Shown: piece by piece, positions 1 through 64,000 of the stretch
How positions within the stretch are numbered: position 1 is the stretch's first letter
Layout: each line of letters opens with the position of its first letter
NCBI GenBank assembly: GCA_021107755.1
Contig: JAIOSF010000002.1
Span: 62,001-126,000, forward strand
Length of the DNA stretch: 64,000 nucleotides
Direction of reading: 5' to 3'
DNA from: Arcobacteraceae bacterium
GTDB taxonomy: Bacteria; Campylobacterota; Campylobacteria; Campylobacterales; Arcobacteraceae
The notes under the pieces: model-generated
The model's database searches: none
What the model was told of the DNA's origin: nothing
What the model saw: the letters and a program-made list of their open reading frames with translations, nothing else
Position numbers and translations under genes: made by a program

Positions 1-472
1 AAACTTTTCCACCACTATCTTGCTCCACAAGATTAAAATATGGACTTCTTCTACTTGGCATCGCTGTTATTAAATTATCATTATCATTTTTTATAAACTG
101 TTCAAAAGAGTTAATAATATCTTCCATATCTCTCAATGGTGCTGTAGCATCTAAATCAATAAGATAATCAAATTTTGTATTATAATACTCTTCACTTCTT
201 TTAAAAGCATCTTTAATCACATCAATTTTTCCAGCTGTATCAGATGCCATAGTTGCATCTCTTTTAAAAAAAACCTCTGCTCCATATTCTTTAGAAATTT
301 TTGCTATATCATCAGAATCAGTACTTATAACAATATGTTCAAATAATTTAGAATTTTTAGCTTGCTCTATTGTATGAGCAATCAATGGTTTTCCAGATAA
401 TTCTTTTATATTTTTATTTTTAACACCTTTTGAGCCACCTCTAGCACAAATTGTACACAAAATTTTATTCAT
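1..472 (-). CDS. legF: CMP-legionaminic acid synthetase (acylneuraminate cytidylyltransferase), 3' part cut by window edge
   Basis: This gene reads leftwards from the ATG at 470-472 and leaves the window before its stop. The protein starts MNKILCTICARGGSKGV, and the ARGGSKG segment is the CTP-binding loop of acylneuraminate cytidylyltransferases. Further on are GKPLIAHTI, STDSDD and the DATAPLR segment, which aligns with the family's Q/D-x-TSPLR motif. The family activates a nonulosonic acid with CTP to give the CMP-sugar used by glycosyltransferases. It is the last gene seen of the legionaminic acid operon and overlaps the preceding oxidoreductase gene by 8 bases, so CMP-legionaminate is the likely product. 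A CMP-pseudaminate or sialate role cannot be excluded from sequence alone. No stop interrupts the visible part. Confidence 0.85.
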   Translation of the reverse strand, partial: MNKILCTICARGGSKGVKNKNIKELSGKPLIAHTIEQAKNSKLFEHIVISTDSDDIAKISKEYGAEVFFKRDATMASDTAGKIDVIKDAFKRSEEYYNTKFDYLIDLDATAPLRDMEDIINSFEQFIKNDNDNLITAMPSRRSPYFNLVEQDSGGKV

Positions 473-1373
473 TATTTTGCTCCTGTATAATTTTAATTGT
501 ATTCATTACATTTTTAGCTTCATTATAAGTACATACATTGATATGGTCAGTTAAAACCGATTTATGCATCTGTTCAAACATAAAGTCGCGTTCAAGATTT
601 GACAGTGATTCTTTAGTTTCAAAACCCAATTTATCTTTACTAATTAAAGTATTGTCAATAAAATCTAGCTTATAAGTTTTTTCTATTGTATTTACAAACA
701 TAGTTCGATAAGTAATTTTTGTAATATAATCTATAGATATATTGATCATCGCCCCATTTTTAGCTCTTGCTATAAATGTAACTAAATCATCAGAATCTAT
801 TTCTAAATCAGAAACTTTCACTTGAAAACTTTTTATCTCAGATAATTCTCCACATAGCCACTGTACATAATCAATTTCATGACTTAAGTCCAAAAGCACT
901 CCACCACCTTCTTCTTTTTTTGCACTATACGAATTTTGATAACAACTATTAGGTCTCCATGATGGTAAATATTGTCCACAATTTACATTGATACTTATTA
1001 TCTTTTCTTTTTCTACTTTTTGTTTTAATTTTTGTAGTAAAGGGTGGAATCTAAGGACATAACCCACAAAAACACTATTTTTAACAGTTAAATTTTTTTG
1101 TGTTTCGAAAAGTGGTTTTTCACAAAAAATAAGCTTATCTTTCACTACAGAATCTATATATTTCAGCTGTTCAAGATGCTTATTTGTTTCCGAAGCAATG
1201 ATAAAATAATCGTATATAGAAATATTCTCAACTTCTGAAAGCGTTAAATATGTTTGCCGGTTTTGAATAATTTGTTTTGTAACTATATCTATACGGGTAA
1301 TATTCTCAAATTTCAATAGAACATCATCATGCCTTTTTCCAATAGAACCATATCCTATAATTAAAACTTTCAA
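465..1373 (-). CDS. ptmF: Gfo/Idh/MocA-family oxidoreductase, PtmF-like
   Basis: A protein of 302 residues with an N-terminal Rossmann fold (MKVLIIGYGSIGKRH, the GxGxxG dinucleotide loop at residues 7-12). It has the CEKPLF segment that is the catalytic-lysine EKP motif of Gfo/Idh/MocA enzymes, and GGGVLLDLSHEID near residue 155, typical of the C-terminal substrate domain. It lies between ptmE and legF with overlapping ends (stop inside legF, start 4 bases inside ptmE), so it is translated with the legionaminic acid genes. Campylobacter PtmF occupies the same place in its ptm locus. The exact reaction is not evident here; a role in making or tailoring the amino-sugar precursor is inferred from position. 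Confidence 0.75.
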   Translation of the reverse strand: MKVLIIGYGSIGKRHDDVLLKFENITRIDIVTKQIIQNRQTYLTLSEVENISIYDYFIIASETNKHLEQLKYIDSVVKDKLIFCEKPLFETQKNLTVKNSVFVGYVLRFHPLLQKLKQKVEKEKIISINVNCGQYLPSWRPNSCYQNSYSAKKEEGGGVLLDLSHEIDYVQWLCGELSEIKSFQVKVSDLEIDSDDLVTFIARAKNGAMINISIDYITKITYRTMFVNTIEKTYKLDFIDNTLISKDKLGFETKESLSNLERDFMFEQMHKSVLTDHINVCTYNEAKNVMNTIKIIQEQNNE

Positions 1374-2416
1374 TCAAAATGCCTCATATATTCATTATTA
1401 GCTTTTTCAAACTCTTCTACTCTCCCAATATCAAGCCAATACTCGTGTATAGGGAATGATATACTTTTTAAATTTTTATTGATTATATTTTCAAACAATG
1501 TTGGCATATCATAAAATTTTTCATTTGGTATCAAATCTAATACTTTAGGACTTAATATATATACCCCACCACTTACATAAAAAGTATGAGTAGGTTTTTC
1601 CTCTATATTTTTTATATTAATACCATCTATATTTACAACCCCATAAGGAACTTGAAAATCATATTCTCTTACTCCCATTGTTGCATAAGAATTATTAGAG
1701 ATATGATAATCCATCATATGTTCAAAGTTTATATTTGTAAGTAAATCTCCATTCATTACAAAAAATGACTCTTTTAGTTTTTCTTTAATTAAACTCAAAG
1801 CACCTGCTGTTCCCATTCTCTTTTTTTCGTGTATATATTCTATATGAACCCCAAACTTTGTTCCATCTCCAAAATATTCTTCTATCACATGTGATTTGTA
1901 ACTTACACTTAAAATAATATCTATAAAACCATATTTTTTAAAATTTAGAATTATTGTTTCCAGTATTGGTCTTTCCCCTACTTTTAGCATAGGTTTGGGA
2001 GTATTCTCTGTAAGTGGCCTAAGTCTTGTCCCTAATCCACCGACCATAAGTACTACCTTATTTTGATGAGTTGTAGGTTTTAATAAATGTGTAAGTGTTT
2101 CAAATCCTATAAGATTATTTTCACTATCAACAATTGGAATTTCATAGATATTCTTTTCAATTGCTTTAGCTATTATTTCCTCTTTAGTTTCACTAATATA
2201 GCATTTAAAGGGATTTTTATTATAAATACTTTCAATATTATCTTCTAGTGAAATATTTTTCATCATTGCTCTTCGTATATCTGGATCAGAGATAACTCCA
2301 ATAAGTTTATTATCCTCAACTACAAGCGCTATTCTCATTGAACCTTGATTTATGATTTCTAAAGCTTTTTTGATAGTTGAAGTTGGACTTAATAATATAT
2401 TTTTATAATTATCCAT
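1370..2416 (-). CDS. ptmE: CBS-domain sugar nucleotidyltransferase, glucosamine-1-phosphate guanylyltransferase (PtmE type)
   Basis: The 348-residue protein joins two CBS repeats (about residues 1-115, including ISDPDIRRAMM) to a nucleotidyltransferase domain. That domain opens with VVLMVGGLGTRLRPLT and the activating lysine in TPKPMLKVGERPILE. NGDLLTN is the metal/nucleotide site. Campylobacter PtmE has this same CBS plus transferase layout and makes GDP-glucosamine, the entry point to GDP-linked legionaminic acid. The gene overlaps the 3' end of legG by one base and ptmF by four. This architecture separates the locus from pathways that run on UDP-GlcNAc. The substrate is inferred from architecture and neighbours. 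Confidence 0.85.
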   Translation of the reverse strand: MDNYKNILLSPTSTIKKALEIINQGSMRIALVVEDNKLIGVISDPDIRRAMMKNISLEDNIESIYNKNPFKCYISETKEEIIAKAIEKNIYEIPIVDSENNLIGFETLTHLLKPTTHQNKVVLMVGGLGTRLRPLTENTPKPMLKVGERPILETIILNFKKYGFIDIILSVSYKSHVIEEYFGDGTKFGVHIEYIHEKKRMGTAGALSLIKEKLKESFFVMNGDLLTNINFEHMMDYHISNNSYATMGVREYDFQVPYGVVNIDGINIKNIEEKPTHTFYVSGGVYILSPKVLDLIPNEKFYDMPTLFENIINKNLKSISFPIHEYWLDIGRVEEFEKANNEYMRHFD

Positions 2417-3606
2417 TAATCTACCTTTAAATCATAAAATGACTTCTTTAATATATTTTTTAAATCTACTTTTTTTAATTCTTCTATTATTTTCACACTT
2501 GCACATCCTTCACCATAAGGGTTTATAGTACTTGTTAGACTTTTTTGAAAAGCTTTTGAGTATAGCTTAGCAAAAGCTTGCAAAATAGAACTTTTGTTTG
2601 GTTCACAATCTATTATACTCTTTGCTTTTATTCTTCCTTTTTGTCTATCCCCAATATTAATAGTTCCAACCTTAAAACTTGGTGTTTCAGCGAGTCCACT
2701 TGAACTATTCCCAACCATAGTATCCACATATTGTAAAGCACTGAGGTATCTTAACTGTCCTAAAGATGTAAAACAAATGGATTTATGAGAATTTTCAAGT
2801 ACATACTCATCTATCATTTGATTTATTATTCTTCCATCTGTATCACTATTGGCTTTAGTAAAGATTATATTTGTATTTTTTAATTCATCTATTGCATCAA
2901 GGAGTTCTTTAAATTGCTCTTTAGCAGTTGAGTTTTCTAAAGATACAGGGTGAAAAGTCACTAAAATATTTTTCTTATTAAGCTTAAATTCAATTGATTT
3001 TTCAAAATCATCTTTACTCAAAAGCTCTAGTCTTTTAATGTTTTCTGTTCCCATTCCTCCTACATTAAAAACTCTATTCTGGTCTTCCCCGAGTTGAACT
3101 ACTCTCTTTCTATATTCTTCTGTCGCAGTAAAATGTAAATGACTCATCTTTGTTATAGAGTGTCGTATAGATTCATCAAAGGCACCTTCAGTAGTTTCTC
3201 CCCCATGAAGATGGGCAATAGGAATTCTTGCTATCATTGCCGAACTTACTGCAGAAAAAATCTCAAATCTATCACCAAGAACTACAACAATATCAGGCTT
3301 TAACTCTTCATAACTCTCTGCAAATGATATTTGAGCCAATCCCATAGATTTCGAAATACCTATTGAAGTATCTGAAGATAAAAGCATCTCTATTTTTTTA
3401 TCTATTTTGAACTCTTTTTCTATCTCTTTATATGTCAATCCAAATTCTGGACTTAAGTGCATACCTGTAGCTATAATTTGAAGCTCTAGTTCTTCATCTG
3501 CTACAATCTCTTTCATTAGCCAATATAGTAATCCATATTCAGCTCTTGTACCTGTTACAACACATATTTTTCGTTTATTAGTTTTCTCACTTTGTTCGTG
3601 CATCAT
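2416..3606 (-). CDS. legG: NDP-sugar hydrolase/2-epimerase (LegG/NeuC family)
   Basis: A 396-residue member of the hydrolysing UDP-GlcNAc 2-epimerase family. The N-terminal KICVVTGTRAEYGLL is the nucleotide-sugar loop. VVVLGDRFEIF and HLHGGETTEGAFDE are family signatures with the catalytic acidic and His residues, and VGNSSSGLAE binds the phosphates near the C-terminus. In legionaminic acid synthesis LegG removes the nucleotide and inverts C2, giving 2,4-diacetamido-2,4,6-trideoxymannose for LegI. NeuC in sialic acid synthesis is the close alternative. The neighbours legI, legH, legC and legB support LegG. Start: a double Met at 3601-3606 overlaps the legI stop by 4 bases, so either Met is possible. 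Confidence 0.85.
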   Translation of the reverse strand: MMHEQSEKTNKRKICVVTGTRAEYGLLYWLMKEIVADEELELQIIATGMHLSPEFGLTYKEIEKEFKIDKKIEMLLSSDTSIGISKSMGLAQISFAESYEELKPDIVVVLGDRFEIFSAVSSAMIARIPIAHLHGGETTEGAFDESIRHSITKMSHLHFTATEEYRKRVVQLGEDQNRVFNVGGMGTENIKRLELLSKDDFEKSIEFKLNKKNILVTFHPVSLENSTAKEQFKELLDAIDELKNTNIIFTKANSDTDGRIINQMIDEYVLENSHKSICFTSLGQLRYLSALQYVDTMVGNSSSGLAETPSFKVGTINIGDRQKGRIKAKSIIDCEPNKSSILQAFAKLYSKAFQKSLTSTINPYGEGCASVKIIEELKKVDLKNILKKSFYDLKVD

Positions 3607-4604
3607 ATTAACTCATCTTCATCATAATCTTTAAAGGCAACACTTCCTTCTATCTCATCCCATCGCATTGGATTTATTCCGTTACCGGGTCTTTTTATAG
3701 TAATATTCTCTTCTATTAGAGTTTCACCTTTTTTGATAGTTTTTTTTGCTACTATACTTTTTCTAGCTATGACTTTATTTGGTCTTTCGCTTTTACTTGG
3801 TTTTTTGATACTACTTCCCAAAGCTAATTCAATATTTCTTATAGCCTTTACCATAGCTTTTAATTCATCTGGCTCTAATGAAGCTTTATGGTCAGGTCCT
3901 TCCATAGTTTTATCTAAAGTAAAATGTTTTTCAATGACACTTGCCCCCATAGCGACTGCAGCAATGTCAACTTCAATTCCAAGTGTATGGTCACTATATC
4001 CATAATCTATATTAAAAGTATTTCCAATAGTAACCATAGCTTTTAAGTTTACATCTTCCATAGGTGTTGGGTACATAGTATTTGCATGTAAAACTGTGAT
4101 ACTTTCTTTTTTTATTCCTGATTGTATTAAAATATCTAAGGCATCTTCTATTTCACCAATATCTGCCATACCAGTTGAAAGAATTATTTTCTTATTTAGT
4201 TTTCCTATGTGTCTAAGATATGGAAGATTTGTGATTTCCCCACTTGGTATTTTAAATATCTCTAAACCTAAATCATTTAAAAGTTCTATACTATCATGAT
4301 CAAAAGGAGTTGATAAAAACATAATATTTTTAGTTTTACAGTAAGCTATAAGTTCTTTATGTGTTTCAATATCTAGTTCTAATCTTTTTAGCATATTAAA
4401 CTGAGAATCATCAGCATCATTCATGTTTATTTTTTGATACTCTGCTTTTTGTGCATTTTTACTTACTAAATTTTCAGCTTTAAAAGTTTGAAACTTAACC
4501 GCATCTACTCCTGACTCACTTGCAACATCTATAAGTTTTTTTGCAAGTTCAATACTTCCGTTATGATTTACACCTGCCTCTGCTATTATAAATACTTTAT
4601 TCAT
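3603..4604 (-). CDS. legI: Legionaminic acid synthase (NeuB family)
   Basis: The 333-residue protein has the complete NeuB layout. A TIM barrel (EAGVNHNGS at residues 9-17, DAVKFQTFKAENL, STPFDHDS, FKIPSGEI, LSTGMA, YSDHTLG, EKHFTLD) is followed by a C-terminal SAF/antifreeze-like domain from about residue 275 with the RPGNGI segment. These enzymes condense phosphoenolpyruvate with a 6-carbon amino sugar to give a nine-carbon nonulosonic acid in the cytoplasm. With legB, C, H and G in the same operon the product is most likely legionaminic acid. The start overlaps legH by 4 bases and the stop overlaps legG. A second, fused NeuB homologue lies at 9677-11572. Confidence 0.88.
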   Translation of the reverse strand: MNKVFIIAEAGVNHNGSIELAKKLIDVASESGVDAVKFQTFKAENLVSKNAQKAEYQKINMNDADDSQFNMLKRLELDIETHKELIAYCKTKNIMFLSTPFDHDSIELLNDLGLEIFKIPSGEITNLPYLRHIGKLNKKIILSTGMADIGEIEDALDILIQSGIKKESITVLHANTMYPTPMEDVNLKAMVTIGNTFNIDYGYSDHTLGIEVDIAAVAMGASVIEKHFTLDKTMEGPDHKASLEPDELKAMVKAIRNIELALGSSIKKPSKSERPNKVIARKSIVAKKTIKKGETLIEENITIKRPGNGINPMRWDEIEGSVAFKDYDEDELI

Positions 4605-5179
4605 TTTACCAAACTCCCCGCCTTTATAAAACCTTCAATACTTATACCCTCTTTTGAAGTTGTATTACTACCATAAAATGTATCATTTTCAACTATAACA
4701 TTGCCATTTAAAACACTTGCTGTTGATATATGACAATTGTCTCCAACAGTAACATCATGTTCTATTAACGCTTTACTATTAATTATACAATTTTTTCCTA
4801 TAGTAACATTTGAATTAATCAAAACTTGATGCATAATAATAGTTCCTTCAGATATACTACTATGTTTTGATACATAAGCTAATGGTGAAATAATTACAGG
4901 AAAATGAAATCCTATTTTTTTTAACCTATTAAATAACTCAACTCTTATCTCATTTGTTTTTATCTGTCCCACTGTAATTATTGCATTTTTACAAGTTTCA
5001 AAAATAGTTTCCAAATTATCATCACAAGCAATAATTTTATATCCCAATACATCTACACCCAATAATTCTTTTTTATCAACTATTCCAATTATTTCATATT
5101 TGTTTTGCTGTTCAAGCACATCAATCACACTACGACAATGTCCACCACCACCAATTAAAACTATTTGTTCTTTTTCCAT
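4601..5179 (-). CDS. legH: Sugar N-acetyltransferase (LegH, PglD/NeuD-like)
   Basis: A 192-residue acetyltransferase. It has a PglD-type N-terminal nucleotide-sugar fold (IVLIGGGGHCRSVIDVL, with GGGGH as the binding loop) and a C-terminal left-handed beta helix of hexapeptide repeats (ISEGTIIMHQVLINSNVTIG, IEHDVTVGDNCHIS). In the pathway LegH acetylates the 4-amino group of the GDP- or UDP-linked 4-amino-4,6-dideoxy sugar made by LegC, using acetyl-CoA. It lies exactly between the aminotransferase and the synthase and shares its ends with both (adjacent to legC, 4-base overlap with legI). A NeuD-like O-acetyltransferase is the alternative, but position favours LegH. Confidence 0.82.
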   Translation of the reverse strand: MEKEQIVLIGGGGHCRSVIDVLEQQNKYEIIGIVDKKELLGVDVLGYKIIACDDNLETIFETCKNAIITVGQIKTNEIRVELFNRLKKIGFHFPVIISPLAYVSKHSSISEGTIIMHQVLINSNVTIGKNCIINSKALIEHDVTVGDNCHISTASVLNGNVIVENDTFYGSNTTSKEGISIEGFIKAGSLVK

Positions 5180-6339
5180 TATAATATCACACTACTTGGT
5201 ATATTTACAATTCTTGCTTCTAGATATGTAGCATTTTTCAAGTCATCTTTTTGGCAATCTTTGAACATTTCAAGCTCATTCATCAATCCCCAAATTGGTC
5301 GTGTCATTACACCACTTTTATTTGTAAACTCTAAAAACTCATCTCTTTGTTTTTTATCTTTTAATAAAATAGCTTGAAGCCAATAATTTGATTTTGAATC
5401 TTTTGTCCTCGTTCCTGCGGGATTGCATGGTTCTTCTATAAATTTTATATCTTCATTTGAAAAAAATTCTTTATATTTTTGAGCTAATCCTCTTTTTGAT
5501 TTTAAAAAACTATCCAATTGTTCAAGTTGTGCAACTAAAAGAGCTGCATTTAAATTTGGCATACGATAATTAAAAGCCACCTCATCATGAATATACTCAA
5601 AAGGGTGTGGTATTTTTGCTGTCGTAGTTAAATGCTTTGCTTTTTTTGCTAGTCTTTCATCATCAGTGACTAGTGCCCCTCCTCCACCACTTGTTATAAT
5701 TTTATTTCCGTTAAAACTGAAAGCTCCAACTTTTCCAAATGTACCAGTATGTTTACCCTTATAATAACTTCCTAATGATTCAGCTGCATCTTCCACTAAA
5801 GATATGCTCCATTTATCACATATCTCTTTTATCTCTTCCATTCTACAAGGATGTCCAAATGTATGCATAGGGACACAAGCTTTTATAGTCTTTCCAGTTT
5901 TTTTATTAATACAGATATTCTCTTTAACTTCACAGTTTATCTCTAAAAAAGATTGTAAAGAATCTGGACTTAACCCCATAGTATCCAAATCAACATCTAC
6001 AAATATCGGTTTTGCTCCAATGTAACTAATTGCATTACAAGTTGCTATAAATGTAAGAGGTTGAGTTATTACTTCATCATCTCGTTGAACATCAGCTAAA
6101 ATAAGAGATATATGGAGAGCAGATGTTCCATTGACTGTTGCAATTGCATAACGACTTCCAACTTTTAAAGCAAACTCTTTTTCAAACTGATCTACATATT
6201 TTCCTACACTTGAAACAAATGTAGAATCTATACAATCATTTAAATATTTCTTTTCATTACCAATAAATCTTGGCTCATGTAAGGGTACAAAGTCTTTTCG
6301 TTTAAAAGTATCTTGAATAAACTCAACTATTTTTTGCAT
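5179..6339 (-). CDS. legC: PLP-dependent sugar aminotransferase (LegC, DegT/DnrJ/EryC1/StrS family)
   Basis: A 386-residue DegT-family aminotransferase. The visible signatures are the TVNGTSALHISL cofactor loop (about residues 69-80), PMHTFGHPCRMEEI, the VEDAAESLGS aspartate segment, and GAFSFNGNKIITSGGGG, where the NGNK lysine forms the Schiff base with PLP. The family transfers an amino group to a 4-keto-6-deoxy sugar nucleotide; here it should act on the LegB product. It starts immediately at the end of legB (shared base 6339) and ends where legH starts, so translation is coupled. The 30-residue N-terminal extension before EPRFIGNEKKYL is typical of the LegC subgroup. Confidence 0.87.
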   Translation of the reverse strand: MQKIVEFIQDTFKRKDFVPLHEPRFIGNEKKYLNDCIDSTFVSSVGKYVDQFEKEFALKVGSRYAIATVNGTSALHISLILADVQRDDEVITQPLTFIATCNAISYIGAKPIFVDVDLDTMGLSPDSLQSFLEINCEVKENICINKKTGKTIKACVPMHTFGHPCRMEEIKEICDKWSISLVEDAAESLGSYYKGKHTGTFGKVGAFSFNGNKIITSGGGGALVTDDERLAKKAKHLTTTAKIPHPFEYIHDEVAFNYRMPNLNAALLVAQLEQLDSFLKSKRGLAQKYKEFFSNEDIKFIEEPCNPAGTRTKDSKSNYWLQAILLKDKKQRDEFLEFTNKSGVMTRPIWGLMNELEMFKDCQKDDLKNATYLEARIVNIPSSVIL

Positions 6340-7529
6340 TACATCTTCCCATCAAGATACTTACCAGTTTCTTTATGTCCAAAATCAGGAATCATAGTAA
6401 AAAACTCTTTTACTATTTCATCTTTAGTCCAAGATAAATTTTGTTTGAAATTCTTAATAGTATTTTCAAAATTATTTAATTTATATTCATCAAATAAAGC
6501 TTCATTTTTAATAATTCCAAGATTTTCAAATTTATCCATATCTAAAGTTTCTTTATCTGTAAAAAACTCTTCAAAATCTTTTTCACCAGTTGTATCACTA
6601 GAAGTAAATAGACAAGGCCATTTCCCTTGTGATGGTAGTTTTTTTACCAATTCCCTTGCTTCATCTTCATCTTTACATAGATATGGCTCATAACCTAAAT
6701 CTTCAAGATACTTAATTGCAATTTCCGAAAAAGTAATCAGATGTAAGTTTTCACTAAGTTTTGGGAAAAATATATCTCTATTTTCACCAAAAATACAACT
6801 CATTAAACAAAGTTCTCCACTTTCTTGAGGTGTCACAAAATATCTTTTTATATCATTTGGTGCGACTATTGGTTGTTGTTTTTGAATACGCTGATTAAAG
6901 CCATGCAACAAGCTTCCATCACTAAAAGCAACATTAGCAAATCTTGCCATAGAAACACCTATTTGTTTTGATTTTCTCATCACAAACATCTCCATAATCC
7001 TTTTACTTGCACCCATCATATTTACTGGATTTGCTGCTTTATCTGTACTTACACAAAAATATTTTTTCGTTCCATTATCAATTGACTGTTGAAGAGTTTT
7101 ATCTGTATTAAAAATATTTGTTTCAAGCATCCTCATTAAAGTAAATGGATCTTTTTCACTTCGAACATGTTTAAGTGCAGATAAATTTAAAACATAATCA
7201 TATTTACCATCTTGTTTAATAAAAGCATCATATTCCGTACTACCAATATCTAATGCAAAAGTTTGAAAATCACCATTTATATATCCAAAAGAACTTCTTA
7301 TATCACGAACTAATTCAACCATATTATTTTCAGATATATCTACTACATGAAGTTTGTTAGGATTTCGTTTGAAAATTTCTTTTGTAACTGCTTGTCCTAT
7401 ACTTCCAGCACCTCCAAGTACTAAAAAAGTAGAGTTAGATACTATTTTATTTAATTCATGTTCATTTTTAATAATATCACTGTTAAATAACGCTTTTTTT
7501 CTACCTATTAATTCCAATACACTATTCAT
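6339..7529 (-). CDS. legB: Sugar-nucleotide 4,6-dehydratase (LegB, FlaA1/PseB-type SDR)
   Basis: A 396-residue extended short-chain dehydrogenase. It has the NAD loop LVLGGAGSIGQAV (about residues 37-49), VDISENN for adenosine binding, the CVSTDKAANPVNMMGASKR active-site segment (Ser, Asp and Lys, with Met in place of the usual catalytic Tyr, as in PseB/FlaA1 enzymes) and a C-terminal substrate domain. It is the first enzyme acting on the nucleotide sugar in legionaminic acid synthesis, giving the 4-keto-6-deoxy intermediate for LegC. It is the first gene of the tightly overlapped leg operon. Part of its 5' half is present a second time as a remnant at 17228-17500. Confidence 0.87.
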   Translation of the reverse strand: MNSVLELIGRKKALFNSDIIKNEHELNKIVSNSTFLVLGGAGSIGQAVTKEIFKRNPNKLHVVDISENNMVELVRDIRSSFGYINGDFQTFALDIGSTEYDAFIKQDGKYDYVLNLSALKHVRSEKDPFTLMRMLETNIFNTDKTLQQSIDNGTKKYFCVSTDKAANPVNMMGASKRIMEMFVMRKSKQIGVSMARFANVAFSDGSLLHGFNQRIQKQQPIVAPNDIKRYFVTPQESGELCLMSCIFGENRDIFFPKLSENLHLITFSEIAIKYLEDLGYEPYLCKDEDEARELVKKLPSQGKWPCLFTSSDTTGEKDFEEFFTDKETLDMDKFENLGIIKNEALFDEYKLNNFENTIKNFKQNLSWTKDEIVKEFFTMIPDFGHKETGKYLDGKM

Positions 7530-7540
7530 ACTAAACTACC

Positions 7541-8992
7541 CTAAAGACCATTAATTATTTTAGCTATGTATAATTTAACTATTTCTCTTGGATTACCACC
7601 AAGAGACATAAAGTATTTTTTTTGTTTTTCAAAATATTCTTTATACATCTCTTCATTTTGATTCTCATTTAACAATGACAACAGTTTCTCTTCAAATAAT
7701 TTATATTCATTATTTACAAGAACACCTATACCATTTTTCAATGAAAAACAATGCCCGCTTTTATCAAAATTTAAATTTAAGACTTTTTTATTAAATGCTA
7801 ATGCTTCAAATCCTAATGTTGATGTATAGAAACATACTACTTTACTCTTAGCAACAGTTTCATATGAGTTTAAAGAATCGTATTCATCTATTATAATACT
7901 GGTATCTGAAAACATTTCTTTTATTTTTTTTGCTGTATCTAATCTTATTTTTACAAGATTACAATTTTTTGCCTCTTCTTCCATAACACTTCTTTTAGCA
8001 GCAACTCTGTACACTATCTTAAAATTATTTTTTTTAGAAAATTCTATAAGTAAATTAATACATTTCATATAAGAATTCATATGAAACCCACATCCAGGAC
8101 CCAATTGTTCAATAAATACTATATCATTAGTAATATCAAGATTATTATATTTTTCTACTATATCTCCTAATCGTATAGAACCTATTGGAATTATATTTTT
8201 GCAATTCATACCTTTTTGAGCATCAGTACTTTTAGAACCAAATGAAAAATAATAATCACTATATGAATACATATTACCTTCATAACATGAGGTGTAACCC
8301 GTTCGAATTCCATTTTGAATTAATATGATGTTACTAAAAGACTTTTTATAGTAAAAATACCTTAAAGAGTTAAACCCATTATCATCATATGAAAGTAAAA
8401 CCTTACCTTTTAAATTAGAGATATTTGATTCAATTAATAATATTTGTTTATATATTGATAAGATAACCAATACAAAATTGGTATTCGTTTCTCTTGAAAC
8501 TTTATTAATTAAAAAAAAAGAAAAAAATATTTTCTTATATAAATTAAAAATATGATTTATTTTGTAACTTAAATTTACATTTATAATATCAATATATTGA
8601 TTATCAATCGTATCATTTGTTTTATTAATTAAACATTTTTTGTAATCATTATTTAATATACTACCATAGTAGTCAAGAGAGTTTTTTTCTAAATATTCAA
8701 AAAATAAATCATATGACTTTACTTGTTTAACATCTTTATTTAATAAGTTTTTAATTAGCATATACATTAAATATAAATAATATATGAAAAACATCTTTAT
8801 ACTATCAAAAAAATTATATCCTATAAGTTTTTCTAAGTTACATCCTTTATTAATCTTAACTATATATGTTTTTAATGTATCTTTGGTAATATATTTAGGA
8901 ATTTTTAATTTTCTTTCAAAATAAATTTCAACTTTAGTCAAATATTTTTTATTCTGTTCATAAAAGTTTTCTGTTATCTTATAATAATTCAA
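7541..8992 (-). CDS. Unrecognised surface-carbohydrate biosynthesis protein, possibly a GT-B-like transferase
   Basis: A 483-residue protein that I cannot place with confidence. The C-terminal half resembles the polysaccharide-type GT-B/glycerophosphotransferase fold. YSDYYFSFGSKS and IPIGSIRLGD mark the hinge region, followed by FIEQLGPGCGFHM, YRVAAKRS, SKVVCFYTSTLGFEALAFNKKVLNLN (the nucleotide-binding type of loop) and a final helix. The N-terminal half is Lys/Asn/Tyr-rich with one hydrophobic stretch (about residues 66-83). It sits 11 bases from legB and 4 bases from the broken cytidylyltransferase gene. Its base composition is even more AT-rich than its neighbours, in line with transfer. 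Transfer of a CMP-nonulosonate is a guess from context only. Confidence 0.6.
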   Translation of the reverse strand: MNYYKITENFYEQNKKYLTKVEIYFERKLKIPKYITKDTLKTYIVKINKGCNLEKLIGYNFFDSIKMFFIYYLYLMYMLIKNLLNKDVKQVKSYDLFFEYLEKNSLDYYGSILNNDYKKCLINKTNDTIDNQYIDIINVNLSYKINHIFNLYKKIFFSFFLINKVSRETNTNFVLVILSIYKQILLIESNISNLKGKVLLSYDDNGFNSLRYFYYKKSFSNIILIQNGIRTGYTSCYEGNMYSYSDYYFSFGSKSTDAQKGMNCKNIIPIGSIRLGDIVEKYNNLDITNDIVFIEQLGPGCGFHMNSYMKCINLLIEFSKKNNFKIVYRVAAKRSVMEEEAKNCNLVKIRLDTAKKIKEMFSDTSIIIDEYDSLNSYETVAKSKVVCFYTSTLGFEALAFNKKVLNLNFDKSGHCFSLKNGIGVLVNNEYKLFEEKLLSLLNENQNEEMYKEYFEKQKKYFMSLGGNPREIVKLYIAKIINGL

Positions 8993-8996
8993 TATA

Positions 8997-9677
8997 CTAA
9001 ACCTTTTTTTCTAGGATATACTTTTTCATCATTTTTTCCGCGACTAACCAATCATCTTCTTCATCTATATCAATATTTTTATATTCATTCATTTCATAAA
9101 TTTCTATTTTTCCAGACAATCTATTTTTATATTTTAATATATTATCAATATTATTTATATAAAAAGCTCCATTTTCCACTAATACTCCATCAAAATCTTG
9201 TCTTCTTGGTCTATTTTTATAATCGTAATTTAAGGCACTACCGTTATTATCCCAAAAAAAGCTTTTAACTCTTGTGCATGTTAACAAAGAATCTGATTTA
9301 ATTTTATTAAACTGTTCAAGAGCTAAATCAAAATCAAAAGTTTAAGTAAGAGGAGAAGTTGCTTAAACTCATAAAATATTATCTTTTTTAGAAAACTTTT
9401 TTTTATATATAAATTCTAATAAAACAGCCTCTGTACTTGCTGTATCTGTAGCATTTTCTTTGTCCCTTTCATAAATAAATACTTTGTTAAATTGAAATGA
9501 ATTAACAACTTTTTTTATTTTATCACAATCTGTAGCTACATATATTTTATCAATATTATTAGATTGTTCTAAAGCTTTTAAGTTCCAATAAATTAATGGT
9601 TTACCACAGAAATTTTTTATATTTTTAAAGGAGATTGATTTACTACCACATCTAGCTGGTATTAAAGCTATATTCAT
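8997..9677 (-). pseudogene. neuA: Acylneuraminate cytidylyltransferase gene interrupted by three in-frame stop codons
   Basis: One reading frame of 227 codons runs from the ATG at 9675-9677 to the stop at 8997 without any frameshift. It is broken by TGA at 9369-9371, TAA at 9363-9365 and TAA at 9342-9344. The N-terminal part has IPARCGSKSI and NIKNFCGKPLIYWNL, and the C-terminal part has NRPRRQDFDG, ENGAFYI and DIDEEDDW, all typical of CMP-sialate synthetases. The stops fall within and around the highly conserved QxTSPLT motif: the frame reads Asn-Ile-Leu-stop-Val-stop-Ala-Thr-Ser-Pro-Leu-Thr-stop. Its start overlaps the stop of the NeuB fusion gene. It is annotated as a pseudogene; the intact legF could supply CMP activation instead. 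Confidence 0.85.
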
Positions 9678-11572
9678 TATAAATACCGATTAAATTTAGT
9701 ATCTAGTATTTTCATACATTTATAAGTTCCTGCACCATGGTGTAAATGACCACTCCAAATTTCAGGAACCCAAGTAAATTGGTATTCTTTAATTTCTTTT
9801 AAAACATTCTCAAAATCAATACTTCCTTCACCTATTTGGACCCCTTCTCCATTATTACCATAAGCATCTGAAATATGAATATGTTTAACTAAAGGCATAA
9901 TTCTTTTAGTATAATCTACCAAATCAATATTAAACTCATTACAATAAAGACTTGCATGACAAATATCATATGTTATCCCTAAATTAAAATAAGTACAAAA
10001 TTTGATCATATCTTCTTCTAACATAAAACCATGTTGAAACCATTCCCCTCCAAGATACCAAGGTCGTGGAGGAAGATTTTCAGGTATTATATCAATAAGA
10101 TTTTCATCATAATTTAATTTTTTGAAATTTTCAATAGCAATATTTGTTAATTCTGAAGTGTCTGACAATTCTCTTTTATTTAAAAACATTCCTCCTAAAT
10201 GTACTACCAACTTAGGTTTTTTCTTTGGAAAATATGATGAGATTTCTATAGTTTTATCAATACTTCTCTGTAATATATTTAATGATTTTTTTACAATATT
10301 TTTATCATTTGAGCAAATATCAACTAGTTGTCTATCAAATATTTCTGGAGCATGAATAATTAACTCTGATTGAGAAACATCTGGTTTAAAATCAATATCT
10401 AAGTCAGTTTGTGAACAATGAAATTCTATACAAGGGCTATTAAGTACTTGATATTCAGCATAATCATGAAACCTACATTTAACTCCCCATTGTTTAGAAA
10501 AATTAAAATTATCCCACTGTGATAATTTAATTATCTCTTCAAAATCTGTTTGATTTATATAATGGTCTTTTTTTACTTCATTTTTTATTACTTTACCATA
10601 ATAATTATCTATTTCATGGGGAAATATGCCTTTCCCTGGTGCTTTAAATATTATGTCATTTTTTATAAGTACATGCCCACTTGGTAAATCTCTAATTGGT
10701 ACAGCTGATTTTGCAAACGCTTCTTTATTTTGTATTTCTGCTTGGTTTATTTCTTTTTTATCACCAAGAGCTTTTTCTAACATTCTAATATTAGAAACCA
10801 TCTCTTTCCACTCATCAGGTAACATTGATGCTTTATGATCAGGACCTTTTTGATTTTTGTCAAAAGTTATGTGTTTTTCAATTATTTTACAGCCCATAGT
10901 CACAGCAGAAATTGGAATAAAAACTCCTCGCTCATGTCCTGAATATCCTACAATGTCAGAATATTTTTTTAATGTGTTTATATAGTTTAAATTTAAAGTC
11001 TCATATGGTGCTGGATATGTAGATTGAGCTAGTAACAATCCATATTTAAAGTTATTTTGTTTATAGATATTTGTACATATTTCAATATCCTTGTCATTCC
11101 ACATTCCTGTTGAAATAATCATTGGGACATTAAATGAATTACATAATTTCAAAAGAGGTATATTTGTCATATCAGCTGATGCAATTTTAAAAGCACTTAC
11201 CCCTAACTCAAATATAAATTTTGCAGATTCTGCATCAAATGGAGTAACAATTAAGTCTATTTCTAAATCATCACACTTTTTTCTGATAATTTTATATTCA
11301 TCTTCTTTTAACTCAACTTCTTTCAATAATGGAATTAAATACTCGAAACTCCATTCTGAATTATTAGCATTATCCAATATTTCATTTGAATATATACTTT
11401 CTAAATGTCTCTTTTGAAATTTTACAGCATCTACACCAGCTTCTTTAGAAGCTTCAATTAATTTAATTGCTGTATCTAAAGAACCATTATGGTTAATTCC
11501 TATCTCTGCTATTATATAAGTTTCATTACTCTTTAAACTAAATATTTTATTTATTTTTCCACTATCAAACAT
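9677..11572 (-). CDS. Nonulosonic acid synthase (NeuB family) fused to a xylose-isomerase-like TIM barrel
   Basis: A 631-residue fusion. Residues 1-285 are a NeuB-type barrel (EIGINHNGS, DAVKFQKRHLES, TPFDAESA, FKIASADM, STGMW, YSGHERG, EKHITFDKNQKGPDHKAS). About 285-350 is the SAF domain (RDLPSGH, FKAPGKGIFP). From about 350 to the end there is a second barrel of the AP-endonuclease-2/xylose-isomerase type, with candidate metal ligands in IIHAPE, VVHLGG, IIPENLPP, TYDICHAS, KHIHISDA, GEGSIDF and PEIWSG. The first half condenses phosphoenolpyruvate with an amino sugar. The second half may isomerise or epimerise its substrate; that is inference. It is followed at once by the broken cytidylyltransferase gene and overlaps the reductase gene by 8 bases. 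Confidence 0.8.
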   Translation of the reverse strand: MFDSGKINKIFSLKSNETYIIAEIGINHNGSLDTAIKLIEASKEAGVDAVKFQKRHLESIYSNEILDNANNSEWSFEYLIPLLKEVELKEDEYKIIRKKCDDLEIDLIVTPFDAESAKFIFELGVSAFKIASADMTNIPLLKLCNSFNVPMIISTGMWNDKDIEICTNIYKQNNFKYGLLLAQSTYPAPYETLNLNYINTLKKYSDIVGYSGHERGVFIPISAVTMGCKIIEKHITFDKNQKGPDHKASMLPDEWKEMVSNIRMLEKALGDKKEINQAEIQNKEAFAKSAVPIRDLPSGHVLIKNDIIFKAPGKGIFPHEIDNYYGKVIKNEVKKDHYINQTDFEEIIKLSQWDNFNFSKQWGVKCRFHDYAEYQVLNSPCIEFHCSQTDLDIDFKPDVSQSELIIHAPEIFDRQLVDICSNDKNIVKKSLNILQRSIDKTIEISSYFPKKKPKLVVHLGGMFLNKRELSDTSELTNIAIENFKKLNYDENLIDIIPENLPPRPWYLGGEWFQHGFMLEEDMIKFCTYFNLGITYDICHASLYCNEFNIDLVDYTKRIMPLVKHIHISDAYGNNGEGVQIGEGSIDFENVLKEIKEYQFTWVPEIWSGHLHHGAGTYKCMKILDTKFNRYL

Positions 11573-12509
11573 CTTGATTTCTCCAATATTCTAATATATC
11601 TTGTATTGTTTGTTCAATATTTATTTTTGGTTCAAACCCTAACAACCGTAATTTAGTTATATCTGCATATAATCTTTTACTTAAACTATTTTCAGTTGAA
11701 AATAAATTTTTATTCTTTTTTACTATAACACTTTCTTTAGATAAATATGAATGTTTAAAAATCAAATCTAGAATATTACTAATTGTATAAAATCTACCTG
11801 AACCAACATTATAGACTTGTCCAATACTTCCTTTTAATAATAAAATATTAAATGCAAAGCAAGTATCTCTTATATCTAAAAAATCTCTTTCTTGTGAAAG
11901 ATCTCCCACATTAATTAGAGGTTTAGCACCTTTTTCAATAGCTACAATTTGATTAATAAATGCAGGGATTACAAAACTTTCTCTTTGACCAACACCTGTA
12001 GTATTAAATTGTCTAATATAAACAATAGGTAATCCTCTTTCAATAAAATATTGACAAATTTGTTGTAATATTATTTTAGTCAAACCATAGGTTGAAGTTG
12101 GGTGGAAAGGTGTTTTTTCATCTATTGGACTATTATATAACTTTCCATATTCACTTGCACTACCAACTACAAGAATTTTCTTAACAAATGTATAATAATT
12201 TGATGTATATATGTGCTCTATAAATGACAATATTTTAAGTACATTTGTTTCTATAGATTTTGCTACATTTTTATTGTCAGGAACATATGAATTCCCACTT
12301 AAACAAATTATATAATCAGGTTTTTCATCCAATAAAACTTTATCAAAATCTTCCTTCATTGAATAGTATTTAACATTTAAAGCATTATTTTCTAAAAAAT
12401 GATTATTGTAAATTATAATTATTTCATTATCATTTTTTAAAAAAAAACTTGTTAAATTTTCTGCTATAAATCCTGTTCCAAAAATTAGTATTTTACTTTT
12501 TTTAATCAT
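11565..12509 (-). CDS. NAD(P)-dependent sugar-nucleotide reductase/epimerase, GDP-6-deoxymannose reductase-like
   Basis: A 314-residue extended SDR. The N-terminal loop is ILIFGTGFIAENL, where the third Gly of GxxGxxG is Ala. The catalytic VVGSASEYG and YGLTK motifs (YxxxK) are present. The stretch from FNTTGVGQ through FVIPAFINQI, GDLSQERDFLDIRD and YNVGSGRFY closely follows Rmd-type GDP-4-keto-6-deoxymannose reductases. Two genes upstream is gmd, which makes that substrate, so GDP-D-rhamnose or a related GDP-6-deoxyhexose is a reasonable product. It lies in a chain of minus-strand genes, 5 bases after the methyltransferase gene. A C4-epimerase role is the main alternative. Confidence 0.65.
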   Translation of the reverse strand: MIKKSKILIFGTGFIAENLTSFFLKNDNEIIIIYNNHFLENNALNVKYYSMKEDFDKVLLDEKPDYIICLSGNSYVPDNKNVAKSIETNVLKILSFIEHIYTSNYYTFVKKILVVGSASEYGKLYNSPIDEKTPFHPTSTYGLTKIILQQICQYFIERGLPIVYIRQFNTTGVGQRESFVIPAFINQIVAIEKGAKPLINVGDLSQERDFLDIRDTCFAFNILLLKGSIGQVYNVGSGRFYTISNILDLIFKHSYLSKESVIVKKNKNLFSTENSLSKRLYADITKLRLLGFEPKINIEQTIQDILEYWRNQDV

Positions 12510-12514
12510 TATTT

Positions 12515-13369
12515 TTAATTCTTTATTATTTTAGCTACAATTGTATCAGTGGCACCAACTGCAGCTAAAGAAGATTCATACTCTTTAGACAAACTTGGGC
12601 TATCTAAAAAATTAGCCCAATATTTATGTCCACCTGGCTTATTATTAGCAAGCCAATAAATATGGTTGGATAAAGGATATCTTTGAATATGCTTTATAAA
12701 TTCTACTTTGTAGCCAGCTTTCTGACATACTTTTTCTAATGAATATTTTGTAAATAAAAAAAGATGACAACTCCAATAAGTAAAGCTTTTAAAGGCATCA
12801 TTATTATAGATAGACAATAATGCATCATTAGCATTTGGAACCTCAATAATAATACTACCATTATTTTTAAGTGATTTTGAAAGATTCTTTAATACACTTA
12901 TGGGATCTTTTAAATGCTCAAGAACATGAAACATTGTAATAGTATCAAAACTATTTTCTTTTAAATTATAAATATCACTTTCAAATTTTATATTTTTATT
13001 TAAATAATACGATTGAACTCTTCTATCTAATTCTAGCCCTGTCACATCATTACATATACTTTTCACTTGGGTTAAAAAACCTCCTGCTCCACTACCAAAA
13101 TCTAAGAGAGAATGTCCAATAATACTACTTTTTATAAATTCAAATCTTCTTTTATCATCTTCTTGAGTTTCTTGAAGCCATTTTGAATATTCACTCGTTA
13201 TATCTGTATTCATATTTGATTCTTGGTAAAACTTTTCATCAATATGTGAAAAATCTGATAAAAATACTAAACCACATATATTACATTCGTATACTTTAAT
13301 TTCATCATTGTCTCTGACTTGACCTTCTCTTTGATGATAGTCTTTTGATTTACATAAATAACACTCCAT
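12515..13369 (-). CDS. Class I SAM-dependent methyltransferase with N-terminal zinc-ribbon-like Cys cluster
   Basis: The 284-residue protein starts with a small Cys module (MECYLCKSKD, then YECNICGLVF: CxxC about 25 residues before CxxC). The methyltransferase fold follows: LLDFGSGAGGFL is the SAM-binding motif I, VTGLELD motif II, and FDTITMFHVLEHLKDP motifs III/IV. This Cys-module plus methyltransferase layout is common in deoxysugar and glycan loci. It lies between gmd and the reductase gene with 3- and 5-base gaps, so a methylated deoxyhexose is plausible. The acceptor atom and substrate cannot be read from sequence. Confidence 0.7.
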   Translation of the reverse strand: MECYLCKSKDYHQREGQVRDNDEIKVYECNICGLVFLSDFSHIDEKFYQESNMNTDITSEYSKWLQETQEDDKRRFEFIKSSIIGHSLLDFGSGAGGFLTQVKSICNDVTGLELDRRVQSYYLNKNIKFESDIYNLKENSFDTITMFHVLEHLKDPISVLKNLSKSLKNNGSIIIEVPNANDALLSIYNNDAFKSFTYWSCHLFLFTKYSLEKVCQKAGYKVEFIKHIQRYPLSNHIYWLANNKPGGHKYWANFLDSPSLSKEYESSLAAVGATDTIVAKIIKN

Positions 13370-13372
13370 AAT

Positions 13373-14500
13373 TTATCCTAATTTATCGGTATTCATAGTT
13401 TTATAACCAGCTTCTTGTAAATAAACATCTTTGTGTACAAGTTCCAAATCATATCTCATCATATCATTTACAAGCTCATTTAATTGATATTCCCTTTTCC
13501 AATTTAGTTTTTTTTCTGCTTTTGTAGGATCTCCTAATAGTAAATCAACTTCAGTTGGTCTGAAATATTTTGGATCTACTGATAATACTTCCGTCCCTTT
13601 TGATATTTGGTATTTAGGATTAGAGCAAGACATAACTAAAGCAATTTCATTTACACCATTTCCTTTAAATTCTAATTCTATGCCACAATATTCAAAAGCC
13701 ATTTTAACAAAATCTCTTACAGTAGTAGTTATACCAGTAGCAATAACCCAATCTTCTGCTTGTTCTGCTTGCAAAATCATCCACATCATTCGTACATAAT
13801 CCTTTGCATGTCCCCAGTCCCTCTTTGCATCAAGGTTTCCTAAATATAATTTATCTTGGAAACCTAGCACAATCTTTGAAACTGCTCTTGTGATTTTTCT
13901 TGTTACAAAAGTTTCACCTCGTACTGGACTTTCATGATTAAATAATATACCATTACAAGCAAAAATATCATAAGATTCTCTATAATTTACTGTAATCCAG
14001 TATGCATACATTTTTGCTACTGCATATGGAGAACGAGGATAAAATGGAGTAGTTTCACTTTGTGGTGTTTCTTGAACTTTACCATATAATTCAGAAGTAG
14101 AAGCCTGATAAATTTTAGTTTTTTTAGTTAAGTTTAATAACCTAACAGCTTCTAATATTCTTAATGTTCCAATACCATCTGCATTAGCTACATACTCTGG
14201 TGTTTCAAAAGAAACATGAACATGTGACATTGCAGCAAGATTATATATTTCATCTGGTTGTATTTCTTCAATAATTCTTGTTATGTTCAGGCTATCTGTT
14301 ATATCACCATAATGTAAAACTAGATTATTACTATTTATAGTGGAGTCTTGATAAATATATTCTATCCTATCTGTATTCAGTAAGCTACTTCTTCTAACTA
14401 GTCCATGAACAATATAGTTTTTTTTTAATAAAAATTCTGCTAGGTAACTTCCATCTTGTCCTGTTATTCCTGTAATTAAAGCTATTTTGTTTTTCTGCAT
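13373..14500 (-). CDS. gmd: GDP-mannose 4,6-dehydratase
   Basis: The start is placed at the ATG at 14498-14500, giving 375 residues, because GGAG lies just upstream and [20 protein letters not shown] matches the family start; an upstream in-frame ATG would overlap manC. The protein has the NADP loop [15 protein letters not shown], the STSELYG catalytic segment and [15 protein letters not shown] (YxxxK), then [16 protein letters not shown], all hallmarks of Gmd. It converts GDP-D-mannose to GDP-4-keto-6-deoxymannose, the parent of GDP-fucose, GDP-rhamnose and related sugars. manC and manB, which supply GDP-mannose, lie immediately upstream in the same direction. Confidence 0.93.
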
Positions 14501-14501
14501 T

Positions 14502-15881
14502 TTATTTTTCTCCTTCTCTATTATAATCATCGTCTATCCTAATAATATCATCTTCACCTGTATACTCACCAACTTGTACCTCAACAACAATTAAATCAAT
14601 TTTACCATAATTTGCTAATCTATGATAATCTCCCATCTTAATATATGTTGATTCATTTGCTCTTACAATATATGTTTTATCATCATTTGTAACAGTCGCC
14701 GTTCCTCTAACAACTATCCAATGTTCGCTTCTGTGAAAATGTTTTTGTAAAGACAACCGTTCTCCCGGTTTAACAACAATCTTTTTTATTTTGAAGCCAT
14801 TTGTATCTTCTAAAATAGTATATGAACCCCAAGGTCTATTTGCAAGTAAATGCACATTGTGTAATTCTAATTTTTTCTTTTTAACTTCTTGAACAATTTG
14901 TTTTACTTTTTGTGTAGAACCTTTTTTAGAAATCAATAGGGCATCTGCTGTATCAACAATTATAATATCTTCTATATCAATAGTTGAAATAATTCGTTCT
15001 TCACCATAAATTAAATTATTTTTTGAATTATATGATATGTGGTTTGTATTTATTGTATTACCATTTTCATCTTTTTCTAATTCATCATATAACGAATCAA
15101 AACTTCCTAGGTCAGACCACCCTATATCAGAAGGGATTACTTTAACTAATAATGATTTTTCCATAACTGCATAATCTATACTATCTTCTGGGATACTTTC
15201 CATATCTTCATACTTAATTCTTATAAGATTATCTTTCCTACTGTTTTTATAGGCTAGCATCGATGTTTTGTAAATTTCTGGAGAATATTTCTTTAATTCA
15301 CTTAAAAAAACATTTGCTTTAAAACAGAACATACCACTATTCCAATAATAATTGCCCTTTTTTAAATATTTCTTAGCAGTTTCAAAATTTGGCTTTTCAT
15401 GGAATGCTTGTACATTTAAATCTTTTTCTTCAATATATCCATAACCTGTTTCAGCATTAGTTGGTGTAATACCAAAAGTAACAAGTTTATTTTGAGTTGC
15501 AAGTTCTTTAGCTTGAATTAACACTTTTTTATATTCGTCTTCATCTTTAATTAAATGATCACTAGGTGTAACAAGTACTATTTCATTTTTATCTAGTGAC
15601 ATACATGCTAAGGCTATAGCTGCTGCTGTATTCTTAGCAATAGGCTCTAATAAATAATTAGAATTGATTTTATTTAATTCAATAAGTTGATCATTTGCTA
15701 AAAAATACTGTTCACTATTTGACACAATTAACTGTTTATTACACAAATTAGAATTTCTTTCTACGGTGAGTTGAAAAAGAGATCTATTATTAAATAGCTT
15801 GATAAATTGTTTAGGCATAAGTGTTCTACTTATAGGCCATAACCGTGTACCATTACCTCCACATAATATAATATTAACCAT
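14502..15881 (-). CDS. manC: Mannose-1-phosphate guanylyltransferase / mannose-6-phosphate isomerase
   Basis: A 459-residue two-domain enzyme. The nucleotidyltransferase domain opens with [16 protein letters not shown] and MPKQFIKL, and has [10 protein letters not shown] and [14 protein letters not shown]. The C-terminal cupin (from about residue 345) has [19 protein letters not shown], the metal-binding isomerase half. It makes GDP-mannose from mannose-1-phosphate and GTP and can feed in fructose-6-phosphate through the isomerase half. It overlaps manB by 8 bases and ends one base before gmd, so the three genes form one GDP-deoxyhexose supply unit. Confidence 0.93.
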
Positions 15882-17235
15882 TAATTAACTCCATTAATTT
15901 TTTTTGGTATAGTAGTGCCGTACTTTCATCACAAGCCTCAAATCTTGTCACAAGTTTAGGAGTAGTATTACTAGCTCTTACCAATCCCCATCCATTCTCA
16001 AAAACAACTCTCACACCATCAATTGTAATAATTTCTTTTATTATAGGAAACTCATGTAGTGGCTTTGTTAATTTTTCCTTTAACTCTTTGATTATTTGAA
16101 ATTTTTTTTCGTCTGTTGTATCAACATTTATCTCATCTGTTGAAAAAAGATTTGGTAACTTTTCATACTCACTATCATAATCAAATCCGTTATACAATAA
16201 CTCTAAAGCTCTTAGCGTAGAATATATTGCATCATCATACCCAAAATATTTATCATTAAAAAAAATATGTCCGCTAACTTCTGCTGCAAATGAAGCATTC
16301 GTCTCTTTTATTTTTACTTTTAAATTACTATGTCCCGTTTTATACATTATTGCTTTTCCATAAGTATTGATGGTATCATACATAATTTGGCTACATTTTA
16401 CTTCACCTATTACTATTGGATTTTCTATAAATCTTGAAAAAAAGAGTGCTAATACATCACCTTTGAAATTATATTTTTTAGATAAAACTGCAATCCTATC
16501 GGCATCTCCATCATATGCAAATCCTAAATCATATTGTTTAGTATCTAGTTCTTTTTGTATATCTATAAGAGTTTCTATTTCACTTGGATTGGGATGATGA
16601 TTTGGAAAAGTTCCATCAGGTTCTTCATACATTATCTTATAATTAAGTCCTATCCCATCTAATATACTTCGTAAAACTGTTCCGGCAGCTCCATTTCCAC
16701 AATCAAAAATAAATTTTTTATTGCCAAAGTTTAAATGTTTAAACTGTTTTATCATATAGTTTATATATGCATCTTTTGTATTTATATAAAGAGTCCTTTC
16801 ATCATCTTCTATCTCCATATTACTTCTTAAAATATCTTTACCCATTGCATAAATATCTTCACCAAAAAATGGATTTTTATCTAATGTAATTTTAAAGCCA
16901 TTATATTCTGGAGGATTATGGGAACCTGTTATCATAATCGAAGCTGATACCTTTTTACCATTATTCTCAACATAATTTGAAAAGTAATTCACAGGTGTAG
17001 CTACAAGTCCCATATCTAAAACTCGTATACCAGCTTTATTTATACCACTTGAAAGCCATTTCTTTAAAATCTCAGAATGAATTCTTGCATCATAACCTAT
17101 TGATATATACTCTACACTTTTTACTTTTTTTTGAACCTCTAAAGCGAAAAAATAACCTATTTTTTTAACTACTTGTTCATTTAGTTCCGAAGGGTAAATT
17201 CCTCTTATATCATACTCTCTAAATATATTATTCAC
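15874..17235 (-). CDS. manB: Phosphomannomutase/phosphoglucomutase
   Basis: A 453-residue alpha-D-phosphohexomutase. It has the early FREYDIRGIYP segment, the phosphoserine loop ITGSHNPPEYNGFK, the Mg-binding DGDADR in FAYDGDADRIAV, a sugar-binding region around AAEVSGHIFF, and the C-terminal phosphate-binding RASNTTPKL. It interconverts mannose-6-phosphate and mannose-1-phosphate for ManC. The start is GTG at 17233-17235, inside the 3' end of the degenerate legB remnant, which it overlaps by 8 bases. The remnant may therefore provide translational coupling from the upstream flippase gene. Confidence 0.92.
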   Translation of the reverse strand: MNNIFREYDIRGIYPSELNEQVVKKIGYFFALEVQKKVKSVEYISIGYDARIHSEILKKWLSSGINKAGIRVLDMGLVATPVNYFSNYVENNGKKVSASIMITGSHNPPEYNGFKITLDKNPFFGEDIYAMGKDILRSNMEIEDDERTLYINTKDAYINYMIKQFKHLNFGNKKFIFDCGNGAAGTVLRSILDGIGLNYKIMYEEPDGTFPNHHPNPSEIETLIDIQKELDTKQYDLGFAYDGDADRIAVLSKKYNFKGDVLALFFSRFIENPIVIGEVKCSQIMYDTINTYGKAIMYKTGHSNLKVKIKETNASFAAEVSGHIFFNDKYFGYDDAIYSTLRALELLYNGFDYDSEYEKLPNLFSTDEINVDTTDEKKFQIIKELKEKLTKPLHEFPIIKEIITIDGVRVVFENGWGLVRASNTTPKLVTRFEACDESTALLYQKKLMELING

Positions 17236-17500
17236 TTATAACTCGTCCATTATTTAATTTATAAGCATAATCATATTTTTCATCTTGTTTCATAAAAGCA
17301 TCATACTGCGTACTATCAATATCTAATGCAAAAGTTTGAAAATTACCGTTTATATATCCAAAAGAACTTCTCATATCACGCACTAATGAAACTATATTGT
17401 TTTCAGATATATCTAATAGATGGAGTTTTTTAGTATGTAAATTTATATCATCTAAAAAAAATTCTTTTGTTCGACCTACTAAATTTAAAATATTACTCAT
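17228..17500 (-). pseudogene. Remnant of a legB-like 4,6-dehydratase gene with an internal deletion
   Basis: This 90-codon frame matches the first part of intact legB (6339-7529). It begins MSNILNLVGRTKEFF and continues with LLDISENNIVSLVRDMRSS, FGYINGNFQTFALDID and AFMKQDEKYDY. About 37 residues that carry the GGAGSIG NAD-binding loop are missing between them, and the match ends after KYDY, followed by unrelated residues and a stop. An NAD-dependent function is therefore impossible. At DNA level the stretch 17283-17430 and 7209-7360 differ at about 16 positions by eye. It still overlaps the flippase gene upstream and manB downstream by 8 bases each. It looks like a recombination scar. Confidence 0.85.
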
Positions 17501-19226
17501 TACAAATCAATCCTTTCTCAAGCTTTATAATTTTATCACACTTTTCTACTGTACTCAATCTATGAGCTATCATAATAATAGTTTTGCTTCCACTCATATT
17601 ATCAATAGCCTTCATAACCTCTGATTCTGTTTGATTGTCAAGAGCACTTGTAGCTTCATCTAGTACTAATAGTTCTGGATTATGATAAAGAGCTCGTGCA
17701 ATACCAAGTCTTTGTCTTTGACCTCCTGAGAGTCGGACACCTCTTTCACCTATAATTGTATTGTACCCATTTTCTAATTCGGTAACAAATTCATGCACTT
17801 GTCCCATTTTTGCTACTTTTTCAACTTGTTCTATATCTATTTCCTCTTTTGCTATACCAAAAGCAATATTTGAAGCAATAGTATCATCTGCTAAAAATAT
17901 ACTTTGAGGTACATACCCTATGGAGTTTTGCCACTGACGAATATTTGATGAGTTCAATACCTTCTCATCAACCTCTACATTACCACTCGTTGCATTAAGC
18001 AACCCTAAAATAATATCTACTAAAGTACTTTTACCTGCTCCCGTAGTCCCTATTATACCAACAGTACTGTTTGCTTCTATAGTGATAGATATATCTGTTA
18101 GTGCTGAAGTTTTTGTATTTGGGTAATTGAAATTTATATTTTTTAATTTGAGTTGCTTTTGAAGCGACATTCTTTTGAAGTCATTTGATATACTTATTTC
18201 TTGTTCCGATTTTTGCTGAAGGTCTTTTAAGATAATCTCAAGAGCAGGCTGTCCAAATCTCAATGATGAAACTGATGAGTATATTATCTGAATAGCTGGC
18301 TTAAGCTTTAATGCACCAAGAGCGTAAAGTCCAAGTACTGGAAGCATGGTACCTAAATCTGCTTCATTACTCACAATAGTGTACATAGAAAGAGCCAAAA
18401 GAGAACCAAAAGCAATAACATCTACAATATACTGAGGTACTTGAGATAGTGTTGCACTTGTAGCTTGGTAGGAAGAAAACACCTCAGATGGTTTATCAAA
18501 ACTACTCAAATATACACTTTCTCTCCCTAAAATTTTGAGGTCTTTTATCCCGCCAATTGTTTCTGAAACAATTTTAAATCTTTTTTGATTTGATTCTTGA
18601 AGCTCAAGACCTATTTTGCTTAAATATTTTCTAATGATAAGATATGTTGCACTATAAAAAGTACCAAACAACACAAATAAAATAAATGCCAATATAGGGT
18701 CTACAGCAATTAAAAAACCTGTCAAAGCAATAGTCACTGTAATATATGTTACTAATTGCAATGATGGTTGCACAACTTGACCTATAAATATATCTACTTC
18801 AGATAGTATTGTTTTGGAAATTTCACTACTATTTCTTGAAAGAAAAAAGCTATAAGGCTGGTGCAAATACTTTGAAAGCAACTGTCTACTTATACTATGT
18901 CGACGCATATTAGAAAATCGTGCTGTAGCATATGTAGCTAAACTTCTAAATAGTGCACTAATTATAAGCATCACTAGTGCAAAAAAACCTAAAAATATTA
19001 AAAATGTATTTTTATTCTCAAACATAAAATAGCCATACACAAAAGCAAGGTATTTGTTATTTTCTATTACCTCTGGATTTCCAAGGACTGATAAAAAAGG
19101 CATAATAGACCCAACTCCAAGTACTTCAAAAAAAGCCATCAATACCATTATAATCAGTAGTTGTATAGCTCTTTTTCTCTCATGCACATTTAGTAATTGC
19201 CAGATTTTTTTATATGTTTGTATCAA
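17493..19226 (-). CDS. ABC transporter, membrane plus ATPase half-transporter (PglK/MsbA type, probable lipid-linked glycan flippase)
   Basis: A 577-residue half-transporter. About residues 1-320 form a six-helix membrane domain, with clear hydrophobic segments near 22-42, 68-92, 150-190 and 260-300. The ATPase half has Walker A GTTGAGKST, the signature LSGGQRQRLGIARAL, Walker B LLVLDEATSALD and the switch His in IMIAHRLSTV. The sequence type fits flippases such as PglK and MsbA that move lipid-linked saccharides across the inner membrane. Its place inside a nucleotide-sugar locus supports glycan export. A drug or peptide exporter is less likely. There is an 84-base gap to the upstream dehydrogenase gene, and its stop overlaps the legB remnant. 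Confidence 0.8.
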   Translation of the reverse strand: MIQTYKKIWQLLNVHERKRAIQLLIIMVLMAFFEVLGVGSIMPFLSVLGNPEVIENNKYLAFVYGYFMFENKNTFLIFLGFFALVMLIISALFRSLATYATARFSNMRRHSISRQLLSKYLHQPYSFFLSRNSSEISKTILSEVDIFIGQVVQPSLQLVTYITVTIALTGFLIAVDPILAFILFVLFGTFYSATYLIIRKYLSKIGLELQESNQKRFKIVSETIGGIKDLKILGRESVYLSSFDKPSEVFSSYQATSATLSQVPQYIVDVIAFGSLLALSMYTIVSNEADLGTMLPVLGLYALGALKLKPAIQIIYSSVSSLRFGQPALEIILKDLQQKSEQEISISNDFKRMSLQKQLKLKNINFNYPNTKTSALTDISITIEANSTVGIIGTTGAGKSTLVDIILGLLNATSGNVEVDEKVLNSSNIRQWQNSIGYVPQSIFLADDTIASNIAFGIAKEEIDIEQVEKVAKMGQVHEFVTELENGYNTIIGERGVRLSGGQRQRLGIARALYHNPELLVLDEATSALDNQTESEVMKAIDNMSGSKTIIMIAHRLSTVEKCDKIIKLEKGLICNE

Positions 19227-19310
19227 TGCTTAAACCTTTTTTCATTTATACATCTCTAAGCTGTTTTGACTTTTGTCATATTCTAACTTTTTATGTTCTA
19301 AACTAATCAC

Positions 19311-20555
19311 TTACAATCTACCATCTGCATAATCAAGTATTGATTTAATATCAAACACAACTTGATTATTATTATTCAACCTTAATTTTTTATAATTTTC
19401 ATGACTAACAGCTAAAACTATAGCTTCATAATTTTCATAATTAACTTCTTGTTTTAATTCTAAGTTATACTCATGTTTAACTTCATCACTATCTGCCCAG
19501 TAGTCACTTACTTCTACATCACATCCAAAGTCTTGCAATTCTCTTACAACATCAATTACTCTTGAGTTTCGAATATCTGGACAGTTTTCTTTAAAAGTGA
19601 TACCTAATACCAATACTTTACTACCTTCAATTTTATGACCTTTTTTAATCATTAGCTTTATAACTTGATTTGCTACATAGATTCCCATATTATCATTAAG
19701 TCTTCTACCTGCTAAGATAATCTCTGGATTATATCCTACTTCTTGTGCCTTATGTGTAAGATAATAGGGATCAACTCCTATACAGTGTCCACCAACTAAT
19801 CCTGGTCGAAATGGTAAAAAGTTCCATTTTGTTCCTGCGGCTTCTAGTACTGCATTTGTGTCTATATCTAACTTATTAAATATCATAGCAAGTTCATTTA
19901 CAAAAGCAATATTTATATCCCGTTGTGAATTTTCTATCACTTTTGCAGCTTCTGCTACTTTTATTGTAGGTGCAAGATGAGTACCTGCTGTAATGATACT
20001 TGCATATAATTCATTTACTTTTTTACCAACTTCTGGAGTACTTCCTGAAGTTACTTTCAGTATTTTTGTAACTGTATGTTCTTTATCTCCTGGATTTATT
20101 CTTTCAGGACTATATCCACAAAAAAAGTCTTTATTAAATTTTAATCCACTGAATTTTTCTAAAATAGGTACACAATCTTCTTCTGTTGCACCTGGATATA
20201 CAGTAGATTCATATATAACAATATCATCTTTTTTTAACACTTTTCCTATTGTTTCACTAGCTTTGATAAGTGGTGTTAAGTCAGGTTTTTTATGTTTATC
20301 TATTGGAGTTGGTACTGTTACTATATAAACATTACAATCTTTTATATCATCAACACTTAATGTAAATTGCATACCATTATTTAAGGCCTCATTTACTTGT
20401 GTTTCATTTAGCTCTAAAGTTCTATCATATCCGCTTGATAATTCATCTATTCTCCATTGAGATATATCAAATCCAACTACTTTATATTTTTCACTAAAGG
20501 CATGAGCTAATGGTAATCCAACATACCCTAATCCTATTACACAAATTTTATCCAT
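19311..20555 (-). CDS. UDP-N-acetyl-hexosamine 6-dehydrogenase (TviB/WbpO-like)
   Basis: The start is placed at the ATG at 20553-20555, giving MDKICVIGLGYVGLPLA with GGGG upstream; a longer frame reaches 20579 but lacks support. The protein has about 414 residues and three parts: an NAD domain (GLGYVG), a central helix with FVNELAMIF, and the catalytic loop GGHCIGVDPYYL, whose Cys is the nucleophile for the two-step oxidation of C6 to a carboxylate. It ends with the UDP-binding domain (GITFKENCPDIRNSRV). It resembles TviB/WbpO, which make UDP-GlcNAcA or UDP-GalNAcA, more than the shorter Ugd at 21661. It overlaps the epimerase gene by 8 bases, so the two are probably cotranslated. Confidence 0.83.
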   Translation of the reverse strand: MDKICVIGLGYVGLPLAHAFSEKYKVVGFDISQWRIDELSSGYDRTLELNETQVNEALNNGMQFTLSVDDIKDCNVYIVTVPTPIDKHKKPDLTPLIKASETIGKVLKKDDIVIYESTVYPGATEEDCVPILEKFSGLKFNKDFFCGYSPERINPGDKEHTVTKILKVTSGSTPEVGKKVNELYASIITAGTHLAPTIKVAEAAKVIENSQRDINIAFVNELAMIFNKLDIDTNAVLEAAGTKWNFLPFRPGLVGGHCIGVDPYYLTHKAQEVGYNPEIILAGRRLNDNMGIYVANQVIKLMIKKGHKIEGSKVLVLGITFKENCPDIRNSRVIDVVRELQDFGCDVEVSDYWADSDEVKHEYNLELKQEVNYENYEAIVLAVSHENYKKLRLNNNNQVVFDIKSILDYADGRL

Positions 20556-21648
20556 CGATTTTATTCCCCTCTTTATCAAATCTAAAAAAATCTAAATACC
20601 AATCTATAAATTTATCTATACCTTCTTGTACTGGTGTTGCTGGTTGGTACCCTAAATCTGAAACTAAGTCAGTTACATCTGCATAAGTTGCCGGTACATC
20701 CCCAGGTTGAATTGGCATCATATTTTTTTCTATATTTTTGCCTAGTTTATTTTCAATAGCTGTAATAAAATCCATAAGTTTAACAGGATTATTGTTTCCT
20801 ATATTATAAACTTTGTACTTCACTTGTTCTTTAGAACCGGAAGTGTCGCCATTTAATGGCAGATATGTTGGTCTAATTTCTTTTTGAGAATCAATCACTC
20901 TTATAATTCCCTCAACAATATCATCAATATAAGTAAAATCTCTTAACATTTCACCATTATTAAATACATCGATAGCTCTTCCTTCTAATGCAGCTTTAGT
21001 AAATAAGAACAGTGCCATATCAGGTCTTCCCCAAGGTCCATAGACTGTAAAAAATCGTAACCCTGTAGTTGAAATTCCAAAAAGATGTGAATATGTATGA
21101 GCCATTAATTCATTTGACTTTTTACTAGCTGCATATAAAGATATTGGATGATCTACATTGTCACTTGTACTAAATGGTAGTTTAGTATTTGAACCATATA
21201 CACTGGAACTACTTGCATAAGATAAATTTTTTACATTGTGATGTCGACAAGCTTCAAGTATATTCATAAATCCTATAATATTACTTCCCATATAAGCATC
21301 AGGATTAGTTAAACTATATCTTACACCTGCTTGAGCTGCAAGATTACAAACAGCATCAAACTTTTCAGATTCAAATAACTTAAACATAGCTTCTTTGTCT
21401 TCAAGGTTTAGTTTAATAAATTTATAATTTGAATCTGTTTTAGAAGTTAACAGTTCTCCATAAGGAATATTTTCACCTTCTTCTAAAGAGTTAATAATAC
21501 CACTTCTTTGTAGTCTACCATATTTAACATTTTGATCATAATAGTCATTTATATTATCTAATCCTACAACTTCATCACCTCTTTGCAACAATTTTATTGC
21601 TAAATGACTTCCTATAAATCCTGCTGTTCCTGTTACTAGTATTTTCAA
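20548..21648 (-). CDS. UDP-glucuronate 4-epimerase-like NAD-dependent epimerase
   Basis: A 366-residue extended SDR. It has the NAD loop LVTGTAGFIGSHLA, VVGLDNINDYYD (the adenine-binding segment typical of UDP-glucuronate epimerases), LAAQAGVRYS, SYASSSSVYGSN and ISLYAASKKSNE (YxxxK). FFTVYGPWGRPDMA and FNNGEMLRDFTYIDD follow. This pattern fits LpsL/CapI-like UDP-glucuronate 4-epimerases that make UDP-galacturonate. The partner ugd, 12 bases upstream, supplies UDP-glucuronate, and the HexNAc dehydrogenase follows downstream, so acidic sugars are a strong theme here. TviC-like activity on UDP-GlcNAcA is the alternative. Confidence 0.82.
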   Translation of the reverse strand: MKILVTGTAGFIGSHLAIKLLQRGDEVVGLDNINDYYDQNVKYGRLQRSGIINSLEEGENIPYGELLTSKTDSNYKFIKLNLEDKEAMFKLFESEKFDAVCNLAAQAGVRYSLTNPDAYMGSNIIGFMNILEACRHHNVKNLSYASSSSVYGSNTKLPFSTSDNVDHPISLYAASKKSNELMAHTYSHLFGISTTGLRFFTVYGPWGRPDMALFLFTKAALEGRAIDVFNNGEMLRDFTYIDDIVEGIIRVIDSQKEIRPTYLPLNGDTSGSKEQVKYKVYNIGNNNPVKLMDFITAIENKLGKNIEKNMMPIQPGDVPATYADVTDLVSDLGYQPATPVQEGIDKFIDWYLDFFRFDKEGNKIDG

Positions 21649-21660
21649 ATCAATTTTCCT

Positions 21661-22881
21661 TTAACTATCACTATTAAATATATCTCTTGTGTAAACTTTC
21701 TCTTTTACATCTAATATATCTTCACTTAATCTATTTGCAACTATTACATCACTGATATTTTTAAACTCATCAAGATCTTCAATTACCTTTGAATGAAAAA
21801 ACTCTTTTTCTTGTAAGACCGGTTCATAAATAACTACTTCAATACCTTTTGCTTTAATTCTTTTCATAATACCTTGAATTGCACTACTTCTAAAGTTATC
21901 ACTATCTGTCTTCATTGTAAGTCGATATATCCCTACTACTTTACACCCCTCTTTCGTTTTAACGACGGGAGTATCGGCATTTAGTGCCAGAGGTTCTAAT
22001 TTTGCTAAAATACTATCTGCTATAAAATCTTTTCTTGTGCTATTTGATTTTACAATCGCTTCTATTAAATTGGATGGTACATCTGCATAATTTGCTAAAA
22101 GTTGTTTTGTATCTTTAGGCAAACAATAACCACCATATCCAAAGCTTGGGTTATTATAGTGTTTTCCAATTCTTGGGTCTAGTCCAACTCCTTCAATAAT
22201 CTGTTTTGTATCAAGATTATGTGATTGTGCATAAGAATCTAGTTCATTAAAATACGCAACTCTCATTGCTAAATATGTATTCGCAAATAATTTAATAGCC
22301 TCTGCTTCAGTTGAATCTGTAAATAAAATATCTATATTTTCTTTTATAGCACCTTGTGCTAAAAGATTTGCAAAAACTTCTGCTCGTTTACTTTTTTCTC
22401 CTACTATTATTCTACTGGGATAAAGATTATCATATAATGCTTTTCCTTCTCTTAAAAATTCTGGTGAAAATATAATATTCTGTGTATTAAATTGTTCTTG
22501 TAAGCTTTTTGTATATCCTACAGGAATAGTAGATTTAATAATCATAACTGCACTAGGATTTATCTCTAAAACATCATGAATAACATATTCTATAGACTTT
22601 GTATTAAAATAGTTTGTTTTTGGATCATAATCTGTAGGTGTAGCTATAACAACATAATCAGCACCTTCATAAGCTTCTTTCTTATCAAGTGTTGCTGTAA
22701 AGTTTAAATTATCTTTTTTTAAATACTCTTCTATCTCTTTATCTTCTATTGGAGATGTTTTTTTATTTATCATCTCAACTTTTTGGGGAATAATATCAAG
22801 TGCTACCACCTCATTGTGTTGGGAAAGTAGGATACCATTAGAGAGTCCAACATATCCTGTACCTGCTATTGCGATCTTCAA
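21661..22881 (-). CDS. ugd: UDP-glucose 6-dehydrogenase
   Basis: A 406-residue short-type UDP-glucose dehydrogenase. The N-terminal NAD fold has [16 protein letters not shown], then [24 protein letters not shown] and [15 protein letters not shown]. The catalytic Cys is in [15 protein letters not shown]. The C-terminal UDP-binding domain has [16 protein letters not shown]. It oxidises UDP-glucose to UDP-glucuronate with two NAD+. It is the first gene of the minus-strand glycan locus. The 150-base gap to the divergent small gene at 23035 should hold its promoter; an AT-rich stretch with TATAAT-like words on the minus strand lies at about 22895-22925. Confidence 0.92.
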
Positions 22882-22939
22882 ATATTAGCCTTTAAAAAAT
22901 TAAATTATATATGTATAATAAACTATATTGTACCCAATC

Positions 22940-22966
22940 TTGACTTTTACTTGCATTAGCTATAAT
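22940..22966 (+). promoter_or_regulatory. Candidate sigma-70-type promoter for the small gene at 23035
   Basis: TTGACT at 22940-22945 and a perfect TATAAT at 22961-22966 are separated by 15 bases, in the divergent intergenic region. Campylobacterota housekeeping promoters depend mainly on the -10 box, so the short spacer is not disqualifying. It is the best plus-strand promoter match in this 153-base gap. Confidence 0.45.
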
Positions 22967-23034
22967 ATTTTTATTTAAGCTAAAACTTTCCTTAAATAAA
23001 TTACAATGTATTTTAAAGCTAAAAGGTGTAAAGT

Positions 23035-23286
23035 ATGGATGCTTATAAATTTATCTCTGATGATGATGGGATTAACTTAGATATATTAGATACTCATGAT
23101 AAAACACTCTTTGAAAAAGAGAAACTTGCACAAGAGGAGCAAGTATTAAAATCTCTAAGAGAGGATTATATTTCATCTTTAAGAGAAGAGTATGATGCTG
23201 ATGAAAAACTTTTTGATGCAGTTGAAGAGCTTCTAGAAGAGTCAGATGATCAGAACAAATTACTTCAAATTCTTGATAGTCTATAA
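23035..23286 (+). CDS. Small acidic hypothetical protein
   Basis: An 83-residue protein of unknown function. It is strongly acidic (many Asp/Glu, for example ISDDDG at residues 7-12 and EELLEESDDQ near 65-74). A predicted amphipathic or coiled-coil helix runs from about residue 25 to 80, with charged repeats such as EKEKLAQEEQ. No signal peptide, Cys or membrane segment is seen. The start ATG has AAAGGTG about 10 bases upstream, and a TATAAT promoter lies about 70 bases upstream. The stop lies 3 bases from the stop of the convergent phosphodiesterase gene. It could be an adaptor or regulatory protein, but there is no direct support. Confidence 0.65.
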   Translation: MDAYKFISDDDGINLDILDTHDKTLFEKEKLAQEEQVLKSLREDYISSLREEYDADEKLFDAVEELLEESDDQNKLLQILDSL

Positions 23287-23289
23287 ATC

Positions 23290-25266
23290 TTAATACAACT
23301 TTAACTCTTCTGGTTTTCCAAAATAATACCCTTGTGAATAATCAACACCAAGTTCTTTAAGATAATCAAATATCTCTTTTGTTTCAACAAACTCAGCTAC
23401 TGTTTGGATATTTTGTTTTTTGGCAAATGTTACTATAGTTTCCACTACATTTCTACTATACTCATCATGAACAATATTTTTAATAATACTTCCATCAATT
23501 TTTAAAATATCTGGTTCAAATTTTAATAATCGTTCAAAATTAGAATATCCTGCACCAAAATCATCAATAGCTATTGAAACTCCTTGCGCTTTTACAGTTT
23601 TAATAAAACTAATTATATTATCAAAATCTTTGATATTTTCATCTTCTAATAGCTCAAATATCAATCTTTTTCTGTCATCTTTATATTGATCAAGTAGTTG
23701 ATATATTTTATCTCTAGTTGCCTCCTTTTCAATATCAATTGTTGATAGGTTAATTGAGAGTTTTGTTGTGATTGCTTTTAACATCTTAAAAGAGTTTTCT
23801 AAAACTCTATCAGTGATTTTATTATAATATATCCCTTTTTTTGATACTGATAAAAACTCATAAGGGGTTAATACTCTTCCGTTCTCATCTACAAGTCGTA
23901 CCAAAGATTCATACTTCTCAATCTCTTTTGTTTTATTATTAATAATAGGCTGAAAATAGGAAATAATATTATAACTATCAAGGGCAATTTTAACCATTTT
24001 TATCACATCAAGATTTTTTTTCGCTTCTTTTTGGTGTCTTATTGAAAAATCGTTTGAATGACATATAATCATATTTTTGTCAATCACCTCATCAAGACCA
24101 GCTTTTGCATCTTCATAGAGCATATGTTTTCCCATAGCATAGCTAAGTGAAATATTTATATCGTATTCTATCCCCTCAATATCTAAAATAGATTGTTTTA
24201 CATTATTTACAAACTCTTTAAGATAGGCATCAATTTGTACACCAGCTTTCATAAAATGGTCTAAATCTGTTAAAAGTGCGTATTTCCCATTATCAAGGTT
24301 ATAAACATTTTCAAACTTATAATCTTGTGGCAGGTATGATAAAAGTTTAAATCCAAACATTTTTTCTATTTTATCTATTGTAGTAAGATTATAAAACTTT
24401 TCTAACATCTCAAACTCTTCTATATGTACTAGAATAAGCAAGGATAAAATATTTGACTCTATCTTATCAAGAAAATGCTTTTTATCACTAAGAATTGAAC
24501 TTATATTTTGCCGTAATGCTATATACTCAACTACTTCACCCTCTTGATTTAAAATAGGGGAAATCATTGATTTTACATAATAAGATTCACCTGATTTATT
24601 CAAGTTCCTTACTATTCCATTCCATTGTTTTTTTTCCACTTTTACAGTATCCCACAACTCTTTAAAAATCTCTTTTGGTGTATCAGGATGTCTTATAATA
24701 TTATGGTTTTTTCCTAAAAGTTCATTTTTTGTATATCCAGATACTCTACAAAAATTATCATTTGCATAAGTAATTTTTCCTGCTATATCAGTTTTGGATA
24801 TGATTGAACTTTTATCTGCAATATCTTGATATTGTTTGAGTAGATTTATATTTTCTTTGTTATTTTCGTACTCTTCTCCAATTTGATATCTTTCCTCTAG
24901 ATTATTTACTTTTGTTAAAAACTCTTGATTATCAATTGGATGTGTAAAATAACCATCTGTTCCCAATTCTATATTCTTGATTAATGTTTCATACTTTGTA
25001 TCTTTTGAGAGGATCAAGATAATTATAAAAGGTCTTTTTTTTCTTATCTCTTCAATAAGCTTGAACTTTTCTTCATAGTTATTTTCTAATTCAATTAAAA
25101 CCAAATCAATATAGTTTTGATTGAATTTTGCAAGTCCATCTTCTACATTATACGCTAAAACTAAAGAACCAAAACTATCAACTAGCCACTCATCATAAGA
25201 GTGTGTCTCTTCTTTTATAAACAATAATGTCAATCGCTTTGCAAATTTGCTATATTTAATATTCAT
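23290..25266 (-). CDS. Cyclic-di-GMP phosphodiesterase: degenerate receiver, PAS, vestigial GGDEF, EAL
   Basis: A 658-residue signalling protein. Residues 1-125 have a receiver fold in which the phosphoacceptor position is Glu (about E59 in DLVLIELENN) and the usual KP lysine is His (FTHP, about H109). A PAS domain spans about 150-260 with NIIRHPDTP, typical of Aer-type redox or ligand sensors. A GGDEF-like region without the motif spans about 265-420. The C-terminal EAL domain (about 430-655) has YESLVRL in place of EAL and keeps ELLEDE, AIDDFGAGYSN, KIDGSI, VAEFVE and QGYYFG, so it is probably active. It should hydrolyse c-di-GMP. It converges on the small gene at 23035. Confidence 0.88.
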   Translation of the reverse strand: MNIKYSKFAKRLTLLFIKEETHSYDEWLVDSFGSLVLAYNVEDGLAKFNQNYIDLVLIELENNYEEKFKLIEEIRKKRPFIIILILSKDTKYETLIKNIELGTDGYFTHPIDNQEFLTKVNNLEERYQIGEEYENNKENINLLKQYQDIADKSSIISKTDIAGKITYANDNFCRVSGYTKNELLGKNHNIIRHPDTPKEIFKELWDTVKVEKKQWNGIVRNLNKSGESYYVKSMISPILNQEGEVVEYIALRQNISSILSDKKHFLDKIESNILSLLILVHIEEFEMLEKFYNLTTIDKIEKMFGFKLLSYLPQDYKFENVYNLDNGKYALLTDLDHFMKAGVQIDAYLKEFVNNVKQSILDIEGIEYDINISLSYAMGKHMLYEDAKAGLDEVIDKNMIICHSNDFSIRHQKEAKKNLDVIKMVKIALDSYNIISYFQPIINNKTKEIEKYESLVRLVDENGRVLTPYEFLSVSKKGIYYNKITDRVLENSFKMLKAITTKLSINLSTIDIEKEATRDKIYQLLDQYKDDRKRLIFELLEDENIKDFDNIISFIKTVKAQGVSIAIDDFGAGYSNFERLLKFEPDILKIDGSIIKNIVHDEYSRNVVETIVTFAKKQNIQTVAEFVETKEIFDYLKELGVDYSQGYYFGKPEELKLY

Positions 25267-25323
25267 AATATAAAATTATACTATAATAACATTAAAACTT
25301 AATATGTGAAAGGTAATAAAGTG

Positions 25324-26262
25324 ATGTTAAGAATTATTATTTATCAAAAATTATTTTTTATTATTTTTATTGTCATCTTTACTTCTGGATGTAGTAAAAA
25401 GATGGTAATATCTACTTATAGTGATATCTCTATACCTATAGCAAATATTGAGAATGTGAATACTACTATAGAGGGGAGTTCACAATTTATTGATAGTATA
25501 AACTCTTTTTTACCCGCAGAGTTTAATGGCAATGTGATACTTAATAATGACCCAACTTCCCCTTATATACTTCATATAATAGAAAACTATCTCCAAACTG
25601 CATCTAGGTCTTATGAGACTCAAGAGGAAAAAACCATCCAATATGTAGATTATGTTTTTGATTCCAAACAAAATAAAACTATACCTATAATAAAAACAAG
25701 AGATATTATCTATTTTCAAAGATGTTTAGTAACAGACTATTCTCTTAGTGCTAGTGTTACTACTAGATTTAAAAGAGAGACTATATTTGCAACAGTACAA
25801 GATGAACAGTGTTTAAAAAGAAGATTTAATCTTTTTAATAATTATGAACTTCATTCTAGAAATAGTGGTCAGTTTTATAATACTTTAGTAGAAAAACTTA
25901 CAGCAAACATCAAAAACTATCTTGTACCACATACAACAACATATAGTGTAGATATAGATGATGACATAGATGTACCAATGTCTGATATTGATGAAGAAAA
26001 TTATGAAAATATTATTTCGATGTTAGTAGATGGGATATATTCAAACGAACTATTAATTCAATTAGTAAAACTTAACAACAATTATCCAAACTCTTATTCA
26101 ATAAACTATAATTTAGGATTACTCTATGAATATATTGGACAAAATAAAAATGCCCTTTTTTATTACAAAAAGTGTTTAAATATTAAAACTACAAAAGAGA
26201 TAATAAATAGAGTCCAAACAATAAATCGGAATATAGTAAATAAGAAAAATGCACAACTATAA
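25324..26262 (+). CDS. Lipoprotein with TPR-like C-terminus, function unknown
   Basis: Start choice: the open frame extends to a GTG at 25306, but AAAGG at 25309-25313 best serves the ATG at 25324 (or GTG at 25321). The protein (about 312 residues) then begins with basic residues and a hydrophobic stretch ending in FTSGC, a lipobox, so it should be lipid-anchored facing the periplasm or outer membrane. The middle part is beta-rich with Thr/Ser/Tyr. Residues around 265-300 (NYNLGLLYEYIGQNKNALFY) look like a TPR motif. The gene lies 13 bases before the DUF748 gene and probably shares its transcript. No homologous family was recognised. Confidence 0.75.
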   Translation: MLRIIIYQKLFFIIFIVIFTSGCSKKMVISTYSDISIPIANIENVNTTIEGSSQFIDSINSFLPAEFNGNVILNNDPTSPYILHIIENYLQTASRSYETQEEKTIQYVDYVFDSKQNKTIPIIKTRDIIYFQRCLVTDYSLSASVTTRFKRETIFATVQDEQCLKRRFNLFNNYELHSRNSGQFYNTLVEKLTANIKNYLVPHTTTYSVDIDDDIDVPMSDIDEENYENIISMLVDGIYSNELLIQLVKLNNNYPNSYSINYNLGLLYEYIGQNKNALFYYKKCLNIKTTKEIINRVQTINRNIVNKKNAQL

Positions 26263-26275
26263 AAAAGGATAGAAA

Positions 26276-28972
26276 ATGAAAAGTTTTACAAAGTTTTTTA
26301 CAAAATTAATTTTTGGTATTGTTATAGTTTATAGTATCATAGGCTTTATAATATTACCCTACTTTGTGCAGTTTTATATCCCTACAATAATAGAAAAAAC
26401 TATCAAAACAGAAAGTTATGTAGATTCTGTACACTTTAACCCATATACTTTTCACATAAAAGTCAGTAACCTAATAATCAAAGACCAAAAAAAGCAAAAT
26501 ATTCTTTTTTTTGAAACATTAAAAATAAATATAGATCCTTTAAAACTTCTCAATAAAGAGATTAATCTTAGTGATTTTACAATTGATAATTTAAAACTAG
26601 CAATTGATATAAATAAAAACAATGTAATTAATTTTCAATATATCCTTGACGCTTTAGATAATAAAAACAATGATACTACAAATAATGAAACTACAGAAAA
26701 AAGTGATACAGTATTTACAATAGATAATCTAAACTTATCAAATATTCGATTTGTTTTTGAGGACTATTCAAAAACTACACCATTTATTGTTGAAACAAAA
26801 CCTATATCTCTTTTTTCAACCAATATCAAACTAAAAAGTAATCACACAAATAAAGTTGCATTTACTATTGATACTCACAACACAGGAAAAATATCACTTC
26901 AATCAAATATTGTAATAGAGCCATTAAGTATTGATGGGAATATTATAGTTACACAAATTGCTACCAATAAAATATTTCACTATATACAAACGCCCCAAAT
27001 GCAATTTGATATTGATTCAAAACCTCTTGATATCTCTTTTGACTTCCAATATAAAAAGATACAAGAAAAACAAAATATAGTTTTAGAAAATATTGCTATA
27101 AAACTTGATAAATTATTCTTTACTCAAAATCCTTTTTCTGTAGAGATAGAAAAACTTCTTCATAAAACACAAAAAGTACAATTAGAGATTCAAGACACTA
27201 CAACATATGATGTGACAAATATAGATACAAAGATACAAAATATACTCTTTTTAGACTCAACAAAAAAAACTCCATTAAACTTTAGTGAGTTTTCGAATAC
27301 TGTTGAGGCTTTCTCTAGTGATAAAGAAAAACCAATAAATATAATACAATCACTTCACACTCCAAAAAGCGGAACAATCAAAAGCAATATTAAAGCTATC
27401 CAAGAACCACTAAGTTTAGATATTAAACTTCATACACAAGATATAGCCATACAACCTTATGAGGCACATATACAAGAGTTTGCTAATATTGATATAAAAT
27501 CAGCACTTTTTAGTAACAAAGGGGAACTAAAAGTTACAAATGAAAATAATCAAACAAATATAAATCTACAAACAGATGCCTCTTTAAAAAATATAGATAT
27601 TCTTAACAGTACAAATAAACAACAACTATTTAAACTAGACTTGTTGAAGCTTACGAATATCAACTATCAAGACAACAATCTTTTTATAAAAAATATTGTT
27701 GTTGATAAGCCATTTATCCAATTTTCTATCAATGATAACAATACAACAAATTTCTCAAACCTTATTCCACAAGATTCAAAAAAAGAGCAACCAGCTAAAG
27801 AAAAGACAACTAAAAAAGAGTTTGTATATAATATAGATACAATCACAATAAAAAATGGTGATTCTCTCTTTGAAGATAATACTGTTTCTCCAAAATTTAT
27901 CTCAAAAGATACTCAAATCTCTGGAGATATTAAACAACTCTCATCAGATAACAAGAAAGTAGCTACGATAACTCACTCAAGTATTATAGATAGCTATGCA
28001 CCACTTTTAGTAAATACAGATATAGTTATTTCAAATCCATTAGAAGCTCTAAAAAGTGAAGTTAAAATTGAAAATATAAATTTACCCTCACTCTCTACTT
28101 ATAGTGGTAAGTTTATAGGACAAACTATAAAAAATGGGAAGTTAAACCTTACTTTGAATTATGATATTAAAAAATCTCAACTTAAAAGTACAAATAATAT
28201 TAGAATAAAAGATATAGAACTAGGTGAAAAAGTAGAGAGTAAAGATGCTATTAATGCACCTATTGGATTGGCTATAGCCCTGCTTGAAGATAATGAGGGA
28301 TATATTGATTTAGATATACCTATTGATGGAGATATCAACAATCCTAATTTTCACCTAAGTGATGCAATACTTGATGTAATCACAAATACTATAGTTGGAA
28401 TTGTATCTGCACCTTTTAAATTCTTAGCCTTACTTATTGGACTTGATGGGGAGGATATCTCTAATATTGAATTTAACTATGGAGATTTTAATATTTATGT
28501 AACACAACAAGAAAAATTGGATAATATTGTAAAAGCACTTCAAAAACGACCAAGCCTAAAATTAAAAGTAAAAACATCTTATATCCAAAATGAAGATACA
28601 ATAGCTTTACAAGAGATAAAGTTTAAAGATAAATATAACTTAATTTTCAATGAGAAAGAGGATTTTGAAAAAATTTATAAAAAAACCAAAGCAATTTTTA
28701 TAAAAGAGTTTGGAGAAAAAAGATATAAAGCTTTAGAAGGGGAAGAGAAAAACAAATATGATACTATGTTGCAAAGCCTCAAAGATACTATAAATATAAC
28801 AGAAGAAGAACTAAAACTATTAGCAACAAAAAGAGCACAAACAATACACTCATATCTTATTTCAAAAAAACTTGATCCATCTAAAATAATTATAGATGAA
28901 AATATCAAACCAAGTGTTAAAGATTTAAAGATAAATAAAGTATTAGTACTATTTGAAATTCAAGCTAAATAG
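26276..28972 (+). CDS. DUF748/AsmA-like large envelope protein
   Basis: An 898-residue protein with one N-terminal membrane helix (about residues 10-32) and a long periplasmic region of beta repeats. The region has recurring phrases of the type IDNLNLSNIRFVFED and ITIKNGDSLFED. The C-terminal 200 residues have the DUF748 signature region (YSGKFIGQTIKNGKLNL, then LDIPIDGDINNPNFHL, and a hydrophobic stretch with VSAPFKFLA). AsmA-like proteins of this group are thought to form lipid-conducting bridges between the membranes; that is family knowledge, not shown here. ATG has AGGA just upstream. It is followed 54 bases later by another AsmA-like gene. Confidence 0.78.
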   Translation: MKSFTKFFTKLIFGIVIVYSIIGFIILPYFVQFYIPTIIEKTIKTESYVDSVHFNPYTFHIKVSNLIIKDQKKQNILFFETLKINIDPLKLLNKEINLSDFTIDNLKLAIDINKNNVINFQYILDALDNKNNDTTNNETTEKSDTVFTIDNLNLSNIRFVFEDYSKTTPFIVETKPISLFSTNIKLKSNHTNKVAFTIDTHNTGKISLQSNIVIEPLSIDGNIIVTQIATNKIFHYIQTPQMQFDIDSKPLDISFDFQYKKIQEKQNIVLENIAIKLDKLFFTQNPFSVEIEKLLHKTQKVQLEIQDTTTYDVTNIDTKIQNILFLDSTKKTPLNFSEFSNTVEAFSSDKEKPINIIQSLHTPKSGTIKSNIKAIQEPLSLDIKLHTQDIAIQPYEAHIQEFANIDIKSALFSNKGELKVTNENNQTNINLQTDASLKNIDILNSTNKQQLFKLDLLKLTNINYQDNNLFIKNIVVDKPFIQFSINDNNTTNFSNLIPQDSKKEQPAKEKTTKKEFVYNIDTITIKNGDSLFEDNTVSPKFISKDTQISGDIKQLSSDNKKVATITHSSIIDSYAPLLVNTDIVISNPLEALKSEVKIENINLPSLSTYSGKFIGQTIKNGKLNLTLNYDIKKSQLKSTNNIRIKDIELGEKVESKDAINAPIGLAIALLEDNEGYIDLDIPIDGDINNPNFHLSDAILDVITNTIVGIVSAPFKFLALLIGLDGEDISNIEFNYGDFNIYVTQQEKLDNIVKALQKRPSLKLKVKTSYIQNEDTIALQEIKFKDKYNLIFNEKEDFEKIYKKTKAIFIKEFGEKRYKALEGEEKNKYDTMLQSLKDTINITEEELKLLATKRAQTIHSYLISKKLDPSKIIIDENIKPSVKDLKINKVLVLFEIQAK

Positions 28973-29026
28973 ATAAAGCAATTTTTGAGTAAAATTAGTG
29001 CTAAATTAAAATTTTAAAGGTTCAGT

Positions 29027-30532
29027 ATGAGATTAATAGTAGGTTTATTTGCAGTGATGACAACAATAATTGTTGCAGCGTATGTTATGGTGTTTACAAG
29101 TTTTGGACATGGGATTATTTTACCAATTATAGAATCAAACATAGAAAAAAATCTTAAAATAAACGATGCAAAGTTTACGAACTTTACCTTATCAACAAAC
29201 AGTATCAATACAACATTAACACTGGATAATCAACCTATACATATAGAGGGAAAATTTAATCTTATAAAAAAACTTATTGATCTTCAATATGATATCAAAA
29301 TAGATGATTTAAGTGTTTTTAATACAATCTCAAACCAAAAACTTCAAGGTACTTTTTACACAAATGGAAAAGTTATAGGTGTATTGGGAAATATTGGGAT
29401 TGAGGGGAAAGCTACTTTTGCAGATGGGAAAACTAACTATGAGCTATTTGTAAAAGAAGATAATATTAAAAATATAAAATTTTCTTTAGTAAACTTAAGT
29501 GTTGAGAAACTTTTATGGATGGTATCACAACCACAATATACAACTGGAACTCTTAATATAAATGGGACAATAAATTCACTCAATAATCTTGATGGAGATA
29601 TAGTTACAAAACTTACAAATGGTGTTTTAAATAGTGAGTTTATCAATAAAACTTTTGAACAAAACTTGCCTAAAAAAGCAACTTATGAAACAACTATAAA
29701 TACAAAGTTAGCAAAAGAAAATATAATTTCTACAGTAGATTTCAACTCTTTTGTGGCACAACTAGGTACTAAAAAAACCACATTTAATATCCCAAGTAAA
29801 AAACTAACATCTGATTATATACTTGATGTTCCAAGTTTAAATACCCTTTATTTTATCACAAATCAAAAACTAAAAGGTGGGATAACAATTAATGGAGATA
29901 TCACATTTGATAAAACATTATTAGCAACTTTTAATAGTAAAAAATTTGATGGGACTATGAAAGGGAAACTAGATAATAATAAATTAAATGTACAACTTGA
30001 TAATATACAGTCAACAAAACTTCTAGATATGCTTTACTACCCAGAGATTTTTAAATCTAATATCAGACTTGATTTAGATTATGATATTGCTACTAAAAAA
30101 GGATTGTCAAAATTAAGTTCGAACAATGGACAATTTTTAACAAATCAAACAACCCAAATGTTAAAACAATTTACCAAATATGATTTAACAATGGAGGTTT
30201 ATGATGTTACAAACCTTACAACAAAAATTGATAATACACTCCTAGAAAATGAACTTTTTATGAAAAGTAAAAATAGTCAAATCAAATCAAAAGTTTTCAC
30301 AGTTGACACTGCAAAATCAACAATCAATGCAGATTTAACTTTACAATATAGAAAATACGATATGGGTCTTAAGCTTAATGGTGCCATAGCAGATCCTAAA
30401 GTAAAATTAGATATTGGTAAAGCTATAGAAAATAAAGCAAAAGAGAAAATCAAAGAAAAATTAAATAAAGAGTTAAAAGATAAACTCAAAAATGAAAATA
30501 TAGGAAATATTTTAAACAATATTTTTAAATAA
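29027..30532 (+). CDS. AsmA-like membrane-anchored envelope protein, function unknown
   Basis: A 501-residue protein with an N-terminal membrane anchor (MRLIVGLFAVMTTIIVAAYV and further hydrophobic residues to about 34) followed by a long periplasmic region of alternating beta strands and repeated phrases such as YDIKIDDLSV and GTLNINGTI. The last 60 residues have LKLNGAIADPKVKLDIG, an AsmA-type C-terminal phrase, then a Lys/Glu/Asn-rich charged helix. It shares style with the DUF748 neighbour. AAAGGTTCAG precedes the ATG. It probably works with the two upstream genes in the cell envelope. It is not related to the nif genes that follow after a promoter-containing gap. Confidence 0.68.
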   Translation: MRLIVGLFAVMTTIIVAAYVMVFTSFGHGIILPIIESNIEKNLKINDAKFTNFTLSTNSINTTLTLDNQPIHIEGKFNLIKKLIDLQYDIKIDDLSVFNTISNQKLQGTFYTNGKVIGVLGNIGIEGKATFADGKTNYELFVKEDNIKNIKFSLVNLSVEKLLWMVSQPQYTTGTLNINGTINSLNNLDGDIVTKLTNGVLNSEFINKTFEQNLPKKATYETTINTKLAKENIISTVDFNSFVAQLGTKKTTFNIPSKKLTSDYILDVPSLNTLYFITNQKLKGGITINGDITFDKTLLATFNSKKFDGTMKGKLDNNKLNVQLDNIQSTKLLDMLYYPEIFKSNIRLDLDYDIATKKGLSKLSSNNGQFLTNQTTQMLKQFTKYDLTMEVYDVTNLTTKIDNTLLENELFMKSKNSQIKSKVFTVDTAKSTINADLTLQYRKYDMGLKLNGAIADPKVKLDIGKAIENKAKEKIKEKLNKELKDKLKNENIGNILNNIFK

Positions 30533-30544
30533 CTACTAAAAACT

Positions 30545-30560
30545 TGGAATAGTTCTTGTA
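30545..30560 (+). promoter_or_regulatory. Weak candidate sigma-54 promoter upstream of nifN
   Basis: TGG at 30545-30547, then 8 bases, then TTGTA at 30556-30560: correct -24/-12 spacing but T instead of C at the -12 GC. It lies 39 bases before the nifN ATG. It is supported by the neighbouring rpoN gene and by the better match before nifX. Confidence 0.4.
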
Positions 30561-30598
30561 TATAGTTAAGTATAAACAAAATATATTAGGAACTTTCC

Positions 30599-31885
30599 AT
30601 GAGTGAGAAACCAAATAAACCACTACAAATAAATCCAATCAAACTATCACAACCTATGGGAGCATTATTATGTTTTTTAGGTATTAAAAACACAATGCCA
30701 CTTATGCATGGAGCACAAGGATGTGCTAGTTTTTCAAAAGTATTTTTTACTAGACATTTTAGTGACCCAATTGCTGTACAAACAACAGCAGTAAACGATA
30801 TAACTGCTGTTCTTGATGGTGGAGACTATAGTGTCAGTGAAGCTGTAAAAAATATCACAAAAAAAGTAAAACCTGACCTCGTTGGACTTTTTACAACAGG
30901 TATGACTGAAACAAAAGGTGATGATATAAAAGGGGCAACTTTTTTACTAAAAGATGTTCAAAAAATGGTATATGTTCATACACCTGATTTTGAGGGTGGA
31001 TTAGAAAGTGGTTATGCTAAATCAATTGAAGCTATTATTGAACAATTAGTAACTCCTACAACTACAATTGATAATAAAAAAGCACTTATCATCCCTAATG
31101 TAAACCTTACACCAATAGAGGTAGAAAAAATAAAAGAACAAGTAGACTTATTTGGTTATGAAACACTAGCATTACCTGATATTAGTCAATCTCTTGATGG
31201 TCATCTGGGGCTTAAACAAGGTGCAATGAGCAGTGGTGGAATAAGTATTGAAGAGATAGAAGAACTCGGTAGTTCACAAATTGTTATAACAATTGGAAAC
31301 TCTGTAGAAAAAGCTGGGAATTTACTTAATAGTAAAAATGAAAATATGATACATCTTCACTTTGATACGATAAGCGGTTTACTAAAAGCTGATAAATTCT
31401 ATAAAAGTTTAATGGATATTAAAAAGATATCTAAACCAAATCCATCAGTGGTACGATGGAGAAAAAGATTACAAGATGCTCTTTTAGATACACATTTTGC
31501 ATTAGGTGGAGCAAAAGTTGTTATTGCAGCTGAACCAGATCAAATCCTTAGTATTGCTACAACAATAAAAGAAGCAGGAACAAATATCACAGCTGTAGTG
31601 TCTCCTACCAAAAGTGTAAGTTTAGAAACACTAAATGACATAAATGTAATAATTGGTGACTTTGATGATGTGGAAAATGAACTAAAAAATGCTGATATTC
31701 TTATCTCAAACTTTCATGGAGAAAGAATCTGTAATAATCTTAAAAAAGCACTTATGGTAAGAGGTTTTCCAAACTATGAATTAGTAGGAAACAACCTTAA
31801 AAATGATACTTTGTATGAGGGAAGTTGCTATATGCTTTTTGAGATAGCAAACATCATAAACCACTATAAATACGGACAACATTAA
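30599..31885 (+). CDS. nifN: Nitrogenase FeMo-cofactor scaffold protein NifN
   Basis: A 428-residue protein of the nitrogenase component 1 family. The N-terminal NPIKLSQPMGALLCFLG and MPLMHGAQGCASFSKVFFTRHF carry the conserved Cys and the P-cluster-like region of NifN. TTAVNDITAVLDGG and GLFTTGMTETKGDDI are family signatures, and SFTRH-type positions agree with NifN rather than NifK. NifN with NifE forms the scaffold on which the cofactor is finished. The usual partner nifE is not upstream (AsmA-like genes are), so it must lie elsewhere in the genome. ATG is preceded by AGGAA. A 39-bp inverted repeat begins 6 bases after the stop. Confidence 0.93.
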   Translation: MSEKPNKPLQINPIKLSQPMGALLCFLGIKNTMPLMHGAQGCASFSKVFFTRHFSDPIAVQTTAVNDITAVLDGGDYSVSEAVKNITKKVKPDLVGLFTTGMTETKGDDIKGATFLLKDVQKMVYVHTPDFEGGLESGYAKSIEAIIEQLVTPTTTIDNKKALIIPNVNLTPIEVEKIKEQVDLFGYETLALPDISQSLDGHLGLKQGAMSSGGISIEEIEELGSSQIVITIGNSVEKAGNLLNSKNENMIHLHFDTISGLLKADKFYKSLMDIKKISKPNPSVVRWRKRLQDALLDTHFALGGAKVVIAAEPDQILSIATTIKEAGTNITAVVSPTKSVSLETLNDINVIIGDFDDVENELKNADILISNFHGERICNNLKKALMVRGFPNYELVGNNLKNDTLYEGSCYMLFEIANIINHYKYGQH

Positions 31886-31891
31886 ACAATA

Positions 31892-32069
31892 GCATACCAC
31901 AACTATCTATTCAGTTTTATTTAAGATTAACAAAGAAATTACGCGTGACTTGGAGATGTATATCTAGGCTATTGAGGAACTTACTATCTGAAGTTAGATA
32001 AAAAGAACTTAACTGCTAAAGCTATTTCCTTTAATCTTAAATAAAACTGAATAGATAGTTGTGGTATGC
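31892..32069. repeat. Perfect 39-bp inverted repeat around a 100-nt centre, between nifN and nifX
   Basis: Left arm 31892-31930 (starts GCATACCACAACTATC) and right arm 32031-32069 (ends GATAGTTGTGGTATGC) are exact reverse complements over 39 bases. The centre 31931-32030 contains short self-complementary pieces: AGGAA 31975-31979 with TTCCT 32026-32030; TATCT 31985-31989 with AGATA 31996-32000; AGAT 31954-31957 with ATCT 31962-31965. No coding frame or T-run terminator is evident. No target-site duplication is seen. It could be a small inverted-repeat mobile element, an invertible DNA segment, or a very stable mRNA structure that separates nifN from nifX expression. Confidence 0.95.
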
Positions 32070-32084
32070 GGAACACTTTTTGCA
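32069..32084 (+). promoter_or_regulatory. Candidate sigma-54 promoter for nifX and the following nif genes
   Basis: CGG at 32069-32071, then 8 bases, then TTGCA at 32080-32084 matches the TGG-N8-TTGC pattern, with GG and GC 12 bases apart as required. It starts exactly at the last base of the inverted repeat and lies 37 bases before the nifX ATG. Confidence 0.6.
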
Positions 32085-32120
32085 TTTATATTAATATAAA
32101 TAAAAAAAGGAGATCACAAT

Positions 32121-32519
32121 ATGGGATCAACAATAAAAGTTACTTCAAATAGTTCTGCCAAAGGTTCTATCAAAGTTGCATTCGCAACAAATGACAATGA
32201 AAATATAGATGCTCACTTCGGAAGTGCTGCACAATTTAATGTGTATGATATTAGTGCTGATGATTGTGAAATATCTACAATTATTAAAATTGAAGAGAAA
32301 GATGTGGATAAAACAGTTGCTCTTCTTAAAGGTGTAGATATAGTATATTTTGTAAATATTGGAGCAACAGCTGCTGCAAAAATTATAAACTCTGGAATTT
32401 TTCCAATCAAATACAAAGAGGTTGTATCAATTGATGATGAGATCAAAAAATTAACTGCAATGTTAAATGACAAACCAGCACCATTTATTAAAAAAATTCT
32501 TGAAAAAAAGGCTGCATAG
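32121..32519 (+). CDS. nifX: NifX-type FeMo-cofactor carrier protein
   Basis: A 132-residue protein with the NifX/NafY-type dinitrogenase cofactor-binding fold. KVAFATNDNENIDAHFGSAAQF carries the typical Asp-x-His-Phe-Gly cofactor loop, and VYFVNIGATAAAKIINSGIFPIK follows near residue 75-97. NifX binds and shuttles the cofactor precursor between NifB and NifEN. A strong AAGGAGA lies upstream of the ATG, and a sigma-54-like promoter and the inverted repeat precede it. The C-terminal KPAPFIKKILEKK tail is common in the family. The stop is directly adjacent to the DUF269 gene. Confidence 0.9.
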   Translation: MGSTIKVTSNSSAKGSIKVAFATNDNENIDAHFGSAAQFNVYDISADDCEISTIIKIEEKDVDKTVALLKGVDIVYFVNIGATAAAKIINSGIFPIKYKEVVSIDDEIKKLTAMLNDKPAPFIKKILEKKAA

Positions 32520-32942
32520 ATGGATAATTTATTTATAGAAACACTAATTGGACAAGTTCGAGCTTTAGACCAGTTTGGTACTTGGACAAATAGAACAGAT
32601 GAAGATATATTAGCAGAAAAATATGTTAAATCAAAAGAAGATTTAAAAAATATTCCAGTTATTGCAGATATTGATGAGATGCAAATACAAGATATTAGAC
32701 TTATTTACCAAGCAATAGCTTTGGCTTTTGAAAAAAAGACGGGAGTTATGTGTAGTACAATTATGGAGATGAGCCACGAAGGTTTTGGGCGAGCTGTAGT
32801 AATTGCAGACAAAATTGTAATAGTAAACAAGTTTTTCAAGGATGCACACAGATTTTCATTTAGAACATATGAGGATTTAGTTAAAGAGGGTGATAAACTT
32901 CTTGATGGTGCTATAAAAATTTACGATGAATATAAAAAATAA
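32520..32942 (+). CDS. NifX-associated nitrogen fixation protein (DUF269)
   Basis: A 140-residue DUF269 protein. The FIETLIGQVRALDQFGTW start, the central helical region and GRAVVIADKIVIVNKFFKDAHRFSF are the family hallmarks. DUF269 genes nearly always follow nifX, as here, with no gap between stop and start. Its role in nitrogen fixation is known only by association. It is small, soluble and without Cys clusters (one Cys, in GVMCSTI). Confidence 0.88.
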   Translation: MDNLFIETLIGQVRALDQFGTWTNRTDEDILAEKYVKSKEDLKNIPVIADIDEMQIQDIRLIYQAIALAFEKKTGVMCSTIMEMSHEGFGRAVVIADKIVIVNKFFKDAHRFSFRTYEDLVKEGDKLLDGAIKIYDEYKK

Positions 32943-32957
32943 GGGGGATTAGAACAA

Positions 32958-33476
32958 ATGGCAAAAATGGGTATTTTTATTGGAACAGCAGGTGGAACAT
33001 CAATGAAAGTTGCTGATGCACTAGTAGAAGCTTTTGATATAGATGAAGATGATGTTATAAACATGGAAGATGACTTTGATGATGTTGAAGATCAAATGTT
33101 AGAGTATGATGTTCTATTTATAGGAAGCTCAACTTGGGGACAAGGTGATGTTCACTTTTCATGGGTTGATCCAGTATTAGAGATTGAAGATGATGAGATA
33201 GACTTTAGTGGAAAAACTGTTGCGTTTTTTGGTGCAGGTGATACCAAAAAACATGGTGAACATTTTTGTTCTGCTTTAGGAAAACTCCATAAAACTTTTA
33301 CTTCTGCTGGTGCAAAACCTGTTGGATTTATCCCAAAAGATGGTTATGATTATGAATTTTCAATGGCAGAAATAGATGGTAAACTTTGTGGTTGTGCTAT
33401 CGATGAACATAATGAAAGTGATAAAACAGAGGAAAGAATAGAAACTTGGATAAGTGCTTTAAAAGCAGAACTCTAA
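32958..33476 (+). CDS. nifF: Flavodoxin, probable electron donor to nitrogenase
   Basis: A 172-residue long-chain flavodoxin. The FMN phosphate loop is GIFIGTAGGTSMKVADAL near the N-terminus, the aromatic FMN-stacking segment is GSSTWGQGD, and the second flavin loop is FFGAGDTKKHGEHFCSALG. The very acidic surface (EDDVINMEDDFDDVEDQ) is typical for electron transfer partners. Its place inside the nif cluster, 15 bases after DUF269, suggests that it donates electrons to dinitrogenase reductase. A general metabolic flavodoxin is the alternative. Confidence 0.88.
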   Translation: MAKMGIFIGTAGGTSMKVADALVEAFDIDEDDVINMEDDFDDVEDQMLEYDVLFIGSSTWGQGDVHFSWVDPVLEIEDDEIDFSGKTVAFFGAGDTKKHGEHFCSALGKLHKTFTSAGAKPVGFIPKDGYDYEFSMAEIDGKLCGCAIDEHNESDKTEERIETWISALKAEL

Positions 33477-33497
33477 ATACAAAGAAAGGAAAATAAT

Positions 33498-33899
33498 ATG
33501 TATATGGTAATAGCGGTATTCAATCAATACGATTTAAAAAATGTTTTAGAAGATTTGTTTGAAAACAATATAGAAGGTGTCACAGTAAGTGATGTTGTCG
33601 GAAAAGGTTCTTTTGGATTAAAAGAAGCTGATAACCAACCAACAGATTTAGTAGCAAAAGTAAAACTTGAAATAGTTGTATCTAATGAAAAAAATAGAGA
33701 AACAGCTATGGAATGTATTAGAGCAAATTGTCAAGACTTAAGTCGAGGTGCTGGTAAGATGTGGTGGATTGATGTAGGTGGTGTTGAAAGAATTAGAACT
33801 GGTGAAAAAGATACAGAAGCGCTAACAACACAAATAGATAAAAAAATACCAAATGTACCAGTTGCGTTTACAACCGCAATTGATACACCTTGTAGTTAA
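33498..33899 (+). CDS. PII-like nitrogen regulatory protein with altered T-loop
   Basis: A 133-residue protein that aligns with GlnB/GlnK through most of its length: an N-terminal strand (MYMVIAVFNQYDL), VTVSDVVGKGSFG, then KVKLEIVVS, a B-loop-like RGAGKMWWIDV and the C-loop VERIRTGE. The T-loop region between GKGSFG and LVAKVK is about four residues shorter than in GlnB and lacks the uridylylated Tyr. A 24-residue C-terminal extension ends in Cys. It lies between flavodoxin and nifW, so it may regulate or assist nitrogenase through protein contact, perhaps with nucleotide sensing. Its exact target is unknown. Confidence 0.78.
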   Translation: MYMVIAVFNQYDLKNVLEDLFENNIEGVTVSDVVGKGSFGLKEADNQPTDLVAKVKLEIVVSNEKNRETAMECIRANCQDLSRGAGKMWWIDVGGVERIRTGEKDTEALTTQIDKKIPNVPVAFTTAIDTPCS

Positions 33900-33913
33900 G
33901 AAAGGAATAGATT

Positions 33914-34255
33914 ATGCAAACAAAAGAGAAGTCATTAGATGAGTTTTACAAACTGACTGATGCGGAGGACTATTTTGAATTTTTTGATATAGACTATGAT
34001 AAGAGTTTAGTAAATGTTAAAAGATTTCATATATTAAAAGAGTATGGTAACATGATAAAAACAGGTTTTTCTAACTTAAAAGGTGAAGAGTCAAAACTTC
34101 TTGATTTTTTAAAATTTTCACTTTTAAAAGTTTATGGGGACTTTCAAAACGGTTATGCACCTAGTGCTGCTGATGTATGGAATATGTTTAAAGATGGTAA
34201 ATTAAGTGGGTGTGTGAGCTGTACACCAACTCCAGGAAATAGTTGTGGCTGCTAA
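33914..34255 (+). CDS. nifW: Nitrogenase-stabilising/protective protein NifW with Cys-rich tail
   Basis: A 113-residue protein. Residues 1-95 match NifW: LDEFYKLTDAEDYFEFFDIDYD, then VKRFHILKEYG and LLKVYGDFQNGY. NifW helps keep the MoFe protein active under oxidative conditions. The tail SGCVSCTPTPGNSCGC puts four Cys at positions 100, 103, 111 and 113 (CX2C-X7-CXC). I do not recognise this as standard for NifW; it could bind a metal. The last codons overlap the GTG start of nifZ by 11 bases, so the two are probably coupled. Confidence 0.85.
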   Translation: MQTKEKSLDEFYKLTDAEDYFEFFDIDYDKSLVNVKRFHILKEYGNMIKTGFSNLKGEESKLLDFLKFSLLKVYGDFQNGYAPSAADVWNMFKDGKLSGCVSCTPTPGNSCGC

Positions 34256-34640
34256 AGAGTTCTCAGTAGATGAGAATATCGTTTTACACGATAGTGTTAC
34301 CGCAAGTAGATCTGGTAGAGATGAAGATGAACCAAAATTTAAAGAGGGTCAAAAAGTTGAACTTCTTGAAGATGTTGTAAATGATGGAACTTATCCACAC
34401 GCAAAAATAGGAACATTGATGATGCCTAAGGGCTCAGTTGGGTATATTAAATCAATGGGAGAATTTTTACAAGTTATCCGTGTGTATGAGGTTCATTTTT
34501 TTGGAACAACTATGGAAGTTGAAATTCTTGGCTGTAGAGAACATGAACTAAGAGCTCTAGAAGATGGATGTGATGAAGAAACAACTGAATCACCTCTATT
34601 CAAGGCTATGGTAGAAAAAAGAAAAAACAACAAATCTTAA
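34245..34640 (+). CDS. nifZ: Nitrogen fixation protein NifZ
   Basis: A 131-residue protein. The core from about residue 30 (PKFKEGQKVELLEDVVNDGTYP) to 105 (GTLMMPKGSVGYIKSMGEF, YEVHFF, VEILGCREHEL) is the NifZ family domain, which takes part in P-cluster maturation of the MoFe protein. The start is GTG at 34245 with AGGA about 10 bases upstream, inside the end of nifW. The N-terminal 28 residues are acidic and not conserved. The next gene, a ferredoxin, begins 13 bases after the stop. Confidence 0.85.
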   Translation: MAAKEFSVDENIVLHDSVTASRSGRDEDEPKFKEGQKVELLEDVVNDGTYPHAKIGTLMMPKGSVGYIKSMGEFLQVIRVYEVHFFGTTMEVEILGCREHELRALEDGCDEETTESPLFKAMVEKRKNNKS

Positions 34641-34653
34641 AAGGAGAGAAGAT

Positions 34654-34998
34654 ATGGCAAAAGTTATTTTTATGCATTTTAAAGAAGAAACAGATGGTGT
34701 TTATGATGCAAAAATTGGTGAACCACTAGTTAGATTAGCAAAAGAAAAAGGGATCCCTTTACCAATTGATTGTGAAGATGGTCAATGTGGAAGCTGTCTA
34801 GTTACTGTTGAAAATTTAGCAACAGAAGAACCAACAAGTTACATGGAAGATATGGAGCTTGAAAAACTAGTAGAACTTGGTGCTATTACTCAAAAAGAGG
34901 CAAATACTTGTCAACAATTTACTGTTGCACCAAAAGTAAGATTAGCATGTCAAACACTTGTAAAAGGTGACATTTTAGTAAAACCTTACAAAGGTTAA
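34654..34998 (+). CDS. 2Fe-2S ferredoxin (plant/adrenodoxin-like fold), nif-associated
   Basis: A 114-residue ferredoxin. The cluster ligands are C40, C45 and C48 in CEDGQCGSCLV and C99 in RLACQTL, the CX4CX2C...C pattern of the plant-type fold. One additional Cys is at 86. An insertion with MEDMELEKLVELGAITQKEA between the two halves resembles 2Fe-2S proteins of nif clusters (FeSII/FdxD-like). The role is probably electron transfer to nitrogenase or protection of it; the two cannot be told apart here. GGAG precedes the ATG. Confidence 0.85.
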   Translation: MAKVIFMHFKEETDGVYDAKIGEPLVRLAKEKGIPLPIDCEDGQCGSCLVTVENLATEEPTSYMEDMELEKLVELGAITQKEANTCQQFTVAPKVRLACQTLVKGDILVKPYKG

Positions 34999-35009
34999 TA
35001 AAACAATAA

Positions 35010-35026
35010 GTCCCTTGAAATGGGAC
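35010..35026 (+). other. Short hairpin between the two ferredoxin genes
   Basis: GTCCC 35010-35014 and GGGAC 35022-35026 can pair around a 7-nt loop in the 47-base gap. No T-run follows, so it is not a classic terminator. It may be an mRNA processing or stability element. Confidence 0.4.
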
Positions 35027-35045
35027 AAATTAAAAGGAGAGAATA

Positions 35046-35342
35046 ATGACAACAAGAGTAGAGATAATTAATGACTTTTTAGCAATCAATGTTAAAGAAG
35101 GTAGTACTATACAAGATATCGTTGAGGCAAGTGGTTCAGCACTTCCATTTGGGTGTAGAGATGGAGAATGTGGAACATGTGTAGTTGAAGTTGAAGCTGG
35201 TATGGAATTTTTATCACCAAAAACTGACAAAGAAGTTAAAGTTTTAAAAGAGATTTGTTCTGGAACATGTACACCTCAATCAAGACTTTCATGTCAAATG
35301 AAAATAGCTAAACCAAACGGTGTAGTAAGATTAAAATACTAA
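35046..35342 (+). CDS. 2Fe-2S ferredoxin, second nif-associated copy
   Basis: A 98-residue ferredoxin of the same fold as its neighbour but clearly different in sequence. The ligands are C37, C42 and C45 in GCRDGECGTCVV and C83 in RLSCQMK. Two additional Cys at 71 and 75 (ICSGTCTP) lie close to the fourth ligand. GGAGA precedes the ATG. Two ferredoxins in tandem suggest separate electron-transfer steps in nitrogen fixation, for example donation to nitrogenase and cluster assembly. The last codon runs into the repeats upstream of rpoN. Confidence 0.85.
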   Translation: MTTRVEIINDFLAINVKEGSTIQDIVEASGSALPFGCRDGECGTCVVEVEAGMEFLSPKTDKEVKVLKEICSGTCTPQSRLSCQMKIAKPNGVVRLKY

Positions 35343-35381
35343 TTGTATATTAAACATACAAGATAATTGTATCGTAAACAT
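35341..35381 (+). repeat. Two 17-bp direct repeats upstream of rpoN, candidate operator
   Basis: AATTGTATATTAAACAT (35341-35357) and AATTGTATCGTAAACAT (35365-35381) differ at two positions and are offset by 24 bases. A shorter inverted copy (TACAATT at 35393-35399) lies beside the rpoN start. This spacing fits cooperative protein binding on one face of DNA or nearly so. The binding protein is unknown. Confidence 0.6.
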
Positions 35382-35389
35382 CTCGTTTG

Positions 35390-35405
35390 TGGTACAATTA
35401 TTGCA
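35390..35405 (+). promoter_or_regulatory. Sigma-54-type -24/-12 sequence overlapping the rpoN start codon
   Basis: TGG at 35390-35392, 8 bases, TTGCA at 35401-35405, where the final A is the first base of the rpoN ATG. Spacing is exact. Transcription from it would start after the ATG, so as a promoter it would not give full-length RpoN. It may be an autorepression site or a chance match. Confidence 0.45.
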
Positions 35406-36658
35406 TGACAAACAATATTAGATTAAATGTAAAACAAAAACAGTCTTTACAACTATCACTTCGTACTTGGCTTCCACTTTTGCAAGCCCCACTTCAAGAA
35501 CTAGATACATTATTTAAAGAATATAGTTATGAAAACCCTTTTTTAGAAGTAAATTCATCTTTTGAATCAAGTAGCTCAAATACCTCATCATACAGTAGTA
35601 ATGGTGATGATGACAAAAGAGGCTTTATTGAAAATATGAGTTTATATACAGAATCTATCTATGATAAAATAGATTTACAACTTTGCCCACCACTCTTTCC
35701 TACTCCAAACTCACAAAAAGTAGCACAAGAGATTCTTTTCTATATAAATGATGAGGGGTACTTTGAAGGAAATATTGAAAAAATTGCCCTAAAGTGTAAT
35801 GTATATAAAGAGTTTGTTGAAACTATTCGTCAACGATTTGCATATCTTGAGCCAATTGGAGTTGGTGCATATGATTTAAAAGAATCATTCTTATTTCAAC
35901 TTAATGAACTAGAAATTGATGAAGAACTATACAATTTTATTAAAAAAATAATAGCTAATTTAAAAAATATAGATAAATATTGTACACACCATAGATTTGA
36001 AGATGCTAAAGAGATAATTAAAAAATTTAAAACTCCACCTGCTATTGAATATCTTGCAGATCAACCTTATATAATACCTGATTTTTTTGTGGAAGTTGAT
36101 GATGATATTCGTATAAAAATCAACAATGATTATTATCCAGATATAATTGTTAGCGATCCTTTTAAAACAAAAAATGAAGAGATAAAGAAAAAACTTAAAG
36201 AAGCTAGAGATTTGGTAAATCTTTTAGAACTTAGAAAATCAACTCTCTATAAATTAATTTTAATAATCGTTGAAAAACAGATTGCTTTTTTTATAGGAAG
36301 TGAACTTAAGCCTCTTACTATGTCAGAAGTTGCAAATGAACTTGGATTTGAAGAGTCTACAATTAGTCGTGCTGTATCAAATAAGTATATCAAATGTGCT
36401 AGAGGAACCTATCCTTTAAAATATTTTTTTACAAATGCAGTATCAAAAAATTTATCATCTTCTGAGATAAAAAATTATCTCTCTTCTGTTGTAGAAGCTG
36501 AAGACCATGAGAATCCTTTTACAGATCAAGATTTAGTTGAGATGGTACAAAAAAGATACAATGTTGAGATGGTAAGAAGAACTATTACAAAATATAGAAA
36601 ACTTTTGGATATGCCCTCTTCAAAAGAGAGAAAAAAGATTTATAAAATGCAAGATTAG
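35405..36658 (+). CDS. rpoN: RNA polymerase sigma-54 factor RpoN
   Basis: From the ATG at 35405 the protein has about 417 residues, a usual length for Campylobacterota RpoN. Region I is Gln/Leu-rich (KQKQSLQLSLRTWLPLLQ, then YENPFLEV). The core-binding region with LEPIGVGAYDLKE follows at about 160-175 and a helix-turn-helix with TMSEVANELGFEESTISRAV at about 300-320. The RpoN box is near the end (MVRRTITKYRKLLDMPSS). A longer frame from GTG 35387 would add six residues but has no ribosome site. No clear Shine-Dalgarno precedes either start. It closes the nif cluster and probably drives its promoters. Confidence 0.9.
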   Translation: MTNNIRLNVKQKQSLQLSLRTWLPLLQAPLQELDTLFKEYSYENPFLEVNSSFESSSSNTSSYSSNGDDDKRGFIENMSLYTESIYDKIDLQLCPPLFPTPNSQKVAQEILFYINDEGYFEGNIEKIALKCNVYKEFVETIRQRFAYLEPIGVGAYDLKESFLFQLNELEIDEELYNFIKKIIANLKNIDKYCTHHRFEDAKEIIKKFKTPPAIEYLADQPYIIPDFFVEVDDDIRIKINNDYYPDIIVSDPFKTKNEEIKKKLKEARDLVNLLELRKSTLYKLILIIVEKQIAFFIGSELKPLTMSEVANELGFEESTISRAVSNKYIKCARGTYPLKYFFTNAVSKNLSSSEIKNYLSSVVEAEDHENPFTDQDLVEMVQKRYNVEMVRRTITKYRKLLDMPSSKERKKIYKMQD

Positions 36659-36661
36659 AAT

Positions 36662-36690
36662 AAAAAAAGTAGAGCTTCCTCTACCCTTTT
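36662..36690. terminator. Bidirectional Rho-independent terminator between rpoN and the EF-hand gene
   Basis: GTAGAG (36669-36674), CTTC loop, CTCTAC (36679-36684), flanked by a run of A on the left and of T on the right. It serves both the plus-strand rpoN and the convergent minus-strand gene. Confidence 0.8.
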
Positions 36691-37628
36691 TATGAAGCTA
36701 AGTTAGAAAGATATTTACCCAGTTTTTGAGCCGTGTCAGTGTCTTGAATTTGTGTATTTACCATAGACATTATTTGTTTATATTTAGACATATCTAAACT
36801 ATCACTAGTATCTGACTTATTAGTTACTTCTTCACTTTTTAAAGCATCAAGAAGTGTTGAAACTAGTTTCATTGTATATTCTTCCATATCTTTAGTATCT
36901 GAAGATTGTGAAGCATCATATGCTGCTTGTTCTGCTATAGAAACTATCCCATCTTGATTTGTATCAGCTGCATCATACTCCTCTTCCTCCTCAGATGAGC
37001 CTCCACCACCCATCATCCCTCCACCAGGAGGTGGTCCAGATGGTTTTTCTATACCTAATTGAGATAAAACCTCTCCAGCTTCATCTTTAGACATCTCACC
37101 ACTTTCTACAGAAGAAAATAATGTAGTAAGACCTTGGGCTAACTCTTCTTTAGTAATACTACCATCTTCATCACTATCTAAGGAAATAAATAATTCTTCT
37201 GAGATATCTAATTCAGATAAAGATAATAACCCACTCCCATCTGTGTCATTTGCACTAAAAATATCACTTATCATTTGAGATACATTAGGTTGTCCCTGTG
37301 GTGGTGGCGGTGGTGGCACTTCAAGTCCAAGCTCTGATAAAAAGCTTCCAAACTCTTCAGGGGTAAATTCTTGATTTTTCATTGCATCAAGTTTTGAAGA
37401 GAATGTCTCCTCTAACTCATTAGATGATATACTACCATCTCCATCACTATCAAATGATGAAAAAAGCTCTTCTGATATACCTAACTCATCAATAGATAAT
37501 AAACTATCACCATCAATATCACTACTTTTCATAACTTGTGAAGTTAATTCTGTAGAACTAGGACCTCTTGGTGCTTGCATAGTTGCTGCTTGCATCATAT
37601 TACTATAACTACTTGTTGAAACATTCAT
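36690..37628 (-). CDS. EF-hand calcium-binding protein with five EF-hand-like loops
   Basis: A 312-residue protein with no signal peptide or membrane segment. Five loops of the DxDxDG type are seen: SDIDGDSLLSIDE, DSDGDGSISSNE, NDTDGSGLLSLSE, DSDEDGSITKEE and DTNQDGIVSIAE, arranged as two pairs plus one. A run of six prolines lies between the first and second pair, and PPGGGMMGGGG between the second pair and the last loop. The Met/Gln/Ser-rich N-terminus (MNVSTSSYSNMMQAATMQ) is unusual. It is followed on the same strand by an OmpR-type response regulator and kinase pair upstream, so calcium-dependent signalling is possible. A terminator lies next to its stop. Confidence 0.8.
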   Translation of the reverse strand: MNVSTSSYSNMMQAATMQAPRGPSSTELTSQVMKSSDIDGDSLLSIDELGISEELFSSFDSDGDGSISSNELEETFSSKLDAMKNQEFTPEEFGSFLSELGLEVPPPPPPQGQPNVSQMISDIFSANDTDGSGLLSLSELDISEELFISLDSDEDGSITKEELAQGLTTLFSSVESGEMSKDEAGEVLSQLGIEKPSGPPPGGGMMGGGGSSEEEEEYDAADTNQDGIVSIAEQAAYDASQSSDTKDMEEYTMKLVSTLLDALKSEEVTNKSDTSDSLDMSKYKQIMSMVNTQIQDTDTAQKLGKYLSNLAS

Positions 37629-37709
37629 AATATCTCCTTTGCTATTTTTATTTTAGATATTGTATAACTTTAGAGTAAACAAAGGGTAACAATTATAATT
37701 ATTTATATA

Positions 37710-38981
37710 TTAAAATTGTATTTTAAAAATATTATTCCCATTATGATAAATATATTCTAATACTAAATTATGTGCTGTTAATATATTTTGAACAATATAT
37801 AGCCCCAGCCCTAAACCACTTTTACTATTTTCAAACTCTTTATTAAATGGTTTTTTATACTCTTCTAATGATTTTGATAATTTATCTCCACTTGATGATA
37901 TTATAAAAGAATTATCAATTATCGAAATGTTTGGTTTCTCTTTACTATATTTCACAGCATTGTCTATTAAATTTTTTATAGCTATTGAAAAAAGTTCAAA
38001 ATCTATATTTACTATCATATCTTGTTGAATATTTAATTCGATTACATCATTGTCCACAAGTAAAATATCTAAAGAATTATCAATGATATCAACTACTCTA
38101 AAATTTCTTTTATTTAATTTCAAATTTTTTGAAGTAAACTCTTCGATTTTCTTAAACTCTCGTAATAAATATTCCAACCGTAAAAAAGCTCTGTTAAGAC
38201 TTGTTTTAAACTTATCCTCTTCCATCATATTAGTTATTAAAAGACCTTTTGTTATCGGTGTCTTTAACTCATGCATAATATTTCGTAAAAAAAGGTTTCT
38301 TGAATATGTCAAATCTCTAATTTGTTTTATGGCATTATTAAACTCATTAGACAACTCACTAATCTCATCTTTTCCACTACAACTTGTACCAATATTTAAA
38401 TCTCCATTTGCAAACTTAGTAATATTATTTTTTAACTTTTTTAATGGCTTTAATTTTTTTAATAAAAAGATATAAAAAGATACTAAAACTATATTTAACA
38501 ATATAGTTAACAAAATAATATATTTTGTTTTATCTGTGATAAGCACATTATCTTTAATCAAAAGAGGTTCAAAAGGATGATTATCATAGAAGTATAGATA
38601 TCCTTTATATTCAAAAAGTTCCCACTTAGCTTGAGAACTCAACAATTTACCATCTTCTAATAATATCTCTCTATTCACTTTAGCCACTTCTAAATCAAAA
38701 TCTAATAATAATTTATTTAATTCTTTCTCACTTTTTTTAGGAGGCATTGGAGGTGGAAGCATATCTAAAAAATTAAATTTTAGTTCTTGAAATTTATTAT
38801 TTAATTTAAAAGGAGGTTTATGTATTTTAAACAATACTTTCATATATTTTGCAACAAGTAAATCTATCTGTTGCTGTTTGGTGATATTGTACCCTATATA
38901 GATAATAGTATGAATGAGCAATACCATTGCTATAAAAAAGATTGTTATAGTAAAAAAAATTGAATTTTTATTGGTTAACAA
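37710..38981 (-). CDS. Sensor histidine kinase (ArsS-like)
   Basis: A 423-residue membrane kinase. TM1 is at about 9-31, a periplasmic loop of about 120 residues contains a Pro-rich PPPMPPKK stretch, and TM2 is at about 154-174. HAMP covers about 175-225 (LANGDLNIG-like, DEISELSNEFN). The H-box is MHELKTPITK with H237. The N-box is NLIDNAVKYS near residue 337, and the G2 box is GLGLGLYIV. The G1 box is degenerate (SSSGDKLS instead of DxGxG), which is also common in ArsS-type kinases. The start overlaps the response regulator gene by 14 bases, so they form a two-component system. The signal sensed is unknown. Confidence 0.88.
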   Translation of the reverse strand: MLTNKNSIFFTITIFFIAMVLLIHTIIYIGYNITKQQQIDLLVAKYMKVLFKIHKPPFKLNNKFQELKFNFLDMLPPPMPPKKSEKELNKLLLDFDLEVAKVNREILLEDGKLLSSQAKWELFEYKGYLYFYDNHPFEPLLIKDNVLITDKTKYIILLTILLNIVLVSFYIFLLKKLKPLKKLKNNITKFANGDLNIGTSCSGKDEISELSNEFNNAIKQIRDLTYSRNLFLRNIMHELKTPITKGLLITNMMEEDKFKTSLNRAFLRLEYLLREFKKIEEFTSKNLKLNKRNFRVVDIIDNSLDILLVDNDVIELNIQQDMIVNIDFELFSIAIKNLIDNAVKYSKEKPNISIIDNSFIISSSGDKLSKSLEEYKKPFNKEFENSKSGLGLGLYIVQNILTAHNLVLEYIYHNGNNIFKIQF

Positions 38982-39645
38982 GTTTATACCCTATTCCTCT
39001 TAGTGAGATAATATATTGAGGTTTTTTAGGATTTTCTTCTATTTTTGTTCTTATCCGTCCTATAAGTACATCAATACTTTTTAAACTACTCTCATATTTT
39101 ATTGAATCTACATTTGTAAGGAGCTCTTCTCTTGTTACACTAAAACCAGATTTTTTAATAAAATATCTCAGAATAAAATATTCAGCATTTGTAAAATGAA
39201 TCACTTCGTAATTCTTAGTTATCTCCATTTTATCATCATCGTATTGAAATACTTTTTTTATCTGTATATGAGTTTCATCTTGGCCATTAACCCTTTTTAA
39301 AATTGAATTAATACGCAATACTAACTCTTGTGGATCATAAGGTTTTGGTATATAATCATCTGCACCAAAAGCATAACACTTACTTTTATCTTCAATATCA
39401 CTTCTTGCACTTGAAATTATAATTGGTATCTGAGATTTTTTTCTAATAAGTTTACATACCTCTGTACCATCAATTTCAGGTAAAGATAAATCTAATATCA
39501 CCAAATCATATTTTTTGATATTTAATGCACTTAATCCTAAAATTGGACTCTCATAATTTGTAATACTTATATTATACTGACTTAAAAAATTACCTAAAAA
39601 ATTAGCAATCTCATCATCGTCTTCTATCATTAAAATATTTATCAT
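38968..39645 (-). CDS. OmpR-family response regulator
   Basis: A 225-residue regulator. The receiver has acidic residues E8, D9 and D10, the phosphoacceptor D52 (LVILDLSLPEIDG) and the conserved K101 (IPKPYDP). A winged-helix DNA-binding domain with FTNAEYFILRYFIKKSG, VTREELL and GRIRTKIEENPKKPQYIISLRGIGYKL follows. It is transcribed with the kinase gene, which it overlaps by 14 bases. It should bind promoters upon phosphorylation. The EF-hand gene immediately downstream of the kinase gene is a natural candidate target. Confidence 0.92.
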   Translation of the reverse strand: MINILMIEDDDEIANFLGNFLSQYNISITNYESPILGLSALNIKKYDLVILDLSLPEIDGTEVCKLIRKKSQIPIIISSARSDIEDKSKCYAFGADDYIPKPYDPQELVLRINSILKRVNGQDETHIQIKKVFQYDDDKMEITKNYEVIHFTNAEYFILRYFIKKSGFSVTREELLTNVDSIKYESSLKSIDVLIGRIRTKIEENPKKPQYIISLRGIGYKLVNQ

Positions 39646-39689
39646 CTCTTATTATAACAATAAAAGGTAAATAAAAAGTATCAATAACC

Positions 39690-42413
39690 TTAGACTAATA
39701 AATCTTTTTCAGCTTTTCCATAATACCATCCTTGTGCATAATCAACTCCAAGTTCCCTAACTTTGTCATCTAACTCTTTTGAACTTACAAACTCTGCAAT
39801 TGTTTTCATATTTGACTTTTTGGCAAATGAAACAATTGACTTAACAACTTCAGCAGCTCTTTCATCATCTAAAATATGTTTTGTGATTGAACCATCAATT
39901 TTTACATAATCAGCTTTTAATGAGATAAGATACTCATAATTTGAATATCCACTACCAAAATCATCAATGGCAACTTTACTTCCTCTATCTTTAAATTTTT
40001 GTATTGTAGTTGCCACACTATCACTATCTTCTATCTCTTCAGATTCAACAATCTCCAACACCATTCGTTTAAAAATATCTTTTTGTTCTGCATAGTCATA
40101 AATAAAAACCATTAACTCTTCATTCATTAAATCTTCTATAGATAAGTTTATTGAAAACTCCTCTACCCTATTTGAAAATTTACTTAATGATTTTCCAACC
40201 ATTTTATATGTTAATTCTGTATAAAGTTTTGTTTTTTTAGCAATTTCTAAATAATCCCAAGGTGGTATTGCTTCTCCATCTTCAATCAATCTCATTAGAC
40301 ATTCATATTTCTCAACTTTATTTGTATGATAATTATATATTGGTTGATAATATGGAACTATTCTATCTTCACTTAATGCTAAGTGGAGCTTTTCTACCCA
40401 AACTAAATTTTTTTGAAACTCTTGAATATTATTCATTGATTCATCAAAAACTTTTAGAGGTATTTTTTTATTTTTAGCTTCACTAAGTGCCATATCTGCA
40501 TAAGTAAATAGATTTTCATTATCATTCGCTATCCCTAATGTATAGGTCAATATAAAACTATCTGTACCAATTTTATAAGGTTCTTTTCCAACAGTTGTTA
40601 TAAATTTTTCAACTTTTTTAATAACAAGTTCTTTTTTATAAGAGATTGTAAATAGAGCAAAAATATCTGCTTGTACTCTATAGACTTTATACTCTTCATC
40701 ATTGATAAAATTAAATAATCTCTCCCCTAGTTCTTGAATAACTTTATCTCCAATAGTATGACCTTTAATATCATTCAGTTCTTTAAATCTATCTATATTT
40801 ATTAATACTAAAACACCTTGAGAGTTTTTTGTTATATCATCTATTAAACTTACTCTATTTCTCAATCCTGTTAAAGCATCTGTTTTAAAAATATTCTGAA
40901 GTTTAGTTCTGTTTTCAAATAACTCTGTAATATCTGAACCAGAAGATATATACTCTACAATTTTTCCCTCACTATCTTTTATAGGCACTATTGTGGTATT
41001 ATTAAAATAACTTTCATTGTTTTTCTTTTTATTTTTTAATATCCCTTTCCAAATTTTACCTCTTTCAATAGTACTCCATAATTTTCTAAATTGACTTTTT
41101 GGAGTTTCTGGATGACGAATAATATTATGTGACTTTCCAATAACTTCATCTTTTGTATACCCACTCACTTTACAAAAGCTATCATTTACATAAGTGATTA
41201 TTCCATTTTCATTTGTTTTTGATACAACAACACTCTTATCCAATATCAACTGATATTGTTGCAACATATTCATATACTCTTTTTGTGATGCTTCAATCTT
41301 ACGAATTCTTATAGATATCAAAAATGCTATAACTAAAGTAATAATTATTAAAATAAATAATGTTGAAAGTACTTTATATAAATTATCATCTAAAGATTGC
41401 TTTACCTTAATCTTCTCTTCACTTAACATATCTTTTAATTCTGTTAAATAAAATCCAGAACCGATAACTATATTCCAATCTTTGATTATATGAACATAAG
41501 ATATTTTTTCATCCTGAATTTTATTATCTGGTCTATACCATATGTAACTAATAAACCCTTTACCTTTATCTAAAACTAATTTGTTCATATTTCTAAATAA
41601 ATATTGTCCATCTAAAGTTTTGAAATTTGTTAAATCTGTATTGTCAAGTTCAGTTTGTATCGGATGCATTAACATAATATTGTCCAAGTTATGAATCCAA
41701 AAATAACCATAGTTGTTTTCACCAAACCTATCTGTTTTAAGTTCCTGAAATACTAGTGTTTGAACTTTTTTTTCAAATTCAGTTTTATATATACCAGCTG
41801 CAATAAAAATATTTAATTCTTTTAACTTTAACGCATAAACATATTTTTTATAAAGTTTATCCACCTTTCCATTTGGTTTATACCATTCATAACTTCCAAA
41901 GTTTTCCTCTTTTGTCATAGTATCTTTTATAAAATGTTCCAACTCTTTATTGTTATGTAAAATATCAAAAATGTTTTTATGCTCAAACTTTTTATCCCCA
42001 CCATGATATAAAATATTTCCAGATAAATCAAAAATATAAAAATATCCTGTATTATTGTCCCATTTAAAAAGATCTAGCTCTTTTTTATATTTTTTAATTA
42101 GAGTTTTTTTATCTATACCACTTTTTAAAGCATTTGAAAAGACATCATATGTGAAGTGAACTTTTTCTTCTAAAGATTCTCGTAAAGTTTTATAAGATAT
42201 ATTTTCAATTGTTGTTATTTTTTTAATCGTTCTTTTAACTTCACTTTTTACTAACTCTTTATTTTTTTCTATATAATTTTTTTCTAATGTCTCAACTTTT
42301 TGTTCATAAGAGTCATTAGAGATAATTACTAAAAAACTTCCTATCACAACTGTAAATAATAATGCTGTAAATAAAATGTTTAAAAAACTAATTTTTGATA
42401 GTGAAATATTCAT
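39690..42413 (-). CDS. Double-Cache, PAS, degenerate GGDEF and EAL c-di-GMP signalling protein
   Basis: A 907-residue membrane sensor. TM1 is at about 12-30 and TM2 at about 345-368. Between them are two Cache-like modules, recognised by the repeated NTGYFYIFDLSGNILYH and NYGYFWIHNLDNIMLMHP and the paired SYEWY/SYIWY phrases. PAS covers about 385-500 (NIIRHPETP). The GGDEF-like domain (about 510-655) has RVQADIFALF where RYGGDEF is expected, so cyclase activity is unlikely. The EAL domain (about 670-900) has YECLMRL in place of EAL and keeps LEIVESEE, AIDDFGSGYSN, KIDGSI and AEFV, so phosphodiesterase activity is likely. It should sense a small periplasmic ligand. Confidence 0.9.
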   Translation of the reverse strand: MNISLSKISFLNILFTALLFTVVIGSFLVIISNDSYEQKVETLEKNYIEKNKELVKSEVKRTIKKITTIENISYKTLRESLEEKVHFTYDVFSNALKSGIDKKTLIKKYKKELDLFKWDNNTGYFYIFDLSGNILYHGGDKKFEHKNIFDILHNNKELEHFIKDTMTKEENFGSYEWYKPNGKVDKLYKKYVYALKLKELNIFIAAGIYKTEFEKKVQTLVFQELKTDRFGENNYGYFWIHNLDNIMLMHPIQTELDNTDLTNFKTLDGQYLFRNMNKLVLDKGKGFISYIWYRPDNKIQDEKISYVHIIKDWNIVIGSGFYLTELKDMLSEEKIKVKQSLDDNLYKVLSTLFILIIITLVIAFLISIRIRKIEASQKEYMNMLQQYQLILDKSVVVSKTNENGIITYVNDSFCKVSGYTKDEVIGKSHNIIRHPETPKSQFRKLWSTIERGKIWKGILKNKKKNNESYFNNTTIVPIKDSEGKIVEYISSGSDITELFENRTKLQNIFKTDALTGLRNRVSLIDDITKNSQGVLVLINIDRFKELNDIKGHTIGDKVIQELGERLFNFINDEEYKVYRVQADIFALFTISYKKELVIKKVEKFITTVGKEPYKIGTDSFILTYTLGIANDNENLFTYADMALSEAKNKKIPLKVFDESMNNIQEFQKNLVWVEKLHLALSEDRIVPYYQPIYNYHTNKVEKYECLMRLIEDGEAIPPWDYLEIAKKTKLYTELTYKMVGKSLSKFSNRVEEFSINLSIEDLMNEELMVFIYDYAEQKDIFKRMVLEIVESEEIEDSDSVATTIQKFKDRGSKVAIDDFGSGYSNYEYLISLKADYVKIDGSITKHILDDERAAEVVKSIVSFAKKSNMKTIAEFVSSKELDDKVRELGVDYAQGWYYGKAEKDLLV

Positions 42414-42573
42414 AACTAAGCCTTATAGTAAACTGTATTTATTGTATAGCAATTTTCCTAATGTTCTCCTTTTTTACTTTCAAGTGCATTTTTTATATCA
42501 CACTCAATCAAAATGGTATATGGTTATAGCAAAAATTTAAATTTAAATAAACTTTTTTATATTATAATTACCC

Positions 42574-43521
42574 ATGCAAAATAAAATCAAACAACTAAAA
42601 CAAGAGATTTCAAAACAGGTAATTGGTCAAGAGCATATGATAGATGCTCTTTTAATAGGATTATTTACAAATGGTCATATACTTCTTGAGGGAGTTCCTG
42701 GATTAGCAAAGACCACAACTATTAATGCTCTAGCAAAATCATTGAACTTAGAGTTTAAAAGAGTTCAGTTTACCCCGGATTTACTCCCAAGTGATATTAT
42801 AGGTGCTCAAATCTATGATATGAAAAGTGGTGATTTTAAGATTAAAAAAGGTCCTGTTTTTACAAACTTACTTTTAGCCGATGAGATAAACAGAGCTCCA
42901 GCAAAAGTACAATCGGCACTTTTAGAAGTGATGCAAGAAAGACAAGTAACAATTGGGGAAACAACTTATAAGATTGATGATCCTTTTTTAGTACTTGCAA
43001 CACAAAATCCAGTTGAACAAGAGGGAGCTTATAGTTTACCAGAAGCACAACTAGATAGATTTATGTTCAAAATTATAGTTGGATATAACACAAAAGAGGA
43101 AGAGTATCAAATAGCACTAAAAGCTGCAAATGCAACCTTTGAGACAATCAATGCTATTTTGCATAAAGAGGATATTGAAACTATTAAACAAGATGTAAAA
43201 AATATCCATATAGATAAAGAGCTTGAAGAATATATAGTTGATCTCATATTTGCTACAAGAGAACCTAAAAAATACAATCTTGAAGGATTAGAGAATTTTA
43301 TAGAGTTTGGTGCAAGTCCTAGAGCTACAATTGATATGTTTAAATCAGTAAAGGCTATGGCTTATTTACGAGGTAATAATTATGTAAGTCCAATTGATAT
43401 AGCACTTTGTATTAAAGATGTATTAAGACACAGGATAATACTTAGCTATGAAGCACTTGCCAGTGATATAACAGCTGATCAAATTATCCAAAATATATTA
43501 GAAAAAGTGCCAGTTCCCTAA
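42574..43521 (+). CDS. MoxR-family AAA ATPase
   Basis: A 315-residue MoxR-type ATPase. Walker A is GVPGLAKTTT near residue 38-47, Walker B is LLADEINRAP, followed by SALLEVMQERQVT, sensor 1 LATQNPVEQEGAYSLPEAQLDRFMF, and a C-terminal lid with FGASPRATIDMF. These ATPases usually remodel or insert metal cofactors with von Willebrand factor partners. Here no DUF58 or VWA gene follows, so the partner is elsewhere. The gene lies alone between two minus-strand operons and converges on a small membrane protein gene. Confidence 0.9.
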   Translation: MQNKIKQLKQEISKQVIGQEHMIDALLIGLFTNGHILLEGVPGLAKTTTINALAKSLNLEFKRVQFTPDLLPSDIIGAQIYDMKSGDFKIKKGPVFTNLLLADEINRAPAKVQSALLEVMQERQVTIGETTYKIDDPFLVLATQNPVEQEGAYSLPEAQLDRFMFKIIVGYNTKEEEYQIALKAANATFETINAILHKEDIETIKQDVKNIHIDKELEEYIVDLIFATREPKKYNLEGLENFIEFGASPRATIDMFKSVKAMAYLRGNNYVSPIDIALCIKDVLRHRIILSYEALASDITADQIIQNILEKVPVP

Positions 43522-43526
43522 AAAAT

Positions 43527-43922
43527 TTAAAGTAGTGAAAGAAAAAAAGTCCCTGGATATATAAGAACATTTATATATCTATACACTAAATTATATTCAA
43601 TATCTATAGGTATTAATGTAGAGATATCCTCATTATTATCAATCTTCTTACATAAATTAAGTCGAAAACTTATATCGACAAATTTTAATATGATAATCAT
43701 ATTCATCAAAAAACCATAATTATTTAAAGATATTGCTAAATATATAGAAAATATAAATGTAGGATTAAGAAGAAAAAATAGAAAAATACTTTTCTTATAT
43801 ACAGTGTAGTTATTTTTAATTACACCATAAAATCTATCAGCCTTTTGCCAATTAGATTCAAATAGCTCTAAAGCTATAAATATGATGATTAAAAAATAAA
43901 ATGTATTCAAGTTATGAATCAA
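43527..43922 (-). CDS. Small putative membrane protein, function unknown
   Basis: A 131-residue hydrophobic protein with three to four predicted membrane helices (FYFLIIIFIALELF near the start, SIFLFFLLNPTFIFSIYLAI, LMNMIIILKFV, LIYPGTFFLSLL at the end). No family was recognised. The start is uncertain: the frame opens with TTG at 43920-43922, directly after the T-run of the rpoC terminator, without a ribosome site, and no ATG occurs near the N-terminus. It could be translated at low level from read-through, or not at all. It converges on the MoxR gene with 5 bases between stops. Confidence 0.5.
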   Translation of the reverse strand: MIHNLNTFYFLIIIFIALELFESNWQKADRFYGVIKNNYTVYKKSIFLFFLLNPTFIFSIYLAISLNNYGFLMNMIIILKFVDISFRLNLCKKIDNNEDISTLIPIDIEYNLVYRYINVLIYPGTFFLSLL

Positions 43923-43947
43923 AAAGTAGAGTAATACTCTACCTTTT
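43921..43947. terminator. Rho-independent terminator after rpoC
   Basis: GTAGAGT (43926-43932), AAT loop, ACTCTAC (43936-43942), with five A at the left edge (a T-run on the minus strand). It starts directly after the rpoC stop and ends the rpoBC transcript. Confidence 0.85.
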
Positions 43948-43948
43948 A

Positions 43949-52628
<8,680 letters not shown>

Positions 52629-52739
52629 TTATGTTAGTTAAAGTTTTTATCGTATATAAAAACATAAGAATAAACATTCTAACCTATATCCGAGCAAATA
52701 CCAGACATAGGTTAAAAAGCTAATTCACTTTAAATGACT

Positions 52740-52765
52740 AATGCTCTGCTAAAAAGCAGAGCATT
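52740..52765 (-). other. Hairpin in the rplL-rpoB gap, probable attenuator or processing site
   Basis: AATGCTCTGC (52740-52749) and GCAGAGCATT (52756-52765) pair perfectly around a 6-nt loop. No T-run follows on the minus strand. In Escherichia coli this gap holds an attenuator and RNase III site that lower rpoBC relative to L7/L12. A second, weaker stem is AACCTAT 52681-52687 with ATAGGTT 52707-52713. Confidence 0.65.
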
Positions 52766-52798
52766 TGATTGCCATTTTTTAGTAAAGATTAAATAAAA

Positions 52799-53170
52799 TT
52801 ATTTAACTTCTACAGTAGCTCCAGCAGCTTCTAATGCAGCTTTTGCAGCTTCAGCATCTTCTTTTGAGATACCTTCTTTAACAACTGCACCAGCTTCTTC
52901 AGCCATTGCTTTTGCTTCTTTTAATCCAAGACCAGTTAATCCTCTGATCTCTTTAATTACATTGATTTTTTTAGCTCCAGCATCTTTAATGATAACTGTG
53001 AATTCTGTTTGCTCTTCACCAGCATCTGCAGCTGCAACTGCTCCACCTGCTACTGCAACTGGTTGTGCAGATACACCAAATTTTTCTTCAAATTCTTTTA
53101 CTAATTCAGAAAGCTCTAATACGCTTAAACCTGAAATATATTCTAATACATCTTCTTTAGAGATTGCCAT
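52799..53170 (-). CDS. rplL: 50S ribosomal protein L7/L12
   Basis: A 123-residue ribosomal stalk protein. It has an N-terminal dimerisation helix pair ([21 protein letters not shown]), an Ala/Gly-rich hinge ([15 protein letters not shown]), and the conserved C-terminal domain ([20 protein letters not shown] and [11 protein letters not shown]) that binds elongation factors. AGGAAA precedes the ATG. It follows rplJ after 72 bases, and multiple copies of L7/L12 bind one L10 on the ribosome. Confidence 0.96.
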
Positions 53171-53242
53171 TTTATTTCCTTTTATTTATTCATTATAAAT
53201 TATAAACTTAAAGTAGCTTAACTGCTACTCAACACAAAGCAA

Positions 53243-53731
53243 TTAAGCTGCTTCTTCTTCTTTTTTTCTTCTAAGAGCATCAAGCCCAATTGTAAAGTTA
53301 GTAACAGGAGCCATCCATGTCGCTGCAAGCATACCAAGTAATTCTTCTCTACCAGGTAATTTAGCAAATGCATTAACAGTCGCTGCATCAGAAGCTTTAC
53401 CTTCAATAACACCAGCTTTTATAGCAAATGTATCTTTGTTTGCTATTGCAAACTTATCAGCAATTTTACAAGCATTAATTTGATCTTCAGACCAAATAAA
53501 TATATTTGTACCCTCAAGCTCTAACTCTTCATGTCCAGCATTTTTTAATGCAATAGAAACTAAAGAATTTTTAGCAACTTGTACTTTAGCACCCACCTCT
53601 TTAGCAGCTAATCTTAAAGCTTCTAAATTTTTATGTGATGTACCTCTATAGTCTGCAACAACAATAGCTTGTGAGTCTTTAAATTCATTTGATAATGATT
53701 CAACAATCTCATTTTTTTGTAATCTAGTCAT
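53243..53731 (-). CDS. rplJ: 50S ribosomal protein L10
   Basis: The start is set at the ATG at 53729-53731 (GGAGG just upstream; protein MTRLQKNEIVESL, 162 residues). An upstream in-frame ATG would begin inside the ribosome site. L10 anchors the L7/L12 stalk and, in many bacteria, represses its own operon by binding the leader. AIVVADYRGTSHKNLEALR and the C-terminal helix FTIGLDALRRKKEEEAA are typical. It lies between rplA and rplL with a structured leader. Confidence 0.95.
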   Translation of the reverse strand: MTRLQKNEIVESLSNEFKDSQAIVVADYRGTSHKNLEALRLAAKEVGAKVQVAKNSLVSIALKNAGHEELELEGTNIFIWSEDQINACKIADKFAIANKDTFAIKAGVIEGKASDAATVNAFAKLPGREELLGMLAATWMAPVTNFTIGLDALRRKKEEEAA

Positions 53732-53887
53732 ATTTTTTCCTCCTTTCAAAACAGTAGAACTTCAGTAGGTTTTACAAAACACTGGAGTTGTGTTTAACCG
53801 ACTATCTTCAGTTTTAATGTAGTGCTTTGAATAACACTCAAACGTGAAGACCTAAGTCTTCACTATTGAATATTAGTTTAACTAATA
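53732..53887 (-). promoter_or_regulatory. rplJ leader, candidate L10-binding leader RNA
   Basis: The 156-base gap between rplA and rplJ is rich in hairpins on the minus strand. A perfect 8-bp stem with GTGAAGAC and GTCTTCAC around TTAG lies in the rplA-proximal third, and CAGTAG/CTACTG-type pairing lies near rplJ. Autogenous control by L10-L7/L12 at this position is known in many bacteria. I cannot confirm the consensus by eye. Confidence 0.45.
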
Positions 53888-54580
53888 CTATTTAATATCC
53901 ATCATCTCAGAACTGTCAATAATAACAGATGGAGACATTGTTAAAGAAACTGCTGCTTTAGTTACATATCTACCTTTTGCAGATGCTGGCTTAGCTTTAT
54001 TAACAGCAGCCATAACTGTAGAGATATTTTCAGCTAATGCTTCAGCTGAAAAAGAAACTTTTCCAATACCACAGTGAATATTACCTTTTTTATCTACTCT
54101 ATATGTAACTTTTCCACCTTTAGCTTCGCTAACTGCTTTTGCTACATCCATAGTTACTGTACCTGTCTTAGGGTTTGGCATTAACCCTTTTGGTCCAAGT
54201 ATTCTACCAATTTTACCAACTAATCCCATTGTATCAGGAGTTGCTATAAGTACATCAAAGTCAATGTTTCCAGCTTGAATTGATTCAACTAGGTCATCAT
54301 TACCAACGATATCTGCACCAGCTTCTTTAGCTTCATCCATCTTAACACCCTTAGCCATAACTGCAACTCTTACAGTTTTACCTGTTCCATGAGGAAGTAC
54401 AACAGCACCTCTAATCATTTGATCAGCATGTCTAGGATCTACATTTAAGTTTAAAGCAATATCAACTGTTTCGTCGAATTTTGCTGATTTTAATTCTTTA
54501 ACTAATGCTACTGCTTCTGTTAAAGAATACTGTTTTTCTACTTCTATTTTTTCTAATAAAGATTTATATCTTTTGCTCAT
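53888..54580 (-). CDS. rplA: 50S ribosomal protein L1
   Basis: The start is placed at the ATG at 54578-54580, with GCGGAG 7 bases upstream, giving [16 protein letters not shown] and 230 residues; the open frame extends 18 codons further without support. The L1 signatures [45 protein letters not shown] and [19 protein letters not shown] are intact. It forms the L1 stalk at the E site. L1 is the usual repressor of the rplK-rplA operon. Confidence 0.96.
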
Positions 54581-54678
54581 TTTGTTCTCCGCAATATTTA
54601 TTTTTTTAAGAGTTATACTCTTTGTTGCTTCCACTTTTAAAGCCTTGTGGTATTTGGCTTATCTTTAAAAATTAAAGA

Positions 54679-55101
54679 TTATGCTATTTCAATTCCCATA
54701 CTTCTACATTGACCAGCAACAATTTTAGCTGCTTGCTCTGTATCGTTAGTATTTAAATCTGCAATTTTTTGATCAACAATAGCCATTACTTGCTCTTTTG
54801 TTAATTTTGCGATTTTGTTTTTAAGTGCATTGTCACTACCTTTTTTGATATTAGCAGCTTTCATAATTAATTCACTCATTGGTGGTTGTTTTGTTACAAA
54901 TGTAAAACTTTTGTCAGAATAAACTGTAATCTCAACAGGAATTTTAAATCCTGCATTTTGTTTTGTTTTTTCATTAAATGCTTTACAAAACTCCATAATA
55001 TTAATACCTCTTTGACCAAGAGCTGGTCCTACAGGTGGTGATGGGTTAGCAGCACCAGCTGGTATTTGAAGTTTTAAATATCCTTCTACTTTTTTTGCCA
55101 T
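54679..55101 (-). CDS. rplK: 50S ribosomal protein L11
   Basis: A 140-residue ribosomal protein with the usual N-terminal [31 protein letters not shown] (family signature at residues 2-32) and the C-terminal rRNA-binding part [18 protein letters not shown]. It binds the GTPase-associated centre of 23S rRNA. Ribosome site AAGGAAA precedes the ATG. A 204-base leader with two strong stems separates it from nusG. Confidence 0.96.
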
Positions 55102-55305
55102 TTTTTTTCCTTGAAATTAGTGTTAGTGTTTAAAACACTTAAAATTAGTTAGCGATATGCTAAGTACTAAAGAGACAACCTTATTGAAACGGAGTTTTAG
55201 GCTTCATTTCATTTCCACCTAAAACTCGTTCAAACCTAAAAAAGTGAAACTATTCACTTTTTCTTAACGGTTTTCACCTTAGCACTTAGCACTAGCACAT
55301 ATAGT
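55102..55305 (-). promoter_or_regulatory. rplK leader with a terminator-like stem and a 10-bp stem, candidate L1-responsive element
   Basis: Reading on the minus strand, AAAAAGTGA/TCACTTTTT at 55239-55262 form a 9-bp stem with a U-run (terminator or attenuator after nusG). Then GAGTTTTAGG (complement of 55218-55227) pairs perfectly with CCTAAAACTC (complement of 55192-55201) around the loop TGGAAATGAAATGAAG, extended by an AAC/GTT helix past a bulge. The TGAAG loop motif and the place before rplKA fit an L1-binding leader, but the consensus has not been checked. Confidence 0.5.
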
Positions 55306-55833
55306 CTACTCTACTCTTTCAACTTGTGTATACGAGATCTCTACAGGTGTATTTCTTCCAAAAATTAAAACATTTAATTTTAACATTCCTGAACTCATAT
55401 CAAATGATTCTACTAAACCATTAAAGTTAGCAAATGATCCCTCTTTAATTCGAAGCATCTCACCCTCTTCAAATGAAACCTTAGGTTTAGCTGCTGCTCT
55501 ATTATTTACTTTTTCTAAAATTTGATTAATATCTTTTTCACTTAAAGGTGATGGTTTTTTTGATTCACCAATAAATCTTCCAACTTTTGGCATAGACTGT
55601 ATTGCATGCCATAAAGCAGTATCAAGATCAATTCTAGCAAATACATATGCAGAATATAAGGGTTTTTCAACTATTGTTTTTTTCCCTTTTTTTATCTCTA
55701 TTAAATCCTCTGTTGGAACTAAAACTTGCTCAATTCTACCATCAGCCATATCTTTCGATAATTTTTCAAGAGCATTTTTAATTGTTAATTCACTTCCTGA
55801 GTGTGTTTGTATTGCGTACCAATTATGTGCCAT
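55306..55833 (-). CDS. nusG: Transcription termination/antitermination factor NusG
   Basis: A 175-residue NusG. The NGN domain starts MAHNWYAIQTHSGSE and includes YVFARIDLD and PKVGRFIG, and the KOW domain at about 120-175 has FEEGEMLRIKEGSFANFNG and VEISYTQVERVE. It binds the polymerase clamp to modulate pausing, Rho termination and coupling with ribosomes. It lies 7 bases after secE, the usual arrangement. Confidence 0.95.
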   Translation of the reverse strand: MAHNWYAIQTHSGSELTIKNALEKLSKDMADGRIEQVLVPTEDLIEIKKGKKTIVEKPLYSAYVFARIDLDTALWHAIQSMPKVGRFIGESKKPSPLSEKDINQILEKVNNRAAAKPKVSFEEGEMLRIKEGSFANFNGLVESFDMSSGMLKLNVLIFGRNTPVEISYTQVERVE

Positions 55834-55840
55834 TTTAATC

Positions 55841-56023
55841 CTAACTCATTATAGATGATAAACTTACTGACATAATTGCATCAATAAGCGCTAAAAATAG
55901 TGAAATTACTGTCACTACAACAAAAACTGAAAGAAAAGCACTTCTAATTTGCTCTTTAATAGGGAAAATTACTTTGTGTAATTCATCTTTTGCTTGTCTA
56001 TAATAAAAACTTAATTTATTCAA
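55841..56023 (-). CDS. secE: Preprotein translocase subunit SecE
   Basis: A 60-residue short SecE with one membrane helix (about residues 27-55, AFLSVFVVVTVISLFLALIDA) preceded by the conserved amphipathic part KDELHKVIFPIKEQ. It is the essential small subunit of SecYEG. The gene lies between tRNA-Trp and nusG, on the same strand. A long imperfect hairpin upstream (56046-56093) may affect its transcript. Confidence 0.9.
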   Translation of the reverse strand: MNKLSFYYRQAKDELHKVIFPIKEQIRSAFLSVFVVVTVISLFLALIDAIMSVSLSSIMS

Positions 56024-56045
56024 AATAATACCTTCTATAGTTTTT

Positions 56046-56093
56046 AAGTATTAAGTGTTAAAAAGATAATCATCTACTTAACACTTAGTACTT
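56046..56093 (-). other. 16-bp inverted repeat between tRNA-Trp and secE
   Basis: AAGTATTAAGTGTTAA (56046-56061) and TTAACACTTAGTACTT (56078-56093) are reverse complements with one mismatch around a 16-base loop. It may terminate or process the tRNA transcript or stabilise the secE mRNA. Similar words recur at 55159-55175 and 55276-55291. Confidence 0.55.
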
Positions 56094-56101
56094 TTGGTTG
56101 A

Positions 56102-56177
56102 TGGCAGGCCAAGAGGGACTCGAACCCCCAACACCCGGATTTGGAATCCGGTGCTCTACCATTGGAGCTATTGGCCT
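56102..56177 (-). tRNA. trnW: tRNA-Trp (anticodon CCA)
   Basis: The minus strand folds as a full cloverleaf: acceptor AGGCCAA with TTGGCCT, anticodon loop TTCCAAA, T-loop GTTCGAG-type and encoded 3' CCA (56102-56104). All acceptor pairs match. It sits between rpmG and secE, a common place in this operon. Confidence 0.97.
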
Positions 56178-56188
56178 TTGCATGGTTT

Positions 56189-56212
56189 GTAAAAAGCCAA
56201 AAGGCTTTTTAC
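56189..56212. terminator. Rho-independent terminator between rpmG and tRNA-Trp
   Basis: GTAAAAAGCC (56189-56198) and GGCTTTTTAC (56203-56212) form a perfect 10-bp stem around an AAAA loop, with T-rich flank on the minus strand. It may end part of the tuf-rpmG transcript while leaving read-through to tRNA-Trp and secE. Confidence 0.7.
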
Positions 56213-56224
56213 TTTTCAAGAAGA

Positions 56225-56389
56225 TTAAGATTTTAACTTAACTTCTTTGTGTGTAGTGTGTTTTTTAAGTCTTGGACTATATTTTTTTACTTCAAACTTT
56301 TCAGAATGAGTTTTTGGATTTTTCATTGTTGTGTAGTTAATGTCACCACTCTCTTCACATTTTAATCCAATTTTAATTCTATCACCCAT
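56225..56389 (-). CDS. rpmG: 50S ribosomal protein L33
   Basis: A 54-residue protein read from the ATG at 56387-56389, 6 bases after the tuf stop, to TAA at 56225-56227. It begins [19 protein letters not shown] and ends [13 protein letters not shown], with [20 protein letters not shown] between, a clear L33. Only one Cys (C11) is present, so the zinc ribbon of the four-Cys form is absent. The gene lies between tuf and tRNA-Trp, where L33 is often found. Confidence 0.93.
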
Positions 56390-56395
56390 AATTGA

Positions 56396-57604
56396 CTACT
56401 CAATAATCTCAGCAACAACACCAGCACCAACAGTTCTACCACCTTCTCTGATCGCGAACTTTGTACCTTTTTCAAGTGCAACTGGGTTAACTAATTCAAC
56501 TGTCATTTCAACATTATCACCAGGCATAACCATTTCTGTACCTTCTGGTAAAGTTACTGAACCAGTAACATCTGTTGTTCTTACATAAAATTGTGGTCTG
56601 TATCCTGAGAAGAATGGAGTATGTCTACCACCCTCTTCTTTAGAAAGGATATATGTTTCACATCTGAATTTTGTATGTGGTGTAATTGATCCTGGCTTAA
56701 CAAGAACTTGTCCTCTTTCAACATCATCTTTACCAATACCTCTTAAAAGAATACCACAGTTATCACCTGCTTCACCTTGATCCATCTCTTTTCTAAACAT
56801 CTCAACACCTGTTACAGTTGTTGTTTGTGTATCTCTAATACCAACGATCTCAATTGTTTCACCAACTTTGATTGTTCCTTTTTCAATTCTACCAGTTACA
56901 ACTGTTCCTCTTCCTGAGATTGAGAAAACATCTTCAACAGGCATTAAGAAATCTTGTTCTGTATCTCTAACTGGAGTTGGGATATATTCATCAACTTGAT
57001 CCATTAAGTTATAGATTTTTTCAGACCACTCACCAGCTGTACCAGCTTTAGCTTCTTCAAGAGCTTGAAATGCAGAACCTGCAACGATTGGAGTATCATC
57101 ACCTGGGAAATCATAATCAGAAAGTAACTCTCTAACTTCCATTTCAACTAATTCTAACATCTCTTCTTTATCTTCATCATCAAGTTGATCTTCTTTATTT
57201 AAGAATACAACGATGTAAGGAACACCTACTTGTTTAGAAAGTAAGATGTGTTCTCTTGTTTGTGCCATAGGACCATCTGTAGAAGCAATAACTAAAATAG
57301 CACCATCCATTTGTGCAGCACCAGTAATCATGTTTTTAACGTAATCAGCATGTCCTGGACAATCTACGTGAGCGTAGTGTCTTGTTTCTGTTTCATACTC
57401 AACATGAGAAGTAGCAATTGTAATACCTCTTTCTCTTTCTTCTGGAGCATTATCAATTTGATCATAATCCATTGTCGCTTGACCATTTTTAAGCCCTAAA
57501 CACATTGTGATAGCAGCTGTTAATGTTGTTTTACCGTGGTCAACATGACCAATTGTACCTATATTTACGTGTGGTTTACTTCTGTCAAATTTTTCTTTTG
57601 CCAT
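56396..57604 (-). CDS. tuf: Elongation factor Tu
   Basis: A 402-residue EF-Tu, complete. The P-loop is GHVDHGKT, then [17 protein letters not shown] (switch I), [12 protein letters not shown] (G3) and the NKED guanine-binding motif in [12 protein letters not shown]. Domains 2 and 3 have [13 protein letters not shown] and [17 protein letters not shown]. It delivers aminoacyl-tRNA to the ribosome. It directly follows a tRNA cluster in the order Thr, Tyr, Gly, Thr, the same order seen upstream of tufB in enterobacteria. Confidence 0.97.
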
Positions 57605-57708
57605 AATTTTTCCTTAAGATTTTGTTTAATTACCCTCTGAGTAGATAAGCCTTGGGCTAATCTATTCAAAGGGAAAGTTTTATTAATTTTTTGTACTCAT
57701 TTTATAAG

Positions 57709-57783
<75 letters not shown>

Positions 57784-57906
57784 GGTATTTTACAATACTT
57801 AACCTGAAATTATACTAAAATGATTACATGGATTTATTAAATTATTAAAATTATATAAAATGAGTTACGATATGTTCGTATTGAACTCAGCTTCCAGTGT
57901 AATTTT

Positions 57907-57983
57907 TGGAGCGGGAGACGAGACTCGAACTCGCGACAATCTGCTTGGAAGGCAGAGGCTCTAGCCAACTGAGCTACTCCCGC
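57907..57983 (-). tRNA. trnG: tRNA-Gly (anticodon TCC)
   Basis: The minus-strand cloverleaf of 77 nt has acceptor GCGGGAG/CTCCCGC (all seven pairs), anticodon stem TCTGC/GCAGA with loop CTTCCAA, and encoded CCA at 57907-57909. Confidence 0.97.
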
Positions 57984-57993
57984 TTAAATAGTA

Positions 57994-58078
57994 TGGTGGT
58001 GGGAGAAGGATTTGAACCTTCGAAGCCGTAGGCGGCGGATTTACAATCCGCAGGATTTGACCACTCTCCAATCCCACC
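57994..58078 (-). tRNA. trnY: tRNA-Tyr (anticodon GTA)
   Basis: An 85-nt class II tRNA with a long variable arm (CCGCCTACGGCTT region). Acceptor GGTGGGA/TCCCACC pairs perfectly, anticodon loop TTGTAAA, encoded CCA at 57994-57996. Order and content match the tyrU place in the tufB-linked cluster. Confidence 0.97.
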
Positions 58079-58132
58079 AAAATTACTGGTATAGCGCTGA
58101 TCTTTATAAGATGAACACTGAACAATGATAAA

Positions 58133-58208
58133 TGGAGCTTCAAATAGGACTTGAACCTACGACCTGCTGATTACAAATCAGCTGCTCTACCAACTGAGCT
58201 ATTGAAGC
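58133..58208 (-). tRNA. trnT: tRNA-Thr (anticodon TGT)
   Basis: 76 nt, acceptor GCTTCAA/TTGAAGC fully paired, anticodon stem GCTGA/TCAGC with loop TTTGTAA, encoded CCA at 58133-58135. Confidence 0.97.
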
Positions 58209-58238
58209 ATAAAAACAAAGAATGAAATTTTCATTTCA

Positions 58239-58314
58239 TGGTGGCGCGAGACAGAATCGAACTGTCGACACAAGGATTTTCAGTCCTTTGCTCTACCGAC
58301 TGAGCTATCGAGCC
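58239..58314 (-). tRNA. trnF: tRNA-Phe (anticodon GAA)
   Basis: 76 nt, anticodon stem AAGGA/TCCTT with loop CTGAAAA, encoded CCA at 58239-58241. Acceptor 5' GGCTCGA against 3' TCGCGCC has a T4-C69 mismatch; the other six pairs match. It is the first tRNA of the minus-strand cluster, after murD. Confidence 0.93.
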
Positions 58315-58400
58315 ATCTTCTTTGTTTTTGGACTGAAATTATATAGAACCAATACTTAATAAACACTTAATTATTAAAGAAATTTTTAAATTTGTTAAAA

Positions 58401-59558
58401 TCAACTATTTTCATTAATTAAACGCTTAAATTCAGTCCCTCTATGTACATAAGAATTAAACTGATCTAAAGATGCAGCTGCTGGTGAAAGCATATTTATT
58501 GAGTCCTCTATTGTATATCCACAATTTTGTATAATTTTTTTTACAGCTTCCTCTAAAGTATTACAACTTTTACAAATAATATTATATCGTTTTGATAACT
58601 CTATGAGTTTTTGTGTATTTGTACCAATTGCAAATATTGTTACATTATATTTTGTTATTTCTTGAAACAAAGGACTTAAATCAACACCCTTATCATCTCC
58701 ACCTAAAATCAAATTTATAGAGTTTTTTTTATATGTCTTTAAAGCTTGTATTGTTGCATCGATGTTTGTTGCTTTGCTATCATCTACCCACAAGTTTCCA
58801 TTTCTATCTTTGAACTCTTCTAGTTTATGTGGGTCTTGTATAAAACTATTTATTTTTTCATAATCAATCGTTTGGTTATAAAGCTTTGTTGCTACCATCG
58901 CTAATACAGAATCTTGTAAAAAAGGTTCTTTAAAATGAATCTGTGAGATATTTATTTTAAATTGATTGGCTACATCTGTTGTATCTTCATAAATATAGAG
59001 AGTTGCTTTTGTTTTAAAATCTTTATATTTACTTGGAATTATTGCTATATCACTTTTTTCCATCATTGTTAATGGTTTGAGTTTTGCATTTTCATACTCA
59101 CTAAAACTACCATGCCAATATATATGATCCTCGCTTATGGGAAGGAGTATGTATATATTTGGTTTTACTTTTGAAGTATAATGTAAAGTAAAAGAGGATG
59201 TTTCTAATATTAATTTTTCTTTCCCCTGTAGTTTTGCTAAGGGAACTCCAATATTCCCACCACATGAAAAACCATCATCTTTTAATAGATGATACAACAT
59301 AGAGGTAGTTGTTGTTTTCCCATTTGTACCACTTATCCATATTGTGTATTGTGAATCATTTAAAAAAAGGTCATAATCACTTATTGGATTTTTTGTATTT
59401 TGTACAAGAAAATTGTGAGGAGGGATACCAGGACTTATTACAGTTTCCTCTTCACTTGTAAAATCAAATTCCTCTTTATCATCATCATCATAAAGTTTCG
59501 CATCACTATATACTTCTTGTACAGCAAGTGCTGTTTTCCCTTTTCCTAAAACTCTCAT
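58401..59558 (-). CDS. murD: UDP-N-acetylmuramoylalanine-D-glutamate ligase
   Basis: A 385-residue Mur ligase. It has a short N-terminal Rossmann part with Asp-rich DDDDKEEFDF, the ATP loop WISGTNGKTTTTSML at about residues 73-87, the central LPISEDHIYWHGS (His/Asp metal site) and the C-terminal domain with NLWVDDSKATN and LILGGDDKG. It adds D-glutamate to UDP-MurNAc-L-alanine in the cytoplasm. It is shorter than the enterobacterial enzyme, as is usual in Campylobacterota. It lies 5 bases after mraY on the same strand. Confidence 0.93.
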   Translation of the reverse strand: MRVLGKGKTALAVQEVYSDAKLYDDDDKEEFDFTSEEETVISPGIPPHNFLVQNTKNPISDYDLFLNDSQYTIWISGTNGKTTTTSMLYHLLKDDGFSCGGNIGVPLAKLQGKEKLILETSSFTLHYTSKVKPNIYILLPISEDHIYWHGSFSEYENAKLKPLTMMEKSDIAIIPSKYKDFKTKATLYIYEDTTDVANQFKINISQIHFKEPFLQDSVLAMVATKLYNQTIDYEKINSFIQDPHKLEEFKDRNGNLWVDDSKATNIDATIQALKTYKKNSINLILGGDDKGVDLSPLFQEITKYNVTIFAIGTNTQKLIELSKRYNIICKSCNTLEEAVKKIIQNCGYTIEDSINMLSPAAASLDQFNSYVHRGTEFKRLINENS

Positions 59559-59563
59559 TGGTA

Positions 59564-60625
59564 TTATCTTATTTTTAGACTAAGGATTGCTAAAAGATTT
59601 GACATAAAAGCTATAATCCAAAATCGGATAATAACCTTATTTTCATGCCACCCTTTTTCTTCAAAATGGTGATGAATCGGAGCCATAAGAAAAACTCTTT
59701 TCTGTCGTAGTTTGAAACTTCCAACTTGGAGTATTACAGATACTGTTTCCATAACAAATAAAAATCCAATAATTACAAGTAAAATCTCACTTTTTCCAAC
59801 TATTGCTAAATAGCCCATAAAACCACCAATAGCTAAACTTCCACTATCTCCCATAAATACTTGAGCTGGATGAGAGTTATACCATAAAAAAGCGATTAAA
59901 GAACCAATAAAAGCAGAGCCTACAATGGTTAATTCTCCCACAGTTTTAATATTTGGTAAAAGTAAATATCCACTCAATATTGCATGTCCCGTTATATACA
60001 CAATTATTGATAGTGTAAAAAAAGAGACTATAGAGGGGACAACAGCCAGTCCATCAAGTCCATCTGTAAGGTTTACAGCATTTGATGTGGCAACCATCAC
60101 TAATACCCAAAAAATAATAGCATAAAATCCCATATCAAATATAGGATACTTATAAAAAGGGACAAATAAAGTTGTAGTATGATTTGTATAAAACAGTACA
60201 CCTACTACCAAAACTGAACTTATTACTTGAAAAAGTAATTTTCCCTTTGCACTTAATCCAGCACTATTTTTATTATTTGATATTTTTGCTAAATCATCTT
60301 TAATACCTATAAGACTAAATAAGCCTATAATTAATATTCCACCCACCACATAATGATTATTTAACTGTGCTGTTAAAAGAGTTGCTATAAGTGTGGTAAA
60401 AACAAAAACCACTCCACCCATAGTAGGTGTTCCAACTTTCGTTTGATGTGAGTCTGGTGCATGTTCATAAATTGGCTGGCTTTTCTTTTTATTTTGCGCC
60501 CATCTAATAAACTTTGGCATAATGTAAAATGTTAAAAAAAACGATATAAAAAATGCTAATCCAGCACGAACAGAGATATATTGAAAGATATTAATATCAA
60601 GATGTCTATAAAACCAATAAAACAA
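59564..60625 (-). CDS. mraY: Phospho-N-acetylmuramoyl-pentapeptide transferase
   Basis: A 353-residue polytopic enzyme with about ten membrane helices. Active-site and substrate-loop segments are visible: [27 protein letters not shown] (catalytic Asp pair), [12 protein letters not shown] and [12 protein letters not shown]. It transfers phospho-MurNAc-pentapeptide to undecaprenyl phosphate, making lipid I. The gene starts 80 bases from the divergent gpmI start and is followed by murD, forming a small cell-wall operon. Confidence 0.96.
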
Positions 60626-60705
60626 TTTGAAACCTTTTTAAGTAGTTATGTGTTAATATATTAAATTAAAAAAGGATTATATCCTAAAGTTTATTAAGGT
60701 TGGAA

Positions 60706-62184
60706 ATGGGAAATAAAAAAACTATATTAATTATTACTGATGGTATTGGACATAATAGTTCTTGCGATTTTAATGCTTTTTGTAATGCAAATAAACCTAC
60801 CTACGATAAGTTATTTAAAGAGGTACCTTATAGTTTAATACAAACCTACGGAGAATATGTTGGACTTCCTGATGGACAAATGGGAAATAGTGAAGTTGGA
60901 CATATGAGTATTGGTGCAGGACGAGTGCTTTATCAAGATTTGGTAAAAATTAATCTTGCTATAAAAAATGATACTTTAAAAGAAAATAGTGTTTTACAAA
61001 ATACATTAAAAAGTTCAAATAACTTACATATTATTGGACTTTTGAGTGATGGTGGTGTTCATTCACATATAACCCACCTTATAGCGTTAGCAAAAATAGG
61101 AAAAGCTAATAATAAAAAAGTATTTTTACATCTTATCACTGATGGTAGAGATGTAGCACCAGATAGTGGATATAGTTATATCAAACAAATTGAAAAGATT
61201 TGTGATGAAGATATATCTATAGCAACTGTTGGTGGAAGATATTATGGTATGGATAGAGACAACAACTGGGATAGAGTTCAAAAAGCTTATGATGTAATAG
61301 CAAATGGAGATAATCCAATCTCCTCTAGTGTTGAACAGTTTATTAAAGAGCAATATGAAAAAGATATCTATGATGAGTTTTTAGAGCCTACATCTTTTAA
61401 CAACTATAAAGGGATAGAGGATAATGATGCTTTAATCTTTGCAAATTTTAGAAGTGATAGAGCAAGAGAACTTAGCTTTGCTTTTGGTTCAAATGATTTT
61501 AATGAATTTCCAAAAAAAGATATTAAACTCCACATTGCAACAATGACTCAATATGATAAAAATTTACCATTACCAATTCTTTTTCCGAAAGAGACTCCAA
61601 AAAATGTATTAAGTGAAGTGATTAGTAAAGCAGGTTTAACACAACTTCATACAGCAGAAACAGAAAAATATGCCCATGTGACATTTTTCTTTAATGGTGG
61701 AGTGGAAGAACCATTTGAAAATGAACAACGAGTTTTAATCCCAAGTCCAAAAGTAGCAACCTATGATATGCAACCTGAAATGTCAGCTCCCCAAGTAAGT
61801 TTAGCTGTTCAAAAAGGGATGGATGAAGAAAAAGATTTTATTGTTGTAAATTTTGCAAATGGAGACATGGTAGGTCATACAGGTGTTTATGATGCTGGAG
61901 TTAAAGCTGTTGAAGCGGTAGATATTGAGCTTGGAACTATTATAGGAAAAGCAAAAACTTGTGGATATAATATAGTTCTTACTTCAGACCATGGTAACTG
62001 TGAGATGATGAAAGATACAAGTGGTAAAACACTGACAAACCACACTGTTGGTGATGTGTACTGTTTTGTTATAGCCCAAGGTGTAACAAAAGTAAAAGAG
62101 GGAGCTTTAAATAATATTGCTCCAACTGTTTTAAAACTGATGGATTTAGAGATCCCAGCAGATATGGATGAACCACTTATATAA
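60706..62184 (+). CDS. gpmI: 2,3-bisphosphoglycerate-independent phosphoglycerate mutase
   Basis: The start is set at the ATG at 60706 (AAGG about 7 bases upstream); a TTG at 60700 would add two residues. About 492 residues. The catalytic Ser is in [15 protein letters not shown], with metal ligands in [33 protein letters not shown] and [12 protein letters not shown]. It interconverts 3- and 2-phosphoglycerate using two manganese ions and a phosphoserine intermediate. It is the first of three plus-strand genes; the ABC ATPase gene starts 2 bases after its stop. Confidence 0.95.
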
Positions 62185-62186
62185 AT

Positions 62187-62900
62187 ATGCCAAAATTACA
62201 AATATCTCAACTAATCATACAAGAGGGGAATAATCTCCTTGTAAACCTTTTTGAAAATAGTGATATGAATTTAGATATTCAATCGTCACTAGCCCTAGTG
62301 GGACAAAGTGGTAGTGGAAAATCGTTGAGCTTAAAAACAATTTTGGGAATGGTTCCAAATAATTTAACTACTCAATTTGAGTATACAAGTGATTTTGAGT
62401 TAAATAAACAAAACATAGGTTTTATACCTCAAAATCCATTTACCTCACTCTCACCTATGACAAAAATATATAAACAATTTTTTTGTGATGATGAGAAAAT
62501 AAAAGAACTTTTTTCATTGGTAAAGCTTGATATTGAACTTAAAGATAAATTTCCAGTGCAATTAAGTGGTGGACAACTACAACGAGTAGTAATAGCAATA
62601 GCTTTAAGTAATCATCCAAAACTTTTACTACTAGATGAACCAACAACTGCTCTTGATAGTCAAAGTAAAACAAATATTCTAAATATCCTCAAAGAGTTAC
62701 AAGAAAAACTTAACTTTTTGATAATCTTTGTAAGTCATGATATTCAAAGTGTAGAAGATATTTGTGAATATATTGTAGTTTTAAAAAATGGTCTTATTTG
62801 TGAATATGGTAAAACAATTGATATAATCAAAAATCCACAACATAAATATACACAAGAGTTACTTACAAGTAATTTTGAGAATAGAGGATTTAGAGTTTGA
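62187..62900 (+). CDS. ABC transporter ATP-binding protein (peptide/nickel DppD/OppD-like)
   Basis: A 237-residue ATPase subunit. Walker A is LVGQSGSGKSLS near residue 37-48, the Q-loop is GFIPQNPFTSLSPM (characteristic of the oligopeptide/nickel group), the signature is LSGGQLQRVVIAIALS, Walker B LLLLDEPTTALD, and the His switch is VSHDIQSVE. KNPQHKYTQELL near the end is also typical of Opp/Dpp ATPases, but the usual Cys-rich tail is absent. No permease or binding protein gene is adjacent, so its partners are elsewhere. The stop overlaps the penicillin-binding protein start by 4 bases. Confidence 0.85.
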   Translation: MPKLQISQLIIQEGNNLLVNLFENSDMNLDIQSSLALVGQSGSGKSLSLKTILGMVPNNLTTQFEYTSDFELNKQNIGFIPQNPFTSLSPMTKIYKQFFCDDEKIKELFSLVKLDIELKDKFPVQLSGGQLQRVVIAIALSNHPKLLLLDEPTTALDSQSKTNILNILKELQEKLNFLIIFVSHDIQSVEDICEYIVVLKNGLICEYGKTIDIIKNPQHKYTQELLTSNFENRGFRV

Positions 62901-64000
62901 TAAAAAAGATAATACTATTTTTTACTTTTATTGGAATTGGGGTATTGGTATGGCTACTCTATCTTTATTCAGAGATACGATTTGATGTAGATAAAATTGT
63001 AGAATACAAACCAAAACTTACCACACAATTTTTTGATAAAAATGGTGTCCATCTTGGAAATATATTTAAAGATGAAAATCGACTCTATGTAAAATATACA
63101 GATATACCTCCAAGAGTTACAGAATCACTCATATCTATAGAAGATACAAACTTTTTTGAGCATAGTGGTGTCAATATAGATGCAATTATAAGAGCAATCA
63201 TAAAAGATATTAAAGCTATGGCTTTTGTTGAAGGTGCTAGTACTCTAACACAGCAACTTGTAAAAACCATGATTTTAACAAGAGATAAAAAGCTTATCCG
63301 AAAAATCAAAGAGGTTCTTTTGTCTCTAAGATTAGAATCTATTCTATCAAAAGAGGAAATAATAGAAAGATACCTGAATCAAGTTTATTTCGGTCATGGA
63401 TATTATGGTATAAAAACAGCTGCCTTAGGATATTTTCACAAAGAGTTAGATCAACTAACTCTTAAAGAGATTGCTATGCTTGTAGGACTTCCAAGAGCTC
63501 CAAGCTTTTATGATCCAACTAGAAATTTAAAATATTCACTTATACGAGCAAATCAAGTTATCAATAGACTTAATACTTTAGGATGGATTAGTGAAGATGA
63601 GTATAACAAATCAATCAATGAACTTCCAGTAGTTTATGATGATACACTTACACTGAATAAAGCTCCATATATTTTGGACCATGCAATAAAAGAACTAAAA
63701 GACAATGTTCCAGACTTAAGAACAGGTGGGCATAAAATTGTTTTAACAATTGACTTAGAAGCACAAAAAATTGCACGAGAAGCACTAAAGTATGGTTACG
63801 AGAGAATCAAACAAAGAGATCCTAATGTAGACAATAATGAAAGTACCACAAAAACTCTCAATGGTGCTATGGTAGTTTTAGAAAACAATACTGGTGCAAT
63901 TTTATCTATGGTTGGGGGAATTGATTATAAAGAGTCGTCATTTAATAGAGCAACCCAAAGTTTAAGACAACCAGGGAGTGCTGCAAAACCATTTATCTAT
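62897..64000 (+). CDS. Penicillin-binding protein 1A, 3' part cut by window edge
   Basis: The gene starts with TTG at 62897 (TTGA overlap with the ATPase stop) and is open to the window end, 368 codons. After an N-terminal membrane anchor (FFTFIGIGVLVWLLYLYS), the glycosyltransferase 51 domain has ISIEDTNFFEHSGVN (catalytic Glu), GASTLTQQLVK and NQVYFGHGYYG. The transpeptidase domain begins around residue 265 and the active-site Ser motif (RQPGSAAKPFIY) lies at the very end of the window. It polymerises and crosslinks peptidoglycan. The C-terminal half is outside the window. Confidence 0.92.
   Translation, partial: MIKKIILFFTFIGIGVLVWLLYLYSEIRFDVDKIVEYKPKLTTQFFDKNGVHLGNIFKDENRLYVKYTDIPPRVTESLISIEDTNFFEHSGVNIDAIIRAIIKDIKAMAFVEGASTLTQQLVKTMILTRDKKLIRKIKEVLLSLRLESILSKEEIIERYLNQVYFGHGYYGIKTAALGYFHKELDQLTLKEIAMLVGLPRAPSFYDPTRNLKYSLIRANQVINRLNTLGWISEDEYNKSINELPVVYDDTLTLNKAPYILDHAIKELKDNVPDLRTGGHKIVLTIDLEAQKIAREALKYGYERIKQRDPNVDNNESTTKTLNGAMVVLENNTGAILSMVGGIDYKESSFNRATQSLRQPGSAAKPFIY

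Follow-up and report, generated by a model that had tools for sequence, protein, structure and literature searches.

A palindrome between nifN and nifX is very probably one copy of a species-restricted miniature transposable element with arms that evolve together

Introduction

What is a perfect palindrome doing between two genes of a nif cluster, and why are its arms identical? The question is raised by the junction of nifN and nifX in the window, i.e. the whole 64-kb stretch of Arcobacteraceae DNA analysed here. We conclude with considerable confidence that this palindrome is a copy of a non-autonomous, MITE-type transposable element confined to one species; its arms seem to be kept identical by template switching. 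The element family is new and apparently orphan, as a parent was not found among four transposase families. The observation is thus best taken as a mobile-element insertion in the nif operon and not as a conserved switch.

Results

Structure of the nifN-nifX junction

A sequence-only reading of the locus had described two exact 39-base arms located 6 bases past the nifN stop, a sigma-54-type promoter touching the right end, and the absence of an open reading frame. These statements were borne out. The arms at 31892-31930 and 32031-32069 are complementary at 39 of 39 positions and are separated by 100 nt; nifN stops at 31885, and the palindrome begins 6 nt later. Its right arm adjoins the -24 GG (32070-32071) of the nifX promoter, which is conserved in relatives, and no open reading frame of at least 60 aa is present within 31895-32066. 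By chance, about 2e-14 such inverted repeats are expected per 64-kb window at 29% G+C, and the window has no strong inverted repeat other than the palindrome at 31892-32069. Folded as RNA, it has a predicted free energy of -73.7 kcal/mol (z = -13).

Two details of the earlier description require adjustment. While the palindrome does measure 39 bp per arm, alignment of 13 copies (see below) assigns only 36 bp to the element's own terminal repeat, such that the mobile unit comprises 172 bp (31895-32066) and the outermost 3 bp of the arms (GCA/TGC) are flank. The self-complementary pieces reported for the centre fall mostly in its variable middle and lack conservation across the copies. The features of the locus are listed below; the strand of the element (+) was set by its asymmetric centre.

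30599..31885, + strand: nifN, upstream host gene (Pfam Oxidored_nitro, 5.9e-79)
31892..31894, + strand: flanking GCA, which extends the palindrome to 39 bp and lies outside the conserved unit
31895..32066, + strand: complete miniature element, 172 bp, delimited by the 13-copy alignment and the 9-bp target duplications of sister copies
31895..31930, + strand: left 36-bp terminal inverted repeat, consisting of a 13-nt variable outer and a 23-nt conserved inner part
31936..31945, + strand: conserved left centre block AAATTACGCG (AATTACGCG: 1 change in 117 letters, 13 copies)
31956..32016, + strand: variable middle of the centre, with 20-30% of letters off consensus and a mean pairwise difference of the core of ~43%
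32017..32030, + strand: conserved right centre block TAAAGCTATTTYCT (4 changes in 182 letters, 13 copies)
32031..32066, - strand: right 36-bp terminal inverted repeat, fully complementary to the left one
32067..32069, + strand: flanking TGC (TGT at this place in most relatives, ahead of the promoter GG)
32070..32083, + strand: sigma-54-type -24/-12 promoter of nifX (GG-N10-GC), host sequence, intact
32121..32519, + strand: nifX, downstream host gene (Pfam Nitro_FeMo-Co, 5.7e-15)

Copies of the element and their distribution

In the genome from which the window is taken (2.62 Mb, 33 contigs), BLAST revealed 12 further copies with 77-83% identity. The covariance model built from the 13 copies recovered the same 13 with E-values of about 1e-28 or better and, in addition, a deletion derivative. 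This brings the total for the genome to 13 full-length copies plus an internally deleted one and a remnant. The full copies are spread over 10 contigs, and all are intergenic or located at gene edges; the gaps that hold them are divergent, convergent or co-directional, and the element occurs in both orientations. Unit length among copies ranges from 169 to 194 bp, with 36-bp terminal inverted repeats (consensus TAGCACAATCCnnTATTCAGTTTTATTTAAGATTAA, copies aligned by their inner arms) enclosing a centre of about 100 nt. This centre is asymmetric and unevenly conserved, the variable middle being bordered by the nearly invariant blocks AATTACGCG and TAAAGCTATTTTCT. Copies L019 and L020 have a 22-nt insertion in common, and subfamilies therefore exist. 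The insertion is located at the right end of the centre and contains an AAGAC/GTCTT pair, a mark of the subfamily.

The deletion derivative (C8:138915; positions 2920-2985 of L022) measures 62 bp and has kept a shorter hairpin, as predicted by slipped mispairing in a palindrome. The half-copy remnant (C23:37964; positions 2965-3002 of L021) has lost its right arm. Its left arm is off consensus at several sites, with the adjoining CAAAGAAATTACGCG block still recognisable, and it might serve as a control for arm copying.

Outside this genome the element was not detected. Applied to 103 further genomes of the family, among them three of the same genus with a completeness of 61-85%, the covariance model found no copy. 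Collections of plasmids, phages and viral contigs contained zero copies. The sole match among public genomes, on a SAR86 contig (L035), consists of 23 searched bases with no element around them, and among weak BLAST matches in relatives G008, G014 and G015 the two inspected (G008 and G015) were devoid of the element. In Rfam nothing reached the gathering score, the best match being MIR1888 with 30.7 bits against a cut-off of 72.

Target duplications and empty sites

Comparison of left and right flanks over the copies gave 67% identity at a length of 9 bp and 31-48% at all other lengths between 3 and 15. The 9-base flank score was reached by none of 20,000 flank permutations. Exact 9/9 duplications flank two copies (GTTTATTTG and TACTTTATC), and one more has 8/9. 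The flanks of the window copy match at 3 of 9 positions and thus show no target duplication, which is absent also in L017 and L018. The earlier statement that no target-site duplication is seen accordingly holds for the window copy but not for the family, which has one of 9 bp.

Where nifN and nifX could be read in relatives, 9, 16 or 19 nt separate the nifN stop from the promoter GG, as compared to 184 nt here. Similarly, the bioF-like gene and rplM are 138 nt apart in same-genus genome G002 and 349 nt apart here, with the element in between. These apparent empty sites agree with an insertion. The unit is shorter than ~500 bp, has terminal inverted repeats, is dispersed over mostly intergenic sites, is associated with a target duplication of fixed length and contains no transposase. 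It therefore has the anatomy by which prokaryotic MITEs are defined. Dispersed copies, the 9-bp target duplication and empty sites strongly support the miniature inverted-repeat element that had been one of the initial proposals.

A TA target duplication of the IS630/mariner type was ruled out by the 9-bp register; the TA at the tips belongs to the element. Assignment to IS630/Tc1-type MITEs is also at odds with the absence of PF13358. PF01797, the Y1/RAYT transposase domain expected for REP/REPIN elements, is likewise absent from the genome. None of the domains DDE_3, Y1_Tnp, DDE_Tnp_1 and Transposase_mut was found in the assembly, in a search limited to these four families and made on a draft which may have lost insertion sequences; duplications of 9 bp are also made by IS1-type and some other transposases outside this set. 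Prokaryotic MITEs commonly, though not by strict definition, have ends in common with an autonomous insertion sequence; here, no other locus with the element's arms or paired tips was found.

The proposed history starts with a transposase supplied in trans, now absent from the assembly or unrecognised in it, which would have cut the ends and inserted the element with a 9-bp stagger. One of the insertions would have fallen behind the nifN stop and ahead of the -24 box of the nifX promoter. Thereafter, template switching in the hairpin during replication (quasi-palindrome correction) would have preserved the identity of the arms, whereby a mutation in one arm is either copied to the other arm or erased. 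Such arm-to-arm copying would make the two arms of each copy match perfectly while the copies differ from one another.

Concerted change of the arms

The copies represent a small natural experiment on how long hairpins retain pairing, each of them carrying a roughly neutral clock (the target duplication) beside paired arms. Within a copy the two arms differ on average at 1.75 of 36 positions, whereas the same arm differs at 8.06 of 36 between copies. Parsimony on a centre-only tree, itself weakly supported, gave 43 branches with changes in both arms versus 12 with changes in one arm. The covariation score was 0.379 compared to 0.133 for shuffled data (reached in 0 of 500), and it collapsed when partners were slid by one base.

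In the seven copies with a recognisable duplication, the duplications differ at 10 of 63 sites (the 63 sites on which the clock rests) and the inner arms at 1 of 161 (Fisher p = 1.5e-5). As duplications are exact at insertion, matching of the arms has therefore been maintained after insertion. The outer arms vary between copies at 5.1 of 11 positions, which about equals the variation of the unconstrained middle (~43%), the outcome predicted for neutral changes that are copied to the other arm. Mismatches within outer arms amount to 0 of 55 in five copies without a recognisable duplication and to 10 of 77 in the seven with one (p = 0.005, for a split of copies made after seeing the data). Perfect outer arms thus accompany lost duplications, the reverse of simple decay. 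The initial view that perfect identity signals recent spread is for this reason probably wrong, and it is also opposed by the arm differences between copies, which are matched on both sides.

Judged from these sequence comparisons, continued arm-to-arm copying by template switching appears to fit better than recent insertion. Selection for pairing could also yield covarying arms; the three observations above favour copying as the main process behind the matched arms, and the comparison of clock and arms favours copying at the DNA level over slow compensatory selection. Copying alone does not account for the sequence conservation of the inner arms and of both centre blocks; this conservation points to a putative binding region of the lost transposase or to a continuing function. 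Copying of the outer arms from the target flank was ruled out, as the closest sisters L009, L012 and L020 have outer arms in common although their sites are unrelated. It is established that template switching perfects hairpins and maintains them (PMC8794818), and there is established precedent for homogenisation of inverted-repeat arms (PMC8604942). Whether copying rewrites each copy into a perfect palindrome of its own, such that perfect arms mark old insertions and the duplication is the clock, is a proposal for which we see an even chance. The copies caution against taking perfect arms as a sign of youth or covariation as proof of RNA function.

Alternative explanations

It is doubtful that transposition selects perfectly paired ends and that all copies are simply too young for decay. 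Such a history would explain the matched arms as well as the conserved inner arms and adjoining blocks, the latter as the transposase binding region, and known MITEs do keep their ends and vary in the middle (PMC6382973); however, the target duplications are far more decayed than the inner arms, and several copies that have wholly lost the duplication still have perfect outer arms. The sequence-only reading had also considered an invertible switch. In such a switch, the 39-bp arms would recombine, the 100-nt centre would be inverted and nifX expression would be toggled. The arms are long enough for recombination or template-switch inversion, and the promoter adjoins the element. Yet the same palindrome is present at 12 unrelated sites, the promoter lies outside the invertible part, no recombinase is tied to the element, and the mobile element explains the palindrome without inversion. 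The switch thus found no support and is highly improbable. Template switching does make perfect hairpins (PMC8794818), but a private palindrome that arose by a single such event at the nifN-nifX locus is refuted by 13 homologous copies with a shared centre and 9-bp target duplications, and its likelihood is practically nil.

A functional structured RNA or processing site, where selection on each transcript, the nif mRNA included, would keep the hairpin and the centre blocks (e.g. for cleavage by RNase III or for stabilising mRNA) and transposition would be only the origin of the spread, is rather unlikely. In its favour are centre blocks that are nearly invariant (1/117 and 4/182) beside a middle with 20-30% departures, strong compensatory covariation and a very stable fold, and there is precedent in MITE transcripts that are cut by RNase III (Correia) or turned into sRNAs (Coxiella QMITE2) (PMC10969869, PMC5896051). 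Against it, no Rfam family matches at gathering score, the element is absent from the 103 other family genomes, its copies occupy gaps of all three kinds (divergent, convergent, co-directional) and occur in both orientations, and a terminator scan at the element, which covers short loops only, found no terminator-like site. Nor do G-U mismatches clearly outnumber C-A mismatches on one strand: counted by eye, about 5 G-U versus 3 C-A type mismatches are present, which is uninformative with respect to strand-specific RNA selection.

Relation to known elements

In architecture, the nearest known system is, on our analysis, QMITE2 of Coxiella burnetii, with terminal inverted repeats of 23-29 bp, a core of 113-145 bp and direct repeats of 7-9 bp (PMC5896051, PMC10969869). 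Like the element described here, QMITE2 is ~170 bp long with long inverted ends, a strong predicted hairpin and many intergenic copies, some of which lack discernible direct repeats (PMC5896051). The likeness to this element of another organism is one of architecture. With 36 bp, the arms of the present element exceed those of QMITE2 in length, and from copy to copy they change in matched fashion. MITEAba12 of Acinetobacter is also non-autonomous, with 9-bp target duplications, conserved ends and a variable centre, but it measures 113 bp and has 16-bp ends in common with the resident ISAba12 (PMC6382973), whereas no parent was found for the present element. ERIC and Correia (NEMIS) elements are similar in form as short palindromic intergenic repeats that give rise to hairpins in mRNA (PMC10969869). 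REP/REPIN sequences with their RAYT transposases are likewise dispersed, gene-less palindromic repeats (PMC3733652, PMC3116915), but REPs are only 20-40 bp long, and the Y1_Tnp domain is absent from the present genome. The literature searched contained no report of MITEs from this bacterial group.

Possible consequences for the nif operon

The GGAACAC core of the nifX promoter is present upstream of nifX in 15 of the 17 loci of relatives examined. The promoter sequence at 32070-32086 is GG-N10-GC, as it is in most relatives; L038, L039 and L040 have GG-N10-GA. In L048 and L054 (genus g2), the GGAACAC sigma-54 box was not found between nifN and nifX. NifA-type sites (TGT-N10-ACA) were not present within 420 nt upstream of the promoter, neither in the window nor in relatives.

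The insertion would have spared the -24/-12 box while stretching the spacing between nifN and the promoter from ~9-19 bp to 184 bp. Any readthrough transcript from nifN to nifX would carry a stable hairpin of 36-39 bp 6 nt past the nifN stop; the hairpin has no immediate U-run. Correia and ERIC elements have known effects on mRNA that involve RNase III and RNase E, Correia transcripts being cut by RNase III and ERIC causing 3'-end destabilisation (PMC10969869). By analogy, cutting by RNase III or destabilisation of the 3' end is plausible for nif readthrough mRNA, and a role of the element in processing or stability of nif mRNA is possible.

Directly upstream of nifN (26276-30532), a DUF748 protein of 898 aa and a 501-aa protein without a Pfam match at 0.001 are encoded, a pair of neighbours that is unusual for a nif cluster.
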